From Terrimicrobium sacchariphilum (lineage in GTDB: Bacteria > Verrucomicrobiota > Verrucomicrobiia > Chthoniobacterales > Terrimicrobiaceae): 64,000 bases of DNA. The translations under genes and the position numbers were made by a program. The notes below the pieces were generated by a model. It was given only the letters and a program-made list of their open reading frames with translations. It was not told the origin of the DNA and did not search any database. The stretch lies in NCBI RefSeq assembly GCF_001613545.1, contig NZ_BDCO01000002.1:2356001-2420000 (forward strand), written 5' to 3'. Position 1 is the first letter of the stretch. Each line of letters opens with the position of its first letter. Below are positions 1 through 64,000 of the stretch, piece by piece.

Positions 1-281
1 GGCCGTGTTCCCGCCCAGGGAAACACGGCGTCGATCTCCTCGGGAGAGACGGATTCCTCCAGAGGTTCGAGTCTTTTTAGTACGCTTGTAAGCGCGGGAG
101 CGAACAAGGAAGCATCCTGACCAATACAAAAGTCGAGAACCTTGGGCGGTTTATTGTTCACCCCCATGCGTACGCGCATTCCAGACGCGTAAGCGTTCAG
201 GCCTAAATCCCACGCCCCGCCTTCGGAGGTCAGCCGCAGGTCGCGGTAATGCTCGTTTGGCTCGATGCGGTGGAAGGTCAC
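1..281 (-). CDS. Unknown protein, N-terminal part, runs off the left edge
   Basis: Reading leftward, an open frame starts with GTG at 281-279, sharing one base with the TAG stop of the preceding membrane-protein gene (TAGTG). An AAGGA Shine-Dalgarno-like sequence lies just upstream inside that gene's last codons. The frame stays open to the window edge (about 93 residues, beginning VTFHRIEPNEHYRDL). The stop-start overlap, the SD and the codon use support a real, translationally coupled gene. I recognise no domain and see no signal peptide or membrane segment in the visible part. Its C-terminus lies outside the window, so no function is offered. Confidence 0.6.
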   Translation of the reverse strand, partial: MTFHRIEPNEHYRDLRLTSEGGAWDLGLNAYASGMRVRMGVNNKPPKVLDFCIGQDASLFAPALTSVLKRLEPLEESVSPEEIDAVFPWAGTR

Positions 282-1036
282 TATTCCTTGCTGCGGTCTG
301 GGTGACCCCACCAACTGTTCTTCCGCTTGCCGTCGTAGTGTTTCTCGATCAGGCGCACGGCGTCTTCCAGCGATCCATCGGCCGGAGCCCACTCCTTCAC
401 ATCGGGAAAGTCGATGGAGGCGTTGCGATTCTTGGCATCGCTGCGGAAACGAATCGGGCACCAGAAGGACTCAATGTTGCGAAGCATCTCGCTGCCCAGG
501 CTCCAGAGCCCCGTCATCCAATCACAGTACCAGCACCAGAGCAAATCGTAGCCGACCAAGCCATCATATTTGTGGCGCGACAAATTGACCCACTCGCTTT
601 GCTTGTAGGTGGGGAGCTTACCGATGCCGGCCACGATGGGGTAGAGGACGAGTTCCGTAGCGCGGATCGCCACGAAGGCGAGCACGGCCGGAGTCTGGAG
701 TAAAAGGCACACCTGATTGCGGATCGGTCCCAGCACATGGGCCTGGGCATCGGTGAGGGTGCGCCCCTTCTTGCCGCGAATGGCTCGGTGCACCAGGCAG
801 AAGAAATGGAGAAAGAGAAGCTGGGCGACGACGGCGGCAAAAAATCCGCGCCATCCGTCCCAGGTCGCGCCGACTGCCCACGGCACCCAGGTGTAAAGGC
901 TGACAAAAGCGTCGAGCAGCGGAGCCTCGGTGATCTTCTCCGAGATGGCATAGGCGATTCGCGTCAGAATCGCGGCGACGATGAGTCCGCAGAAAACAGT
1001 TCCGAGGACGCAAAAAAAGGCGGTCACTTCAAGCAT
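281..1036 (-). CDS. Hypothetical multi-spanning membrane protein
   Basis: 251 residues. The first half is strongly hydrophobic: a segment at about 5-28 (FFCVLGTVFCGLIVAAIL), another at about 64-84, and a further one at about 110-135. The C-terminal 100 residues are soluble and rich in Trp and charged residues. I recognise no family. It follows the methyltransferase gene on the same strand after a 45-base gap that holds a strong hairpin (1044-1074), and it overlaps the next gene by one base. GGCGGG directly abuts the ATG, too close for a standard ribosome-binding site. Coding is convincing from the coherent membrane topology, but the role is unknown. Confidence 0.7.
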   Translation of the reverse strand: MLEVTAFFCVLGTVFCGLIVAAILTRIAYAISEKITEAPLLDAFVSLYTWVPWAVGATWDGWRGFFAAVVAQLLFLHFFCLVHRAIRGKKGRTLTDAQAHVLGPIRNQVCLLLQTPAVLAFVAIRATELVLYPIVAGIGKLPTYKQSEWVNLSRHKYDGLVGYDLLWCWYCDWMTGLWSLGSEMLRNIESFWCPIRFRSDAKNRNASIDFPDVKEWAPADGSLEDAVRLIEKHYDGKRKNSWWGHPDRSKE

Positions 1037-1043
1037 CCCGCCA

Positions 1044-1074
1044 GCATGCCGAGGAGCTGGCTCCTCGGCGATGC
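1044..1074 (-). other. Strong hairpin between the methyltransferase and membrane-protein genes
   Basis: A perfect 10-base inverted repeat, GCCGAGGAGC / GCTCCTCGGC (1048-1057 and 1060-1069), is extended by GCAT / ATGC (1044-1047 and 1071-1074) around a single bulged base. In the minus-strand transcript it sits after the stop at 1082 and ends 7 bases before the ATG at 1036. No T-run follows on either strand, so it is not a classical intrinsic terminator. It could attenuate transcription, act as an mRNA processing or stability element, or mask the downstream ribosome-binding site. Confidence 0.55.
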
Positions 1075-1081
1075 AAAATCT

Positions 1082-1648
1082 CTAGCGGGCGGCTTGCGCC
1101 TTCTTGAACTCCAGCACGTTGATCGGCGGGACGTTCAGGGCGCAGTATTCCTTGTCGTGCAACTCAAAGAGGTGGCTCTCGTCGCACAGCTGGGTGGTCA
1201 CCTGATAGGTGATGAACCTGCTCTCCTCGTGCATCGCATCTGAGATGCTGCCGAGGAGCTTGCCGCGGGCTTCCTCGGGAATTACGAGGAAGGGCAGACC
1301 GGAAACGATATAGTCGCAATGTGTGATCCCATGCTCGGCGAGGACGTCGGGCATCTCGGTGGCGTTCCTGTGCAGGATCGTCACGCGCGGGTCATGGGCG
1401 AATTGCTTGCGCAGGTGCGCCACGAACTCCTCGTCCAACTCGAAGGCAAAGAGGCGGGAGTTCTTATCCATCCGCTTCACGATCTTGCGGGTATGGCAAC
1501 CCTCGCCGGGTCCGAGTTCCACCACCACACGGGGCTTGGAGAAATCCAGGCGACGGGAGGTTTGGCGGGTGAGGAATGGTGAACTGGGCACGATGTAGCC
1601 AACCTGCAAGGGATTGGCCAACACGCGCTTGAAGAAGAGTAGACTCAT
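1082..1648 (-). CDS. Class I SAM-dependent methyltransferase, phospholipid N-methyltransferase-like
   Basis: 188 residues. A SAM-binding motif I is clear at residues 41-50 (VVVELGPGEG), followed by an acidic strand end (FAFELDEEF). The N-terminal MSLLFFKRVLANPLQVGYIV and PSSPFLTR stretch resembles small enzymes annotated as PmtA-like phospholipid or rRNA-adenine-like methyltransferases. The downstream SGLPFLVIP sequence sits where the substrate-site motif of that superfamily lies. The start codon directly abuts the gatA stop, so it is the third gene of a gatC-gatA-methyltransferase unit. The methyl acceptor cannot be told from sequence; a membrane-lipid headgroup is the family-based guess. 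Confidence 0.75.
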   Translation of the reverse strand: MSLLFFKRVLANPLQVGYIVPSSPFLTRQTSRRLDFSKPRVVVELGPGEGCHTRKIVKRMDKNSRLFAFELDEEFVAHLRKQFAHDPRVTILHRNATEMPDVLAEHGITHCDYIVSGLPFLVIPEEARGKLLGSISDAMHEESRFITYQVTTQLCDESHLFELHDKEYCALNVPPINVLEFKKAQAAR

Positions 1649-3100
1649 TTATTTAAGGGGAGCGACCTGTTTATTCCAGCCTGAGAGTCGCTCGTAGGCA
1701 TCTGCCACCCCGAGGAGCCTGCTTTCGTCGAGCGATTTGCCGAGGAATTGGAGTCCGACCGGGAGTTGCTTCCCGCCTTCTTCCACAAATCCACATGGAA
1801 CGCTGATGCCGCAGATTCCAGCCAGGTTGGCTGCAATGGTGAAAATATCCGCCAGGTACATGCGCAGCGGGTCGCTCGTGCGCTCGCCAATCGGGAAGGC
1901 CAGATCAGGCGAGGTCGGGCAGACGATGGCGTCGACCTTCTCGTACGCGGCTTCAAAGTCGCGCCGGATGAGCGTGCGCACCTTTTGCGCACGGAGGTAG
2001 TACGCATCGTAGTAGCCGCTCGACAGGACATAGGTACCCAGAATGATACGCCGTTTTACCTCACTGCCAAATCCCTCCTCGCGCGAGCGCAGGTAGAGAT
2101 CCATCAGATCCTTCGGCTGATCGGCTCGCTTGCCGTAGCGCACGCCATCGAAGCGGGCCAGGTTGGCCGATGCCTCGGCGGTGGCGATGATATAGTAAAC
2201 CGATACGGCGTATTCCGTGTGCGGGAGCGAGATTTCCACCAACTCCGCCCCGGCGGCTTCGCATTGGCGGATGGCTTCCTCGACCTTGGCGCGGACCCGG
2301 GCATCCATGCCGTCGACGAAATATTCCTTCGGAATACCGAGTTTTACGCCCTTCAGGTCACGACCGAGCTGGGAGGTGAAATCCTCCGTCGGCAAATCGA
2401 GCGAGGTCGAGTCGCGCGGATCGCGTCCGGCGATGGCGTTGAGCAGCAGGGCGCAATCCTTCGTCGTGCGGGCAAATGGCCCGATCTGGTCGAGCGAAGA
2501 CGCAAAAGCGATAAGGCCGTAGCGGGAAACGCGGCCATAGCTGGGCTTGAGGCCCACGCAGCCGCAAAGGGCGGCGGGTTGGCGAATCGATCCGCCCGTA
2601 TCCGATCCCAGCGTAGCCGGAACCTCCAGCGCAGCCACGGCAGCAGCGGAACCACCCGACGAGCCACCCGGAATCCGGGAGGTATCCCATGGGTTGCGGG
2701 TGACCTGGTAGGCCGAGTTTTCTGTCGACGATCCCATGGCGAACTCGTCCATGTTCAGGCGGCCGAACGGAATCGCACCCGCCGCTCGGAGCTTGGTAAT
2801 CACCGTGGCGTCGTAGGGCGAGGTGTAGCCGGTGAGCATCCTCGAGGCAGCCGTGCAGGACTCGCCCTTGACGTTGATCACGTCCTTGATGCCGATGGGC
2901 ACGCCGCCCAGCGGGAGGGAGATGTCGGCGGTTTCGGCAGCTTTCCTGGCTGCTTCAAAATCGCGGGAAAGGAAAGCCTGCACCTGCGGCTCGACGGCCT
3001 CGATGCGTTTTTCCAGCGCCGTGATGGCGTCGACGGGGGTGAATTGACCGGCGCGGAAGCCAGCCTGGAGTTCGGCTGCGGAGAGAGTGGTCAGATCCAT
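1649..3100 (-). CDS. gatA: Asp-tRNA(Asn)/Glu-tRNA(Gln) amidotransferase subunit A
   Basis: 483 residues, the usual GatA length. It is the amidase subunit that releases ammonia from glutamine for transamidation of mischarged Glu-tRNA(Gln) and/or Asp-tRNA(Asn). The amidase-signature Ser-cisSer-Lys triad is present: K72 (GVPIGIKD), S147 (GGSSGGS) and S171 (GSDTGGSIRQP), with the spacing seen in characterised GatA proteins. It starts at ATG 3100, overlapping the gatC TAA by one base (TAATG), so the two are translationally coupled. gatB is not adjacent and must lie elsewhere. Its presence implies the indirect route to Gln-tRNA and/or Asn-tRNA. Confidence 0.96.
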   Translation of the reverse strand: MDLTTLSAAELQAGFRAGQFTPVDAITALEKRIEAVEPQVQAFLSRDFEAARKAAETADISLPLGGVPIGIKDVINVKGESCTAASRMLTGYTSPYDATVITKLRAAGAIPFGRLNMDEFAMGSSTENSAYQVTRNPWDTSRIPGGSSGGSAAAVAALEVPATLGSDTGGSIRQPAALCGCVGLKPSYGRVSRYGLIAFASSLDQIGPFARTTKDCALLLNAIAGRDPRDSTSLDLPTEDFTSQLGRDLKGVKLGIPKEYFVDGMDARVRAKVEEAIRQCEAAGAELVEISLPHTEYAVSVYYIIATAEASANLARFDGVRYGKRADQPKDLMDLYLRSREEGFGSEVKRRIILGTYVLSSGYYDAYYLRAQKVRTLIRRDFEAAYEKVDAIVCPTSPDLAFPIGERTSDPLRMYLADIFTIAANLAGICGISVPCGFVEEGGKQLPVGLQFLGKSLDESRLLGVADAYERLSGWNKQVAPLK

Positions 3101-3387
3101 TATTCGAGAACCTTCGGGACGATCAGGAGATTGTTAGCGGAGCGCGGGGCGATGCCGAGGAAGGCTTCGCGCGGCAGGCTTTCACCCGGCACATCGTCGC
3201 GGGTGACGTTAAAGACCGGATACGTGTGGGCGGTGGGTTCCACGTCCGAGACATCCAGCTTTTTGAGATGCTCGATATGCTCAAGGATGCGACCGAGCTG
3301 GTCTTGGAATGTGGCGACCTCCTCATCGGAGAGCGCGAGGCGGGCCAGGGTGGCGACTTTGCGCACGTTCAGATCGGGTGAGCTCAT
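3100..3387 (-). CDS. gatC: Asp-tRNA(Asn)/Glu-tRNA(Gln) amidotransferase subunit C
   Basis: 95 residues, matching the family. The start is placed at ATG 3387 (MSSPDLNVRKVATLARLALS). An in-frame upstream start would add 41 residues with no family resemblance. Typical GatC features are the N-terminal helix KVATLARLALSDEE, the central linker with DVEPTAHTYP, and the C-terminal VPKVLE, which in known structures wraps around GatA and GatB. It is the first gene of the unit with gatA and is transcribed divergently from the LuxR-type regulator. No strong SD precedes the start. Confidence 0.94.
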   Translation of the reverse strand: MSSPDLNVRKVATLARLALSDEEVATFQDQLGRILEHIEHLKKLDVSDVEPTAHTYPVFNVTRDDVPGESLPREAFLGIAPRSANNLLIVPKVLE

Positions 3388-3501
3388 GACGAAAAGGGAA
3401 TCACACTGCCCAGCGCGGGCGGGGAGGGAAAGTGTAAAGCGTCGCCCCGAGGGCGATTTTTGCGTTTTTTCAACTCGGTACGGAATTTGCTTTATGAGGG
3501 C

Positions 3502-4527
3502 ATGGACCACCCAAAAACAGCCGCTTCACCGCAAAGTGCGGGGCATTTGGCTGGCCTTCTCGCCTCGCTGCATGCCCTCGGAGTCCGAAACCGCGAGGTC
3601 TATAATGGCGTTCTTCGCTCAGTGCTCGACGCAAATCCGCACTTCCTTGGGGTGTGGTCGGTTTGGCAACCCGATGCCCTCGATGGCCGGGACCATGAAT
3701 ATGCCGGTGCGCCGGGACATGATGAATCCGGTCGCTTTGTGCCGCTGTGGCATCGCTTCGGCGGAGAGGTGCAGCTTGAGCCCAATACCGACTACGATGA
3801 ACCTGGCGCCCAGTGGTATCGGCTTCCGGCCTGTCGCGGTAGCCAGGTCGTAATCGATCCGTACGAATACCGGGTCGGCGGGGAAAATCTCTTTATCGCC
3901 AGTCAGGCGGCCCCGATCAAATTCGGCGGTCGCTGCGTGGGCGTGGCCGGATTTGATGTTCACATGGATGTGCTCATCGACGCGGAAGTCCTCCCGCGCA
4001 ATGTGGAGCCGATCGAGAATGCCCTGAACCGTCACCACGTCATCCTGGACGATGGGGGCGATGTCCGGTTCTGGAGTCCTGTTACTCGCCAGCTCATCTG
4101 GCGCTATGTCGGCGGACGTCCCGCCGGGCAAAGCGAACTGCCTGCGCCCTTGCACGAAATGGTCGCTTCCCGATTGCAAAATCCGTCGCGGCGTGGAGCG
4201 TCCTGGACTTTTCCGAAGGGAACGAGGGAGTTGGTAATACGATTCACGCGCCACCCGCATGCGGGTTGCGGCCTTCTCCTGGTGGAGGAGCGCGGCCTGG
4301 AATGCGCACCCATGGCGTCCGAGAGCGGGCTGAGCCAGCGGGAACGCGAAGTGGCCGACTGGATGTGCCAGGGCAAATCCAATGAGGAAATCTCCATCAT
4401 CCTCGGGATCAGTGCTCACACGGTGAAGAACCATCTGGAGAAAATCTTTCGTAAACTCGGGGTGGAAAACCGCCACGCCGCAGCACTCGCCTTTCAGCGC
4501 GAATACGCTGAATCAGCCGCCTCATAG
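3502..4527 (+). CDS. LuxR-type transcriptional regulator with N-terminal Cache/PDC-like sensor region
   Basis: 341 residues from ATG 3502; an in-frame TTG at 3460 is possible but less likely. The last 65 residues are a GerE/LuxR helix-turn-helix: [20 protein letters not shown], then [25 protein letters not shown]. The N-terminal 250 residues have the look of a PDC/dCache ligand-binding fold ([40 protein letters not shown]) but without flanking membrane helices, so sensing would be cytoplasmic. It lies immediately upstream of the glutamine-synthetase-like gene and probably controls that cluster. The ligand is unknown but may be the transported amine or amide. Confidence 0.82.
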
Positions 4528-4541
4528 GAAGGTCTTCCTAT
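4524..4541. promoter_or_regulatory. Inverted repeat ATAGGAAG-GT-CTTCCTAT, candidate operator
   Basis: A perfect 8-base inverted repeat with a 2-base centre spans the stop codon of the LuxR-type gene. The half-site recurs as ATAGGAAGG at about 4549-4557, just before the ligase start, giving three copies of the core within 35 bases. Symmetry and position fit an operator for a dimeric regulator such as the adjacent LuxR protein, or a short mRNA hairpin. Assignment to a specific regulator is inference. Confidence 0.45.
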
Positions 4542-4567
4542 TGTTGTATAGGAAGGACGGAGGCAGT

Positions 4568-5929
4568 GTGCGAACCATGTCGGATGTAAAAGCAATCAAA
4601 GAGGATCTTCAGGGAAAGGGTGTGAAGTATTGCATCGGCGCTTACGTGGATATCCACGGTGTTCCCAAGGGAAAAGTGGTGCCCATCTCGCACTTTGAAA
4701 GTTTTGCTTCGGGTTCGGAGCTTTACACGGGCTACGCGCTCGACGGCCTCGGTCAGAGCCCCAACGACGATGAGATCGCCTCCGTGCCTGATCTGGAGCG
4801 AGGCATTCAGCTTCCCTGGCAAAAGGAAGTCGCCTGGTTCCCGGCAGACAATACCTATCACGGCGAGTCTTATCCGCTGAATACGCGCAATGTCTTGAAG
4901 AGCGTTCTCGCCCGTGCGGCGGAGAAGGGCTGGAAGTTCAATCTCGGCATCGAATGCGAGGTGTACTTTCTTAAGCTAACAGACGACGGCAGACTCGAGG
5001 TTGCTAACAAGGACGACAACCTTTCCAAGGCCGCCTACGATGTGAAGCGGTTCCTTGATAGCTATCCCATGCTGGACGAAATCGCCGGGTACATCGACGA
5101 CCTGGGCTGGGGGCTGTATTCCTTTGACCACGAGGATGGCCACGGGCAGTTCGAGTTTGATTTTGGCTATTCCGATGCGCTGACCATGTGCGACCGCTAC
5201 ATCTTCTTCCGCTATATGGCGAAGCAGGTCGCGGCGAAGTATGGACTCATCGCCACCTTCATGCCGAAGCCCTTCGGCGACAAGACGGGCAATGGGGCGC
5301 ATTTCAATATGTCGCTTGCCAGCCTGGAAACCGGCGAAAATCTCTTCAAGCAGGCGGATCGCAGCGACCCGTACAGCCTCGGGCTGTCCGCGCTGGGCTA
5401 TCAGTTTACCGCTGGCATCCTGCGCCACGGCCAGGCCCTTTGCGCGGCTTGGGCTCCAACGGTGAACAGCTACAAGCGCCTCGTGCGCCGCGGCCTTATG
5501 GGCTACTACTCGTGGGCTCCGGTCTTTAACTCGTTCGGCACCAACAATCGCACCAACTCGGTCCGCATCCCCATGGCGGGAGGACGGGTGGAATCGCGCA
5601 ATGCCGACTCGAGCTGCAATCCCTATCTCGCCGCCGCCCTCGCGCTTGCTGCCGGGCTTGAGGGCATCGAGCAACAGCTCGATCCCGGGCCGCCGCGCAC
5701 GGAAAATCTTTATGAACACACGGATGCCGAACTCGCTGAACTCGGTGTCCAGCATCTGCCCAGATCGCTCGGCGAGGCTGTTGCGGCCTTCGATCGCGAC
5801 CCATTCGTCGAGCAGATTCTCGGGGCGGAACTGAAGAAGGAATTTATCACTTACAAATCCGCGGAGTGGGAGGAGTACAACCTCACTGTCACGCCGTGGG
5901 AAATTCATAAATACGCCCGCCTGTACTGA
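4568..5929 (+). CDS. glnT: Glutamine-synthetase-family ligase (type III/GlnT-like or gamma-glutamyl-amine ligase)
   Basis: About 453 residues. GTG 4568 is favoured because GGAGG lies 4 bases upstream; ATG 4577 is the alternative. Core glutamine synthetase motifs are present in order: the metal-binding [20 protein letters not shown], the NGAHFNMSL nucleotide/metal loop, [17 protein letters not shown] and [18 protein letters not shown]. The protein is shorter than type I GS and lacks an obvious adenylylation-loop tyrosine context. GS homologues of this size may make glutamine or may gamma-glutamylate amines (PuuA, IpuC, AtdA1/TdnQ). The amidotransferase gene starting 4 bases downstream, a pairing seen for PuuA-PuuD and AtdA1-AtdA2, favours amine gamma-glutamylation, but this is inference. 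Confidence 0.88.
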
Positions 5930-5932
5930 CCC

Positions 5933-6637
5933 ATGCGCTCAAAGAAAGTCCTGTTCGTCCAACACGGAGATACCGATAAACCCGGCCTGCTCGGTGAAGT
6001 TCTCACCCAGCGAGGCATCAGCCTTGATGTCTTGAGGTCCGACCTCGGCCAGCAGGTTCCCGTGACGTTGGAAGGATACGACGGACTTGCCCTTGGCGGC
6101 GGAGCGCAGGGTGTTTACGAGCAGGATCAATATCCCTATCTCGGTGCGGAGACGAACCTGGTGCGTCAGGTCGTCTCGGAGGGGAAGCCGATCATCGGCT
6201 TGTGCCTGGGTGCTCAGTTGATGGCGGCAGGGCTCGGCGCGGAGGTGCGCAAGGCTCCGCATCGCGAGGTGGGGTTCTATCGTGTCACGCTTGATCCCAT
6301 CGCGGACTACGACCCCATCTGGGGCGGTTTGCCGAAAGACTTCGTCACTACGCACTGGCATGGCGACGTGTTTGAAATTCCGGTTGGCGGCATGCGGCTC
6401 GGCTCTTCGGAACTCACGCCGAATCAGCTCTTCCGCTACGGGCATTCGCTTTACGGCATGCAGTTCCACTTGGAGATGACACCTGAGATCCTCTCCGAGA
6501 TGGTGGAGGACTCCCGCGACTACCTCACAGAATCGGGTGTAGATCCCGACATCATGATGTCGCAAGGAAAGGAATGCCTCCCTGTGCTGCGCGAAACGGC
6601 CATCGAGGTATTCACACGCTGGAGTGATCTCTTATGA
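5933..6637 (+). CDS. Class I glutamine amidotransferase-like hydrolase
   Basis: 234 residues. The GATase-1 triad is complete: nucleophile C91 in GLCLGAQ, and H179 and E181 in MQFHLEMTPE. The HWHGD motif resembles the GuaA-type stand-alone GATase group. No synthetase domain is attached, so it could hydrolyse gamma-glutamyl compounds directly, as PuuD or AtdA2/TdnT do, or supply ammonia to a partner. It starts 4 bases after the ligase stop and overlaps the creatininase-family gene by ATGA, so the three are translationally coupled. The exact substrate is unknown. Confidence 0.87.
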   Translation: MRSKKVLFVQHGDTDKPGLLGEVLTQRGISLDVLRSDLGQQVPVTLEGYDGLALGGGAQGVYEQDQYPYLGAETNLVRQVVSEGKPIIGLCLGAQLMAAGLGAEVRKAPHREVGFYRVTLDPIADYDPIWGGLPKDFVTTHWHGDVFEIPVGGMRLGSSELTPNQLFRYGHSLYGMQFHLEMTPEILSEMVEDSRDYLTESGVDPDIMMSQGKECLPVLRETAIEVFTRWSDLL

Positions 6638-7425
6638 TTTACGGACCGGGAGATTCACGCAAGCCGGTGCGGCTCGAGCACCTTTCCTGGACGCGCATTC
6701 GCGACCTCCAGGCAGGCGGCGGCGATATGCTTCTCCTTCCGGTCGGAGCCACGGAACAACACGGGCCGCATCTCCCGATTAATACCGATACCGTAATCGC
6801 CACCGCAGCCTGCGACTACGCCTCCGCCGCAACCGGAGTGCCAGTATTGCCTGCTCTTTCCTATACGGTGTCCGTCGGTCACACCGAGAGATGGCCGGGG
6901 ACCTTTTCGATTTTCCACGAGACCTTCATTCATACTTTGCGCGAGATTGCGGCCTGGGCCGTCGCGACAGGATGGAAGCGCCTTCTTCTCGTGAATTCCC
7001 ACTTTGGCAACGATGCCTCGCTCCGCGTCGCGGTGGATCGCCTCCGCTTCGATTACGTCAACCGGCTCCAGATCGCCACGCGCAACACCTTCAATCTCAC
7101 GCCGTCCATCTGGGAGTATTTCATCAGCGACGCCGCCGATCTGCACGCCAACAAGGCCGAGACCGATCTCATGCTGCACCTCGCACCGGACTCTGTGGAC
7201 ATGTCGGTCGCCGAGGATGATCCCGACCGCACGACCGAGACGATATTTAACTACATGGTCGCCAATACGAGCATGAATGGCGTCACCGGCAACCCGACCG
7301 AAGGCACCGCCGAACGCGGAAAGCTGCTCTTTGAGGAAATCGGCGAAGCCCTCGCCGCGATTGTGGAAAAAGCCCGCCGCGAGACCGCCCCGGTCGAATG
7401 GCATCGAACCGCCGGAGTCTTTTGA
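6634..7425 (+). CDS. Creatininase-family metal-dependent amidohydrolase
   Basis: 263 residues, typical creatininase size. The family's metal ligands are visible: E41, H43 and H46 in [12 protein letters not shown]52 in INTDTV, H123 in NSHFGN (more often NGHGGN), and E176 in KAETD. This family includes creatinine amidohydrolase, FAPy deformylase-type enzymes and the mycofactocin peptidase MftE. It therefore indicates amide or cyclic-amide hydrolysis, not specifically creatinine. The start overlaps the amidotransferase stop by four bases. The cluster context suggests it opens or trims the imported nitrogen compound or a gamma-glutamyl intermediate. Confidence 0.88.
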
Positions 7426-7462
7426 ACCCCTCGAACGATCCAACAACAAACGGAGAACAACC

Positions 7463-8428
7463 ATGATGAAGAAAACACTGATGGGTCTGCTCGCTGCCGC
7501 GCTTTGTGGCGGTGTCGCGCAGGCGGAACCCCTGAAGATCGGTTACAGCGACTGGCCGGGCTGGGTGGCCTGGGAGGTTGCGATCCAGAAAGGCTGGTTC
7601 AAGGAAGCCGGCGTGGATGTTCAATTCGAGTGGTTCGAGTACGTGCCCTCGATGGAGGCCTTTGCCGCAGGCAAGCTCGACGCCGTCTGTATGACAAATG
7701 GCGACGCTCTCGTGACTGGCGCAACCGGCGCGCCGAGCAAGACGATTCTCATCAATGACTTCTCGAACGGCAACGACATGATCGTCGGCCAGCCCGGCAT
7801 TGAGAAGCTGCAGGATCTCAAGGGCAAGAAGGTCGGCGTGGAAGTCGGCTTCGTCGACCACCTGCTTCTACTCAAGGGCCTCCAGGCTGTAGGCATGAAG
7901 GAATCCGACGTCGAGCTCGTCAATGTGCCGACTGGTGAAACTCCCAAGGCACTCGCCTCCGGCGATGTCGCCGCCATCGGCGCCTGGCAGCCGAATTCCG
8001 GACAAGCCCTCAAGGCCGTCCCCGGTTCCAAGCCGATCTACACCAGCAAGGACGTTCCCGGCCTGATCTACGACGTGCTCGCCGTTAGCCCGGCCAGCCT
8101 CTCGGCTCACCCGGAGGAGTGGAAAAAGATCGCCCAGGTTTGGTACAAGGTCGTCGACTACTTCTATGATCCCGCCACGCATGATGATGCGGTGAAGATC
8201 ATGGCCTCCCGCGTGAATCTCTCGCCCGAGGAATATGCGAAGTTCGTCAGCGGCACCAAGATCCTCAAGCTCGACGAGGCCAAGAAGGTCTTCAAGAAGG
8301 GCGAGGGGCTGGATTCCGTCTACGGCTCGAATGTCGTGGTCGATGAGTTCAACGTCTCCAACAAGGTCTACGACAAGCCGCAGCCCACTGCGGACTACAT
8401 CGCTCCGGCCATCACGGACTCTCTGTAA
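7463..8428 (+). CDS. NitT/TauT-type ABC transporter substrate-binding protein
   Basis: 321 residues from ATG 7463, preceded by GGAG. A signal peptide, [21 protein letters not shown], is followed by the mature start [20 protein letters not shown], a hallmark of the nitrate/taurine/sulfonate/thiamine-precursor binding family (SsuA/TauA/ThiY type). The domain continues through [14 protein letters not shown] and IGAWQPNSG. It lies 37 bases after the creatininase-family gene and precedes the permease and ATPase, so it delivers the pathway substrate. The ligand cannot be read from sequence; the catabolic genes suggest a small amine or amide. Confidence 0.92.
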
Positions 8429-8488
8429 GATAATAGCGAATTCGGACCGGTCGCTGACGTCCCTCTGCGGCCGGTCCCACCACTACTC

Positions 8489-9526
8489 ATGAGCAAGGGA
8501 AAGAAATGGCTGGTTCCATTCGGGACGCTCCCGGAGTCGCGGCAGTTGATTCTGCTGTGGATCTCCTTTGCCCTCCCGCTGGCGGTCTGGGCGATCGTTA
8601 GCTACGTGCCCTTTGTTTGGCATCCGCTGGTCAAGATCGATGATCCGGGCGATGTATCGTATTTCACCCGTGACGCGCTGATTGAGCGGACCACTTTCAA
8701 AGCCGAGAATGCCAAGCTGGCAACCTCGGGTGGTCATCTCGCTACTGGCACCCCGGCGAATCCGGTCTTTCTTCCCGCCCCTCATGAGGTCGCGGTGGCC
8801 TTTTATAAGAGCTTCACCACCCCGCCCAAACGCAAGGGCGAAAAATGGCTGCATGAAAGCCTCTGGCAAAGTATCCAGGTCATCTTCTGGGGCTTTCTCT
8901 GGAGTTCTGTCGTCGGGGTGCCTCTCGGCATTCTTTGTGGCACATTCCCGTTTTTTTCCCGCATCACCGAGCCCTTCGTGGACTTTACCCGCTACATGCC
9001 TGCGCCCGCCTTCGGCGCACTGGCGGTGGCCGTTCTCGGCATCTACGATGCGCCCAAGATCGCCATCATTTTCATCGGCACGTTCTTCCAGCAGGTGTTG
9101 GTCATAGCCAATACGACGCGCAAGCTCGACACCTCGCTCGTTGAGGCCGCGCAGACCCTCGGGGCCAATCGCCGACAACTCGTGTTTCGCGTCGTCGTGC
9201 CCGGCATCGCGGTCGATCTCTACAATGACATGCGCATCCTGCTCGGGTGGGCATGGACCTACCTGATCGTGGCGGAATACATCGGCGCCAGTTCCGGCAT
9301 CACCTTCTTCATCAACCAGCAGGCGAAGTACCGCATCTACGACAACGTCTTTGCCGCCATCATCATCATCGGCATCATTGGCTTCACCTCCGACCGCATC
9401 CTCGACTGGGTCGGACGCCAGATCTTCCCATGGCAGAAGGGAGCAAAGAAATCCCTGATGCGCGCCATCCTCGATCGTCGTCGCAACAGCACACAGAACA
9501 CGGAGACAGCCAATGCAAACGCTTAA
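8489..9526 (+). CDS. NitT/TauT-type ABC transporter permease
   Basis: 345 residues. A first membrane helix at about 20-42 is followed by an unusually long hydrophilic segment of about 75 residues, then a BPD_transp_1 core of five or six helices. The ATPase-contacting EAA loop is clear ([15 protein letters not shown], then PGIAVDL). The long segment after helix 1 is not in minimal SsuC/TauC proteins and may be an extracytoplasmic dock for the binding protein. It ends in a charged tail and overlaps the ATPase gene by 14 bases. Confidence 0.92.
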
Positions 9527-10397
9527 CCTGCCCAGCCACCTGGACCAGAGCCCGGAGGTCGCCGCGCGATTCTCCAAGCTCAAGAGCCGCCCGGTCATTC
9601 TCGACGTCAACCATCTGAACAAGACGTTTCACACCCACACGACGCTCAATGACATTTCGCTCCAGGTTTTCCGCCGCGAGTTCATGTGCGTGGTCGGCCC
9701 GTCCGGTTGTGGCAAGTCCACCCTTATCCGTATCATCGCAGGGTTGGAGACACCCACATCCGGCGATGTCTTGTTGGAGGGAACCCAGGTTTCCGCTCCG
9801 GGTTCGGATCGCGGCATGGTCTTCCAAGGCTACACGCTCTTTCCGTGGCTCACGGTGAAGAAGAACGTCATGTTTGGCCTGGAGATCGGTGGGCGTTCCT
9901 CCACGGAGTCGGAAAGCGAAGCTCGCCAGTGGATCGATCTCGTCGGCCTGAGCAAATTTGAGAACTCTTATCCGCACGAGCTCTCCGGCGGCATGAAGCA
10001 GCGTGTCGCCATCGCGCGCGCTCTCGCCAACAATCCGCGAATCCTGCTCATGGACGAGCCCTTCGGCGCACTCGACGCTCAGACCCGCTGCAAGATGCAA
10101 AGCTACCTGCTGGAGATCTGGAAGCGTGTCGACGTCACGATCATGTTCGTGACCCATGATCTCGACGAGGCAATCTACCTCTCCGACCGCATCCTGGTGC
10201 TCGGCACGAATCCGAGCCGCATCATGGAAGTCATCGAGGTTCCCGTCCCGCGTCCGCGCAGTTCCAGCCAGTTCCTATCACCCGAGTTCCTGGCCACCAA
10301 GGCCCGCCTGGAGGAGTTGATTCACGGCCCGGAGGAAGCGGAGGCCATGCCGCTGCCGAAGATCCGCCTCACTCATGCGGGTGATGACGTGGAGTAG
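9513..10397 (+). CDS. NitT/TauT-type ABC transporter ATP-binding protein
   Basis: 294 residues. A complete ABC ATPase: Walker [10 protein letters not shown] (residues 62-70), Q-loop [11 protein letters not shown], signature LSGGMKQR, Walker [13 protein letters not shown] and H-loop VTHDLDEA. About 25 residues precede the domain. The last 55 residues are a short extension ending acidic (THAGDDVE). It is the final gene of the cluster that begins with the LuxR-type regulator and completes a three-component importer. It is followed within 8 bases by the 3' end of a convergent gene. Confidence 0.94.
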
Positions 10398-10404
10398 GCG
10401 AGCT

Positions 10405-10911
10405 TCAGGAAGCCGGCTTCCCGTTGGCATCCAGTGGTGTGAGTTTCAGAAACAGGGTGCCGGGAACAGCTTGCCCTAGCTCGATGGGGATCTCGGTGTT
10501 GGCTGAAACCGTCCCGGAAAAGAAGGTTTCGAAGCTGACAAAGCTTTTCGGGGAAAGCGATTCTTTACTTTCGAGGACATCCGGTTTGCGGAGCAGGCTC
10601 ATTCCGGAAATGGTGCATTTCCCATCTTTGTAAGCAGCGGTGATTTTGATGCTAGCTCCGGCTGAGGCTTCATGGGACTCGTCTCCAATTGGAAATATGT
10701 ATTCCCCGTTTACATGGACGGTTGCGATCTTGCCTGACTTAACAGTGATGCGGGGCATGGCAAGATTGGCTGGTTCGTCCTTGGAAGCGCCCTCAACGAT
10801 GCCCGGGTCGATGCCTTCATACCTCGCGGCTATTTCGATTTGAGTGACTTGAGCGCAAGCGATGGATGTAAGTGCCGCGGTGATCGCCGCCAGGGGGGTG
10901 ATAAACTTCAT
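10405..10911 (-). CDS. Small secreted hypothetical protein
   Basis: 168 residues with a signal peptide, MKFITPLAAITAALTSIACA, cleaved before QVTQIE. The Cys at the end of the peptide does not make a good lipobox. The mature part has alternating polar and hydrophobic strands (PRITVKSGKIATVHVNGEYIFP, split in the family's style) that faintly recall N-terminal domains of verrucomicrobial secretin-like proteins. I do not claim membership. Single gene, convergent with the ABC ATPase gene. Function unknown. Confidence 0.7.
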   Translation of the reverse strand: MKFITPLAAITAALTSIACAQVTQIEIAARYEGIDPGIVEGASKDEPANLAMPRITVKSGKIATVHVNGEYIFPIGDESHEASAGASIKITAAYKDGKCTISGMSLLRKPDVLESKESLSPKSFVSFETFFSGTVSANTEIPIELGQAVPGTLFLKLTPLDANGKPAS

Positions 10912-11032
10912 TTGATGGAGGGAATGCCGCCCGCCTACGCTGATCCATCTGCTTTGTAAAGAAGTTATATGGTCGGCGGAGCTTTCGCGACCGGCAACTA
11001 AGCTTAGAATCTCTTGGATGGCCGGGACTCAG

Positions 11033-12244
11033 CTACACGCTCTTCTTTAGCAAAATCTCCGCGGCCTGCGAGACGTCCTTGTCTCCGCGACCGGAGAGAT
11101 TGACGATCACGAGCTGATCGGGGCTCATCTTGGGTGCGACCTTTATCGCGTGAGCCACCGCATGGGAGGACTCCAGCGCAGGGATGATTCCCTCGACGGA
11201 GGCGAGCGTACGGAAAGCCGCCAGCGCCTCATCATCCGTGGCGTAGTCGTATTCTGCCCGACCGATTTCGCGCAGGTAGCAATGCTCGGGTCCCACCGCG
11301 GCGTAGTCGAGACCGGCCGAGATGGAGTGAGTCAATTCGATCTGCCCGTCCTCATCGGCGAGCAGCCATGTCTTGGCCCCCTGGAGCACGCCGAGGCGTC
11401 CACCCTGGAAACGCGCCGCATGGCGGCCCTTGATGATGCCTTCGCCGCCGGCTTCCACCCCCACGAGACGCACGGAGGAGTCTTCGAGGAAGGGGTAAAA
11501 CAGGCCGATGGCATTGCTGCCGCCGCCCACGCAGGCCACGAGCAGATCGGGGAGGCGATTCTCCTTTTCAAGAATCTGCCGCCGAGCTTCGTCGCCGATG
11601 ATACGGTGGAAATCTCGCACCATCACAGGGTAGGGGTGGGCGCCGTAGGCGGTGCCGAGAATGTAGTGGGTCGAGCGGACATTCGTCACCCAGTCGCGCA
11701 TCGCTTCGTTGACCGCTTCCTTGAGCGTGGCCTGTCCAGCAGTCACCGGCACCACTTTCGCGCCGAGGAATTCCATGCGGGCCACGTTGAGCGCCTGGCG
11801 CTTCATGTCCACCGCACCCATGTAAATCACACACTCAAAGCCAAAGCGCGCCGCCACCGTGGCAGTCGCCACGCCATGCTGGCCCGCGCCTGTCTCGGCG
11901 ATGACTCGCTTCTTGCCCATGCGGCGGGCGAGGATGGCCTGCCCGATGGCATTGTTGATCTTGTGCGCGCCGGTATGCAGGAGGTCCTCTCGTTTGAGGT
12001 AAATCTTGGCTCCGCCGAGGTGCTTGGTCAGGCGCTCGGCATAGTAGAGCGGCGTTTCGCGGCCGCAGTAGTCGGTCAGGAGGTTCATGTACTCCTGCTG
12101 AAATGCCGGATCGTCCTTGGCCTTCAGGTATTCCTCCTCGAGCTCCTCGAGCGCACTGTAGAGCGTCTCCGGGACGAATTTGCCCCCGTACTGGCCGAAG
12201 TGACCGGTGGCATCGGGCGCGTAGACAGGTGAAGGAGAGGACAT
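11033..12244 (-). CDS. trpB: Tryptophan synthase beta chain
   Basis: 403 residues, full length. It condenses indole with serine to give tryptophan using PLP. The PLP lysine is K95 in [13 protein letters not shown], and the phosphate-binding loop is [10 protein letters not shown]. The N-terminal [15 protein letters not shown] is the standard TrpB1 start, so this is the trpA-partner type, not TrpB2. trpA is not in the window, and the gene sits 3 bases behind mutY on the same strand, an unusual pairing. The start ATG at 12244 follows the mutY stop directly, so co-transcription is likely. Confidence 0.96.
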
Positions 12245-12247
12245 AAG

Positions 12248-13264
12248 TCAGCCAATATGCCCGTTTCTGATCAACGCTGCAACAGCTCGCCGATGCGGAG
12301 ATGGCATCGGGGGCAATTCCGTCAGGGAAAATCCCTTGAAGAGTTCACTTGTCCTTCGCTCCGCATGTACGCTCATGGTCACGCGATACCGGGTGATTGG
12401 GTAAATCTCGGTGTGCAGAAGCCGACCGCCGCCGTCCGAGGGAGGCAGCAGCCACATGCCTTTCCAGCGCGGACCATGGGACGGTTCCAGCCAAAGCTTG
12501 CCCCGATCAAAGACGCAGGCTCGGCTTTCCGCGATGAGTTCCACCTGGGGCCGTGCCCGTTTCACGGGTAACGCCTCCGGGTTTTCCGCCTGGCACTCAA
12601 GTCGCACCGGGCAGTCGTCGCAATCCGGATTCCGCGCTGTGCAAACCAGCGCGCCCAACTCCATCAACGCCGAGGTGTGGAGGCGCCCACCCTTTGCGGG
12701 CAGGAGCGCGTGAGCCGCCTTTTCGAGGAAAGTTTTCCCAGTCGCATCGTCGATGGGTTTTTGCCAGTTATTCAGGCGGGCCAGCACGCGGGCGATGTTT
12801 GCGTCGATTACCGTCTCCACCGCGTCGAAGGCGAACGCGGAAACCGCTCCCGCCGTGTAGTTGCCAACCCCCGGCAGCGCCCTCAGTTCCGCCCGGGTAC
12901 TCGGCACGATGCCCCCATGGCACGCGATCACCGCCTTTGCTGCCGCATGGAGATTGCGGGCCCGACTATAGTACCCGAGTCCCTGCCAGAGATGTAGCAC
13001 CTCTTCCTCGCTGGCCTCCGCGAGGTGCCGGACGGTCGGAAATCTCTCCATCCAGCGATGAAAGTACGGCTTTACCGCTGCCACCGTCGTCTGCTGGAGC
13101 ATGAATTCGGAAACCAGGATGGCGTACGGATCGGTCGTCTCCCGCCAGGGGAGCTTCCGCCCGTTGCGCCGGAACCACTTGGCCAGCGACTGGCGAATTT
13201 TTTCCTCCGCCTCTGCCGTGCTCCGGGTATTACTGGGTGTTCCTGTGTCCGAAAAAGCCATCAC
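12248..13264 (-). CDS. mutY: A/G-specific adenine DNA glycosylase
   Basis: 338 residues. It removes adenine mispaired with 8-oxoguanine in base-excision repair. The HhH-GPD domain shows catalytic E53 (SEFMLQQTT), the hairpin LPGVGNYTAGA and catalytic D154 (VIDANIARV). The 4Fe-4S cluster cysteines are C208, C215, C218 and C224 (C-X6-C-X2-C-X5-C). The C-terminal 110 residues form the NUDIX-like 8-oxoG-recognition domain. The start region overlaps the oppositely oriented rnhC start by about 20 bases. Confidence 0.95.
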   Translation of the reverse strand: MMAFSDTGTPSNTRSTAEAEEKIRQSLAKWFRRNGRKLPWRETTDPYAILVSEFMLQQTTVAAVKPYFHRWMERFPTVRHLAEASEEEVLHLWQGLGYYSRARNLHAAAKAVIACHGGIVPSTRAELRALPGVGNYTAGAVSAFAFDAVETVIDANIARVLARLNNWQKPIDDATGKTFLEKAAHALLPAKGGRLHTSALMELGALVCTARNPDCDDCPVRLECQAENPEALPVKRARPQVELIAESRACVFDRGKLWLEPSHGPRWKGMWLLPPSDGGGRLLHTEIYPITRYRVTMSVHAERRTSELFKGFSLTELPPMPSPHRRAVAALIRNGHIG

Positions 13265-14165
13265 TCTCTACAATACGCCGCTCACCTCTGAGCAAGCTGC
13301 GAAACTCAAGCTGCTGCTCCAGGCGGACGGTTACAAGTTCGAGACGCGTCCCTATACGCTTTTCTTTGCCCAGAAGGACAAATTGACCATCGCGGTGTAT
13401 GAAAAAGGACCGAAGGTAGTTGTTCAAGGTCGTGGCACCGAGGAGTTTGTTCAGTATCGGCTGGAACCCGAGATCCTTGGTGAGGCCAAGCTCGGTTATG
13501 ACGAGGTGCTCAAGCCCGAGATGTTCGAGCCGCACTTCGGCATCGACGAAAGCGGCAAGGGCGATTTCTTCGGCCCGCTCGTCATCGCCGGGGCCTACGT
13601 CGACCGTGATATCGCCCAGCAGTTCAAGAAACTCGGCATTACCGACAGCAAGCGCATCGGATCGGACAAGAAGATCCGCGATCTCGCCAAGGCTATCCGC
13701 GAATCCCGCACCCCGCAGAGTGTCGTCACCATCAGCCCCGAGCGGTATAACGAACTTTATAAAAAAATCGGCAACCTGAACCGCCTCCTCGCCTGGGGCC
13801 ACGCTCGCGTCATCGAGAACCTCTGCGAACTGAAGCCCGACTGCCCGCGAGCTCTTTCTGACAAATTTGCCGACGTTCGCGTCCTCCAGCGCGCTCTCAT
13901 GGAAAAGGGCCGCGCCATCACCCTCGACCAGCAGACCAAGGCGGAATCCGACTACGCCGTCGCCGCCGCCTCGATCCTGGCCCGCGAGAAGTTTATCGAC
14001 TGGCTCGACGCCCACGGCAAGGAAGCCGGAGTGCCTCTCCTGCGCGGTGTTTCCAAGGCGGTAAAGGCCGCCGGACGCCAGATCGCCCAGCAGGGTGGAA
14101 GCGAGAGCCTCGCTCGCTTCGCCAAGATGCATTTCAAGACCGCGCAAGAGGTTCTCACCGATTAA
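13245..14165 (+). CDS. rnhC: Ribonuclease HIII
   Basis: About 306 residues from GTG 13245 (VSEKAITLYNTPLTSEQAAK). An in-frame ATG at 13101 would lie deep inside mutY and is rejected. The N-terminal 80 residues are the TBP-like substrate-binding domain typical of RNase HIII. The catalytic domain begins FGIDESGKGDFFGPLV, where the first Asp-Glu and the Gly-Lys-Gly distinguish HIII from HII. Further acidic catalytic positions are in ITDSKRI and AESDYAVAAASILARE. It degrades the RNA strand of RNA-DNA hybrids. No SD is evident. Confidence 0.93.
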   Translation: MSEKAITLYNTPLTSEQAAKLKLLLQADGYKFETRPYTLFFAQKDKLTIAVYEKGPKVVVQGRGTEEFVQYRLEPEILGEAKLGYDEVLKPEMFEPHFGIDESGKGDFFGPLVIAGAYVDRDIAQQFKKLGITDSKRIGSDKKIRDLAKAIRESRTPQSVVTISPERYNELYKKIGNLNRLLAWGHARVIENLCELKPDCPRALSDKFADVRVLQRALMEKGRAITLDQQTKAESDYAVAAASILAREKFIDWLDAHGKEAGVPLLRGVSKAVKAAGRQIAQQGGSESLARFAKMHFKTAQEVLTD

Positions 14166-14181
14166 CCCCAAAAGACTGACT

Positions 14182-14715
14182 ATGGACATCAACGCCTGGA
14201 CCCAAAATCTCCGACTGATCTACGACAAGGCCGTCAAATCCTACCAGGACGGCAATCGCGACCTCGCTTCGTACTTCAGCGACGCCGAAAAGCTCTTTCT
14301 CGCCACGATTGGCCTGAAACCGATCAACGTCTACGACTACGCCGAGGATTTCGTGAAATACGGTGAACCCGACTGGGACACCTTCCTCCTCATCGTCGCC
14401 GCCCGCCGCGACTACTTCCTCTATGAGCAAAAGGGCATGCCCAGCTCCGGGGAGATCGACGAGAGCGAGCTTCCGCCTAAAACTGCGGATCTGGAGGGAG
14501 TCACCTGGCTGCCTCGTATCACCCGCAAGGCGAAGTGCTTCCTCCATGGTGACCTCTGCCATGACATCATGTATGGCTGTAGCGGTGACCGGCGATTTCT
14601 CAGCGAGCATGGCCTGCATCCGGCCGACTTCCTGAGGGCGGTCTGGGCGTCTCATGGAGACGATCACAAGGTGCTGGCCTTCGTCCGGAAGGTCGAAGGA
14701 CGCCAAAGCGCTTAA
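14182..14715 (+). CDS. DUF5069-family protein
   Basis: 177 residues from ATG 14182, 16 bases after rnhC on the same strand. The C-terminal half carries the pattern I recognise from DUF5069: ITRKAKCFLHGDLCHDIMYG, then CSGDRRFLSEHGL and a following FLRAVWASHGDD stretch. The N-terminal half (WTQNLRLIYDKAVKSYQDG) is helical and Tyr-rich. No catalytic signature is apparent, although conserved-looking Cys and His residues (KCFLHGDLCHD) could bind metal or a ligand. The family is common in Verrucomicrobiota and Planctomycetota and has no assigned function that I know of. Confidence 0.8.
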   Translation: MDINAWTQNLRLIYDKAVKSYQDGNRDLASYFSDAEKLFLATIGLKPINVYDYAEDFVKYGEPDWDTFLLIVAARRDYFLYEQKGMPSSGEIDESELPPKTADLEGVTWLPRITRKAKCFLHGDLCHDIMYGCSGDRRFLSEHGLHPADFLRAVWASHGDDHKVLAFVRKVEGRQSA

Positions 14716-14733
14716 CGCTCAAGACCTTCGTTA

Positions 14734-14786
14734 CGCGAATTTTTCGCGATCCACGCGAGTTTTTTGATGACAATCTGCTCGCGTGG
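14734..14786 (+). promoter_or_regulatory. Two inverted repeats in the gltB leader
   Basis: CGCGAA-TTT-TTCGCG (14734-14748) is a tight hairpin. It is followed by CCACGCGAG (14751-14759) and its exact reverse complement CTCGCGTGG (14778-14786), separated by 18 bases starting with a run of six T. The first hairpin could end the DUF5069 transcript. The second pair could be an operator or attenuator controlling gltB, whose ATG is 78 bases downstream. No protein binding is assignable from sequence. Confidence 0.45.
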
Positions 14787-14864
14787 AATGAAATTTGCTG
14801 CCCAGTTTTTCTCTGAAAACACTGACCTGCCACTGCATCTCTGGAAACCTACGGGGAAACACAC

Positions 14865-17800
14865 ATGAATCAAAATAGCCTGAATACCGAAACGCTCCCA
14901 ACTTGTATGTACCGTCCGGAGCACGAACATGATTCGTGCGGGGTAGGTTTCGTCGCTCAGGTCAGTGGACGCCGTTCCAACCGCATCCTGCGCATGGGCC
15001 TCCGGTCCATCTGCAACCTCATGCACCGCGGCGCGCTCGACGCTGACGCCAAGACGGGTGACGGAGCTGGTATCCTGACCCAGATCCCTTACAAGCTCTT
15101 CGTGCCGGAGGTGACCCGCCTCGGCCATACGCTGTACAAGGAAAGCGATCTGGCCGTCGGTGTCCTCTTCCTGCCGCATGACAATGCCTACGCCCAGGCT
15201 CGCGCCAAGGCCATCACCGAGGAGGTGCTGGAAAAGCGCGGTCTGTTCCTTTTCGGCTGGCGTGAGGTGCCGATCAATCTCCGTGTCCTTGGCGAAAAGG
15301 CCCAGACGACTCTGCCGCGCATCGAGCACGTCCTCATCGGCAAGCCCTGGGGCATGGCCGACGACGACTACGAGCGCCGTCTCTTCCTCGCTCGCAACGA
15401 GATCGAGGACATGGCCGCCGCCGCCAAGATCAATAATTTCTACATCCCGTCGTTCTCGCACCGCGTGATCATCTACAAGGGATTGCTCGTCTCCGCCTCG
15501 GTCGAGAAGTTCTACCCGGACCTCTCGAACCCCGACTACGAGACCTCGATCTGCGTCTATCACCAGCGCTACAGCACGAACACCTTCCCGAAGTGGCCGC
15601 TCGCGCAGCCCTTCCGCATGCTCGCGCACAACGGTGAGATCAACACCGTGCGCGGTAACCGTATTTGGATGAGCGCCCGCGAGGCCGAGCTTCAGGCGGA
15701 TTTCTGGGGCAAGGACATCGATCTGCTCAAGCCGATCATCCAGCCCGGCGGGTCCGACTCCGCCAGCCTCGACAACGCCCTGGAGGTTCTCACCATGAGC
15801 GGTCGCAGCCTGCTGCACGCCGTCACCATGCTCGTGCCTCCGGCCTGGAGCTCCGACAAGAGCCTGCCCAAGGTCGTGAAGGAGTTTTACGAATATCACC
15901 GCTGCATCTGCGAACCATGGGACGGCCCTGCCGCTCTGTGCTTCAGCGACGGCATCACCGTGGGCGCTTCGCTCGACCGCAACGGTCTGCGCCCGGCCCG
16001 CTACAAGCTGACGGACGACGGTATCTTCGTCCTCGGCTCCGAGGTTGGTATTGACGGACTCGACCTCCGCAACATCGTTGAGATGGGTCGTCTCGCCCCG
16101 GGCGAGATGATCGCCATCGACACGGCCGAGGGGACGCTGCTCCGCGACGCCGATATCAAGCTCGGCCTGGCTTCCCGCAAGCCATACGGCGAGTGGCTGG
16201 CCAACAACCTCGTGCGCTTTGAGCACACGAAGGAGGAGGAGCTCAAGCCCTCCGAGGGCGAGCTCGACATCATGTCGCTCACGCAGCAGCAGATCGCATT
16301 TGGCTACTCCAGCGAGGAGCTCGATATGATCCTCAAGCCCATGTACAAGGACGGTGCGGAAGCCGTCGGCTCCATGGGCGATGACACGCCGCTCGCGGTG
16401 CTCTCGCTGCGTCCGCGTCTGCTCTACACCTACTTCAAGCAGCTCTTTGCCCAGGTGACGAACCCGCCGATCGACCCGATCCGCGAGAAGCTCGTCATGT
16501 CGCTCGCCACCATCATGGGATGGCGGCGCAACCTGCTCTCCGAGTCGCCCGAGCATTGCCATCAGGTCGTGATGGAATCTCCGATCGTTTTTGACGCCGA
16601 GCTGAACAAGCTCCGCGCCATCGGCGGCGATTTTGAATCGCACACTATTCCCTGTACTTGGCCCGTCTCGGAAGGCGCAGCGGGTCTGGAAAATGCCGTC
16701 CACCGCATCTGCCTCGAGGCGGAGAGCGCGGTCGACAACGGCGGCCGTCTGATCATTCTCTCCGACCGCGGAGTGGATCATCAGAACGTGGCCGTGCCGA
16801 TGCTCGTCGCCGTGGGCGCCGTGCATCATCACCTGAGCCGCGTCGGCAAGCGCATGCGCGCCAGCATCATTGCTGAAACCGCCGAGGCCCGCGACGTGCA
16901 TCAGATCGCCTGCCTCATCGGTTACGGAGCGAGCGCCATCAACCCGTATCTCGCCTTTGAAACCGCTCGGGAAATGATCGAGAAGGGCCAGGTCGAGGGT
17001 GGCTTCGCCACGGCGGCCATCAACTACAAGAAGGCCCTCGAAAACGGCATCCTCAAGATCATGTCCAAGATGGGCATCTCGCTCGTGAGCAGCTATCGCG
17101 GCGCCCAGGTCTTCGAGGCCATCGGTGTTTCCACCAAGGTCATCGACGAGTGCTTCGCTGGCACCACGACCCAGATCCAGGGAGTGGGTTTCAACGAAAT
17201 CGCTGCGGAAAGCCTGACCCGCCATCACATGGCATTCGGCGAGGCTGTCCCGGTCGAGGAAGGCAAGCTGGAGGACCCCGGTTACTACCGCGTGCGCCGC
17301 GGTGGCGAGCTTCACGCCGTCACTCCGCCGGTGCTCCAGAGCTTCCACACCTTCGTCGGCATCAAGGGCGAAGACAAAGCCGGCAAGTGGGAGGATTACC
17401 AGAAGTACGTCGACGCCGTGCTGACCAACCGTCCGCATTCGCTCCGCAACCTGCTGGACATGATTCCCGCTCCGACCGGCCCCGTGCCGATCGAGGAAGT
17501 CGAGCCTATTGAAGAAATCCGCCGCCGCTTTACCACGGCGGGCATGTCGCTCGGCGCGTTGAGTCCCGAGGCTCACGAGGCCCTGGCCATCGCCATGAAT
17601 CGCATCGGCGGCAAGTCGAACAGCGGTGAGGGTGGTGAGGACCCGGTGCGCTTCAAGCGCCGCGAGGATGGGGATTGGGCCAATAGCGCCATCAAGCAGA
17701 TCGCCAGCGGTCGCTTCGGCGTCACGGCGGCCTATCTCGCCAGCGCGAAGGAAATCGAGATCAAGATGGCTCAGGGTGCCAAGCCCGGTGAGGGCGGTCA

Positions 17801-19448
17801 GCTGCCCGGTCACAAGGTCAATGCGTACATCGCCAAGCTCCGTCACTCGGTGCCCGGCGTCACGCTCATCTCGCCTCCGCCGCATCACGACATTTACTCG
17901 ATCGAGGATCTGGCTCAGCTCATCTATGACCTGAAGCAGGTGAACCCGCGCGCCCGCGTCTGCGTGAAGCTCGTCGCCGAGGCTGGCGTCGGCACCATCG
18001 CGGCTGGCGTGGCCAAGGCTCACGCCGACATCATCCTGGTCAGCGGTCACGATGGCGGCACCGGTGCTTCCCCGCTCAGTTCGGTGAAGAACGCTGGCGG
18101 CGCTTGGGAAATGGGCGTGGCGGAAACCCATCAGGTTCTGCTGCTCAACGGCCTGCGCAACCGCGTCACGCTCCGCACCGATGGCGGAATGCGCACGGGT
18201 GAGGATATCGTTTACGCGACGCTGCTTGGCGCTGAGGAATATAACTTCGGCACGGCTGCGCTCATCGCGCTCGGCTGCGTCTACGTGCGCCAGTGTCACC
18301 TGAATACCTGCCCGGTCGGCGTTGCCACCTCGCAGGAGAAGCTCCGCGCGAAGTTCAAGGGCACGCCCGACAACCTCGTCCGGTTCTTCAACGCCGTGGC
18401 GCAGGAAGTCCGCGAGATCATGGCCAAGCTCGGCTACCGCACGATCAACGAAATGATTGGCCGTACCGAGTCGCTGCGTCAGCGCGTGGTGCCCGATCAT
18501 CCGAAAGCGAACACCCTCGACCTCAGCCCGCTCCTGGTGGACGTGGCCAAGGGCGATTCGACCATGGTGCGTTACGCCACCCGCTCCCGCAACGATGCTC
18601 CCGAGGATCGCACCCTCGACGACATCATCATGCAGGATGCGAAGGAGGCGATCAATGACGCCCAGCCGATCACGCTTTCCTACAAGATTACCAACGTCAA
18701 CCGCTCCGCCGGCACCATGGTGTCGGGCGAGATCGGCTACCAGTGGGGTGAGGAAGGTCTGCCTCCGGGCACGATCAACCTGCTCCTCCACGGTAGTTCG
18801 GGCCAGAGCTTCGGTGCGTTCCTCGCACCGGGCGTCCGCCTCGTTCTCACCGGTGAGGCCAACGACTATGTGGGCAAGGGCATGAGCGGCGGCGAGATCG
18901 TTATCAAGCCGGTCACTCCTCGCAAGTACACTCCGTCCGAGTGCATCGTCCTCGGCAACACCGTCATGTACGGTGCCACGGGCGGCGCCTTGTATGCGAA
19001 TGGCCGCGGCGGCGAGCGCTTCTGCGTCCGTAACTCCGGCGGCACTGCCGTAGTCGAGGGCGTGGGTGACCACTGCTGCGAATACATGACCAACGGCACT
19101 GTTGTGGTCCTCGGTCCGACCGGAAAGAACTTCGGCGCGGGCATGACGGGCGGCGTGGCTTACGTACTCGATGAAGGCAATACCTTCCTCGACCGCTACA
19201 ACCCGCAGCTCATTACTCCGGCCCGTCTGGAGAATGCCGACGACATCACGACGCTGAAGGAGTTCATCTACAAGCACCTTGAGCTCACCGAAAGCGCCAA
19301 GGCCCAGGCCATCCTGGCCGACTGGCCTGCTTACGAAGGCAAGTTCTGGAAGGTCAGCCCGACCGTCCCGGCTGCTGCTCCCGCCCCGGTGGAGGAGAAG
19401 CCCAAGGACGAACAGGTGATCAACGAGAACGTCACCGCCTCACGGTAA
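14865..19448 (+). CDS. gltB: Glutamate synthase, large (alpha) subunit
   Basis: 1527 residues, standard length. It transfers the glutamine amide nitrogen to 2-oxoglutarate. A 24-residue propeptide precedes the nucleophile C25 (EHDSCGVGF) of the class II glutaminase domain. Next come the central domain, the FMN-binding synthase domain (SNSGEGGEDP, GHDGGTGASPLSS) and the 3Fe-4S cysteines in CVYVRQCHLNTCPVG near residue 1138. A GXGXG beta-helix follows (GMSGGEIVI, GATGGALYANG). The ATG at 14865 has GGGGAA upstream. The small subunit gltD is not adjacent. The last 40 residues are Pro/Ala/Glu-rich. An intrinsic terminator follows. Confidence 0.97.
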   Translation: MNQNSLNTETLPTCMYRPEHEHDSCGVGFVAQVSGRRSNRILRMGLRSICNLMHRGALDADAKTGDGAGILTQIPYKLFVPEVTRLGHTLYKESDLAVGVLFLPHDNAYAQARAKAITEEVLEKRGLFLFGWREVPINLRVLGEKAQTTLPRIEHVLIGKPWGMADDDYERRLFLARNEIEDMAAAAKINNFYIPSFSHRVIIYKGLLVSASVEKFYPDLSNPDYETSICVYHQRYSTNTFPKWPLAQPFRMLAHNGEINTVRGNRIWMSAREAELQADFWGKDIDLLKPIIQPGGSDSASLDNALEVLTMSGRSLLHAVTMLVPPAWSSDKSLPKVVKEFYEYHRCICEPWDGPAALCFSDGITVGASLDRNGLRPARYKLTDDGIFVLGSEVGIDGLDLRNIVEMGRLAPGEMIAIDTAEGTLLRDADIKLGLASRKPYGEWLANNLVRFEHTKEEELKPSEGELDIMSLTQQQIAFGYSSEELDMILKPMYKDGAEAVGSMGDDTPLAVLSLRPRLLYTYFKQLFAQVTNPPIDPIREKLVMSLATIMGWRRNLLSESPEHCHQVVMESPIVFDAELNKLRAIGGDFESHTIPCTWPVSEGAAGLENAVHRICLEAESAVDNGGRLIILSDRGVDHQNVAVPMLVAVGAVHHHLSRVGKRMRASIIAETAEARDVHQIACLIGYGASAINPYLAFETAREMIEKGQVEGGFATAAINYKKALENGILKIMSKMGISLVSSYRGAQVFEAIGVSTKVIDECFAGTTTQIQGVGFNEIAAESLTRHHMAFGEAVPVEEGKLEDPGYYRVRRGGELHAVTPPVLQSFHTFVGIKGEDKAGKWEDYQKYVDAVLTNRPHSLRNLLDMIPAPTGPVPIEEVEPIEEIRRRFTTAGMSLGALSPEAHEALAIAMNRIGGKSNSGEGGEDPVRFKRREDGDWANSAIKQIASGRFGVTAAYLASAKEIEIKMAQGAKPGEGGQLPGHKVNAYIAKLRHSVPGVTLISPPPHHDIYSIEDLAQLIYDLKQVNPRARVCVKLVAEAGVGTIAAGVAKAHADIILVSGHDGGTGASPLSSVKNAGGAWEMGVAETHQVLLLNGLRNRVTLRTDGGMRTGEDIVYATLLGAEEYNFGTAALIALGCVYVRQCHLNTCPVGVATSQEKLRAKFKGTPDNLVRFFNAVAQEVREIMAKLGYRTINEMIGRTESLRQRVVPDHPKANTLDLSPLLVDVAKGDSTMVRYATRSRNDAPEDRTLDDIIMQDAKEAINDAQPITLSYKITNVNRSAGTMVSGEIGYQWGEEGLPPGTINLLLHGSSGQSFGAFLAPGVRLVLTGEANDYVGKGMSGGEIVIKPVTPRKYTPSECIVLGNTVMYGATGGALYANGRGGERFCVRNSGGTAVVEGVGDHCCEYMTNGTVVVLGPTGKNFGAGMTGGVAYVLDEGNTFLDRYNPQLITPARLENADDITTLKEFIYKHLELTESAKAQAILADWPAYEGKFWKVSPTVPAAAPAPVEEKPKDEQVINENVTASR

Positions 19449-19475
19449 GTTCCCAAGTTAGGCTAACTTCAATAG

Positions 19476-19506
19476 AAAAGGGCGGGCAGAAATGTCCGCC
19501 CTTTTT
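19476..19506 (+). terminator. Intrinsic terminator after gltB
   Basis: AAAAGGGCGGGCA pairs with TGTCCGCCCTTTT (one G-U wobble) around a GAAA tetraloop, with the T-run continuing TTTTTCTTT. It lies 28 bases past the gltB stop: a classical Rho-independent terminator with an A-tract on the 5' side. Confidence 0.88.
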
Positions 19507-19644
19507 CTTTGCGAAAGAACTGAAGGGGGAGGAGATACCCGCGCGGTTGCATCGAAGCCGCATGGATTCATGCTACCCAGGCACCCCATGCTCGTAAGCG
19601 GACCTTGCCGCCGAGCATCGGTTACAATTTGATTTAATTCGCCC

Positions 19645-20547
19645 TCAGGCGGACTGGGTGAAAAAGCGCCGCTGCTTTTCCGAGATCGGGCGCTCCAGCC
19701 GCTCGAGCACCTGCAGCATGTCCTCCCACACTTTGCGCTTCTCGCTGATGAGCTGATTGCGCAGGAGGTAGGCGGGATGGTACGTCGCCATCACCGGGAT
19801 GCCACGAAATTCGAACCACTTGCCTCGCATCTTGCCGACTGGTCCGTTGGAACCAAGCAGGCCCTCGACCGCAGTAGCGCCGAGCGCGACCATGGCCTTC
19901 GGCTTCACCAGGGCGATTTGCTGCTCCAGCCAGGGAATACACGTTTGCATCTCCTCGGGCTTCGGCTTGCGATTGCCGGTTGATCCCGGAGGCATATCGG
20001 GTCGGCACTTCAAAATATTGGCGATATAGACATCATCGCGGCTGTATCCCATCGCCTGGATGATCTTGGTCAGGAGCTGACCGGCCTTCCCAACAAATGG
20101 CTCTCCCTGCAAATCCTCATCCGCCCCCGGGGCTTCGCCGACGAACATCAGCTCGGCATTGCGGTTGCCCACGCCGAAAACGACCTGGGTGCGGGAGCGC
20201 ACGAGATGCTCGCATTTCGTGCAATTCAGCGCCGCCGCCTCCAGCGTCTCCCATGTCCAGACTGGCGATATGCTCGGTGCATCTGCAGGCGTCTCTGCGA
20301 CGATGGTGATCTGCGGCGGTAGGGAAGGCTTGGTTTCGGCAGGAGCAGGCTTGGCCACAGGAGCTGGCGCAACCGCCGTTGATTTGGCCGCCTTGGTGGC
20401 CTCCGTTGCGAGGGAGCGCAATGCGGCCAGGCTCTGCTCCGATGCGCTGACCTTTGGGCCGAAGCCGTTCTTGATCTGCTTCAGCATCGGCAGGGTTTCT
20501 GCCAGGGCCTGTTGGAATACGTCGCTCACTATCCCTATATTCTCCAA
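19645..20547 (-). CDS. Type 4 uracil-DNA glycosylase (Fe-S)
   Basis: 300 residues. The catalytic domain starts near residue 95. The four cluster cysteines are C109, C112 ([12 protein letters not shown]), C181 ([10 protein letters not shown]) and C203. The family 4 motif GEAPGADED (residues 137-145) and the HPAYLLRN motif near the C-terminus are present. It excises uracil from DNA. The first 95 residues are an Ala/Pro/Lys-rich linker after a short helical head ([19 protein letters not shown]). That is longer than thermophile family 4 enzymes but common in annotated homologues. It lies 16 bases behind the esterase gene and could be the last gene of that unit. Confidence 0.92.
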
Positions 20548-20563
20548 TTCTCCGCCGCCTGAC

Positions 20564-21784
20564 TCAAGGCTTCTCCGGCAGCGAACTGCGAATCTTGAAA
20601 AACTGGCTCTCGACTGAGTCCTGAGCCCGGGGGAAGGGGATGTCTTTGCCGTCGATATGCAGGATGGGGGTGAGAAAATCGTTATCCGCCGTCATTAAGA
20701 GCGTCACCATCGACGGATGCAGCGGCGGCACGATCACGATGCCCTCCCATTTCGCGGCGAGGCGCTTGGGATCGGGGACGATCGCGGGCAGGTTGAAGAG
20801 AAGCGTCTTGGCCACCGGGCGGGCCGTGGCGGCGCTGCCGTGGTCGAGGATGTTTGTCGCCATGGAGAGATCGGCAATCCATACCGCCTTGTTGCGAGCC
20901 GCCGGGTAGTCGAGACTGCCATTGCGCCCCCGGTTGTCCCGCTCCAGCACGAGGAGGCGAGTCTGGCTTAACGCTGCCAGATCATTCACTGAGACGCTGT
21001 CGAGATCCTGCGGTTCGCTGGTCTCCGGCACCACGGTGGAAAATGGGTATGCGTACAGCGCCGTGGGCTTGCCGGAGGCCAGGTCGAGGATCAGCAGATT
21101 GGTGGTGGGCGATTTCTTCGCGCCGTCCTGCATCAGGCCGCTCTGGAAGATGAGCGCGACAGATTTCCCGTCTGGCAGCAGGCACATGCCCTCCGGCCCC
21201 TGATTCACCGCGCGGCCATGGACAAGTTTCTCCGTATTCGTGAAATCAATCCTACCATCAGCGCGGCGAGGGCGAAACATTTCCGGCAACACAATGCGCC
21301 GGATGATCTTGCCGTCGCGGGCGAACTGATAAAGCAGCGGCCCATATTCATCGGTCACATAAAGCGTTCCATCGGGAGCGACGGCGATGGCTTCGGGATC
21401 GAGGCAGGTGCGACCGTCCTTGAGCCTGGGGATTTCCGAGTTGGGATCATCCGGGATCAAGCCGCTCATCTCGCGGCCCTCCTCGTCGCGGAAAAGGACG
21501 GCTTCGACCACTTGCGGATTCAGGTCATCGCCTTGGAGATCGAGGCGGACTTTGACATAGCGCGGGCGGTAATCAATCGTGCCATCTCCCGCTCCGCGAT
21601 CCGGGATGCAAAAGAACAGGCCGCTTTCGGGATCATGAGCGATGCCGGATCCCAGTCCGCCGACAGTGTCGCCGAGATTGTCGCGAGTGTCGGAAGGGAT
21701 GGAACCCGAGGCGATCACGACAGAGTCCGCCCGTGCCGACTGCAGCAGGGCGAGGGAAAGGAGGAGAGACAGGAAGGACTTCAC
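20564..21784 (-). CDS. Secreted esterase-like/phytase-like beta-propeller protein
   Basis: 406 residues with a signal peptide, [19 protein letters not shown], so periplasmic or exported. Motifs match the 'esterase-like activity of phytase' family (PF13449): [20 protein letters not shown], then PDRGAGDG near the start, [20 protein letters not shown] in the middle and [21 protein letters not shown]-terminal [11 protein letters not shown] completes the propeller pattern. Its first four bases overlap the ABC ATPase stop (ATGA), tying it to the peptide-type importer. The natural substrate of this family is poorly defined; a phosphoester or other ester linked to the imported solute is a guess. Confidence 0.83.
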
Positions 21785-22626
21785 GATTTCGCGGCGAGTT
21801 TGGAATAATCGATCGTCTTGAGGCGTTTTTCCTTCGAGCCCAGCCGCGGGATGCAGGCCATGAGCGCCTTGGTGTATTCGTGCTGGGGAGAGTGAAGAAT
21901 GCTCTGCGTATCGCCGTACTCGACGACTTCTCCCCGGAACATCACCGCCATCCGGTCGCAGAGTCCCTGGGTGATGGCGATGTTGTGAGTGATGAGAATG
22001 AGCGACATGTTGAACTCCGCCCGCAGGCGTTTGAGCTCCGCCAGGATCTGCGCCTGGATCGTGACATCGAGTGCCGTCGTCGGTTCGTCCGCCACCAGCA
22101 GGCTGGGGCGGCAGCTCAGAGCCATCGCGATCATCGCGCGCTGCTGCATGCCACCGCTGAGCTGGTGTGGGTAGTCGTGCATTCGCTTCTCGGGATTGAC
22201 GATTCCCACCGTCTTCAGCCAGTGAACGATCTCCGCATCGACATCCTTCACCTCGGGCCGATGGAGGCGGATCGCCTCGGCAATCTGGCTGCGAATCGAG
22301 TACACCGGATTCAGCGAGGTCGAGGGCTCCTGGAAGATATAGGCAATACCGCCGCCGCGGATCTTGCGCAGCCTGTCCGGCGACATGGTGAGGACGTTCT
22401 CGCCCTTGAAAAAGATGTCGCCGCCTGCATACAGCGCCGGAGGCGAGGGGAGCAGCCGGGTGAGCGACAGCGCGGTCACGCTCTTGCCGCTGCCGCTTTC
22501 GCCCACGATGGCCAGCGAGGAACCTTCCTTGAGCGAGAGGGACACATGCTTCACGGCTTCCGTTACACCATGCTCGGTGCGGAAGTTGATGGATAGGTCG
22601 CGGATTTCCAGCAGAGAAGGGCTCAT
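21781..22626 (-). CDS. Peptide/nickel-type ABC transporter ATP-binding protein (DppD/OppD-like)
   Basis: 281 residues. Walker A GESGSGKS (residues 42-49), signature [15 protein letters not shown], Walker [13 protein letters not shown] and H-loop LILITHNIA are present. The C-terminus keeps the oligopeptide-family [18 protein letters not shown] but is shorter than most DppD/OppD proteins, with no extended Cys motif for an Fe-S cluster. No second ATPase (DppF/OppF) follows; the next gene is the esterase. The transporter may therefore use a homodimer of this protein or a partner encoded elsewhere. Confidence 0.92.
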
Positions 22627-22629
22627 GGG

Positions 22630-23550
22630 TTACTTGCGTTCGGATCGGCTTTCGGCGGCCTGACGCAGCGCGTCACCCGCAAGGTAAAAGGCCAGGGCGG
22701 CGATGAAGATGGCCATGCCTGGGAAGACAATGAGCCACCACGCATCGAGGAGGTACGTCTTGCCGTCGGAAATGATGTTGCCCCACGTCGCCTGCGGGGG
22801 CTGCACGCCGAAGCCGAGGAAGCTCAGGCCCGCCTCGGTCAGGATGGCGTCGGGAATACCCACTACCGCCGTCACGATGATCGGCGCGGCGGCATTGGGC
22901 AGGATATGGCGAAAGATGATGCCCGGCGTACGGATTCCCAGCGCCTTGGCCGCGCGTACATACTCGGTCTCGCGTAGCGTCAGAAACTCCGCCCTCACGA
23001 GCCGAGCCGTGCCGGTCCAGCTCACCAGGCCGATCACGACAATGATGTTCATGATGTTGGGCCCGAGCAGGGCGACCGCAGTGAGGATCAGGAAAAACGA
23101 CGGGAAGCACAGGATGGCATCCACGACGCGCATGATGATGTTGTCAATCCAGCCTCCGAAGTACCCCGAGATCGCGCCGACCGTCACACCGATGAAAAGC
23201 GAAACCGCCACCGCGACGAAGCCGACGGTGAGCGAGATGTACGATCCATTCAGCAGGCGCGAGAGCACGTCGCGACCGAGATTATCCGTCCCCAGCCAAT
23301 GCGCGGCCGAGGGCGGCATGAGCTTCTGTGTCAGCTCGGTGGTATTTGGATTGTAGGGAAAGTAAACGCCGAGGAGCGAGCAAATGCCCGTCACCAGCGC
23401 GATTGTGAAGAACACCACGATCACGATGGAGGATACAACCCCGACGGGATTCTTGCGGAAGCGTCGCCACATGCGACGGCCCGGACTTTCCAAGAGCAGG
23501 GGAAGGTCAGCGACCTCGGCGGAACTGGCGGTGGATGCGGTCGTCGTCAT
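22630..23550 (-). CDS. Peptide-type ABC transporter permease (DppC/OppC-like)
   Basis: 306 residues. An N-terminal OppC_N segment with a membrane helix at about 37-58 (VGVVSSIVIVVFFTIALVTG) precedes the BPD_transp_1 core. The ATPase-contact loop reads EYVRAAKALGIRTPGIIFRH. LGTDNLGRDVLSRLL is the characteristic DppC/OppC sequence. It starts by overlapping the DppB-like stop by one base (TAATG) and ends 3 bases before the ATPase gene. Confidence 0.93.
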   Translation of the reverse strand: MTTTASTASSAEVADLPLLLESPGRRMWRRFRKNPVGVVSSIVIVVFFTIALVTGICSLLGVYFPYNPNTTELTQKLMPPSAAHWLGTDNLGRDVLSRLLNGSYISLTVGFVAVAVSLFIGVTVGAISGYFGGWIDNIIMRVVDAILCFPSFFLILTAVALLGPNIMNIIVVIGLVSWTGTARLVRAEFLTLRETEYVRAAKALGIRTPGIIFRHILPNAAAPIIVTAVVGIPDAILTEAGLSFLGFGVQPPQATWGNIISDGKTYLLDAWWLIVFPGMAIFIAALAFYLAGDALRQAAESRSERK

Positions 23551-24512
23551 TATTCGAGTCGCACACGGGGATCGACCACGGCGTAGAGTACGTCGGAGAT
23601 CAGGTTTCCTATGAGAATCAGGGCAGCCACGATAAAGTTGATCGCCACCAGCGTCGGATAGTCGCGCTCCAGTACCGCCTCGTAGCCGAGTCGGCCCAGC
23701 CCCGGATACGCGAAGATGGTTTCAATGATCACCGACCCGCCGATGAGTCCCGGGAGCAATCCGCCGATGCCCGTGATGAGCGGGCGGATGGAATTGCGCA
23801 GCGCATGCTTGAAAAACACCGTGTCCGGCTCCAGTCCCTTGGCCCGCGCCGTGCGAATGTAATCTTCCCGCAGCGTCTCGATCATGCTGGCTCGAATGAA
23901 GCGCGATTGCACCGCGATGCCGCCGATGGAGAGCACCACCGCCGGAAGGGCGATATGCCAGAAGCGATCCAGCCACATCGACGCCGCATTCGGAAAGATC
24001 ACGCCATAGCTCTGCGTGCCCAGGATCGGCACATCGGTAAACCGCACCAACCCGATCACGATCAGGTAGGAAATCCAGAAGCCCGGCATCGCGATAAAGA
24101 TAAACGCCAGAATCGACGTCAGCAGGTCGGGCGTCTTACCTGCGTGCTTTGCCGCATAGACGCCGAGCGCCAGGCCGAAGCTGAGCGAAATCACCGCCGC
24201 CAGCACATTGAGCGATATCGTCGCAGGCAGGCGCTCGCCAATCTTCTGTAGCACGGGCCGGTCGTCCTTGATGCTCTTCAGGTTGCCATTGAAGAGATCG
24301 CGCATATTGAGCCAGTACTGCTCGATGAGCGGGCGATCGAGGTGGAACTTCTTTTTGAACGCCTCCTTCACCTGCGGGGTGATCTTGGGGTTCAGCTCGC
24401 CCCACGGGTACGGACTTCCGGGTGTCAGCGTGATAATGAAAAACGAGATCAGGCTGATGAGGAAGGCCAGTACGACCGAGATGGCGAGGCGGCGAATGAT
24501 GAAATTCAGCAT
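23550..24512 (-). CDS. Peptide-type ABC transporter permease (DppB/OppB-like)
   Basis: 320 residues. It begins MLNFIIRRLAISVVLAFLIS, the usual DppB/OppB first helix, followed by a periplasmic segment containing LDRPLIEQYWLNM. The core includes the EAA-type loop EDYIRTARAKGLEPDTVFFK and the late LIGGSVIIETIFAYPGLGR signature. Its ATG lies one base before the stop of the solute-binding gene, and it overlaps the DppC-like gene, so the three are tightly coupled. Confidence 0.93.
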   Translation of the reverse strand: MLNFIIRRLAISVVLAFLISLISFFIITLTPGSPYPWGELNPKITPQVKEAFKKKFHLDRPLIEQYWLNMRDLFNGNLKSIKDDRPVLQKIGERLPATISLNVLAAVISLSFGLALGVYAAKHAGKTPDLLTSILAFIFIAMPGFWISYLIVIGLVRFTDVPILGTQSYGVIFPNAASMWLDRFWHIALPAVVLSIGGIAVQSRFIRASMIETLREDYIRTARAKGLEPDTVFFKHALRNSIRPLITGIGGLLPGLIGGSVIIETIFAYPGLGRLGYEAVLERDYPTLVAINFIVAALILIGNLISDVLYAVVDPRVRLE

Positions 24513-24513
24513 G

Positions 24514-26583
24514 TCAGCGAGGGAGTTTGTCCGCGTATTCCGGACGGTAGAACCACTCGGAGTAATAACTCCAGCCGGCCTTGGTCATTTCGACAGGTGA
24601 GTCGATCCATCCTCCTTTTCCATCGGGACGGCGGATGCGGTAGCTGTCCTTCCAGAGCACCGAGGTCGCCTGCGGGACGAAGAGGAAGAGATACGGCTGG
24701 TCCTTGTAGATGATGCTCTGGAGCTTGCCCGCCATCTCGATGATCTTGTCGCGGTTGTATTCCTGACGGATGTCGACGAGCAGCTTGTCCACTTCCGGAT
24801 TGTTGTAACTGACGACGTTAAGTTGCTCGGGGTTGTTCTGTGACGAGTGCCAGATTTGATACTGATCGTAGTCTGGCCCGAGCGACCAGCCCAGTACCAT
24901 GGCGTCGAAGTCTCCCTTGTTGATGAAGTTCTTCAAAAATACGGCCCACTCGTAGAGTTCGATTTTCACCTCGATCCCGATCTGGCGGAAGTTGTCCTGA
25001 ATGAGCGTGGCGATATCGCGGCGGACCTCTCCGCCGTTGTTTGTGATGATCGTGAACGTAAACCGCTGGCCGTCCTTCGTTAGGATTCCATCCGTTCCCG
25101 GCTTCCATCCCGCTTCGGCCAGCAGTTGGCGAGCCTTCTCCACGTCGTACGGGATCGGCTTTACGTCGGGATTGAAGAACCACATCTGCGGCAGGAAGAT
25201 GCCGGTGCTCTGCACTCCGTAGCCGTAGAGGATGTATTTGATCATCTCGGGCACATTGACCGCATGGGCCAGCGCCCGACGCACCCGCTCATCCTGAAAG
25301 ATCGGACGCTTCAGGTTCCAGCCGACGTACGAGTAGGAACTGCTCGGATACGAAAACAGGTCGAAGCGGCTGTCTTTGCGAAACTCGCTTACCGCCCACG
25401 GATCAACCCCCCAGAAATCAATCTGTTTGGTTTCGAAAGCGAGCCGCAGCGAAAGCTGGTCGCTCAGCACGCGGTATACCATGGAATCCAGCCATGGCCC
25501 CGGCGCGTCGAAGTAATCCGGGTTGCGCACCAGCCGTACGTATTCGTTCGTCTTCCATTCGGAGAATTTGAACGGCCCGGTGCCGATCGGGTTGCGGTTG
25601 AAATTCTGCGCCCACCATTCTGGCGATTTGCCTTCGAGCAGATGAGATGGGAGCAAACCGATCATCCAGCTTTGGAGGGCGGGGGAGTAGGGCTTGCGAT
25701 AGACCACGCGGACAGTATGCGGGTCGGGAGTTTCCACTGCCTGGATGTAGAGAAAGTCCGGCTTGCGCGGAGACGCTACCGCATCGTCCATGATCGCATG
25801 GTAAGTGAAAACCACATCCGCCGAGGTGAAAGGCGTGCCATCATGCCATTTAACATCGTCGCGAAGGATGAAATCCACGATCGGCTCCGCCAGAAATGGC
25901 TGTACATCGCCGGCCGCAACCGTTCCTTTTTGCGTCCGACCGGCCAGGAAGTCCTGCAAATCCTTCACCACTGGCGCGGGGTCACCCACCACTGTCACCT
26001 CAAAGGCCGTATCGGATTCCACCCAGTTGCGCACCGCCTTGGCGCCGGTCTCCGTCTCTCGCCAGGCCTTGAGCGTCTCCGCAGCCCTTCCTTCGAGGTC
26101 TGCGCGAACAATGGTCGCCGAAACGAGATTCTTGGAATCAAAGAGTCCCATGATCTCCTGCGATGCCGCCATACCCGGCTCAGAGAAGGTCAGAACCAGT
26201 GAGGAACCATCCTGCCGGGCATCGGTGAGTTTCCAGTCCGCCCAGCGGCCGCGCATGAAAAACAGCTTCCCCATTGCACCGGGTACGGACTTTGGATCGT
26301 CAAAGAATATCGTCGTGTGTTGGCTCAGGGCGAAGGACTTGGCCAGATCCGTGGTGATTTCCAATTCCGCACTGTACTTGAGCAGGCCATTAAAGATCAT
26401 GCTGCCCACATCGCTGGCGGCGGAATCCGCCTGCTGGATTGGGTTGAGCATGGACGGCTCGGCTATCGAGCCGATCGTCATCTCATTCTTCTTGTCGGAA
26501 CTGAGCCTCGTCTCGTTGAAGAACGCCACCGCGATGGCAACGATCAACAACGCCGGGAGGCCATGAAGGAAAAACCGAATCAC
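24514..26583 (-). CDS. Peptide-type ABC transporter solute-binding protein, family 5, enlarged
   Basis: About 689 residues from GTG 26583 (VIRFFLHGLPALLIVAIAVAF), which provides an N-terminal membrane or signal segment. A longer upstream frame would run into the divergent MFS gene and is rejected. SBP_bac_5 features are EPSMLNPIQQADSAASDVG, DDVKWHDGTPFTSADVVFT, NPIGTGPFKFSEW and a C-terminal YNRDKIIEMAGKLQ helix. Between the first lobe and the WHDGTPF motif there is an insertion of roughly 150 residues, making it clearly longer than the usual 500-600. It heads the importer operon and sets substrate choice; the ligand is unknown. Confidence 0.88.
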   Translation of the reverse strand: MIRFFLHGLPALLIVAIAVAFFNETRLSSDKKNEMTIGSIAEPSMLNPIQQADSAASDVGSMIFNGLLKYSAELEITTDLAKSFALSQHTTIFFDDPKSVPGAMGKLFFMRGRWADWKLTDARQDGSSLVLTFSEPGMAASQEIMGLFDSKNLVSATIVRADLEGRAAETLKAWRETETGAKAVRNWVESDTAFEVTVVGDPAPVVKDLQDFLAGRTQKGTVAAGDVQPFLAEPIVDFILRDDVKWHDGTPFTSADVVFTYHAIMDDAVASPRKPDFLYIQAVETPDPHTVRVVYRKPYSPALQSWMIGLLPSHLLEGKSPEWWAQNFNRNPIGTGPFKFSEWKTNEYVRLVRNPDYFDAPGPWLDSMVYRVLSDQLSLRLAFETKQIDFWGVDPWAVSEFRKDSRFDLFSYPSSSYSYVGWNLKRPIFQDERVRRALAHAVNVPEMIKYILYGYGVQSTGIFLPQMWFFNPDVKPIPYDVEKARQLLAEAGWKPGTDGILTKDGQRFTFTIITNNGGEVRRDIATLIQDNFRQIGIEVKIELYEWAVFLKNFINKGDFDAMVLGWSLGPDYDQYQIWHSSQNNPEQLNVVSYNNPEVDKLLVDIRQEYNRDKIIEMAGKLQSIIYKDQPYLFLFVPQATSVLWKDSYRIRRPDGKGGWIDSPVEMTKAGWSYYSEWFYRPEYADKLPR

Positions 26584-26692
26584 CAGCGCGCAAGATAGCG
26601 CGTCCTCCGGCTCTGGAAAGCGGGAAGTGACCGCGAAAATAACCGATTTTTCTGCTGTGCGGCTGCGGGTGCGAATTGCAGAGTCTCGGCGC

Positions 26693-27946
26693 ATGACGGA
26701 CTCCACCCGCTCATCCGGCGCTCGCCGCACCCTGGCCCTCCTGCTGAGCCTCAATCTCCTCTGCTACATCGACCGCTACATCCTCGCTGCGGTGGAGCCC
26801 CAGATTCGCGAGAGCTTCTTTGCCAATGATCCCAATGCGCTGGCCAAGACCGGCAGTCTCGCCACGGCGTTTTTGTTCAGTTACATGATCCTGGCTCCGA
26901 TTTTCGGTTTTCTGGCCGATCGTATGTCCCGCTGGGTCATTATTGCTTTTGGCGTGGCCGTGTGGAGTCTCGCCACGGCGGGATCGGGTTGGGCGGCGAC
27001 CTTCGGCGTCCTCTTGCTGGCCCGAATTCTGGTGGGAACGGGTGAGGCGGCCTACGGCCCGGCTTCGGCCACGATCATTTCGGACATGTACCCGATCGAG
27101 CGCCGTGGCCAGGTGCTGGCTTGGTTTTTCGCCGCGATTCCCGTGGGCAGTGCGCTCGGGTACGTGTTTGGAGGAATGATCGGAGCGGCTCACGGCTGGC
27201 GGGCTCCATTCATCTGGGCCGCCATTCCGGGGATGATTTTGGCCGTGATGTGCCTGTTCTTTAAAGATCCACGCGCCGGCAGGGCCGAGAAGCCGAAGCA
27301 CGCCTCGTTCAAGGATTACCTCGGCCTTCTGAAGATCCCTTCCTATGTCCTGAATGTCGCTGCGCAGACCGCAATGACCTTCGCCATTGGCGGCATGTCC
27401 TTCTGGGCTCCAGCCTATTTCTCCGGGCGGTCGGGCGCGCCGGACCTCGGGCAGGTGAATCTCATCTTTGGCGGCATCACCGCCGTGGCTGGACTCCTCT
27501 CCACGCTCTTCGGTGGCTGGCTGGGTGACCGGTTGGCCCGGCGGCTACCAGGTGCCTATTTCTGGGTCTCCTCTGGAGGCATGCTGCTCGCTTTTCCCTG
27601 CACGATCGCCATGCTTTTTGTTCCATTCCCTTGGGCTTGGGTGCTCTGCTTTTTTGCCGTGTCCTTTCTCTTTATGAACATTGGGCCAGCCAATACGGCG
27701 ATCGCCAATGTTACCGATCCCGCTGTGCGCTCGACAGCCTTTGCCCTGAACATCTTCGTCATCCATGCGCTTGGTGATGCAATATCTCCGCCGCTTATCG
27801 GGGCCGTGGCCGACCGCTCCAGTCTCACTGCCGGATTCTTTGTGGTTTCTCTCGCCATGTTCGTGGCTGGCGTGATCTGGCTCTTTGCTGCCCGCTACTT
27901 GGGACGGGACACCCTGCGGGTGCGCGAGGACTTTGCCAGTGCTTGA
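26693..27946 (+). CDS. Major facilitator superfamily transporter, spinster-like
   Basis: 417 residues from ATG 26693. Twelve predicted membrane helices, beginning LALLLSLNLLCYIDRYILAA, which is the spinster/GLUT-type MFS opening. The cytoplasmic loop 2-3 motif is GFLADRMSRW, and RILVGTGEAAYGPASATIIS is the helix 4-5 signature. It is divergent from the peptide importer and ends inside the convergent AraC-type gene. That regulator and the GH4 glycosidase beyond it suggest a sugar or sugar-acid substrate, but spinster-type carriers also move lipids and drugs. Confidence 0.85.
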   Translation: MTDSTRSSGARRTLALLLSLNLLCYIDRYILAAVEPQIRESFFANDPNALAKTGSLATAFLFSYMILAPIFGFLADRMSRWVIIAFGVAVWSLATAGSGWAATFGVLLLARILVGTGEAAYGPASATIISDMYPIERRGQVLAWFFAAIPVGSALGYVFGGMIGAAHGWRAPFIWAAIPGMILAVMCLFFKDPRAGRAEKPKHASFKDYLGLLKIPSYVLNVAAQTAMTFAIGGMSFWAPAYFSGRSGAPDLGQVNLIFGGITAVAGLLSTLFGGWLGDRLARRLPGAYFWVSSGGMLLAFPCTIAMLFVPFPWAWVLCFFAVSFLFMNIGPANTAIANVTDPAVRSTAFALNIFVIHALGDAISPPLIGAVADRSSLTAGFFVVSLAMFVAGVIWLFAARYLGRDTLRVREDFASA

Positions 27947-28704
27947 AGCGCCCGGTTCATTGCCTTCACCGAGGCAAACCCGCTTCGTAACGCCGCCTCT
28001 GTGAGCGTCATGCCCGGCCGGTCGAGGAGTTGCTGCGCCTCTCTGGCGCGCAGCCTCCGGAGATACGCCGCCGGGGCGGTTTTCATACGATTGGAAAAGA
28101 GCCGGGTAAAATGCTCCCTCGAGAGCCCGGTTTCCGCCGCGAGTTCCTTGATGCCGATAGGCTCGCGGAATCGCCGCTCGCAGATCAGCTTGGCTGCCTG
28201 TACGGGGTCGAGGGTGCGGGCGGCCGGGGTGCTTGCTTCGCGGGTCCATGCGGCGAGAAACGCAAAACATTGGGTGCTGGCCGTGAACGGATCGACGGAA
28301 ACCCGTCGCTCTGCCTGCCGGATCAGTGAAAAGAAGAGCGTCGCCGCTTCGCCGGTCCGGGTCATGGGGATCACCGGCCCGAAAGCCTCACGAAGCTCCC
28401 GGCAAAGCCGGATGCCGAGTTCGCCATACAGGTTGAGCCACGCCAACTCCCATGGCTCCTTGGGATTTTCTGGCAACCCGTATTCGCTCTTCTCCGGAAC
28501 CAGCACGATAAAGGCGTGGCCTTCCGGCACCTCGTGCTCCCGGCCCTGATAAATCACGCGTCCCACTCCGTGCTCGGTACGTTGGATGATCACAAAGACC
28601 TCGTCGCTCCGATTGTCATTGTTCCAGTGATACCGGCTTTGAACCACCTGACGCGAGGCACCGAATGGGACGGAAATATCCAGGGGGTTTTTAGGCAGAG
28701 CCAT
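27895..28704 (-). CDS. AraC-family transcriptional regulator
   Basis: 269 residues from ATG 28704 (MALPKNPLDISVPFGASRQV). The N-terminal cupin-like sensing domain includes GREHEVPEGHAFIVLVPEK. The C-terminal 100 residues carry two helix-turn-helix units: IGIKELAAETGLSREHFTRL, then LTEAALRSGFASVKAMNRAL. The last 52 bases overlap the 3' end of the MFS gene. It is transcribed divergently from the GH4 glycosidase and probably activates it in response to a sugar. Confidence 0.88.
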   Translation of the reverse strand: MALPKNPLDISVPFGASRQVVQSRYHWNNDNRSDEVFVIIQRTEHGVGRVIYQGREHEVPEGHAFIVLVPEKSEYGLPENPKEPWELAWLNLYGELGIRLCRELREAFGPVIPMTRTGEAATLFFSLIRQAERRVSVDPFTASTQCFAFLAAWTREASTPAARTLDPVQAAKLICERRFREPIGIKELAAETGLSREHFTRLFSNRMKTAPAAYLRRLRAREAQQLLDRPGMTLTEAALRSGFASVKAMNRALQALAKSSRTRRVSRPK

Positions 28705-28712
28705 GCCGGAAA

Positions 28713-28738
28713 TATCACAAAATGACCTATCAATGTCA
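28713..28738. promoter_or_regulatory. Candidate operator between AraC-type regulator and GH4 gene
   Basis: In the 80-base divergent gap there are two TATCA half-sites 15 bases apart (28713 and 28728) and a TGAC-N8-GTCA inverted pair (28723-28738). The gap must contain both promoters. The repeats are short, so this is a weak candidate for the AraC-type protein's binding site. Confidence 0.25.
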
Positions 28739-28784
28739 CATCTGAATTCTGGATCGACTGATGGAATTATCGTAAGAAAACCCC

Positions 28785-30215
28785 ATGGCAAAGCCATCCT
28801 CCAAGAAGTCACTCGGTCACGCCGAGCATTCCAAGGCCGCCCACACTCACAGTTTGGCCGGTGAATTCCTGCGCCCCATCAAGATCACGATGCTCGGCGC
28901 GGGCAGCGGGTTCACGCCCAAGCTGGTCAACGACGTCCTGCGCACCCCTGGCAACAAGGGAGGCGTGATCGCCCTGGTCGACATCGACCTCAAGCGCCTG
29001 AGCGCGATGAAGCGCCTCATCGGCAAGGTCATCGACCTTGTCGGGGCCAAGGGCTGGAAGGTCATCGCCTCGCCGGACCGCCGCGCGATGCTGAAGGGCT
29101 CGGACTATATTGTGAACTGTATCGAGGTCAGTGGCCTCGAGTGCGTGCGCCACGACAACGACATCCCGGCGAAATACGGGGTGAGCCAGTGCATTGGCGA
29201 CACCATTGGGCCTGGAGGCTTATTCAAGGCTCTGCGCACCATCCCGGTGTGGCTCGCCGCCCTGCGCGACGCCGAGGAGCTTTGCCCGGAGGCCATCGTG
29301 CTGAACTACACGAACCCCATGAACATGCTCTGCCTCGCTGCGCAGCGGACCTCTGCCATGTCGGTGGTCGGTCTCTGCCACTCCGTACAGGGAACCAGCC
29401 ACCTTCTCTCGAAGCGGGCAGGCATTCCATACGACGCGATGGAATGGGAGTGCGCAGGCATCAACCATCTCGCGTGGTTCGTGAAGCTCCGCCATCAGGG
29501 CAAGGACCTTTACCCGCTCCTTAAGAAGCTGGCCGAGCAGGATATCGCCGGAAAGCCATCAAATCCCGACGACGTCGGAGACATCGTGCGCAAGGATATG
29601 ATGCTGCACTTTGGAGCCTTCATCACGGAATCCAGCGGACACCTTTCCGAGTACCTCCCGTACTACCGCAAGCGGCCCGAGATTTTGGAGAAATACGGAC
29701 GTTCCGGATACGATGGCGAAACCTCGTTTTACGCCGACAACTGGCCGACCTGGCGCAAAAACGCCGACGCTTCCCGCGAAGCCATGCTCAAGGGCAAGGA
29801 ATCGATCACCTGGGATCGCACCTGGGAGTACGCCAGCTGGATCATTGAGGCCCGCGAAAAGGACTCGCCGTTCCGCATCCACGGCAACGTCTCCAACAAT
29901 GTGGAAGGCAGCGGAGCGCTGATCACCAACCTACCGGCCAGCGGCTGCGTCGAGGTGGCGTGCATGGTCGACCGCAACGGCATCAATCCGACTCGTTTCG
30001 GAGCCCTGCCGCCCCAGATGGCAGCCCTCTGCGCGTCAAACATGAGCATGTTTGAACTCGGGGCCACTGCCGCCATCGAGCGGAGCAAGGAGGCGGCGAT
30101 TTACGCCCTCATGCTCGATCCGCTCACGGCGGCCATGTGCAGCCCGGCGGAGATCAAAAAGATGACTTTGGAGCTGTTTGAGGCCGAAAAGTCGTTCCTG
30201 CCGAAGTACAAATAA
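28785..30215 (+). CDS. Glycoside hydrolase family 4 (NAD-dependent alpha-glycosidase/galacturonidase type)
   Basis: 476 residues. The Rossmann NAD site is TMLGAGSGFTPKLVNDVL near residue 35. GH4 landmarks are VLNYTNPMNMLCLAAQ, the metal-binding Cys-His in GLCHSVQGTSH, and CAGINHLAWFVKL. Enzymes of this family cleave alpha-glucosides, alpha-galactosides or alpha-galacturonides by transient oxidation at C3 with NAD+ and Mn2+. Sequence alone does not settle which. An extra Lys/His/Ser-rich head of about 30 residues precedes the domain. Control by the divergent AraC-type gene is likely. Confidence 0.9.
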   Translation: MAKPSSKKSLGHAEHSKAAHTHSLAGEFLRPIKITMLGAGSGFTPKLVNDVLRTPGNKGGVIALVDIDLKRLSAMKRLIGKVIDLVGAKGWKVIASPDRRAMLKGSDYIVNCIEVSGLECVRHDNDIPAKYGVSQCIGDTIGPGGLFKALRTIPVWLAALRDAEELCPEAIVLNYTNPMNMLCLAAQRTSAMSVVGLCHSVQGTSHLLSKRAGIPYDAMEWECAGINHLAWFVKLRHQGKDLYPLLKKLAEQDIAGKPSNPDDVGDIVRKDMMLHFGAFITESSGHLSEYLPYYRKRPEILEKYGRSGYDGETSFYADNWPTWRKNADASREAMLKGKESITWDRTWEYASWIIEAREKDSPFRIHGNVSNNVEGSGALITNLPASGCVEVACMVDRNGINPTRFGALPPQMAALCASNMSMFELGATAAIERSKEAAIYALMLDPLTAAMCSPAEIKKMTLELFEAEKSFLPKYK

Positions 30216-30220
30216 CCAAA

Positions 30221-30268
30221 AACGTCACCGGCGGGGGCAAACTCATCTATTGTCCCCGCCGGGACGTT
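30221..30268 (+). terminator. Long GC-rich hairpin between GH4 gene and tig
   Basis: AACGTC (30221-30226) pairs with GACGTT (30263-30268). Inside it CGGCGGGG (30229-30236) pairs with CCCCGCCG (30254-30261), extended by GCA / TGT around a 10-base loop. It starts 6 bases past the GH4 stop. No T-run follows, so Rho-independent termination is uncertain, but position and strength suggest it separates the GH4 transcript from tig. Confidence 0.5.
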
Positions 30269-30291
30269 GTGCTTAACTGGACCGTTTACCG

Positions 30292-31629
30292 ATGAACGTT
30301 CTAGTAGAAAACCAGCCCAACTGCCTCGTCTCCCTTCAGGTCGAGCTGCCCGCCGACCGTGTGACCCGTGAATGGCAGACCGTGGCCGAGCAATTTCAGC
30401 GCAACGTGCGCATCCCTGGCTATCGCCCGGGCAAGGCCCCGAAATCTCTCGTCGACACCCGTTTCGCCAAGGACATCAAGGAAGAACTCACCAATCGTCT
30501 CCTCCGCGAAAGCCTCAACGAAGCGATCAAGGAAAAGAACATCCAGGTCATCTCCGTCTCGCAGGTCGAGAACGTCGAGATCGGCACGGACAACGTGCTC
30601 CGCTATCGCGCCACGGTCGTGACCGCCCCGGATTTCGAACTGCCCGATTACTCCAGCATCCCGGCGGAGATCGCCCTTGAGGAGGTCAATGACGAGCACA
30701 TCCAGCGCTGGGTCGACCAACTCCGCGAGCCGCATGCCACCTACACCCCTGTGGAGGATCGCGCCCTGGCCTTTGGCGACTACGCCGTGGTCAGCTACGA
30801 GGGCAAGATCGACGGCACGCCGCTCGCCGAGGCCATTCCGACCTCACCGCAGCAGCTCCAGGGCCGTCGTAACGCCTGGATCTTCATCGACGAAAAGAGC
30901 CTCCTTCCCGGATTCTGCGCCGCTCTCGTGGGCCAGAATGTGAATGAGGAGCGCACCTTCTCGCTCGAGCTTCCCGCCGATTTCCCGATTGCCGATCTCG
31001 CCGGCAAAAAGGTCGACTACACCGTCACCCTGCACGGCATCAATTCCAAGAGCCTGCCCGAGTTCACTGACGAACTCGCCGCCAAGCTTGATCCGGGTTC
31101 CAATGCCGAACAGGTACGTACCAAGATCCGTGAGCAGCTTGAGCAGCTCGCGCAGAATCAGTTTGAATCCAACAAACGTCAGGCTGCGGTGAAGTACCTC
31201 CTCTCCAAGGTGGAGTGCGAGCTTCCCTCAAACATCGTTGAGCGTGAGATGGCTGGCATCCTCAAGGACATCGTTCGTGAGAACCAGGGCCGCGGCGTGA
31301 GCGACGAAGAGCTGCGCAATCATCAGGACGAACTTCTTGGCGCTGCCCAGCAGAGCGCCCGCGACCGTGTCCGCACGAATTTCCTCCTCCTCCGCATCGC
31401 GGAAAAGGAAAAGATCGAGGTCGGCGAGCAGGATATCGCCCAGCGCGTCTACGAGATGGCCGCCCGCTATGAGATTCCCGTGAAGAAGCTCATCAAGGAC
31501 CTTCAGCGCCGTGAAGGTTTCGGTCCGCTGCGTGAACAGATCCTCGCAGGCAAGGCTCTTGATTTGCTGGCCGCTAATGTTACGGTGACGCAACCCGCTG
31601 CAACAGCGGAGGCTCCGGCTAACGCCTGA
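30292..31629 (+). CDS. tig: Trigger factor (ribosome-associated chaperone and prolyl isomerase)
   Basis: 445 residues. The N-terminal ribosome-binding domain has the tunnel-exit signature in a modified form ([20 protein letters not shown]). It is followed by an FKBP-like PPIase domain at about 150-240 ([18 protein letters not shown]) and a helical C-terminal chaperone domain. It precedes clpP by 5 bases and clpX beyond, the classical tig-clpP-clpX order of folding plus degradation. The C-terminal tail is Ala/Thr/Pro-rich. Confidence 0.95.
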
Positions 31630-31634
31630 CATTT

Positions 31635-32264
31635 ATGACGAACTCCTATCTGATTCCCACGGTCATCGAACAGACCGGTCGTGGCGAGCGCGCTTACGAC
31701 ATCTACTCCCGACTCCTCAAGGATCGCATCATCTTCATCGGCACACCGATCGACGATCATGTGGCCAATATCGTGATCGCGCAGATGCTCTTCCTTCAGA
31801 TGGAGGACGCCAAAAAGGACATCAGCATTTACATCAACTCCCCTGGCGGATCCGTCACGGCGGGTCTCGCGATCTATGACACGATGCAATTCGTGACGTG
31901 CGACGTGAATACCTACTGCATGGGCATCGCCGCCAGCATGGGAGCTGTCCTGCTCTGCGCCGGCACCAAGGGCAAACGCTATGCGCTGCCCAACTCCGAC
32001 ATCATGATCCACCAGGTCTCGGGCGGCGCCCAGGGCCAGGCCAGCGATGTCGAGCGCCAGGTCGAGTTCATGTTTAAGCTTAAGAAGCGGCTCAACGGCA
32101 TCCTCTCGCATCACACCGGCAAGCCGGTGGAGCAGGTGGAGAGAGACGCCGACCGTGACAACTATATGACCGCCGAGGAGGCGTGTGCTTATGGTCTGGT
32201 CGACGAAGTCGTCAAATCCCGCAAGGAAATCAAAGAGCTTCCCGTCGAAAAGGCTTCCGAGTAG
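31635..32264 (+). CDS. clpP: ATP-dependent Clp protease proteolytic subunit
   Basis: 209 residues. The serine-protease triad is visible: S101 in [13 protein letters not shown]126 in [14 protein letters not shown], and an Asp near 175 in the [14 protein letters not shown] region. [19 protein letters not shown] is the oxyanion-loop segment. It forms the tetradecameric chamber fed by ClpX, encoded 11 bases downstream. N-terminal processing is likely, as in other ClpP proteins. Confidence 0.97.
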
Positions 32265-32275
32265 TATTCTTATAG

Positions 32276-33550
32276 ATGGCCAGGGCTAGCAATCTGACGA
32301 TGTGCTCCTTCTGTGGCAAAAGCCACGCGGAGGTGAGGAAACTTATTGCCGGCCCCGGCGTCTATATCTGCGACAGTTGCATTACTGTTTGCAAAGGCAT
32401 CCTGGATAAGGAGCTTAACGACGAAGCACGCAAGCAGAAGACCGCGATTCACGTGCCGAAGCCCGCAGACATCATGCGGGAGCTCGATAAGCACGTCATT
32501 GGCCAGAATGGCGCGAAGAAGGTCCTGGCCGTCGCTGTTCACAATCATTACAAGCGTCTCATCAGTGGGGAATCCAACGCCGATGGTGCGCTCATGCTCG
32601 ACCCGCTTTCCGAGGTCGAGATCGAAAAGAGCAATATCCTGCTCATCGGACCCACTGGTTCGGGCAAGACGCTTCTTGCCCGTACGCTGGCACGCATCCT
32701 AGATGTTCCCTTTTGCATAGCTGACGCCACGACCATCACGGAGGCTGGCTATGTCGGTGAGGACGTGGAGAACATCGTGCTCCGGCTCCTGCAAAACGCC
32801 GATTACGACGTGAAGCGTACGGAGATGGGCATCGTCTACATCGACGAGATCGACAAAATCGGCCGCAAAACCGACAACGTGTCCATCACCCGCGACGTTT
32901 CTGGCGAGGGTGTCCAGCAGGCACTACTCAAGATTTTGGAGGGTACCGTTTGCAACGTGCCTCCGCAAGGGGGGCGCAAGCACCCGCATCAGGAGTATAT
33001 CCAGATCAACACGGAGAAGATCCTCTTCATCTGCGGCGGCGCTTTCGTCGGCCTGGACAAGATCGTCCAGCGCCGTATTGGTGGCCGTTCGATGGGCTTC
33101 CACGCCCGCGATCTTCGCGATCCAGACGAGATTGCAACGGAGGCGGTTCATTCCGTCGAGCCGGAGGATCTCCTTGGCTTTGGCCTCATCCCCGAGTTTA
33201 TCGGTCGTCTCCCCGTCGTCAGCACACTCGACGCGCTGACCGAGGATGAGCTGATGACCATCCTGACCGAACCCAAGAATGCCATGACCAAGCAGTATAC
33301 CAAACTGCTCGCCATGGACGGGGTCGGACTCACCTTCACCAAGGATGCCTTGCGTGCCCTGGCTGCCGAAGCCGTGCGCAAAGGCACTGGCGCACGCGCT
33401 TTGCGCGCCCTGCTCGAGCGGATCATGCTCGATATCATGTACGATGTTCCCAGCCGCGACGACATTGCCGAGGTGACGATCAATCGCACTGTGGTGGAAG
33501 GAAAACGCCCCCCGTTGATCCGGAGGCGGCAGGACAAGGACGCCGCCTGA
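32276..33550 (+). CDS. clpX: ATP-dependent Clp protease ATP-binding subunit ClpX
   Basis: 424 residues. The zinc-binding N-domain uses C10, C13, C32 and C35. The AAA+ domain has Walker A GPTGSGKT, Walker [10 protein letters not shown], the pore loop GYVGED and a sensor-2 [13 protein letters not shown]. The IGF-type ClpP-docking loop is seen in [15 protein letters not shown]. It unfolds tagged substrates and feeds ClpP. It is the last gene of the tig-clpP-clpX unit; the glycosyltransferase follows after 18 bases with its own AGGGAAG ribosome-binding site. Confidence 0.97.
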
Positions 33551-33568
33551 GGCGGTTTTAGGGAAGCC

Positions 33569-34810
33569 ATGGATGACTCCACGAAGGCAGGCGGATTTGC
33601 CTACCTTTTTGAGAAATTTCCGTCGTTCAGCCAGACCTTCTGTTTCCGGGAGGTCGCTGAAATGCGACGGCAGGGAATCAAGTGCCCCGTCTATTCCGTT
33701 CGTGAGCCCACTGGCGAGCCTCCGCAGGATTTTCCGGAGGGATTGAAAGAGGCGATTACGTATCTTCCCGCCTGCTTCCACGAATGGACGGGTTCCGTGC
33801 GCCATCGCCGGAAAACTTTGCAATGCACCATCCCAAAGATGGTGAAGCGCTGGGGCGACGAGATCGAGAAACGCCGCATCCACGAGGCTCTCTGGCTGGC
33901 TGAGGATTTCCAGCGCCGCGGCATCCGCCACGTCCATGCTCATTTTGCCGGATTGGCCGCCCGTACCGCGTACTGGCTGCACGACCTTCACGGCGTGGCG
34001 TACAGCTTTACGGCGCATGCCAATGACGTCTTCTGCGACGAACCGAAGCATCGCCTGGAGACCATGGTAGCGGGTGCGAAGGTGATCACCACCGAGACCG
34101 AGTACAGCCGCAAGTTCCTTCAGGATCTTTTTCCGAAATACGCCGACAAGGTTTACCGGACATATAACGGCATCGATATCAGTCGATTCATCCCGGGAAC
34201 TGAAAAATCCAATCCGCCCGTCATCATCAGCGTGGGCCGTTATATCGAGAAGAAGGGATTCGCCGATCTTATTTCCGCCTGTGCCCAGCTCAAGGATCTG
34301 TCTTTCGTTTGCCAGGTCGTCGGGAGGGGTCCGCTCGAGGAGGAACTCAAGAATCAGGCTGCAGCCATGGGAGTGGGGGACAAGGTGCAGATCACTGGTC
34401 CGCGCACCGAATCCGAAATCATCGAGATTCTGTCTCGTGCCTCGCTCTTCGTCCTTCCGTGTGTGAAGTCCTGCGATGGCGGGTCGGACAATCTGCCGAC
34501 CGTCATCATGGAGGCCATGGCCATGGCATTGCCCGTCATTTCCACTCCGATCGCCGGGGTTCCCGAGATGGTGATTGAGGGACAAACCGGGTATCTTGTT
34601 CCAGAGCACAATCCCGATGCGCTGGCTCAATCCATGCGTGAGATTCTCTCGAATCCTGCCCGGGCCGATCAGTTTGGCAAAGGAGGGCGAGCCTTGGCGG
34701 AGGACCGCTTCGATATAGCGAGGACTGTTCAGACCCTCCGGGACGTGCTGGAGCAGCACGAAGCGTTCCGGCCCCGTTCCCGCAGCATTCTGTCGAGTCT
34801 TTGGTCATGA
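33569..34810 (+). CDS. Glycosyltransferase family 4
   Basis: 413 residues, GT-B fold. The C-terminal nucleotide-sugar site is typical: VISVGRYIEKKGFADLI, then GGSDNLPTVIMEAMAMALPV and ISTPIAGVPEMV. The N-terminal domain has HVHAHFAGLAARTAYWLH and YSFTAHANDVF, features shared with colanic-acid-type WcaL/EpsD-like transferases. It acts on the cytoplasmic face of the membrane and should build exopolysaccharide or cell-surface glycan. Its last bases overlap trmB (ATGA). A second GT4 gene lies convergent beyond trmB. Confidence 0.88.
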   Translation: MDDSTKAGGFAYLFEKFPSFSQTFCFREVAEMRRQGIKCPVYSVREPTGEPPQDFPEGLKEAITYLPACFHEWTGSVRHRRKTLQCTIPKMVKRWGDEIEKRRIHEALWLAEDFQRRGIRHVHAHFAGLAARTAYWLHDLHGVAYSFTAHANDVFCDEPKHRLETMVAGAKVITTETEYSRKFLQDLFPKYADKVYRTYNGIDISRFIPGTEKSNPPVIISVGRYIEKKGFADLISACAQLKDLSFVCQVVGRGPLEEELKNQAAAMGVGDKVQITGPRTESEIIEILSRASLFVLPCVKSCDGGSDNLPTVIMEAMAMALPVISTPIAGVPEMVIEGQTGYLVPEHNPDALAQSMREILSNPARADQFGKGGRALAEDRFDIARTVQTLRDVLEQHEAFRPRSRSILSSLWS

Positions 34811-35367
34811 TCACGGATGCCTCGCCACTCCCCGCCGGGTGGATCGAGAGCGGACGACCGCTGGAGATCGACGTCGGTTGCCACAAAGGACTGTTTCTTG
34901 CCGAAATGGCAGCACTGTACCCTGACCGGAATTTTCTCGGCATCGAACGGCAGGCCGAACGTGTTGAGCGTACCAATCGCAAGATCCAGCGCCTCGAGAT
35001 GCGCAATGCCGCTGTCATCTGCGGCGAGGGCCACGAGACCTTGCGGACGCTGCCTTCGGAGGTTGCCGACCATATTCATGTGCTCTTTCCCGATCCCTGG
35101 CCAAAGCGGCGCCATCACATCCGGCGGTTGATTCAGCCTTCGTTCATCGAAACCTGCCTGCGGCTTTTGAAGCCCGGCGGAATTTTACGTCTGGTGACGG
35201 ATGATGAACCCTATGCCCGGGATGTCCGCATTCATGCGGCAACCGTGCCGGGGCTCGTGGAATGCCCGGACGATCGCGAGTACCCGCTGACCGAGTTTCA
35301 GAAGAAATTCCTCGTCGACGGCCGCCCGGTTTACGCGCTGATCCTGCGCAAGCCGGATAACGATTAG
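34807..35367 (+). CDS. trmB: tRNA (guanine-N7-)-methyltransferase
   Basis: 186 residues from ATG 34807, overlapping the glycosyltransferase stop by four bases; an in-frame TTG at 34801 is also possible. It methylates G46 of tRNA. SAM motif I is LEIDVGCHKGLFLAEMA. The family signature is IHVLFPDPWPKRRHH, followed by LKPGGILRLVTDDEPYA and the C-terminal PLTEFQKKFLVDGRPVY. The 3' end overlaps the convergent second glycosyltransferase gene by four bases. Confidence 0.95.
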   Translation: MITDASPLPAGWIESGRPLEIDVGCHKGLFLAEMAALYPDRNFLGIERQAERVERTNRKIQRLEMRNAAVICGEGHETLRTLPSEVADHIHVLFPDPWPKRRHHIRRLIQPSFIETCLRLLKPGGILRLVTDDEPYARDVRIHAATVPGLVECPDDREYPLTEFQKKFLVDGRPVYALILRKPDND

Positions 35368-36530
35368 GCGGCGGCTTTTGGCGAACTGCCGAGCAGCTCT
35401 CGATAAGCCGCTTCCAACCTTGCAATCGACTGACTTTGCTCGAAATTCTGGCGCACGCTCTCTGCGGCATTGCGAGAAAGGGATTGATAGAGAGACCCGT
35501 CGCCGCAAAGTCGCTCCAGCGCCGCCGTGAAGGCATCCACATCGCGCTCCGGCACGAGCAGGCCGGTGCTTTCCGATGTCACGGCCTCCGGGATCCCTCC
35601 ATGCAGGGTGGCGACCACCGGCAGCCCCATGGCCATCGCCTCGAGCATGGCATTGGGCACACCTTCCTGATCGCCGGTTTCCGTCGTCTGGCTGGGGTGC
35701 ACGAAAACATGCGCCTCGCGGTAGGCCTTGGCCAGGGACTCCTGGTCGAGGAACCCGGTAAAGGTCACCGAGGAGAGAATCCCGAGCTCTGTCGCCTGCC
35801 GCTTGAGGCTTTCCTCCAAGGGACCGGCCCCGGCCAGAATCAGCTCTGCGGCAGGGTAGGTTTTCTTGATACGGGCAAAGCTCTTCAGCGTCACTTCCAG
35901 CCCCTTCTTGGCGATAAACCGCGAGGCTTGGATGAATTTCCACGCTCCATCGGCTGGAGGCTGGCGATCCTGATACGGGAATCCGTCGAGCGGAATGCTT
36001 GTCCGGTTGAGGCGGATCTTGCTCCGGTCACAGCCGAGTGCAACGAGGCGGTCGGCCAGCGATTCGCTCCGGGCCAGAACCATCGGGACGGTTTTGAGCA
36101 CTTCCTTGAGCTTGCCGGCATAGCTGGGCTGGTCATCCCGCGTCATGATATCCATGCCGTGGAACGACACGAGCGCGGGAATCGGCCATGCCTGCAGGAA
36201 TGGCAGGAGATGCACTCCGGTATGCCCGAAATACACATGCATCAGGTCGACTTCCCGACGGCGCAGCACCTCGATCAACTGGTCATACTCTCCGCGATAG
36301 TGGATCGCGGGCATGCGCCGGACATGCTTCCGGTAAAACCGCCGGAGAAAGTTCGTCCGAGGCTTCAGTAGAATCTCGACGTCATCGAAGGGGTAAACAT
36401 CCTCATTTTCCCGGCAGCGCGTCAGCACGAACGTCTTGAACTCCTTCAAACCGGTGACCTGACGATAAATATGCCGCATTTCTTTCTTGAGAAATGTGGT
36501 GCAGTAACTGGCGACGACCGGCTGGGACAT
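35364..36530 (-). CDS. Glycosyltransferase family 4, colanic-acid-type
   Basis: 388 residues from ATG 36530 (MSQPVVASYCTTFLKKEMRH). A longer start at 36569 adds 13 residues without clear support. GT-B features are YFGHTGVHLLPFLQAWPIPA, the acceptor-side VSFHGMDI, FIAKKGLEVTLKSFA, and the donor-site GDQEGVPNAMLEAMAMGLPV. It resembles the family 4 enzyme on the other side of trmB in layout, suggesting both serve one surface-polysaccharide pathway. No flippase or polymerase genes are adjacent. Confidence 0.87.
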   Translation of the reverse strand: MSQPVVASYCTTFLKKEMRHIYRQVTGLKEFKTFVLTRCRENEDVYPFDDVEILLKPRTNFLRRFYRKHVRRMPAIHYRGEYDQLIEVLRRREVDLMHVYFGHTGVHLLPFLQAWPIPALVSFHGMDIMTRDDQPSYAGKLKEVLKTVPMVLARSESLADRLVALGCDRSKIRLNRTSIPLDGFPYQDRQPPADGAWKFIQASRFIAKKGLEVTLKSFARIKKTYPAAELILAGAGPLEESLKRQATELGILSSVTFTGFLDQESLAKAYREAHVFVHPSQTTETGDQEGVPNAMLEAMAMGLPVVATLHGGIPEAVTSESTGLLVPERDVDAFTAALERLCGDGSLYQSLSRNAAESVRQNFEQSQSIARLEAAYRELLGSSPKAAA

Positions 36531-36641
36531 GAACGATCCATTCAACGGAACTCCGCCCGCTTTAGCCAAGAGATTTTCTGCGTCTTTTTATCATTTGCCG
36601 GGTTAAATCTCTGGTAAACTGTGATTTCGTGTCTCCCGGCG

Positions 36642-37241
36642 ATGAATTTGGACGCTTCCCCCAACGATGATTCGTCGGCGGCGGAGGATGTTCAGCTCAT
36701 GCTCCGTGTGCGGGACGGCGATATCGACGCCTTCGAAAGTCTGGTTGTCAAACACCAGCATAGCGTCATTGGCACGGTGGCGCGCATGATGGGAAATCCG
36801 TCGGACTCCGAGGATATCGCTCAGCAGGTCTTCATCAGAGTCTGGAAGTCGGCCGTACGCTACGAGCCGAGCGCGAAGTTCACCACATGGCTCATGACCA
36901 TCACCCGCAACCTCGTCTTCAACGAATCCCGCCGCCGGAGCCGGGCCAGGGTCGTACCTTTGCATGACGATGCCGACGATGGGCCGACGGTGCAGTATGC
37001 CGACCCCGAGGCAGGCTCTCCCGCCGACGATCTTTTGGACGCAGAACTGCGTGACGCCGTCGACACCGCCATCGCGGAACTCCCCGAAAAGCACCGCCTC
37101 GCAATTATCCTGCGGCGTTATGAAAACATGGCTTACGAGGAGATCGCCAAGGTTCTCAAGACCAGCGTGCCCGCCGTGAAAAGCATCCTTTTCCGCGCCC
37201 GGGCGGACCTGAAGGCGAAACTCCAGCGTTATCTGGAGTGA
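36642..37241 (+). CDS. ECF-type RNA polymerase sigma factor
   Basis: About 199 residues from ATG 36642; GTG 36621 is an alternative. Region 2 is clear (DAFESLVVKHQHSVIGTVAR, then SEDIAQQVFIRVWKS and TWLMTITRNLVFNESRR), as is region 4 (LPEKHRLAIILRRYENMAYE, then TSVPAVKSILFRARADLKA). No anti-sigma factor is adjacent; the downstream gene is a convergent sulfatase. The regulon is unknown. An acidic linker (HDDADDGPTVQYADPEAG) separates the regions. Confidence 0.9.
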   Translation: MNLDASPNDDSSAAEDVQLMLRVRDGDIDAFESLVVKHQHSVIGTVARMMGNPSDSEDIAQQVFIRVWKSAVRYEPSAKFTTWLMTITRNLVFNESRRRSRARVVPLHDDADDGPTVQYADPEAGSPADDLLDAELRDAVDTAIAELPEKHRLAIILRRYENMAYEEIAKVLKTSVPAVKSILFRARADLKAKLQRYLE

Positions 37242-38531
37242 TCAGCCCAGACGGCCGATCTGCTGAGCGGCGCGGAATCGCTCCAACGATTGCCTCATTT
37301 CCTCGAGCTGGGTGGCATGCCCGGCGGAATGGCGTAGATTCAGCGCCTCTTCTGGATCACTGGCGAGATCGAACAGCGCTTCCTCGCCCCCGGGAAACGC
37401 CATGTATTTCCATCTCCCATCGCACACCATGAACTTGTCTGCCTGATACTGGCTGAACGTGACCGTGGGGGGATTGGCGACCAGGTCGCGACCGTCTACG
37501 CCCTCGGGGTGTGGTAGTCCCGCCAGCCCGCAGAGGGTGGGGAAGAGATCGACGAGGTTGGCAGGGGCGGAATTCACCCCGGGTTCCAGCCCGGGAGCGC
37601 GGACGAAAAGGGGAATGCGGGCGCTTCCGTCGTAGAATTTCCGCTTTTCCCAAAGCCCATGCTGGCCGAGCATGTCGCCGTGATCGGAGGCGAAAACCAC
37701 GATCCACTCGTCAAGATCTTGTCCAGCCTCCTCTAGGGTGCGGATAACACGGCCCAGTCGCTGATCGGTTTTTTCAACCATCGCGTAGTATGCTGCCGTG
37801 GCACGCCGGAGGTCTTCTGGGCCGATGCCCTCGTCCTCCCCGATACGCCCCACATTCAGGGCACTCAGATCAGGTCGCGGTTGATCGGTGAAGACCGGCA
37901 CTCGGTTATGGTAGTAGTGGTAAAGATCGTCCTCGGCCAGGAGCGGGAAGTGCGGCTGCTGCAGGCTGACCATCATCAGCAGCGGTGTCTCCGGAGACAG
38001 GTCATACATCCCGCCAAAGTGGATGCGAATGAAATCGCAGGCTCCCTGCACGGTATAGTCGTCGTGGATGCCCAGTGGCGAAACGCCCGGTCCCGCCTTG
38101 CGCAGATCGTCGGCTCCCTGCCACTTGCGTCGCCCGATCTGGTTGCGCTCGCCGTAGGCATCCGGCCAGCGCACCGCGGTTTCGGACCCGATGCGGTGCA
38201 TCCATCCCTGCATCTGGTCCGGTCCCCGGTGATGCAGCTTGCCGCAGGCCACCGTGTAATATCCCCGCTCGGCAAACCATCGCGCAAAAGTCGGCGATCC
38301 CGGCGGGATATCGGCGAGAAATTGGGTGCAGCCCGCGCGTTGCGGATAACGTCCAGTCGCCATGCACTGGCGGGCTGGTACGCAGACCGGCGAGGGGGTG
38401 TAGGCCCGATCAAATCGCATGGCATTTGCTGCCAGTTGATCAAGATACGGCGTACGGGCGACAGGGTTCCCCGCGAAGCCAGCGACGTCGTGGCGGAACT
38501 CGTCCGCCATCAGGAACAGGATGTTCTTCAC
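37242..38531 (-). CDS. Sulfatase-family hydrolase, type I signature
   Basis: 429 residues starting with GTG 38531, which overlaps the cyclase stop (TAGTG). The sulfatase signature C-X-P-X-R is present at C50 (PVCVPARQCMATG), the Cys that must become formylglycine for activity. N-terminal metal binding is LFLMADEFRHD, and a second metal site is VFASDHGDMLGQHGLWEKR. There is no signal peptide, so a cytoplasmic location is likely, which is unusual among polysaccharide sulfatases but common for sulfatase-like enzymes of small substrates. It could also be a phosphonate or phosphodiester hydrolase of the same superfamily. No maturation enzyme lies next to it. Confidence 0.87.
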   Translation of the reverse strand: MKNILFLMADEFRHDVAGFAGNPVARTPYLDQLAANAMRFDRAYTPSPVCVPARQCMATGRYPQRAGCTQFLADIPPGSPTFARWFAERGYYTVACGKLHHRGPDQMQGWMHRIGSETAVRWPDAYGERNQIGRRKWQGADDLRKAGPGVSPLGIHDDYTVQGACDFIRIHFGGMYDLSPETPLLMMVSLQQPHFPLLAEDDLYHYYHNRVPVFTDQPRPDLSALNVGRIGEDEGIGPEDLRRATAAYYAMVEKTDQRLGRVIRTLEEAGQDLDEWIVVFASDHGDMLGQHGLWEKRKFYDGSARIPLFVRAPGLEPGVNSAPANLVDLFPTLCGLAGLPHPEGVDGRDLVANPPTVTFSQYQADKFMVCDGRWKYMAFPGGEEALFDLASDPEEALNLRHSAGHATQLEEMRQSLERFRAAQQIGRLG

Positions 38532-39457
38532 TAACCCTCCGCAGCCATGCCGAAAAGGCCGACATGCTGATTCTTGCCCTTGAGCTGGTGCTCTCCCAAG
38601 TCCTTCGCATCGGCGGGCCGTGCGGGCAGGGTGGAGATCAGGTCATGGGAGGCGACGAGCCGGTAGCCGCCCAGTTGCTTCATCACGCTCTCGATGCGGA
38701 AGACCGTATTGACCGTATCCCCGATGATGGTCGCGTCGCGCTGGGCCACGAGCCCGATGTTGCCACAGGTGACCGGGCCATGATGCAGGGCCACCGCGAT
38801 GCGGAAGGGCTTGCGCTCCACGCCGGGCCAGAAGCGCTTCTGGGCTGCCTCCAGCAGGGCGAGGCCGCTCTTCATCGCGCTTTCCGCCTCGTTCTTGGCA
38901 TTTTGTTCCCGCGTCCAGTAGGCGAGCACGGCATCGCCGATGAATTTATCGATCGTCCCGCCGCTGGCGTGAATGACCTCACCGGCATCGCGGAACCACT
39001 CGCCCAGCATGCGTGCGAGATGCTCCTCGGCCAGTACCTCCGACATGGTCGAGAATCCCCGGATGTCGCAAACCATCACCGCCACCACAGCGCTCTGGTC
39101 CTCGCTGGCGTCGGTTCCCGCCGCCATCGTCACTTCGTTGGCCATGTCGGCGGGAGCGTCTTCGCTCTGCTCGAAAATGATCTCGTTGTTCGTGATGCGA
39201 ATCACTGCCCCATGATTCAGCAGGGTCGGCGTGATGACGCGGCGACCGTTGACGAAGGTGCCATTGCGGCTACCCAGGTCCATGATCTGGTATTGGAAGG
39301 CATTGTGACAGCGAATGATCGCGTGCTGACGCGATACATGCTGGCTGAAGTGCAGACTCACCGTGTTGTCCCGGCTGCGGCCGATCGTCGCTGTATTGCC
39401 TACGTCGACCGTGAAGGACTCGCCTTCCGCCGGGCGGATTTTCAACCTTGCTCGCAT
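38531..39457 (-). CDS. FHA domain-containing class III adenylate/guanylate cyclase
   Basis: 308 residues. The N-terminal FHA domain (about 20-97) has the phosphothreonine-binding pattern IGRSRDN, VSRQH and LGSRNGTFVNG. The C-terminal cyclase homology domain (about 123-300) carries both metal aspartates, D131 in VCDIRGFS and D175 in KFIGDAVLAYW, so it should be active. The FHA fusion suggests activity gated by a Ser/Thr-phosphorylated partner. It overlaps the sulfatase gene by one base. The product, cAMP or cGMP, is not certain from sequence alone. Confidence 0.9.
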   Translation of the reverse strand: MRARLKIRPAEGESFTVDVGNTATIGRSRDNTVSLHFSQHVSRQHAIIRCHNAFQYQIMDLGSRNGTFVNGRRVITPTLLNHGAVIRITNNEIIFEQSEDAPADMANEVTMAAGTDASEDQSAVVAVMVCDIRGFSTMSEVLAEEHLARMLGEWFRDAGEVIHASGGTIDKFIGDAVLAYWTREQNAKNEAESAMKSGLALLEAAQKRFWPGVERKPFRIAVALHHGPVTCGNIGLVAQRDATIIGDTVNTVFRIESVMKQLGGYRLVASHDLISTLPARPADAKDLGEHQLKGKNQHVGLFGMAAEG

Positions 39458-39488
39458 GGGGCTATAATACTCGGTTCCCGCCGGAGCG

Positions 39489-40085
39489 CTACTCCCGGCG
39501 ACCGTTCAGGATTCGCTCCGCGTATTTGGCCAGGATGTCAAATTCCAGGTTTACAGCGTCTCCCACCTGGAGGTCGCTCAGGTTCGTGTGCGACCGGGTG
39601 TGCGGGATGATCCAGACGGCAAAGGTGGTGTCGTTTACCTCGGCGACGGTGAGACTTACGCCATTCACCCCGATGGACCCCTTGTAGGCTATATACTGGG
39701 AAAACCCTTCCGGGATCGTGACTTCAATCCGCAGATCGCCACGACGCTCGAGGAGGTCTTTGACTTCGCCGATACCATCGACGTGGCCCTGGACAAAGTG
39801 TCCTCCCAGTCGGCCGTCCGCTGCCATCGCGCGCTCCAGATTCACGGGGGACTCCGGCCGGAGTTTGCCGAGATTGGTTCGGTGGAGTGTCTCCTCGAGG
39901 AGATCGAAGGAGAGCTGGTCTTTACGATGGGCGGTGACTGTCAGGCAGCAGCCATTGACGGCGACGCTGTCCCCAGTGCGAACCGCCTTGGGAATCATGT
40001 TTGCGGCTATGGTCAACTGCACGGCATCCGTGGTGCGCCGCAGCCACTGACACTCGCCAACTTCTTCTACCAGACCAGTAAACAT
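39489..40085 (-). CDS. ribE: Riboflavin synthase alpha chain
   Basis: 198 residues from ATG 40085 (MFTGLVEEVGECQWL); an upstream start would add 26 unrelated residues. The internal duplication is clear: MFTGLVEEVG opens the first lumazine-binding repeat and HFVQGHVDGIGEV the second. Both repeats contain the GVNGxSLTV-type motif (VAVNGCCLTVTA and IGVNGVSLTVAE). It dismutates two 6,7-dimethyl-8-ribityllumazine molecules into riboflavin. No other rib gene is adjacent, and no FMN riboswitch pattern is seen upstream. Confidence 0.95.
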   Translation of the reverse strand: MFTGLVEEVGECQWLRRTTDAVQLTIAANMIPKAVRTGDSVAVNGCCLTVTAHRKDQLSFDLLEETLHRTNLGKLRPESPVNLERAMAADGRLGGHFVQGHVDGIGEVKDLLERRGDLRIEVTIPEGFSQYIAYKGSIGVNGVSLTVAEVNDTTFAVWIIPHTRSHTNLSDLQVGDAVNLEFDILAKYAERILNGRRE

Positions 40086-40185
40086 TGCAGCCGGGGAGAA
40101 TCTCAGAGTCTGGGCCTCCGTAAACGCAAAATCGCTCCGCAATTTCATCGACTTTGTATTCATCGGGTCTCATCAAGTGCCGGTG

Positions 40186-40866
40186 ATGATGTCGCGGCTG
40201 ATTTTGGCGGGTATTTCGCTGGCACTCTGCTCCTGCGCCTCCGTTGGGGTGCGATCTGCGCAGCAGGTTTCCGAGACTTTGCCTCGCAAGGTTCCTTCGG
40301 CCATTTTCGTGAAACCGTTTGCATACTATGATCCGAATCTGGCCGTGGATCGCAGCGGGACAAAGCTGACGGACTTCCAGTACGATTTTCAGGAGAAATT
40401 CACCCGTTTCCTCACCAGTCGCCTCTCGGATGGTATCGCTCCAGCCTCTGCCATGGCGGCTACCGCTCCGCCCCGGAGGGGCAACTACTGGCTGATCACT
40501 GGCCAGTTTGACCGCGTGAGCCAGGGCAGTCGATTTCTGCGCTCTTTCGCCGGCTTTGGTCTTGGAGGGACAAAGCTCGATACGACCGTGGTGATCGCGG
40601 ACATGTCCGGTCCGACACCCCGTCCATTCCTTGTGATTCGGACCTCGGGAGGGTCGAATGCCGTACCTCTCCTGCTGGGGTTACCTCGCTCTGGCCTGAC
40701 ATTTGACGCCCAGCGCACCGCTCGCGAGGTTACGGCGGCAATTTCCGAGTTTCTCTACCAGCAAGGGGCGGTTCCCTACGAATATGCCGTCGCGCCCCGG
40801 AGGCTCTCGGAGACAGCCCCGGCAAGGTATGATCCTCGTGCCTGGGTGCATCCGTCCGCGCCATAG
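40186..40866 (+). CDS. Putative lipoprotein, DUF4410-like
   Basis: About 226 residues from ATG 40186. The signal peptide MMSRLILAGISLALCSCAS ends in a plausible lipobox (LCSC), so a lipid-anchored periplasmic or outer-membrane protein. The mature part has FVKPFAYYDPNLAVDRS, GNYWLITGQFDRVSQGSRFL and a Gly-rich segment (FAGFGLGGTKLDT), the pattern of DUF4410 proteins, where a basal strand assembly and a glycine-rich turn recur. Function unknown. It is transcribed divergently from ribE. Confidence 0.72.
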   Translation: MMSRLILAGISLALCSCASVGVRSAQQVSETLPRKVPSAIFVKPFAYYDPNLAVDRSGTKLTDFQYDFQEKFTRFLTSRLSDGIAPASAMAATAPPRRGNYWLITGQFDRVSQGSRFLRSFAGFGLGGTKLDTTVVIADMSGPTPRPFLVIRTSGGSNAVPLLLGLPRSGLTFDAQRTAREVTAAISEFLYQQGAVPYEYAVAPRRLSETAPARYDPRAWVHPSAP

Positions 40867-40907
40867 TCTTGCATAGGGCGGTGTGCTGTGCTCGTACTTG
40901 AGCTGCC

Positions 40908-41531
40908 ATGATTCTCTCGAAGAATTCTCATGTGCTGTTCTATGGAGACAGCATCACCGATTGTGGCCGCAATCGGGACGACATCAACTCTCTCGGCGGC
41001 GGCTACGCCTTTCTCATCGCCGGTCGACTCCAGTCGGCCTACCCGGGATGGAATCTCAAGTTCACCAACAAGGGCATCGGCGGTAACCGCGTCTTTGATC
41101 TCGAGGAACGCCTGGAAAAAGACGTTCTCGCCCTCAAGCCCGACGTCGTTTCCATCCTCATTGGGATCAACGACACCTGGCGCCGCTACGACAGCAATGT
41201 GGTCTCGCAGATCGACGAATTCCAGGCCTCCTACGACCGGATTCTCACCCGCATCACCACGGAGCTTACTTCCCGCGTCATCCTGCTCGAGCCCTTCCTC
41301 CTGCCCGTGCCGGAGGATCGCAAAAAGTGGCGTGAGGATCTCGATCCCCGCATCACCGCCGTTCGCGAACTTGCCTGGAAGTACAAGGTGCCCTATGTCG
41401 CCCTCGATGGCATCTTTGCCACCGCCGCCACCATGGCTCCTGCCGATTATTGGCTGCCGGATGGCGTGCATCCCAGCCTTGCAGGCCATGGCCTGATCTC
41501 CTCAGCCTGGATTCGCGCGATCAAGAACTGA
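40908..41531 (+). CDS. SGNH/GDSL-family hydrolase
   Basis: 207 residues, without a signal peptide. The four SGNH blocks are visible: block I FYGDSITDCG with the nucleophile Ser, block II NKGIGGNRV, block III ILIGINDTW, and block V DGVHPSLAGH with the catalytic Asp and His. This superfamily covers esterases, lipases and carbohydrate deacetylases. The SITD-type block I and the SLGGGYAFLIAGRL stretch resemble sugar-ester or rhamnogalacturonan-acetylesterase-like members, but the substrate is open. It ends one base before the convergent CvpA-like gene. Confidence 0.9.
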   Translation: MILSKNSHVLFYGDSITDCGRNRDDINSLGGGYAFLIAGRLQSAYPGWNLKFTNKGIGGNRVFDLEERLEKDVLALKPDVVSILIGINDTWRRYDSNVVSQIDEFQASYDRILTRITTELTSRVILLEPFLLPVPEDRKKWREDLDPRITAVRELAWKYKVPYVALDGIFATAATMAPADYWLPDGVHPSLAGHGLISSAWIRAIKN

Positions 41532-42074
41532 TCACTTCCAGCTGACCGTTCCGACCTGGGGGTCCCATTCCGCAACCGGAGTGCGGACCCCGAATGGTTT
41601 TTGCACCGCGTGTAGCAAGGCGGCCGGTGCCTGGTCGATTCTCAACGGCAGGCGATTCGCCTCATACGGACGGTTGGCGACTGTCGTCCACAGCAACCCG
41701 ACCAAGGTAAGTGCGATGCCGGCCACGACGACTCCTCCTCCCAGCCCAAAGGCAAGCCCGAGGATGCTGTCGATCACGTTGGATTCAGTATCCTTCTGGT
41801 TACGTTTCCGGATATTGACCGCAAGGCACGCCAGAAGGGCTCCCACCGCAAAAAGGATGACGAATACGGCGGATGTCACCAGCCCCGGGGATGCGGGAAT
41901 GATCGGAGTCAGGCGGGTTGCCACTGGCGACCAGAGACGCTCGGCAAAGATCGTGGCGAGGGCGATGCCCACTACGTACTGAATCACGACATAGGCTCCA
42001 TGACGCCAACCGAGGAAGGCGCCGACTAGAATCGGAAGGAGACTGACGAGAAAGATGATGAATTCAGTAGCCAT
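41532..42074 (-). CDS. CvpA-family membrane protein
   Basis: 180 residues, four predicted helices. The first is MATEFIIFLVSLLPILVGAF; the GWRHGAYVVIQYVVGIALAT and VIDSILGLAFGLGGGVVVAG stretches match the CvpA/colicin V production family pattern. The family's molecular role is poorly defined (linked in enterobacteria to colicin V export and envelope stress). It lies 6 bases downstream of the PulE-like ATPase gene on the same strand. Confidence 0.82.
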   Translation of the reverse strand: MATEFIIFLVSLLPILVGAFLGWRHGAYVVIQYVVGIALATIFAERLWSPVATRLTPIIPASPGLVTSAVFVILFAVGALLACLAVNIRKRNQKDTESNVIDSILGLAFGLGGGVVVAGIALTLVGLLWTTVANRPYEANRLPLRIDQAPAALLHAVQKPFGVRTPVAEWDPQVGTVSWK

Positions 42075-42080
42075 GATGTT

Positions 42081-44003
42081 CTAGACAGCCTGGAGGACTT
42101 CTTCCACGGTGGTGATGCCCATAAGGACCTTGAGCGCGCCATCCTGTCGGTAGCTGCGGAAGCCCCGCTCCTCGGCCATCGAAAGGAACGTTGCTTCATC
42201 GACGTCGTCTCCGACGGCTTTACGTAAATCGTCGTCGAGCACGAGGAGTTCGAAAAGGCCGGTCCGTCCTTTGAAGCCCGTGCCGTTGCACTCGGGACAG
42301 CCTTGTGATCGGTAGATGGCCGTTCCAGGGTCAAAGCTGAACCCGATGGAGGCAAGTTCCTCGCCCTCGCACGCGATTTCCTCCCGGCATGCCGGACAGA
42401 GGACTCGTACGAGGCGCTGCCCGACGATCATGAGGAGCGCCGTGCCGAGTTTGTAGCGCTCCAATCCCATGTCTTTGAGGCGGGCCAGCGTGCCCGGCGC
42501 ATCCTTGGTATGCAGCGTGCTGAGAACGAGATGGCCTGTCAGTGCGGCACTCACCGCGACCTGCGCCGCCTCGGCGTCACGCATTTCACCGACCAGGATG
42601 ACGTCGGGGTCCTGTCGCAGGATCGAGCGCAACCCGCTTTCATACGTCACTCCGGCTTTGATATTCACCGCGATCTGCGTCGCTCCGACGAGTTCGTACT
42701 CGGCCGGGTCCTCGATGGTCATGATGTTGATGCGCGCAGCGTCAAGCTGGCGCAGCGCGGCGTAGAGAGTGGATGTCTTGCCTGATCCTGTGGGTCCGGT
42801 GGCCAGGATCATTCCGTTTCGAGAGTGAATTACCTGCTGGAAGGTCTCGAGCATTTCGGGCGACATGCCGAGCGCCGTCAGATCAAAAATCCCCCGGCTG
42901 TGATCAAGCACCCGGATGACGATTTTTTCACCATGAATGGAGTTGGCGGTGGCGACGCGGAAATCCACCCCGGCTCCGCCCAGGCGTGCGCGGAACCGCC
43001 CGTCCTGCGCTTTGCGCTTCTCCGAGATATCGATCTGCGCCAGAGATTTGATGGCGGTGACGATGCGCCGTCCATCCTCGGTGGCGAAGGCGAATCTCTC
43101 ATGCATGATACCGTCGAGGCGGAACCTCACCCTGTATTCCTCGCTGCCCGGCTCAATGTGGATATCGCTGGCACGTTGATCGAGCGCCGTCTCGAGGATG
43201 TCGCTGGCCAGGTCGAGTCCGGAGGAAAGGTCGCCCTTCTTTTTGAGCTTCAACGCCTTTTGGTCCTCATCAAGGAACTCGATCGTTCGTGAAACCCGGT
43301 GCTTCGGAGCGGTATCGAGGGGTTTGTTCTGCTGTCGGAGTTTTGCGATAAACGTCGACCATGGGGACCAACGGGTGCCTCGCTTGGGCAGGAAGGGCAG
43401 CATCGCGATATATAATCCGTAGAGGATCGAGCCGAGGATCGGCAGCACGATCGCGACATTCGTCCACATCCCCGGGTCCACTCTCCGATGTTCCAGCGAA
43501 CGCCGCACCCACTGGAGACTGTAGATCCAGATAGCAGTGAGTAGAAACAGGGCTGCGATTGCGACATCGGCTTTCCACTGGGGATGCGGTGCGGCAATCG
43601 CTGTAGTCGTCGAAACGACCGGTGTTGGCGTGGGAGTCGGAGCGACCTTCAGTCGATCCTGGATTTGTTGCACTTCGGGCACCATCCCAGGAACGACTTC
43701 ATCCGGAGTTGCGCTTGGGGCCACCGTAGCGGTCGGGGTGGGAGAAGCTGACTTGTTGACGGGAGTGGGTACGGCCTTGGCAGGTCCGGGCGCTTTGCCA
43801 TTGATCGATTTGATTGCTTGCCGGGGAAACTCTGCCACTCCCTTGGGCATGTGGACGATGACGTGGGTCTCTGTGAGAACCGTACGCACATCGTGCATTT
43901 TCGTTCCGTCCTGGAATACCACCTCGTCAGCAAAGAGGGCTGCATGTCCCAGAATCAGGGCTGCCAGAATGAGTGCGCCGGTGAGCCGACGTGAAATTGC
44001 CAC
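42081..44003 (-). CDS. PulE/GspE-type secretion or pilus ATPase with N-terminal signal and membrane segments
   Basis: 640 residues. The C-terminal 380 are a full T2SSE ATPase: [10 protein letters not shown] (Walker A, from residue 403), ILVGEMRDAEAAQVAVSAAL, LSTLHTKDA, and a CPAC...CPEC zinc motif. The first 230 residues are unusual: a signal-peptide-like start (ALILAALILGHAALFADE), a short SHD1/beta-like segment (VVFQDGTKMHDV), a Pro/Thr/Val-rich linker (about 75-135), and two hydrophobic stretches at about 147-165 and 180-203. Normal GspE/PilB proteins are soluble with an N1E domain. No pilin or secretin genes are adjacent, so the assembly it powers is unknown. Confidence 0.88.
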   Translation of the reverse strand: MAISRRLTGALILAALILGHAALFADEVVFQDGTKMHDVRTVLTETHVIVHMPKGVAEFPRQAIKSINGKAPGPAKAVPTPVNKSASPTPTATVAPSATPDEVVPGMVPEVQQIQDRLKVAPTPTPTPVVSTTTAIAAPHPQWKADVAIAALFLLTAIWIYSLQWVRRSLEHRRVDPGMWTNVAIVLPILGSILYGLYIAMLPFLPKRGTRWSPWSTFIAKLRQQNKPLDTAPKHRVSRTIEFLDEDQKALKLKKKGDLSSGLDLASDILETALDQRASDIHIEPGSEEYRVRFRLDGIMHERFAFATEDGRRIVTAIKSLAQIDISEKRKAQDGRFRARLGGAGVDFRVATANSIHGEKIVIRVLDHSRGIFDLTALGMSPEMLETFQQVIHSRNGMILATGPTGSGKTSTLYAALRQLDAARINIMTIEDPAEYELVGATQIAVNIKAGVTYESGLRSILRQDPDVILVGEMRDAEAAQVAVSAALTGHLVLSTLHTKDAPGTLARLKDMGLERYKLGTALLMIVGQRLVRVLCPACREEIACEGEELASIGFSFDPGTAIYRSQGCPECNGTGFKGRTGLFELLVLDDDLRKAVGDDVDEATFLSMAEERGFRSYRQDGALKVLMGITTVEEVLQAV

Positions 44004-44202
44004 GTTGGGGCGTATAGACTTGGGAAGGTTGTCGAGTCAAGTCGCAGCGCTCGCTCCCTGGCGGGATGATTGCGCCGCAGTCGAGGGCGGGTTGTATCAG
44101 CCTGACGCTGTGGCGATTATGGCAGACGCTCAACCGCCCGCCTTTTCCCCGCGGACGGGCGGGTGGTCCGAGAAAGAAAATAATCTCCGGAGCTTGGGAA
44201 TT

Positions 44203-47200
44203 CTACGTAACCGATGAGACGTCAGCCTTGGGGCGTCGCGCCACGATGTACCGGGCGATGCTCGCTTCGAGATCGGCTTTACGGTAGGGCTTCGTCAGGT
44301 AGTCGTTCATTCCCGCGATTTGGCATTTTAGCCGATCGTCGGGCATTGCGGCGGCCGTGAGGGCGGATATCCAGGTTTTCTTTCCTGCGGCTCGCAGGCG
44401 GGCGGTCGTTTCAAATCCATCCAGACCGGGCATCTGCACATCCATGAAAATCAGGTCATATTCCTCACGTTCACACGCTTCAAGGCACTCGAAACCATCC
44501 CCGACCAAGGTGGCGGAATATCCAAGGGACAGGAGCATGCGCGAGATCACCTTGCGATTGATGGCATTGTCTTCCGCCACGAGGATCTTCAAGGAGGGAT
44601 GGGCGGCGAGTTCTGTCTTGGCGTCTCGCGCTACAGGCGTTGCCACAGGTTCGCTCTCCGGCGTTTCCGTCAGCTTCAATGGCAGGGTGAAGGAGAAACA
44701 GGACCCGCGTCCGGGTTCGCTCATGACGGTGAGTTTCCCTCCCATGAGCTCTACGACACGGGCCGATATGGCGAGGCCGAGCCCTGTCCCGCCGTAGCGT
44801 CGAGTGGTCGAGGAGTCTGCCTGGCTGAAAGGCTTGAAAAGGCGAGCCAACGCATCCTTGTCGATGCCGATGCCCGAGTCGAGGATCTCGATCTTGATGT
44901 GATCGGGACGGTCCGAAGGGGGGGCGCTCTCGGCCGGAGTCACGCGGAGTTCCACCCAGCCGCGCTCCGTGAATTTGACCGCATTGCCGACAAGGTTGAG
45001 CAACACCTGCCGGAACCGGGTGCTGTCTCCCAGGATTTGATCTGGCACCTTGGGATCGATCTGTGCCGAAAGGGCGATCTCCTTGGCGATGGCCGTAGGC
45101 AGATTCAGGCTGATAACCTCCGAGGCGCATTGGCGGATCGAGAACGGGCGGTGCTCCAGTTCCACCCGGCTGCTTTCCATCTTGGAAAAATCGAGAATGT
45201 CATTCAGCAGTCGCAGCAGGGTATCTCCGCAGCCTTTCACCGTTTCCACATATTCCCTTTGCAGCTCGGTCAGCGTGGTTTCTCCGAGCAATTGGGCGAA
45301 TCCGATGACGCCATTCATGGGCGTGCGGATTTCATGGCTCATGACCGCAAGGAACTCGCTCTTGGCGCGATCTGCCGCCTCCGCCGCCTCCTTGGCTGCA
45401 ATGATCTCCTGCTCGGCTTTTCTCCGTGCGGTAATGTTGGTCAAGGTCCCGCTGATACCCGTCTGGCGGCCGGTCGAGTCGTAACGCTGACGCCAGTCGG
45501 CCTCGACCCATATCTCAATGCCTGTCGATCCGACGATGCGGAACGGAGCGGTATCCGGTTTGCCGCCATTCCATGCTCGCAGGACACGTTCCCTATCCTC
45601 CGGCCAGATAAACGGATCGATCGGTCGTCCGAGACAGTTGGTGATTCGGTAGCCGGTGTTTTCCTCCCAGGCGGGATTGAGGAACATCCAGTGCCCGTTC
45701 TGATTTGTCTGAAAGACGATCTGATCCAGCCCTTCGACGAGTTCGCGGTATTTTTTCTCGCTAAATGCCAACTCTCTTTGTGCGTGCTTGATCTTCCGGA
45801 GATCGTGCCAGACGACCAGCATGATTTCCTCGCCCGCGATGGTGAGGTGGGTATTGGTGACATCGACCGGGATCAATTCGCCGGAAATGTGCTTTTTGTA
45901 GCTTTCGAATCGGTGCAGCCCGCGGAACACCGTGGTGTCCCAGGAGGCGGTCTCATCGAGATCAGGCCAGTGGGTGGCCAGTGGTTGCCGGAGCACGTCG
46001 GCCTTTGTCTCCAGGCCGAGCATCTCGACGGTTGCCTGATTGCAATCGATGACCTTGTGGCGAGCGACCAGCATATGCGGGTCGGTGGATGCTTCAAAGA
46101 CTGTCCGAAAACGCTCGTCGCTCACCTTTCGCTGCGTGACGTTGAGGAGAGTGCCGTCGACCAGCAGCGGAGCGCCTGCCGAATCTCGCAAGATGACGCA
46201 ACGGTCGTGAAGCCAGAGGTAGTGTCCGTCGGCATGGCGGAAGCGATACTCCCCATCATAGGAGTTTGCTTTGCCTTTTACTGCCGCCATGAATGCGGTC
46301 ACTTCGCGCGCACGGTCGTCAGGATGGAGGAAGCCGAACCACTCTTCCGTCTTTTGCGGCATCTCGCCGGGTTTATAGCCGAGAAGGACTTCGGTTTCTC
46401 CTTCCCAGAGGATTTCGTCGCGGCGTTGATCGGTGGCAAAGTTATGCCGGTAGATAATCTGTCCCAGGGATTGGATGACGCGCCGGTCGCGCTCTTCCAA
46501 GTCGGCCTTTTCCTTGGTTGCCTGCCATTTTGCCTGTTCGTGACGCCGAGCCTGTCGGGCATGCCACCAGACGAGCACGCCCAGCAGCATTCCGGTCAAG
46601 GCGGAGATCACCGAGGAAAGGAAACCGGTCTTCTTCAGGTCCGAGAGTCGGCTCTCATAATCGGCCACGCTCATATCGATCCCGAGCGAAGCGACAACCT
46701 TCCCCTGCGAGTCCCGGATGGGGGCGAGTGCCGAGAGGAACGTGCCGTATTCATCGGTGAACGCCTTTTGGCTGACAAAGTTTTGCCCCTTTCTTACAGC
46801 CTGTACCTCGGCTGCATCCTCATTCGGCGAGAAGCTGCTGTAAGGTTCCAGAAAGCCGGATGGCTTCATGGGGCGGGAGAACTGGAGTGCTTTCGCGGAG
46901 GTAGCCGTATCGAGGACGAAGTAGAGCTGCCCGTCCTTTTCGACGAGAGTGTAGAGGTAGGCGATTTCCGGCGCCCTCCGGTGAAATTTCACCAGAGGAG
47001 CAATGAGTTTCTCATAGGCTGCCGGATCGACCTTTCCGTTCTGCACCATTTCCTCGTGGGCATCGCCATCCACCAAACCTGCTGCGGTTCGAGCGGTTCG
47101 CTCCAGGCTGTCCTTGATCGTGATGCGCTGCTGGCGCAGCGCCTCGATATCCATCAGGAGAAGGCTCGACAGTGCGATGACAAACACGGCGAGTCCCGCC

Positions 47201-47322
47201 AGTATCCCATCCCGGACAGGGATGGAGATCCGGGGAAATAGGTGTTTTTTGCCGTGGTCTGAAGACGAACCCACTCGCGGAGAATAGGCACACATTAGGC
47301 AATTTCCAACGTAAACATGCAA
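44203..47322 (-). CDS. Hybrid sensor histidine kinase/response regulator with PAS domains
   Basis: 1039 residues. TM1 at about 38-57, an extracytoplasmic sensor of about 175 residues (Cache-like, with YLYTLVEKDGQLYFVLDT), and TM2 at about 233-253. Then three PAS domains (about 280-400, 405-510, 520-635), HisKA with phosphoacceptor H663 (MSHEIRTPMNG), HATPase_c (NAVKFT, DSGIGI, GGTGLGLAIS) and a C-terminal receiver (E917/D918, phosphoacceptor D961 in FMDVQMPGLDG, K in YLTKPY). No Hpt or output domain is visible. It is divergent from the iron-type ABC operon with 59 bases between. The first Met is uncertain; M10 is possible. Confidence 0.93.
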   Translation of the reverse strand: MHVYVGNCLMCAYSPRVGSSSDHGKKHLFPRISIPVRDGILAGLAVFVIALSSLLLMDIEALRQQRITIKDSLERTARTAAGLVDGDAHEEMVQNGKVDPAAYEKLIAPLVKFHRRAPEIAYLYTLVEKDGQLYFVLDTATSAKALQFSRPMKPSGFLEPYSSFSPNEDAAEVQAVRKGQNFVSQKAFTDEYGTFLSALAPIRDSQGKVVASLGIDMSVADYESRLSDLKKTGFLSSVISALTGMLLGVLVWWHARQARRHEQAKWQATKEKADLEERDRRVIQSLGQIIYRHNFATDQRRDEILWEGETEVLLGYKPGEMPQKTEEWFGFLHPDDRAREVTAFMAAVKGKANSYDGEYRFRHADGHYLWLHDRCVILRDSAGAPLLVDGTLLNVTQRKVSDERFRTVFEASTDPHMLVARHKVIDCNQATVEMLGLETKADVLRQPLATHWPDLDETASWDTTVFRGLHRFESYKKHISGELIPVDVTNTHLTIAGEEIMLVVWHDLRKIKHAQRELAFSEKKYRELVEGLDQIVFQTNQNGHWMFLNPAWEENTGYRITNCLGRPIDPFIWPEDRERVLRAWNGGKPDTAPFRIVGSTGIEIWVEADWRQRYDSTGRQTGISGTLTNITARRKAEQEIIAAKEAAEAADRAKSEFLAVMSHEIRTPMNGVIGFAQLLGETTLTELQREYVETVKGCGDTLLRLLNDILDFSKMESSRVELEHRPFSIRQCASEVISLNLPTAIAKEIALSAQIDPKVPDQILGDSTRFRQVLLNLVGNAVKFTERGWVELRVTPAESAPPSDRPDHIKIEILDSGIGIDKDALARLFKPFSQADSSTTRRYGGTGLGLAISARVVELMGGKLTVMSEPGRGSCFSFTLPLKLTETPESEPVATPVARDAKTELAAHPSLKILVAEDNAINRKVISRMLLSLGYSATLVGDGFECLEACEREEYDLIFMDVQMPGLDGFETTARLRAAGKKTWISALTAAAMPDDRLKCQIAGMNDYLTKPYRKADLEASIARYIVARRPKADVSSVT

Positions 47323-47381
47323 CGTTTCACGAGAGTTCCCTCTTCAAAGTCTCGCAGGAATCGACTAGGTCACCGGGTGGA

Positions 47382-48446
47382 ATGATCGCGATCTCGATTG
47401 AATCCCTGACCAAGCGGTTCGGAAGCCACGCAGCACTTGACGATGTTTCGCTGCGGATCGAACCCGGGGAGCTGTTTTTCCTCCTGGGCCCGAGCGGGTG
47501 TGGAAAGACGACATTGCTGCGTACGATCGCCGGTTTTGTCACTCCCGATGCGGGCAGGGTGCTTTTTGATCGTGAAGATGTCACGAAGCTGCCAGTGCAC
47601 AAGCGGCGCACCGGCATGATGTTCCAGAGCTATGCTCTCTGGCCTCATCTCTCGGTGGCGCGCAATGTGGCATTTGGCCTGGAAGAGCAGGGAGTGCCTG
47701 CTGCGGAGCGGGAAAAGCGTGTTCGCGAAGCCCTCGCTTCGGTCCGGATGGACTCCTATGCCGAACGCAAGATCGGCCAGCTCTCCGGCGGCCAGCAACA
47801 GCGGGTGGCTCTGGCGCGAGCGCTTGTGGTACGCCCACGCGCCTTGCTGCTTGATGAGCCGCTCTCCAATCTCGATGCCAAGCTGCGCCTGGAAATGCGC
47901 TCGGAAATTCGCCGGGTCTGCAAGGAGTTTGGACTCACGGCTGTCTATGTGACTCATGATCAGAAGGAAGCTCTGTCCGTGGCAGACCGCCTCGCTGTGA
48001 TGTCGGAGGGGCGCATTGCCCAGATCGGTTGTCCCGAGGAGGTTTACCGCCGTCCACATTCCCGGCTAGTGGCGGAGTTCATCGGAGAAACCAACATTCT
48101 TCGCGGCAAGGTTGTGTCGCGGGCGGGGGAGGAAATGCTGGTCGCCACCGCGGCGGGAAAGTTTTCGGCGCGGGCGACCGGTGTCCTGAGGACGACGGCT
48201 GAGGAGGGCGTGTTGGTCTCCATCCGTCCTGAGGGCTGGAGGATTTCCGATACCGGCGGCGAGAACTCGATTCCCGCCGTCCTGCGGTCGACAATGTATC
48301 TTGGCGAGTTTGCCCAGCATGAGTTTACAGCCGGAGGAGAGGCGCTCAAGGCTTTGGAGCTTAATCCTCATCTGGCACACCGCGTGATCGGTCGGCAGTA
48401 TTTTCTCGAGCCGCTCGATGCCGTGGTTCTCAACGACACGCCATGA
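47382..48446 (+). CDS. Fe3+-type ABC transporter ATP-binding protein (FbpC/PotA-like)
   Basis: 354 residues. Walker A GPSGCGKTT, Q-loop MMFQSYALWPH, signature LSGGQQQRVALARAL, Walker B LLLDEPLSNLDAK, H-loop VTHDQKEAL. A C-terminal TOBE region (about 240-350) is typical of FbpC and of sugar, polyamine and 2-aminoethylphosphonate importers. It is the first gene of a three-gene importer operon, and its stop overlaps the binding-protein start by ATGA. The solute cannot be fixed from the ATPase. Confidence 0.92.
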   Translation: MIAISIESLTKRFGSHAALDDVSLRIEPGELFFLLGPSGCGKTTLLRTIAGFVTPDAGRVLFDREDVTKLPVHKRRTGMMFQSYALWPHLSVARNVAFGLEEQGVPAAEREKRVREALASVRMDSYAERKIGQLSGGQQQRVALARALVVRPRALLLDEPLSNLDAKLRLEMRSEIRRVCKEFGLTAVYVTHDQKEALSVADRLAVMSEGRIAQIGCPEEVYRRPHSRLVAEFIGETNILRGKVVSRAGEEMLVATAAGKFSARATGVLRTTAEEGVLVSIRPEGWRISDTGGENSIPAVLRSTMYLGEFAQHEFTAGGEALKALELNPHLAHRVIGRQYFLEPLDAVVLNDTP

Positions 48447-50014
48447 AGAATCTTTTCGCCATCGGGGTGGTCATTGCCGTCTTGGCGCTACCGTTCGTTT
48501 TGCGTCCAAAGCAGAATCTGCTGGCGGCCGCGGACGATACTCTCGTTCTTATCAGCCCTCATAACGAGGCGATTCGCTATGAGTTCACCAGGGCTTTTTC
48601 CGAGAGCTATCATCGCGAGACGGGCCGCACCGTCCGGCTCGACTGGCGTACCCCTGGCGGTGGCAGCGAGATCGCACGCTATATCAAGAGCGAGTTCTAC
48701 AACTCCTTTGAGAACTACTGGCGCTCGCTCGGCCGTGCCTGGACTCCCGAGGTCATCGGAGGTTTCGACAATCCCAGGATGACTCCGGCGGCCAGTCCAG
48801 CAGAGGACTTTCCAGCGCAGGCTGCCCGGCGGAGCTTTCTGGACTCCAGCGTGGGCATCGGCATCGATATCATGTTTGGAGGCGGTTCGTTTGATTTCAT
48901 CCAGCAGGCGGACGCTGGTCGGCTCGTCGCGGGTGATGTCATGCGGCGTCACCCGGAGTGGTTTTCGGAAAACTCCATCCCGCAGTCGGTCTCGGGCGAG
49001 ATATTTTATGACCCGAAGGGACGCTGGATCGGGGCAGCTCTCTCGTCATTCGGCATTTGTTACAACAGGGATTCCCTGCGCCGTCTCGGGGTGATGCAGC
49101 CTCCGACCGGGTGGGAGAATCTGGCCGATCCTGTGTACCGGAACGAGGTGGCATTGACAGATCCCTCCAAAAGCGGTTCCGCCGCCAAGGCCTTTGAAAT
49201 GATCCTCCAGCAAAAGATGCAGCAAGCCGGGGAGGATCGGCTAGGCGACGGGTGGGCTGCCGGACTCAACCTTATTCAAGCTGCGGCCGCCAACGCCAGG
49301 TATTTCACCGATGCCGCGGGCCGCGTGCCCATGGACGTCGCGGCTGGCGATGCGGCCATTGGGATGTGTATTGACTTTTATGGTCGATTCCAGAGCGAAT
49401 ACATTGCAGCGCCTGATGGCGAATCCCGGCTGGTCTATGTCACGCCCTCGGGCGGGTCATCTGTCGGAGTCGACCCCATAGCGATTTTACGAGGCGCTCC
49501 GAATCGAGCCGTTGCGGAGCGATTCGTTGAGTTTGTGCTTTCGATTGAGGGGCAGAAACTATGGAATTTCCGAGTTGGCACTCCGGGCGGCCCGCAGAAG
49601 TACGCCCTCCGCCGTCTTCCGATTCGCAAGGAATTGTACGCGCCGGAGTACACGGCATTTCGTTCCGATCCCACCGTCTTTCCTTATGAGGATGCCCGCC
49701 TCTTCACATATCACGCCGCCTGGACCGCTCCGCTCTTCCGGGCGATTGGCTTGATCGTGAAGGTTATGACGCAGGACAGTCACGATGAACTCGCCGACGC
49801 TTGGAAAGCGCTTATCGCGGCAGGGTTCCCGCCAGAGGCGACCCAGAGGTTCTACGATGTCAGTTTGGTGGATTACTCTGTGGCCAGGGAAAAGCTGCGG
49901 CCCATACTTTCCTCGCCGGACCGGATCGCCGAGGTCGCGCTGACTCGCGAACTGACCGATGCATTCCGGCGGCAATATCGCGAGGCGGCGCAACTCGCCA
50001 GGGAGGGAAAATGA
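48443..50014 (+). CDS. Fe3+/2-aminoethylphosphonate-type ABC solute-binding protein
   Basis: 523 residues, longer than the usual 330-380 of FbpA-type binding proteins. An N-terminal hydrophobic segment (MKNLFAIGVVIAVLALPFVL) is an export signal or anchor. The body follows SBP_bac_1/6-like patterns: LVLISPHNEAIRYEFTRAF, FGGGSFDFIQQADAGRLVAG, GAALSSFGICYNRDSLRRLG, and VGVDPIAILRGAPNRAVAERF. The extra length lies mainly in the C-terminal 130 residues and a segment near 75-125. Overlaps on both sides couple it to the ATPase and permease genes. Confidence 0.88.
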   Translation: MKNLFAIGVVIAVLALPFVLRPKQNLLAAADDTLVLISPHNEAIRYEFTRAFSESYHRETGRTVRLDWRTPGGGSEIARYIKSEFYNSFENYWRSLGRAWTPEVIGGFDNPRMTPAASPAEDFPAQAARRSFLDSSVGIGIDIMFGGGSFDFIQQADAGRLVAGDVMRRHPEWFSENSIPQSVSGEIFYDPKGRWIGAALSSFGICYNRDSLRRLGVMQPPTGWENLADPVYRNEVALTDPSKSGSAAKAFEMILQQKMQQAGEDRLGDGWAAGLNLIQAAAANARYFTDAAGRVPMDVAAGDAAIGMCIDFYGRFQSEYIAAPDGESRLVYVTPSGGSSVGVDPIAILRGAPNRAVAERFVEFVLSIEGQKLWNFRVGTPGGPQKYALRRLPIRKELYAPEYTAFRSDPTVFPYEDARLFTYHAAWTAPLFRAIGLIVKVMTQDSHDELADAWKALIAAGFPPEATQRFYDVSLVDYSVAREKLRPILSSPDRIAEVALTRELTDAFRRQYREAAQLAREGK

Positions 50015-51705
50015 GCCGCGCCACCGCCATCGCTGTTTTCGGATTCAGCGTTCTGTTTTTCTTCTTTTTTTTCCTCTGGCCCATCGGCGAGACCGTCCGG
50101 GGAGCATTTGCCACGCCTGGGCAGGGGTTCACGCTGGACTATATCTTCGAGGTTTTTCGGAATCCGGTGTATGTGGAGGGATTGGTCAATGCGCTGATCC
50201 TGGCGATCGCCAGCACGGCGCTGACTTTGATGATCGCCCTGCCGCTTGCCCTCGTCTCGGATCGCTTCCTCTTTCCGGGGAGAACCCTGCTCTCGGCACT
50301 CGTGCTCGTACCGATGATCCTGCCTCCCTTTGTGGGAGCCATTGGCGTGCGGCAGATCCTCGGCCAGCAGGGCGCGTTGAATGCCTTGCTGGAGAGCCTG
50401 GGGCTTGTCAACGAAGCCGTTCCGGTTGACTGGCTGGGGCAGGGGAGATTCTGGGGCGTTGTCATCATGAACGCCCTGCATCTTTACCCGGTGCTGTTTC
50501 TTAACATCACGGCGGCCCTCTCCAATGTCGATCCCGCCATGGAGGAGGCGGCGGAGAATCTCGGGTGCACGGGAGTGAGGAAGTTCCGGCGTATCACGCT
50601 ACCTCTCATCATGCCGGGAGTATTTGCCGGCGGAGCCATCGTCTTTATCTGGGCGTTTACCGAACTCGGCGTGCCTTTGATGTTTGAGTACACGAGGGTA
50701 ACTCCGGTGCAGATTTTTTACGGTATTCGTGACATCTCGGGGAATCCTTTTCCCTATGCTCTGGTGGTCGTGATGCTGGCATCTACCGTGCTATTGTATG
50801 CGGCGAGTCGCTATGTTCTCGGCAATAGTGCGCATGGGATGATGCCCAAGGCCACCAGCCAGGGCGGCCCCCGACCGGTCAGGAGGGTGGCTGCATGGGG
50901 ATGCACCGCACTCTTCGGCGGCGTCACTGCGCTGGCGTTGCTGCCACACATCGGCGTGATCCTGACCGCCTTCTCGTCCAACTGGTACGGCACCATTCTG
51001 CCCGCAAGCTGGACGCTGGAGCACTTCGAGGGTGCTCTGGGCCACAGCCTGACGCTTCTTTCGATCCAGAACAGCCTGAAATATGCCTCGCTGGCCACGA
51101 TCCTCGACGTCGTGCTCGGGATCGGAATCGCCTACGTTGTGACCCGGACAAAGTTGCCAGGTCGCGGTTTTCTCGATGCCATGGCGATGCTTCCACTGGC
51201 CGTTCCCGGGCTGGTGCTGGCATTTGGATATCTTGCGATGACCCAGCCGGGAAAGACTTTCGAGTTTCTCAATCCGCTCGTCGATCCTCTGGCCATTATC
51301 GTCATCGCCTATGCCGTCCGGCGTCTGCCTTATGTCGTTCGCTCCGTGGCGGCGGGGTTGCAGCAAACCAGCGTGACCCTGGAGGAGGCTGCGCAGAATC
51401 TCGGAGCCTCTCCGCTCCGCGCTTTGCGCCGAGTGACGTTACCGCTCATCCTCGCCAATGTCCTCGCCGGCGGGCTGCTCGCATTCTCCTTTGCCATGCT
51501 GGAGGTAAGCGATTCACTTATCCTTGCCCAGCGGATGAAGGATTATCCGATCACAAAGGCCATTTTCGAGCTATACCAACTCCTCGGGGAAGGCCCGTAC
51601 CTGGCTTGTGCCCTCGGCGTCTGGGCAATGCTGTTCCTCGCCGCCACTGTATTTGCGGCCAATCTTCTTCTCGGAAAGAAGTTGGGAGGCATGTTCCGGC
51701 TCTAG
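50011..51705 (+). CDS. Fe3+-type ABC transporter permease, fused double domain
   Basis: 564 residues from ATG 50011, which has GGGAGGG upstream and overlaps the previous stop (ATGA). Two BPD_transp_1 domains in one chain, about twelve helices in all. Each half has its own EAA loop: EEAAENLGCTGVRKFRRITL in the first and EEAAQNLGASPLRALRRVTL in the second. Such FbpB/SfuB-like fusions form the whole translocation pore alone. The N-terminal helix contains a run of seven Phe (LFFFFFFFLW). Confidence 0.92.
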   Translation: MSRATAIAVFGFSVLFFFFFFLWPIGETVRGAFATPGQGFTLDYIFEVFRNPVYVEGLVNALILAIASTALTLMIALPLALVSDRFLFPGRTLLSALVLVPMILPPFVGAIGVRQILGQQGALNALLESLGLVNEAVPVDWLGQGRFWGVVIMNALHLYPVLFLNITAALSNVDPAMEEAAENLGCTGVRKFRRITLPLIMPGVFAGGAIVFIWAFTELGVPLMFEYTRVTPVQIFYGIRDISGNPFPYALVVVMLASTVLLYAASRYVLGNSAHGMMPKATSQGGPRPVRRVAAWGCTALFGGVTALALLPHIGVILTAFSSNWYGTILPASWTLEHFEGALGHSLTLLSIQNSLKYASLATILDVVLGIGIAYVVTRTKLPGRGFLDAMAMLPLAVPGLVLAFGYLAMTQPGKTFEFLNPLVDPLAIIVIAYAVRRLPYVVRSVAAGLQQTSVTLEEAAQNLGASPLRALRRVTLPLILANVLAGGLLAFSFAMLEVSDSLILAQRMKDYPITKAIFELYQLLGEGPYLACALGVWAMLFLAATVFAANLLLGKKLGGMFRL

Positions 51706-51786
51706 CGGCGTGAAGGGAAGGCCTGGTCTCGCCCTCCATTTCACTTGCCGCGTCTGGACTTTCCTCGCTTTAGTACGGCTCGCCCA

Positions 51787-52890
51787 ATGAAGAGCGTCCT
51801 GCGTTTTCTCATCTTTGTCGTTATTCTCTTCGGAGCGGTGCTGCTGCTGTACTTTACTCGCACGAAGTCTGCGACGTCTGCCGGTACCACGACACCGGTA
51901 GGGACGACTCATTATTCCGCCCTGGAGGCTGTCGACCGGGAGTTTACCGATCTCGTTTCCCATGTGCTTCCGTCGGTCGTCAGCATTACGGCCATCCCGG
52001 CCGATACGACCAATCCCCGCATCCAGTACCTGCGGAGCCTCTTCGGCTTTCAACCCGGTGCGACACCTCCTCAGCTCGGCTCCGGCGTGATTGTATCCCC
52101 CGAGGGGCATATCGTGACAAATTTTCACGTGATTCAAGGTGCTGGTTCTGCCGAGGTGACCCTTAACGATGGGCGCGTCCTGCCTGCGAAGTTCCTGGGC
52201 GCGGACATCCCTTCCGACATCGCCATCCTTCAGATCTCTCCGGAAAACATCTCGCCCATCGCCTGGGGAAACTCCGATGATGTCAAGGTCGGCCAGATGG
52301 TATTTGCGGTGGGAAATCCGCTGGGTCTCCAGGAAACCGTCACCCAGGGAATCATCAGTGCCCGCGGTCGCCGCGCTGCCAGCGAGGCGGCCAATGAGTT
52401 TTTCCAGACGGATGCCGCCATCAATCGCGGCAACTCCGGAGGTCCTCTGGTCAGTCTCCGTGGTGAGCTGATCGGCATTAATAACATGGTTGCTGCCCAG
52501 ACGCAGACCCAGGGAATCGCTTTTTCGATCCCGGCAAATACTGTTCGCCGGGTTTTTGAAAGTATCCGGGATCATGGACGCTTTATCCGCCCGTGGTTCG
52601 GCGTTTCGACCCTTCCGCTTTCGCCCATGATCGTGCGCCAGCTCAATCTGCCGGACGACATTACCGGGGCTCTCGTCCAGGTCACCCAGACGGATTCCCC
52701 GGCGGAAAAGGCCGGTCTCGAACCCGGCGATGTCATCGTGGGGTACGGTGGTAAGCCGGTTCGCGACGCGGCAGACCTCCGTAGCCGGGTGGTCGACACC
52801 CCGATCGGCGATACGGTGGAGATCAAAGTACGGCGTGGCGGACAGATTATTCCCTTGAAAGTCACCATCGCCCCGGAGCCCGGGAGCTGA
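51787..52890 (+). CDS. HtrA/DegS-like trypsin-type serine protease with one PDZ domain
   Basis: 367 residues from ATG 51787. An N-terminal membrane anchor (about 5-22) and a short linker precede a trypsin-like domain with triad H114 (TNFHVIQG), D144 (SDIAILQI) and S217 (RGNSGGPLV). One PDZ domain follows (about 262-360, with LEPGDVIVGYGGKPV). One PDZ plus an anchor matches DegS rather than DegP, indicating regulated or envelope-stress proteolysis in the periplasm. It lies 64 bases upstream of the three coupled genes and may be co-transcribed with them. Confidence 0.93.
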   Translation: MKSVLRFLIFVVILFGAVLLLYFTRTKSATSAGTTTPVGTTHYSALEAVDREFTDLVSHVLPSVVSITAIPADTTNPRIQYLRSLFGFQPGATPPQLGSGVIVSPEGHIVTNFHVIQGAGSAEVTLNDGRVLPAKFLGADIPSDIAILQISPENISPIAWGNSDDVKVGQMVFAVGNPLGLQETVTQGIISARGRRAASEAANEFFQTDAAINRGNSGGPLVSLRGELIGINNMVAAQTQTQGIAFSIPANTVRRVFESIRDHGRFIRPWFGVSTLPLSPMIVRQLNLPDDITGALVQVTQTDSPAEKAGLEPGDVIVGYGGKPVRDAADLRSRVVDTPIGDTVEIKVRRGGQIIPLKVTIAPEPGS

Positions 52891-52954
52891 CCGTTCCAGT
52901 TTCCCCTGCGAGCAAGGCTTTGCAAAAGCCACAAAAATGTTATTCTAGCCTGCT

Positions 52955-53995
52955 GTGTCGACTGCCACCCCTCATCCTCCCTTACCCAAGCAGCCTTTGG
53001 GGAAGACGTTTACCGTCGCGATTTCTCTTCTGGGGCTCCTTGCCATTGTCCAGTTGCTCGCGGTGATTCTTCATTTTGGCCCCATGGTAGGGCAACAGAT
53101 CAGTGATACGGCGCTCGCCGCCTCGCGGCAGAGTGAATCCCGGGCGTCCACTGCCTCTCCTGCCCCTTCTCAGGCGGACCTTCCCCCGTCCCAGTCGACC
53201 AAGGCCCCGGCCATTTCTGCTACGGATGGTCAGCAGGTGAGGGACCTTTGTGATGAAGCCGCGGGCAAACTTCGGGTAGGTGACTATGACGCTGCATTGA
53301 AAAGTCTGGATGAGGCAGAGGCCATCGTCCCGGGCGATCCCACGGTGCTTTGGCTCAAGGCCAAGGCGTTCGAGGGTTCCGACCAGCCCGGCGAGGCATT
53401 GGCTGCCCTGGAGGCGGCTTCGCGGTATCCCGATCTCCCTCCTCAAGTGCGGGCCAACCTTCAGAAGGATATGAACCGTCTCTCCCAGTTGGTCGATGCC
53501 GCACCGAGTGCTCGCGCGCGCCCGGCTCAACCCTCCGCTCTGGAGTCCGGCGGTGAGCAGGAACTGCGGGAAAACGGCCTCCAGCCGGGCTCCTCGCTCG
53601 GCATAGTTGATATCCGACTGCGCGATGTGAAAGTGGGCATCAAGGGGCTCAAGGTTGCGGTAAAGGCTCGCCCGGGTTCCACGATCAACGTCAAGGACGT
53701 CAAGCTCCTCGCCTTTTTCTATGAGCAAACGGAGGATGGTGAGATCCAACTGACAGAATCCAAGGTCGTACCCCAATGGCTCAGCCCTCCGATCGACTGG
53801 GCGGGAAATGACTTTGAATTGCTCGAGCTTCAATACACGACGCCCGAGGCCAGTGGCGACACCACCGGTCGCAAATATTTCGGCTACGTCGTAGGTATTT
53901 ACTATAACAACGAACTGCAGGATTTCCGCGCCGACCCAGGCAAGCTCGCGAAAGACTTCCCCCTTCCCCTCTATCTTAAGCAAGGCAACGAATGA
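52955..53995 (+). CDS. Membrane-anchored TPR-like protein of unknown function
   Basis: 346 residues from GTG 52955 (no in-frame ATG near). One membrane helix at about 21-42 (AISLLGLLAIVQLLAVIL) is followed by a Ser/Pro/Ala-rich linker (about 55-88). A TPR-like helical pair follows (about 95-165, GDYDAALKSLDEAEAIVPGD), then a C-terminal beta-rich domain of about 140 residues (VDIRLRDVKVGIKGLKVAVK, YFGYVVGIYYNNELQ). The C-terminal domain is not one I recognise. Its stop overlaps the start of the REC-SUMF1 fusion gene (ATGA), so the two are translationally coupled. Topology should place the bulk outside the cytoplasm. Confidence 0.78.
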   Translation: MSTATPHPPLPKQPLGKTFTVAISLLGLLAIVQLLAVILHFGPMVGQQISDTALAASRQSESRASTASPAPSQADLPPSQSTKAPAISATDGQQVRDLCDEAAGKLRVGDYDAALKSLDEAEAIVPGDPTVLWLKAKAFEGSDQPGEALAALEAASRYPDLPPQVRANLQKDMNRLSQLVDAAPSARARPAQPSALESGGEQELRENGLQPGSSLGIVDIRLRDVKVGIKGLKVAVKARPGSTINVKDVKLLAFFYEQTEDGEIQLTESKVVPQWLSPPIDWAGNDFELLELQYTTPEASGDTTGRKYFGYVVGIYYNNELQDFRADPGKLAKDFPLPLYLKQGNE

Positions 53996-56481
53996 AAATT
54001 TTGATCGTAGACGATGAGCTCGGATTAGCGTCCGGGCTGGCAGGTTGGTTGACAGAAAATGGCTGGCCTCAGCCCGGCGTGGCAACCAATGCCGACGAAG
54101 CCACCGCCTGGGTAGATCAACAAGGCCGCCTGGACGTCCTGGTGACCGATGTCGTGATGCAGCCGACGGATGGGTTTACCCTGCGGGAAACCCTGCAAGC
54201 CCGTTTCCCAAAGCTCAAGGTAGTCTTCATTTCCGGCTACGACCTGAGCGATTACGGACCACGCATGGAAGGGGCTCGTTTCCTGCCCAAGCCTGTTTCC
54301 GGCTACGACATTGACGGAGCGATCCGCGCTCTCTTTGAACAGCCAGCGCCTGTTGTCGCGCAACCTGTGGCTGCACCGACGCCAGTGACCCCGGCCGTTG
54401 CTCAGCCTGCGCCGGTCGCCGCACAGCCGACGCCCGTCGTCGCGCAAGCTGCTCCCGCGGCCGCCCCGGTTGGCGCAGTCGGTACGGCAGGCGCTCCGGT
54501 CGGTGCGAAGGTTGCCTCAGTCGCGGCGAAGGCCGCAACCCCTACGCCAACGCCGGTTGCTTCGCCGAGACCCGTTGCCGCCGCTGCGACGCCTGTCGCT
54601 GCCGCCGCTCCCAAGGCCGTCGCCGCAGCAGCCGCTCCGCAGGCGGTTGCTCCCACTGCCGGACAGCCGGTCGTCGCCAAACTTTCCGCTGCTCCGAAAG
54701 TCGCAGCCGCTCCGCAGGCCAAGCCTGCCGCAGTCGCAGCCAAGGCCGGAGCTCCACGTCCTGCCGCCGCCGCTCCGGCGGGAGCAGGCGCCCGCCCGGC
54801 AGCCGCCGCATCTCCCGCTGTTCCAATCGCCCAGCCGGCGGATAATTCCGAGGTGGAACTCCCGGCAGATCAATTTGTCGGTACCGCGGTAGGCAATTAT
54901 CAGGTCGAAGCCAAGATTGGGCAGGGTTCGCGAAGCGGCATTTATCGAGCGCAGCAGACCAATATCGGTCGACCGGTCCGACTCTACATCCTGGAGCCGG
55001 AGCGTGCCCACGATCAGGAGGAGGTGAAGAGCTTTATCTCCGATGCGAGCGTGAAGGCCAATGTTTCCCACCCGTATATCTTCGCGGTATATGAGGCGGG
55101 ACAGTCAAATGGCTCATACTTCTACTCTTGCGAATATGTTCCCTGCCGCTCTCTAAAGCAGATCATTCAGGCCGGCCAGTTTCTGGACGAGGCGACCGCC
55201 GTGCAGGCCATGAAGGTCACCGCCGAAGTGCTTGCGTACTTTGAGAAGGAGAAGATTTCGCACAATCTCATCGGAGAAAATACCGTGCTGATCGGGGAAA
55301 AGAACAAGCCCCGCATCGCGAACATCGCCACCTATCACCCAGAGGCAACCTTCGACATGAAGCGCGAAATGGTGGAGATCGGGCGCGTATTTGCCGCCGT
55401 TCTCCCGGAGCAGTCCCAGGCTTTGGGTATTCGTGCCCTTGCCGTCGGTCTGGCCGATGGCTCGAGGGAGTTCCCAACCTGGCAGGCGCTCATCGATGCC
55501 GTCACGGCATTGGAACCGAAGGTTGCTCCTCAGGATGCCTACAAGCTCGATGCCCAGGAGCGTGCGGCGATTCGCATGGTCGAGGAGGCAAAGAAGCGCC
55601 AGAAGCGCGGCATGTACATCAGTACGGCTGTTTCCCTGACTCTGCTGGCGGTTGCCCTTGGCGTGGTTTACTTCTTCATCTCGGGTTCAAATACCAAGGG
55701 TACGGACTTCAACAAGATGATCGAGATTCCGGCCGGGGAGTTTGTCTATCAGGATGGACAAAAGGAGACGCTGCCGACCTTCTACATCGATGAGTATGAG
55801 GTCACGATCGGCCAGTATGCGAAATTCCTTGAGTATCTGAAGGCGCACCCCGACGAGGCCACAAAGTTTGATCATCCAGATCAACCCAAGGGCAAATCGC
55901 ACAATCCCGAGAAATGGGCCGATGAGGATCTGCCGACCGGCTGGATGCCTGGCTACTATACGCGTGCCAAACGGTGGGGCAAATATCACGACGCCAAGCT
56001 CGACGTGAACAGCCCTGTCTTCGGTGTGGATTGGTATGACGCCTACGCATACGCCAAATGGAAAGGTCATCGTCTGCCAACGGAGAAGGAATGGGAAAAG
56101 GCGGCTCGCGGGACGCAGGGATTTCTCTATCCGTGGGGCAACGATCCGGATAACAAAAAGGTCAACAGCGGTCTCGATACCAATCCTGATCCCTCAAAGG
56201 GCGGAGAAATTGATGGTTGGGATCGATGGAGCCCTGTGGATGCGGTCAAGACCGATAAAAGTCCCTTCAATGTCTACGGAATGGGTGGAAACGTTTCGGA
56301 ATGGACTGCTACCTTCGACGTCGATCCGATGCTGCCGAGCCAGAAAGTCCCTGTACTCCGTGGCGGCAACTGGCGTACCCCCGACTACAAGCTGACCCGT
56401 CGTATTCTCAAGTTAAGTGAAATTCAGAATGACGAGGCGCTTGGATTCCGTACCGTATCGGATACACCTCCCGCCAAATGA
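53992..56481 (+). CDS. Receiver-linker-pseudokinase-TM-SUMF1 fusion protein
   Basis: 829 residues. REC domain (1-117) with D7/D8, phosphoacceptor D53, S81 and K100 intact. An Ala/Pro/Val-rich linker spans about 118-285. A protein-kinase-like domain (about 296-530) keeps the Gly-loop (IGQGSRSGIY) but has lost the catalytic residues. The VAIK Lys position is Tyr, HRDLKPEN reads SHNLIGEN with D replaced by N, and DFG reads NIA, so it is a pseudokinase. A membrane helix lies at about 541-563 after basic KKRQKRG. A SUMF1/FGE-like domain (about 571-829) shows RLPTEKEWEKAARG, GNVSEWT and VLRGGNWRTPD, without the catalytic cysteines of formylglycine-generating enzyme. Receiver and pseudokinase should be cytoplasmic, SUMF1 outside. 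Confidence 0.88.
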   Translation: MKILIVDDELGLASGLAGWLTENGWPQPGVATNADEATAWVDQQGRLDVLVTDVVMQPTDGFTLRETLQARFPKLKVVFISGYDLSDYGPRMEGARFLPKPVSGYDIDGAIRALFEQPAPVVAQPVAAPTPVTPAVAQPAPVAAQPTPVVAQAAPAAAPVGAVGTAGAPVGAKVASVAAKAATPTPTPVASPRPVAAAATPVAAAAPKAVAAAAAPQAVAPTAGQPVVAKLSAAPKVAAAPQAKPAAVAAKAGAPRPAAAAPAGAGARPAAAASPAVPIAQPADNSEVELPADQFVGTAVGNYQVEAKIGQGSRSGIYRAQQTNIGRPVRLYILEPERAHDQEEVKSFISDASVKANVSHPYIFAVYEAGQSNGSYFYSCEYVPCRSLKQIIQAGQFLDEATAVQAMKVTAEVLAYFEKEKISHNLIGENTVLIGEKNKPRIANIATYHPEATFDMKREMVEIGRVFAAVLPEQSQALGIRALAVGLADGSREFPTWQALIDAVTALEPKVAPQDAYKLDAQERAAIRMVEEAKKRQKRGMYISTAVSLTLLAVALGVVYFFISGSNTKGTDFNKMIEIPAGEFVYQDGQKETLPTFYIDEYEVTIGQYAKFLEYLKAHPDEATKFDHPDQPKGKSHNPEKWADEDLPTGWMPGYYTRAKRWGKYHDAKLDVNSPVFGVDWYDAYAYAKWKGHRLPTEKEWEKAARGTQGFLYPWGNDPDNKKVNSGLDTNPDPSKGGEIDGWDRWSPVDAVKTDKSPFNVYGMGGNVSEWTATFDVDPMLPSQKVPVLRGGNWRTPDYKLTRRILKLSEIQNDEALGFRTVSDTPPAK

Positions 56482-57404
56482 CGAAATTTCGGTATTGGCT
56501 CATCGCCATCTGCCTCTGGGCCGCGCTTAGTCCGTTGTCGGCCCAGATCCTGGTCGACATCAAGTTCAAACGCAATTTGTACGTCGTCTACGAGCCGATC
56601 ATTTGCACTGTCACGATCACGAACCAAAGCGGACGCTCGCTGACTCTCGCGGATACTCCGAAAAACCAGTGGTTCAGCTTTCAGATTGAGACGGGGCAGG
56701 GCCGGCCAATACCGCCGATCGATCCCTATTATGAGAATCAACCGCTCGTCCTGCCGGCGGGCGAAAAAGTCGTGCGAGCCATTAATCTCACGCCGCTCTT
56801 TCCGCTCGGCGAGTTTGGCACGTATCGGGTGAAAGGGGCGGTCTACTCGGAGGAGCTGAAACAATATTTCTCCTCTCCAATTCTTAATATCGAGATCACG
56901 GAGGGGCGCCTGCTCTGGAGTGATACGGTCGGAGTGCCGGAGGGCGCGGGTGCAGGCAAGACGCGCCGGGTTTCCGTTCTGGCTCATCGCCTGCCGAGCA
57001 CGAGCATGCTTTACCTGAGGGTGGAGGATGCCGATGCAGGAGTCATCTATTGCACGACTCAACTGGGTAGGTTCATCGCCTTCAATAATTCGGATATCGA
57101 GCTGGATGGTTCGAACAACATTCACATCCTGCAAAACACCGCTCCCAAGGCCTTCCTCTATTCTCAATTCGACATCAATGGAAAGCTGGTCAACCAGCAA
57201 GGCTACCAGGCCGGAGCGCAGCGCCCGATTCTGGTGCGTTCTCAAGGTGTTGTATCCGTCAGCGGCGGCATGGAGTACGATCCGCGCGCGACCCCGCCCG
57301 AGAAGCAGCTTCCCAAGCTGGGCGACCGGCCCGTACCGCTGCCTACTCCGCAGACTGCGCCGACGCCGGAAGACAAGCGACCGGAGAACCTGCTTTCGCG
57401 ATAA
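56478..57404 (+). CDS. Secreted hypothetical protein coupled to the SUMF1 fusion
   Basis: 308 residues with a signal peptide, MTKFRYWLIAICLWAALSPLSAQ. The mature part is beta-rich with an Ig-like opening (LVDIKFKRNLYVVYEPIICT) reminiscent of a 'BatD/oxygen tolerance'-like or CARDB-like strand pattern, but I do not assign a family. The C-terminal 50 residues are Pro-rich (LPTPQTAPTPEDKRPEN). It overlaps the fusion gene by ATGA and ends the three-gene coupled set. It may act with the extracytoplasmic SUMF1 domain. Confidence 0.78.
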   Translation: MTKFRYWLIAICLWAALSPLSAQILVDIKFKRNLYVVYEPIICTVTITNQSGRSLTLADTPKNQWFSFQIETGQGRPIPPIDPYYENQPLVLPAGEKVVRAINLTPLFPLGEFGTYRVKGAVYSEELKQYFSSPILNIEITEGRLLWSDTVGVPEGAGAGKTRRVSVLAHRLPSTSMLYLRVEDADAGVIYCTTQLGRFIAFNNSDIELDGSNNIHILQNTAPKAFLYSQFDINGKLVNQQGYQAGAQRPILVRSQGVVSVSGGMEYDPRATPPEKQLPKLGDRPVPLPTPQTAPTPEDKRPENLLSR

Positions 57405-57467
57405 GCCTGGTCGCTCTGGATCGAGAGAGAGTTTTTCGTCGAGAGAAGGAGACGGCTGTCCGGCAAT

Positions 57468-60122
57468 ATGCTAGAAGCCAGGGTGATGGCAGGTGTTGAA
57501 AATCAGCGGCTGTCCGAGCACTCCTCCGGATCGGTGAATTGGCTCCTATGGGGGCCCTATCTGAGCGAACGCCAGTGGGGCACTGTGCGGGAGGACTACA
57601 GTGCAAGTGGGGATGCCTGGAATGACTTTCCCCATGAGCATGCTCGCAGCCGCGCTTATCGGTGGGGCGAGGATGGTTTGGGCGGCTGGTCTGATGAGAG
57701 GCAGCGACTCTGTATGAGCGTGGCCTTGTGGAATGGTCATGATGCGATCTTGAAAGAACGCCTCTTTGGCGTGACCAATGCCCAGGGCAACCACGGCGAG
57801 GACGTCAAGGAGTCCTATTTCTTTCTGGATGGTACTCCAACGCATTCTTACCAGCGGATGCTCTATAAATATCCGCAGAAGGCCTTTCCCTATGAGGAGC
57901 TCATCCGGGCCAACCAGAGTCGCTCCCGTTTGGAAGAGGAGTTTGACCTTACTCAATCCGGCATTTTTCGAGAGAATCGCTACTTCGATGTCTTTATCGA
58001 GTATGCCAAGGCTGGCTCACGCTCGACCTGTCAGCAGATCACGGTGACCAATCGCGGGCCGGAGGCCGCTCCGCTGACTTTGCTCACGCAAATCTGGTGC
58101 CGCAATGTCTGGTCATGGGGCGAGCCTGAACGCAAGCCGACGTTGCGTTTGAGGGGTGAGGGAATACAGATTTCGAATGCCGAGCTAGGCGATTATCGCT
58201 TCCAGGCAGAAGACGCACAGGAGTGGCTCTTTACCGACAACGAAACAAACTTCACCCGTCTTTTCCGCGCAGGCGAATGCACATGGCCGAAGGATGCGTT
58301 TCACGACTATATTGTCCACGGAAACGCCGAAGGCGTGAATCCTGACAGGGTTGGCACCAAGGCCGCCGCCGTATGGAGGTGCATGCTGGAGCCGGGTGAA
58401 ACGAAAGAGTTTCATACCACCCTCTGTCCCATTGACGAGGTCGCTCCGGATATTGCCGCAGTGGTGACGAAGCGTCAGGCGGAAGCCGATCAGTTTTTCC
58501 AGCGGAGGACGGATGACCTTTCCGAGGAACGGGCCGGCATTTATCGTCAGGCCGCTGCCGGGCTGACGTGGAGCAAACAGTTTTACCGCTTCAACGTCCG
58601 CCGTTGGATCGAGGGTGATCCCACCGGTCCCAAGCCGCCCGCCTCTCGCGCCACCGGGCGAAACTCGCGCTGGCAGCATGTGAATGCGGGCGAGATCATT
58701 CTCATGCCCGACACGTGGGAGTATCCCTGGTTTGCCGCGTGGGATCTCGCATTTCACGCAGTGGCCTACGCGCCCATTGATCCAGCTTTTGCCAAGGAGC
58801 AGCTTTTACACATTACCAACGAGTGGTATTTGCACCCGAATGGCCAGTTGCCCGCGTACGAATGGGCCTTCGATGATGCCAATCCGCCCGTCCACGGCTG
58901 GGCGGCCTGGCGGGTGTTTCTCATCGACCGCGAGCGGCGCGGGGATCGCGGGGATATCGAGTTTCTGGAGCGCGTCTTCCACAAGCTCATCCTGAATTTC
59001 GGCTGGTGGATCAATCGCAAGGACGCTGATGGACAGAATATCTTCGAGGGCGGCTTCCTCGGCATGGATAACCTCGGAGTCTTTGACCGCAGCCAGCCGC
59101 TTCCTCCGGGATTGAAGCTCCATCAGTGCGACGCGACGGCCTGGATGGCGATGTGCTCGCTCAATCTCATGCGCATCGCCGCCGAGCTGGCGCTGACGAA
59201 TCCTGCCTACGAGGACATCGCTGCGAAGTTCCTCGATCACTTCCTGCGCATCGCTTCTGCGATGAACAACGTGAGCGGGCAGGGGCTGGGACTATGGGAC
59301 GAGGAGGACCAGTTTTTTTATGATGTCGTGACCAAGGCCGATGGCCAGCCGTTTCCGCTCCGGGTACGCTCGATCGCGGGATTGCTGCCGCTGCTCGCAG
59401 TCGAGACGCTGGAGGCTGAGCATATTGAAAAGCTGCCGCGGTTCGCCCAGCGGCTCGATTGGATTCTCAAGCACGAGCCGGGCCTGGCATCGCTGGTTTC
59501 CCGCTGGCAACAGGCGGGCCATAAGGAGCGGCGCTTGTTTTCTCTGCTCCGCGTGCATCGGATGAAGAGCCTGCTGCACCGCATGTTTGACCCGGCGGAG
59601 TTTTTATCCCCCTATGGCATCAGGGCGCTGTCCCGCTACCATCTGGAGAATCCGTATGTATTGCCTTATGACGGACGCAATCTCACCGTCGGCTATGATC
59701 CCGGAGAATCAAAGATCGGGGCTTTCGGGGGAAACTCCAACTGGCGCGGCCCGATCTGGATGCCGGTGAATTACCTGCTCGTCGAGGCGCTGTTGCAGTT
59801 CCATCAGTATTATGGGGATTTCATCACGGTGGAGTGTCCATGCGCAGGCGGAAATGCCAACTTGCGGGATTGGGCGGTGGAGCTTGCGACGCGGCTGGTA
59901 AGGCTCTTTGAACGCGACGAGGCAGGATGTCGTCCGATCTTTGCCAATGACGACTTGTTGCAGCGCGATCCATACTTTCGGGACTACCTGCTGTATCCCG
60001 AGTACTTCCACGGAGACACGGGGAGGGGACTCGGGGCTACGCACCAGACTGGCTGGACGGCTCTCATCATGCCGCTCCTCAAACTGGCCTCGGGTTCGCA
60101 GTCGGATATTCCGCTGCGGTAG
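57468..60122 (+). CDS. GH63-like (MGH1-like) alpha-glucosidase-type glycoside hydrolase
   Basis: 884 residues; the start may be ATG 57468 or ATG 57486. No signal peptide, so cytoplasmic. An N-terminal beta-sandwich region (GPYLSERQWGTVREDYSASG) leads to a C-terminal (alpha/alpha)6 barrel with DTWEYPWFAAWDLAFHAVAY, FLGMDNLGVFDRSQ and NSNWRGPIWMPVNYLLVEAL. These are hallmarks of bacterial GH63/MGH1-type enzymes. Characterised relatives act on glucosyl- or mannosylglycerate-like or Glc-containing oligosaccharides, so an intracellular compatible-solute or glycan substrate is plausible. It stands alone and is convergent with holA. Confidence 0.87.
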   Translation: MLEARVMAGVENQRLSEHSSGSVNWLLWGPYLSERQWGTVREDYSASGDAWNDFPHEHARSRAYRWGEDGLGGWSDERQRLCMSVALWNGHDAILKERLFGVTNAQGNHGEDVKESYFFLDGTPTHSYQRMLYKYPQKAFPYEELIRANQSRSRLEEEFDLTQSGIFRENRYFDVFIEYAKAGSRSTCQQITVTNRGPEAAPLTLLTQIWCRNVWSWGEPERKPTLRLRGEGIQISNAELGDYRFQAEDAQEWLFTDNETNFTRLFRAGECTWPKDAFHDYIVHGNAEGVNPDRVGTKAAAVWRCMLEPGETKEFHTTLCPIDEVAPDIAAVVTKRQAEADQFFQRRTDDLSEERAGIYRQAAAGLTWSKQFYRFNVRRWIEGDPTGPKPPASRATGRNSRWQHVNAGEIILMPDTWEYPWFAAWDLAFHAVAYAPIDPAFAKEQLLHITNEWYLHPNGQLPAYEWAFDDANPPVHGWAAWRVFLIDRERRGDRGDIEFLERVFHKLILNFGWWINRKDADGQNIFEGGFLGMDNLGVFDRSQPLPPGLKLHQCDATAWMAMCSLNLMRIAAELALTNPAYEDIAAKFLDHFLRIASAMNNVSGQGLGLWDEEDQFFYDVVTKADGQPFPLRVRSIAGLLPLLAVETLEAEHIEKLPRFAQRLDWILKHEPGLASLVSRWQQAGHKERRLFSLLRVHRMKSLLHRMFDPAEFLSPYGIRALSRYHLENPYVLPYDGRNLTVGYDPGESKIGAFGGNSNWRGPIWMPVNYLLVEALLQFHQYYGDFITVECPCAGGNANLRDWAVELATRLVRLFERDEAGCRPIFANDDLLQRDPYFRDYLLYPEYFHGDTGRGLGATHQTGWTALIMPLLKLASGSQSDIPLR

Positions 60123-60124
60123 CC

Positions 60125-61234
60125 TTAGTGAGCCTTGCGAGCCATCAGCCCGATCAAAAGCCGGGTGATGATTGTCTCGTCATTCAGGCTCCCACTGAGC
60201 AGTCGCTGGTTTGCCTCGGCGCAGGCGGCGAAGCCCGCCTCGAGTTCCGGCAGGGTATAGTGCGAGGCATTCATCGCGGCAATGCCGAGCGGGTAGGCAT
60301 TGAGCGTGCCGTCCTTTTTCTTGGGCAGGTGCGAAAGGGCGCTTTCCGGGAGGCGCTTGAGCGATGATGCGAAGAAATGCGGCTGCGACGGCGGGGGAAC
60401 CTTGTGACGAGTGATGAGATCCTTGGCCAGCAGGAGATTGCGCACTGTCGGGACGATGGAAGCGAGCAGGATGCCGACGCCTTTTTCTCCCTGGCGGAAA
60501 AGCTGGGCGAGAGTGTCGAGGGCCAGCGGCAGATCACGGCGGGAAACCGCCTCGCTTAGGTCAAAGATGCCGCCCTCCCGGGTTTGTGGCACCAGATTGC
60601 GGATGTCCTCGGCCTCAATGGCCCGGCTTTTCCCGAAGGCGGTTTCCAGCTTCTCCAGTTCCGTATCGAGTTGTCGGGTATCGAGTCCGACGCGAGCGGT
60701 GAGCGCCTCGATGGCCGCCGGGCTCATCTGGAGATCGCGGGCATGCACGCGAGATGTCGTCCACTCGATCATCTCCTCCTCGCCAGCGTTGAAGCCGAGG
60801 TCCGGCAGGTCATGTACGGTGGTCTGGGCGAGCTTGGTGAGAGTCTTGTAAATGCCCCGCCGTTTATCGGGCTGAGGCGCGCTGAAGACGAAGGTGATGC
60901 CATCGGGCAGCCCCTCGGTGAGCAGCTTGGAAAGGCTCTCAAGATTGTCGGCAACGGTTTCCGAACGGCCCATCACGCTGTCGGAAAGGAACGTGGCGCT
61001 CTTCAGCCACACGAGCTTGGCTCCTGCCAGGAAAGGCATGGTCAGCAGCGCCTGCATGGTGCTCTGAATGGCCGTGGCGGCGGCATCGACGGTATCGACC
61101 GCGCCGTCGATCGTTTCCAGGCCGAAGGCGTCGGCTCCGGGCGCGAGCTTCTGGACCAGCGCCGATGCAGCTTTCTTGACGGCCGACTCATCAGAGCCGG
61201 TAATGAAATGGATGGGTGAGGCCTTGGAGGGCAT
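60125..61234 (-). CDS. holA: DNA polymerase III subunit delta
   Basis: 369 residues. Clamp-loader wrench subunit that opens the beta clamp. The N-terminal domain shows FITGSDESAVKKAASALVQ; the domain II/III region has VGLDTRQLDTELEKLETAFG, followed by DLSEAVSRRDLPLALDTLAQ, typical of the HolA C-terminal collar. Key clamp-binding residues at the N-terminal tip are not readable with certainty. The start directly follows the uvrB stop (61235), so the two form an operon. Confidence 0.9.
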   Translation of the reverse strand: MPSKASPIHFITGSDESAVKKAASALVQKLAPGADAFGLETIDGAVDTVDAAATAIQSTMQALLTMPFLAGAKLVWLKSATFLSDSVMGRSETVADNLESLSKLLTEGLPDGITFVFSAPQPDKRRGIYKTLTKLAQTTVHDLPDLGFNAGEEEMIEWTTSRVHARDLQMSPAAIEALTARVGLDTRQLDTELEKLETAFGKSRAIEAEDIRNLVPQTREGGIFDLSEAVSRRDLPLALDTLAQLFRQGEKGVGILLASIVPTVRNLLLAKDLITRHKVPPPSQPHFFASSLKRLPESALSHLPKKKDGTLNAYPLGIAAMNASHYTLPELEAGFAACAEANQRLLSGSLNDETIITRLLIGLMARKAH

Positions 61235-63415
61235 TTAAAACGAGCCGGCTTTTTTTCGTCCGCCGCGCTTCGTTGGATATTTCGACGGACGCTGGCGTGG
61301 CTCAATCTTTGAAACCCCGGAGCCATTTTTCAACTCCAGAATTTGGTCTCGCAGCAAAGCGGCCTTTTCGTACTCCAGTGACGCGGCGGCGGCGGCCATT
61401 TCCTGTTCCAGCTCGCGGATGACCTCGTGGAGGTCAAAGTCGGCCGGAGTTTCCTTCACGATGCCCTGCTCGAGCTCACGGCCCTTCAGGATGACGTGGA
61501 GGCTTTCCTGGACGGCGCGTTTCACGCTCGTGGGCGTGATGCCGTGCTCTTCGTTGTAAGCGATCTGGCGGGCGCGGCGGTATTCCGTCACATCGATGAG
61601 GGCCTGCATGCTGCCCGTGACCTGATCGGCGAAAAGGACGACCTCGCCATTGACGTGACGCGCCGCGCGGCCTGCTGTCTGGATGAGGCTGGTCTGGCTG
61701 CGCAGGTAACCTTCCTTGTCGGCGTCGAGGATGCAGACGAGGCTGACCTCGGGAAGGTCGAGACCTTCGCGGAGGAGGTTGATGCCCACCAGGATGTCGC
61801 ATTCTCCCGCGCGGAGACCTCGTAGGATTTCCACCCGCTCGATGGTATCGATGTCGCTGTGCAGATAGCGGACCTTCAAGCCGATATCGCGCAGATAGTC
61901 CGCAAGATCCTCAGCCGTGCGCTTGGTCAGCGTGGTCACGAGAACGCGCTCGCCGATGTCGATCCGCTGGCGGCAAAGCTCGATCGTGGCGTCGATCTGG
62001 CCCTTCAGCGGCTTGATTGTGATCTTCGGATCGATGAGGCCGGTGGGGCGGATGATCTGCTCGACGATGAGCGGCGATCCCGGCGTGATCGGGTCGAAAG
62101 TCTCTTCCCCGGCCTTGCCCGTGCGGGATTTTTTCCCACTCAGGCGGGCGGCGGATTTCTGCTCTTTGAACCCCTCGGTATTGGCCAGGTAGCTCGTGTT
62201 GCCGACGATGCTGTTGCGGATTTCAAATTCCCCCGGCGTCGCGCTCACGTAAATGACCTGATTGGTCATTTCCATGAACTCGGCGAAATTCAGGGGCCGG
62301 TTGTCGAGGGCGCTGGGGAGGCGGAATCCGTAGTTCACCAGTACCGACTTGCGCGAGCGATCTCCCGCAAACATGCCCCCGATCTGGGGCACGGTGGCGT
62401 GCGACTCGTCGATCACGAGGAGGAAGTCCTCGGGCATGAAGTCCATCAGCGTATAGGGACGCGATCCCGGAGGCCGACCGGTGAGGTGCCGCGAGTAGTT
62501 CTCAATGCCATTGCAGAATCCCATCTCCTGCATCATCTCCAGGTCGAACTCCGTCCGCTGCTTGATGCGTTGCGCCTCGATGAGCTTGTTGTCCCGCTCG
62601 AATTCCATCACTCGCTGATCGAGTTCCTCGCGGATGGCCCGGGCGGCACGCTGGAGCTTGTCGTAAGGGGTGACGAATTGCTTGGCCGGGTAAATCGTGA
62701 GGGTCGTCAGCGTGGCCGTGACATTGCCGGTGAGGGGATCGAACTGTGAAATCCGGTCGATTTCATCGCCGAAGAACTCCACCCGAATCGCCTCGTCGTC
62801 CACCTGGGCCTGATGCACCTCGACGACGTCGCCACGCACGCGGAACTTGCCACGGCCAAAGGCGATGTCATTGCGCTCATAGAGCATGTCGACCAGCTTG
62901 GCCAGGAAGGCTTCGCGGGTCATCGTCTGCCCGGTCTTGATCGTGACGAGCATCTGGAGAAAGTCCTCCGGCGAGGCGAGGCCATAGATGCAGGAGACAC
63001 TGGCCACGACGATGGTGTCGCGACGGGAGAGGAGGGAACTCACCGCCGAGAGGCGCAGGCGCTCGATCTCCTCGTTGATCGAACTGTCTTTTTCGATGTA
63101 GGTATCCGTGCGCGGGATGTACGCCTCGGGCTGGTAGTAATCAAAGTAGCTGACGAAATACTCGACCGCGTTGCGGGGGAAGAACTGCTTGAACTCGCTG
63201 TAAAGCTGCGCCGCCAGCGTCTTGTTATGCGACATGACGAGGGTGGGGCGATCCAGCTCCTTGATGACATTGGCGGCGGTAAAAGTTTTCCCCGAGCCGG
63301 TTACGCCGAGCAGCGTCTGGTGGCGGTTTCCCGCCTGGAGCGAGCGAAGCAGTTTATCGATCGCCTGTCCCTGATCTCCGCGAGGTTCATAGTTCGAGGC
63401 GAGCTCAAAAGCCAT
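61235..63415 (-). CDS. uvrB: UvrABC system protein B
   Basis: 726 residues, slightly longer than the usual 660-700 because of a Lys/Arg-rich C-terminal tail ([15 protein letters not shown]). Nucleotide-excision-repair helicase: Walker A GVTGSGKT (37-44), the beta-hairpin [12 protein letters not shown], motif II DESH, and helicase motifs such as [18 protein letters not shown] and [11 protein letters not shown]. The UVR domain near the C-terminus ([20 protein letters not shown]) contacts UvrC. It is transcribed divergently from rpsO, 105 bases away. Confidence 0.97.
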
Positions 63416-63468
63416 AGCCGATCAACATGCCCTCAACCCGGCCCGAGCGCAAATCCTGCTTTTTACGG

Positions 63469-63497
63469 TTGCCAAGCCGCTGATGACGTGGCAATAT
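63469..63497 (+). promoter_or_regulatory. Candidate rpsO promoter and inverted repeat
   Basis: TTGCCA (63469-63474), a 17-base spacer and CAATAT (63492-63497) resemble -35/-10 hexamers. TTGCCA is also the reverse complement of TGGCAA (63489-63494), giving a 6-base inverted repeat with a 14-base loop over the same span. It lies 24 bases before the S15 start. Promoter identity is a pattern match only. Confidence 0.35.
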
Positions 63498-63520
63498 CGC
63501 CGATTCGAATTAACGAAGAA

Positions 63521-63781
63521 ATGGCAAAAGCAGAAGCAATCGAAGTCGGAACGCTGCGACTTCACGAAAAAGATACCGGCAGTGCGGATGTGCAAATCGC
63601 CCTGCTGACCAAGCGAATCAACGATCTTACCGAGCACCTCAAAGGTCACTCCAAGGATCATGCCTCCCGTCGTGGACTCCTGAAGCTGGTCGCCCAGCGT
63701 CGCAGTCTCCTCGACTATCTCAAGAATACAGCTTCTGACCGCTACAGTTCGGTCGTCGAGAAGCTCGGCTTGCGTAAATAG
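63521..63781 (+). CDS. rpsO: 30S ribosomal protein S15
   Basis: 86 residues, close to the usual 88. Start ATG 63521 ([20 protein letters not shown]). The conserved S15 sequence is evident: [60 protein letters not shown]. It binds 16S rRNA near helices 20-22 early in 30S assembly. The rpsO-pnp order is widely conserved and holds here, with an intrinsic terminator between them. The N-terminus has more Ala/Glu than most homologues. Confidence 0.96.
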
Positions 63782-63800
63782 CAAGTCAAAGACCGCAAAG

Positions 63801-63824
63801 CCCCGTCATTTGGCGGGGTTTTTT
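63801..63824 (+). terminator. Intrinsic terminator after rpsO
   Basis: CCCCGTC pairs with GGCGGGG (one T-G wobble) around an ATTT loop, followed by a run of six T. It lies 19 bases past the rpsO stop, so pnp probably depends on read-through or on its own promoter in the next 60 bases. Confidence 0.85.
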
Positions 63825-63887
63825 GCGTAATCCCGGCGTCGGCCCACAGGGGGTTCGACGCCTCATCCCTACACGTACGTACATAAT

Positions 63888-64000
63888 ATGCCTCATTCCG
63901 TAACGGCCAACGTTGGCCACTCCCCCCTCCTGATCGAAACCGGTAAACTCGCCCGTCTGGCTGACGGTGCAGTGACGGTTCGCTCCGGCGACACGATTGT
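63888..64000 (+). CDS. pnp: Polyribonucleotide nucleotidyltransferase, N-terminal fragment
   Basis: Starts ATG 63888 and runs off the right edge after about 37 residues. LLIETGKLARLADGAVTVRS matches the beginning of the first RNase PH-like domain of PNPase, including the IETGKLARxADG motif and the following GDT of the core strand. PNPase degrades RNA 3' to 5' by phosphorolysis. The gene follows rpsO, the common order. No SD is visible; CGTACGTACATAAT precedes the start. Confidence 0.85.
   Translation, partial: MPHSVTANVGHSPLLIETGKLARLADGAVTVRSGDTI

Follow-up and report, generated by a model that had tools for sequence, protein, structure and literature searches.

A transmembrane pseudokinase joined to a SUMF1 fold as the possible centre of a conserved Verrucomicrobiia envelope complex

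The 64,000-nucleotide stretch of Terrimicrobium sacchariphilum DNA analyzed here (the window) holds an open reading frame at 53992–56481 (plus strand, ATG start) whose 829-residue product carries a kinase fold stripped of its catalytic residues, joined through a membrane helix to a SUMF1 fold. We judge the chances to be about even that this protein is a non-catalytic transmembrane scaffold/transducer, acting as the central subunit of an envelope complex conserved in the Verrucomicrobiia. On comparison of homologous sequences, the conserved core is the pseudokinase–transmembrane–SUMF1 unit together with two co-encoded envelope proteins, with the receiver at the front of the protein lying outside it.

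Three Pfam matches, each exceeding its curated cut-off, define the folded parts of the chain: Response_reg (PF00072) at residues 3–103 (47 bits), Pkinase at residues 303–443 (53 bits, covering profile positions 1–140 of 263 only) and FGE-sulfatase at residues 575–822 (137 bits). An AlphaFold2 model of the whole chain, built with 28 related sequences, gives confident structures for all three domains (pLDDT mostly above 90 for the receiver and SUMF1 domains, approximately 90 or higher for the kinase-like domain), with a pTM of 0.40 that renders their mutual placement unreliable. The receiver occupies residues 1–115 (53992–54336) and possesses all five residues of the canonical DD, D, T/S, K definition (PMC12632262), namely D7, D8, D53, S81, and K100. 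It is followed by an Ala/Pro-rich, disordered linker of ~174 residues (116–290, 54337–54861; pLDDT ~30 over residues 119–279), the pseudokinase domain (residues 291–509, 54862–55518), a juxtamembrane and transmembrane helix (residues 517–565, 55540–55686) and the extracytoplasmic SUMF1 (FGE-sulfatase) domain (residues 571–827, 55702–56472). Within the genus, dN/dS is 0.02–0.08 for the receiver, 0.03–0.06 for the pseudokinase, 0.04–0.05 for SUMF1, and 0.07–0.12 for the linker, and all features described for the 829-residue protein are real and under selection. This purifying selection, together with conservation throughout the class, rules out a one-genome oddity or a decaying gene. Scans for promoters and terminators gave no signal above shuffled sequence.

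The kinase-like region of the model superposes on Mycobacterium tuberculosis PknB with a Z-score of 21.3 (2.5 Å over 208 residues), yet the residues needed for phosphotransfer are gone: the VAIK lysine is replaced by Tyr332, the αC glutamate by Asp351, the HRD aspartate by Leu426 (in SHNLIG), and the DFG aspartate by Asn444 (in RIANIA). The Gly-rich loop is retained in part (GQGSRSG), and the activation segment is deleted in the model, the span from the DFG position at 444 to the next helix at 456 being too short to contain one. An active Hanks-type Ser/Thr kinase is thus rejected, the fold being present but Y332, L426, and N444 standing in place of the catalytic residues. The HRD and DFG aspartates are missing from all of the ~55 kinase-like domains that we examined in the family, arguing that the pseudokinase state is old and maintained; the same survey provides no case of an active kinase with shifted motifs. 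Asparagine occupies the DFG position in 21/21 order-level sequences, and a lysine at the VAIK position is retained in a minority of relatives. The motif loss is specific, since both HRD and DFG are retained by at least four further kinases encoded in this genome. The GLW motif that can stand in place of HRD is absent here (HNL), and the position is varied in relatives.

A single hydrophobic segment (approximately residues 545–563) lies within the continuous modeled helix 517–565, with six Lys/Arg before it and two after. The segment is clear in 55/57 homologues, 50 of these 55 having more Lys/Arg before than after, and this bias predicts that SUMF1 lies outside the cell, with the receiver and pseudokinase inside. 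The SUMF1 region aligns to EgtB and human FGE with Z-scores of 24–26 (24.6 for FGE), and to PorK/GldK with a Z-score of 22.7. Despite this match in fold, we reject assignment as a formylglycine-generating enzyme: the catalytic, copper-binding cysteine pair is replaced by Thr796 and Leu801, and the domain has no cysteine anywhere. Identity with GldK/PorK is likewise rejected (66 bits to the NCBIfam GldK model, against an equivalog cut-off of 350), as is a retroelement-diversified SUMF1 protein, a search of the genome for reverse transcriptase (PF00078) giving no match. An earlier, sequence-only reading of this gene had described an intact phosphoacceptor receiver at the front, an Ala/Pro linker of some 170 residues, a kinase fold missing its three catalytic signatures, one membrane helix and an external SUMF1 fold without the FGE cysteines; the residues and folds given above bear this layout out (with the outside location of SUMF1 a prediction from charge), and the whole-chain prediction that it called for turned up no sign that the central region might be something other than a kinase fold.

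Neither the breadth of the family nor a conserved gene cassette featured in that reading. A search profile made from the pseudokinase–transmembrane–SUMF1 portion matches 117 of 286 sampled Verrucomicrobiia genomes, nearly always as a single copy, and full-length relatives are present throughout the order. Across 288 genomes of the phylum we found no full-length member outside the class, generic kinase matches being all that was returned. Matches in a large genome collection are labeled as Chthoniobacterales and other Verrucomicrobiota, with one record labeled as a betaproteobacterium; the nearest (94%) is from “Spartobacteria bacterium LR76”. Two local variations were seen. One f16 genome carries a tandem duplication of the family (locus L164, 4585–10365), in whose second copy the SUMF1 domain and a very weak receiver-like match alone are recognized, and two f24 genomes (loci L185 and L186) have adjacent, separate SUMF1-type genes with no fusion.

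The pseudokinase gene is the middle member of a three-gene cassette, sharing a 4-nucleotide ATGA overlap with the gene on each side. The upstream partner (52955–53995, plus strand) has a hydrophobic segment near its N-terminus and is predicted to be membrane-anchored; its TPR matches are weak, and its C-terminal half, for which Pfam has no model, is shared throughout the class. The downstream partner (56478–57404, plus strand) has a signal-peptide-like start and is predicted to be secreted, with an Ig-like β-sandwich (residues 22–141) and a second β domain; it matches no Pfam or NCBIfam family. Members of the upstream family directly precede the pseudokinase gene in ~40/60 loci and occur in 81 of the 117 pseudokinase genomes, and those of the downstream family directly follow it in ~25/60 loci and occur in 113 of the 117 (odds ratio 20, P ~ 3e-15, uncorrected for phylogeny). 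The Ig-like protein is more widespread than the pseudokinase, being found in 211/286 class genomes, 98 of the genomes that carry it having no pseudokinase profile match at the cut-off. The order TPR–pseudokinase–Ig-like is retained in distant families, from the window to loci L182–L184 of family f15, genus g32 (a genus that we infer to be Akkermansia-like), and a second set of loci, from genomes partly overlapping the first, displays the same arrangement. Conservation of the pseudokinase with two unnamed partners across the class suggests an undescribed envelope complex, although two observations count against it: the partner genes are non-adjacent in part of the class, and the Ig-like protein occurs in those 98 genomes with no pseudokinase match at the cut-off. 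An HtrA/Deg-type protease with a PDZ domain is encoded at 51745–52890 in the window; several order-level relatives likewise have one immediately upstream, and in L182–L184 one lies close by on the opposite strand.

The sequence-only reading had placed two-component phosphorylation at the head of a relay: a histidine kinase would phosphorylate the receiver, and the signal would reach SUMF1 outside by way of the pseudokinase and the membrane helix. No part of the protein is less well conserved than the receiver. Of 57 homologues, 13 have an intact receiver, 28 a degenerate one (an assignment resting on alignment, these relatives lacking the full five-residue set found in the window protein), and 16 none that was detected. 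Among these 16, some retain a stretch of ~120 residues, possibly an eroded receiver, and one (L140) is a broken open reading frame. On the tree, the distribution of the intact state requires at least five changes. The region in front of the pseudokinase is similarly fluid, a DUF4388 domain taking the place of the linker in several families (for example at L026 and L034), the linker being absent from family f12, and the f15 proteins beginning directly at the pseudokinase. The persistence of the pseudokinase–transmembrane–SUMF1 unit in homologues whose receiver is degenerate or not detected indicates that the conserved function needs no aspartyl phosphate, and, on this distribution, receiver phosphorylation cannot be the core mechanism of the family. 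A disordered linker of this length would also be a poor mechanical coupler between receiver and pseudokinase. The genome has ~47 HisKA matches, none adjacent to the receiver gene; the nearest (around 45172–45366, in a frame of ~1046 residues) is on the opposite (minus) strand at a distance of ~9 kb, and we reject a link to a neighboring histidine kinase on these grounds. As an account of what the protein does, the inside-out relay hence appears unlikely to us, even with the 13 intact receivers and a helix predicted to cross the membrane unbroken in its favor. The part of the proposal that survives is narrower: in the window's own genus, where the receiver is both intact and under purifying selection, its phosphorylation may serve as an input.

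Signal flow in the opposite direction fares no better. SUMF1 could act as a receptor for an envelope ligand, with the pseudokinase passing its state to cytoplasmic partners such as an active Hanks kinase; the positive-inside topology would suit this, HRD and DFG motifs are present in at least four of the genome's kinases, and SUMF1 folds outside the cell can act as ligand-binding scaffolds. We nonetheless found no variable or ligand-specific site in the domain, and the cassette contains no kinase gene, and we regard outside-in reception as doubtful. Some dead-looking kinase folds perform other chemistry, SidJ-mediated glutamylation being an example (PMC12599244), and the partly kept Gly-rich loop and the VAIK lysine of a minority of relatives might be taken to indicate non-kinase catalysis or nucleotide binding here. 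Set against the loss of the lysine, αC glutamate, and both aspartates in the window protein, and the deletion of its activation segment, such an activity seems highly improbable.

We favor the non-catalytic scaffold/transducer over these readings on the strength of the universal pseudokinase state, near-single copy number, gene order, co-occurrence with the partner genes and purifying selection. Inside the cell, the pseudokinase would provide a protein-docking surface, and the long helix would transmit its state across the membrane; on the far side, the SUMF1 fold would bind a partner, most likely the co-encoded TPR and/or Ig-like protein, or else an envelope ligand. The receiver would be an accessory input, phosphorylation by a histidine kinase perhaps tuning assembly where the active site is intact; in most lineages it would be a pseudo-receiver docking module, or is not detected at all. 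Starting from the observed domains, catalytic-residue loss, conservation, and operon and topology signals, we infer complex formation, docking, and any direction of signaling, as we do the function of the protein itself.

The closest parallel in plan is YukC/EssB of type VIIb secretion, a membrane pseudokinase that forms dimers, bears a domain outside the cell and has roles in protein–protein interaction, and which shares with the window protein a cytoplasmic pseudokinase of ~200 residues with degraded motifs and a short activation loop (PMC9600267, PMC12599244). The order of pseudokinase, transmembrane helix and outside domain is also the same, such that a comparable scaffold plan is our best reading of the analogy; the two differ in that the outside domain is all-helical in EssB/YukC and a SUMF1 fold here, and in the receiver and linker in front, the verrucomicrobial host and the gene neighbors. 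In chlamydial Pkn1, as in other kinase–SUMF1 fusions, a domain of the kinase family is linked to one of the SUMF1 type. Pkn1 autophosphorylates and is predicted to be cytoplasmic (PMC5177608), whereas the window protein is without catalytic residues and carries both a receiver and a membrane helix. In type IX secretion, PorK/GldK offers a SUMF1 fold that works in an envelope complex rather than as an FGE, but as a ring lipoprotein with no pseudokinase. Several of the ActPs1–3, GLW, CP1, DYD, and DLHK pseudokinases lack all three motifs and have a C-terminal membrane helix (PMC12599244), the motif that defines the GLW group being absent from the window protein. The text of the 2025 review of bacterial pseudokinases makes no mention of Verrucomicrobia, receivers, or FGE/sulfatase domains (PMC12599244), and a full-text search of the open-licence literature returned no description of a receiver–pseudokinase–transmembrane–SUMF1 architecture. 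By analogy, the protein would fall among the transmembrane pseudokinase scaffolds already known, with the receiver–pseudokinase–SUMF1 architecture apparently new.

At its broadest, the finding would be of a previously undescribed, class-wide envelope machine of the Verrucomicrobiia, with the pseudokinase–SUMF1 protein at its center, two partner families around it, a receiver phospho-switch that has repeatedly decayed and a dead kinase that has been kept; we put this at slightly less than an even chance. A role is known for few of the transmembrane pseudokinases of bacteria. Here, one that is near-single-copy, class-wide, dead in all members examined and accompanied by two co-encoded proteins yields a short list of candidate genes, with which the role of a conserved dead kinase in the envelope can be tested in cultured verrucomicrobia, and the intact, degenerate and absent receivers attached to one effector provide a natural series.
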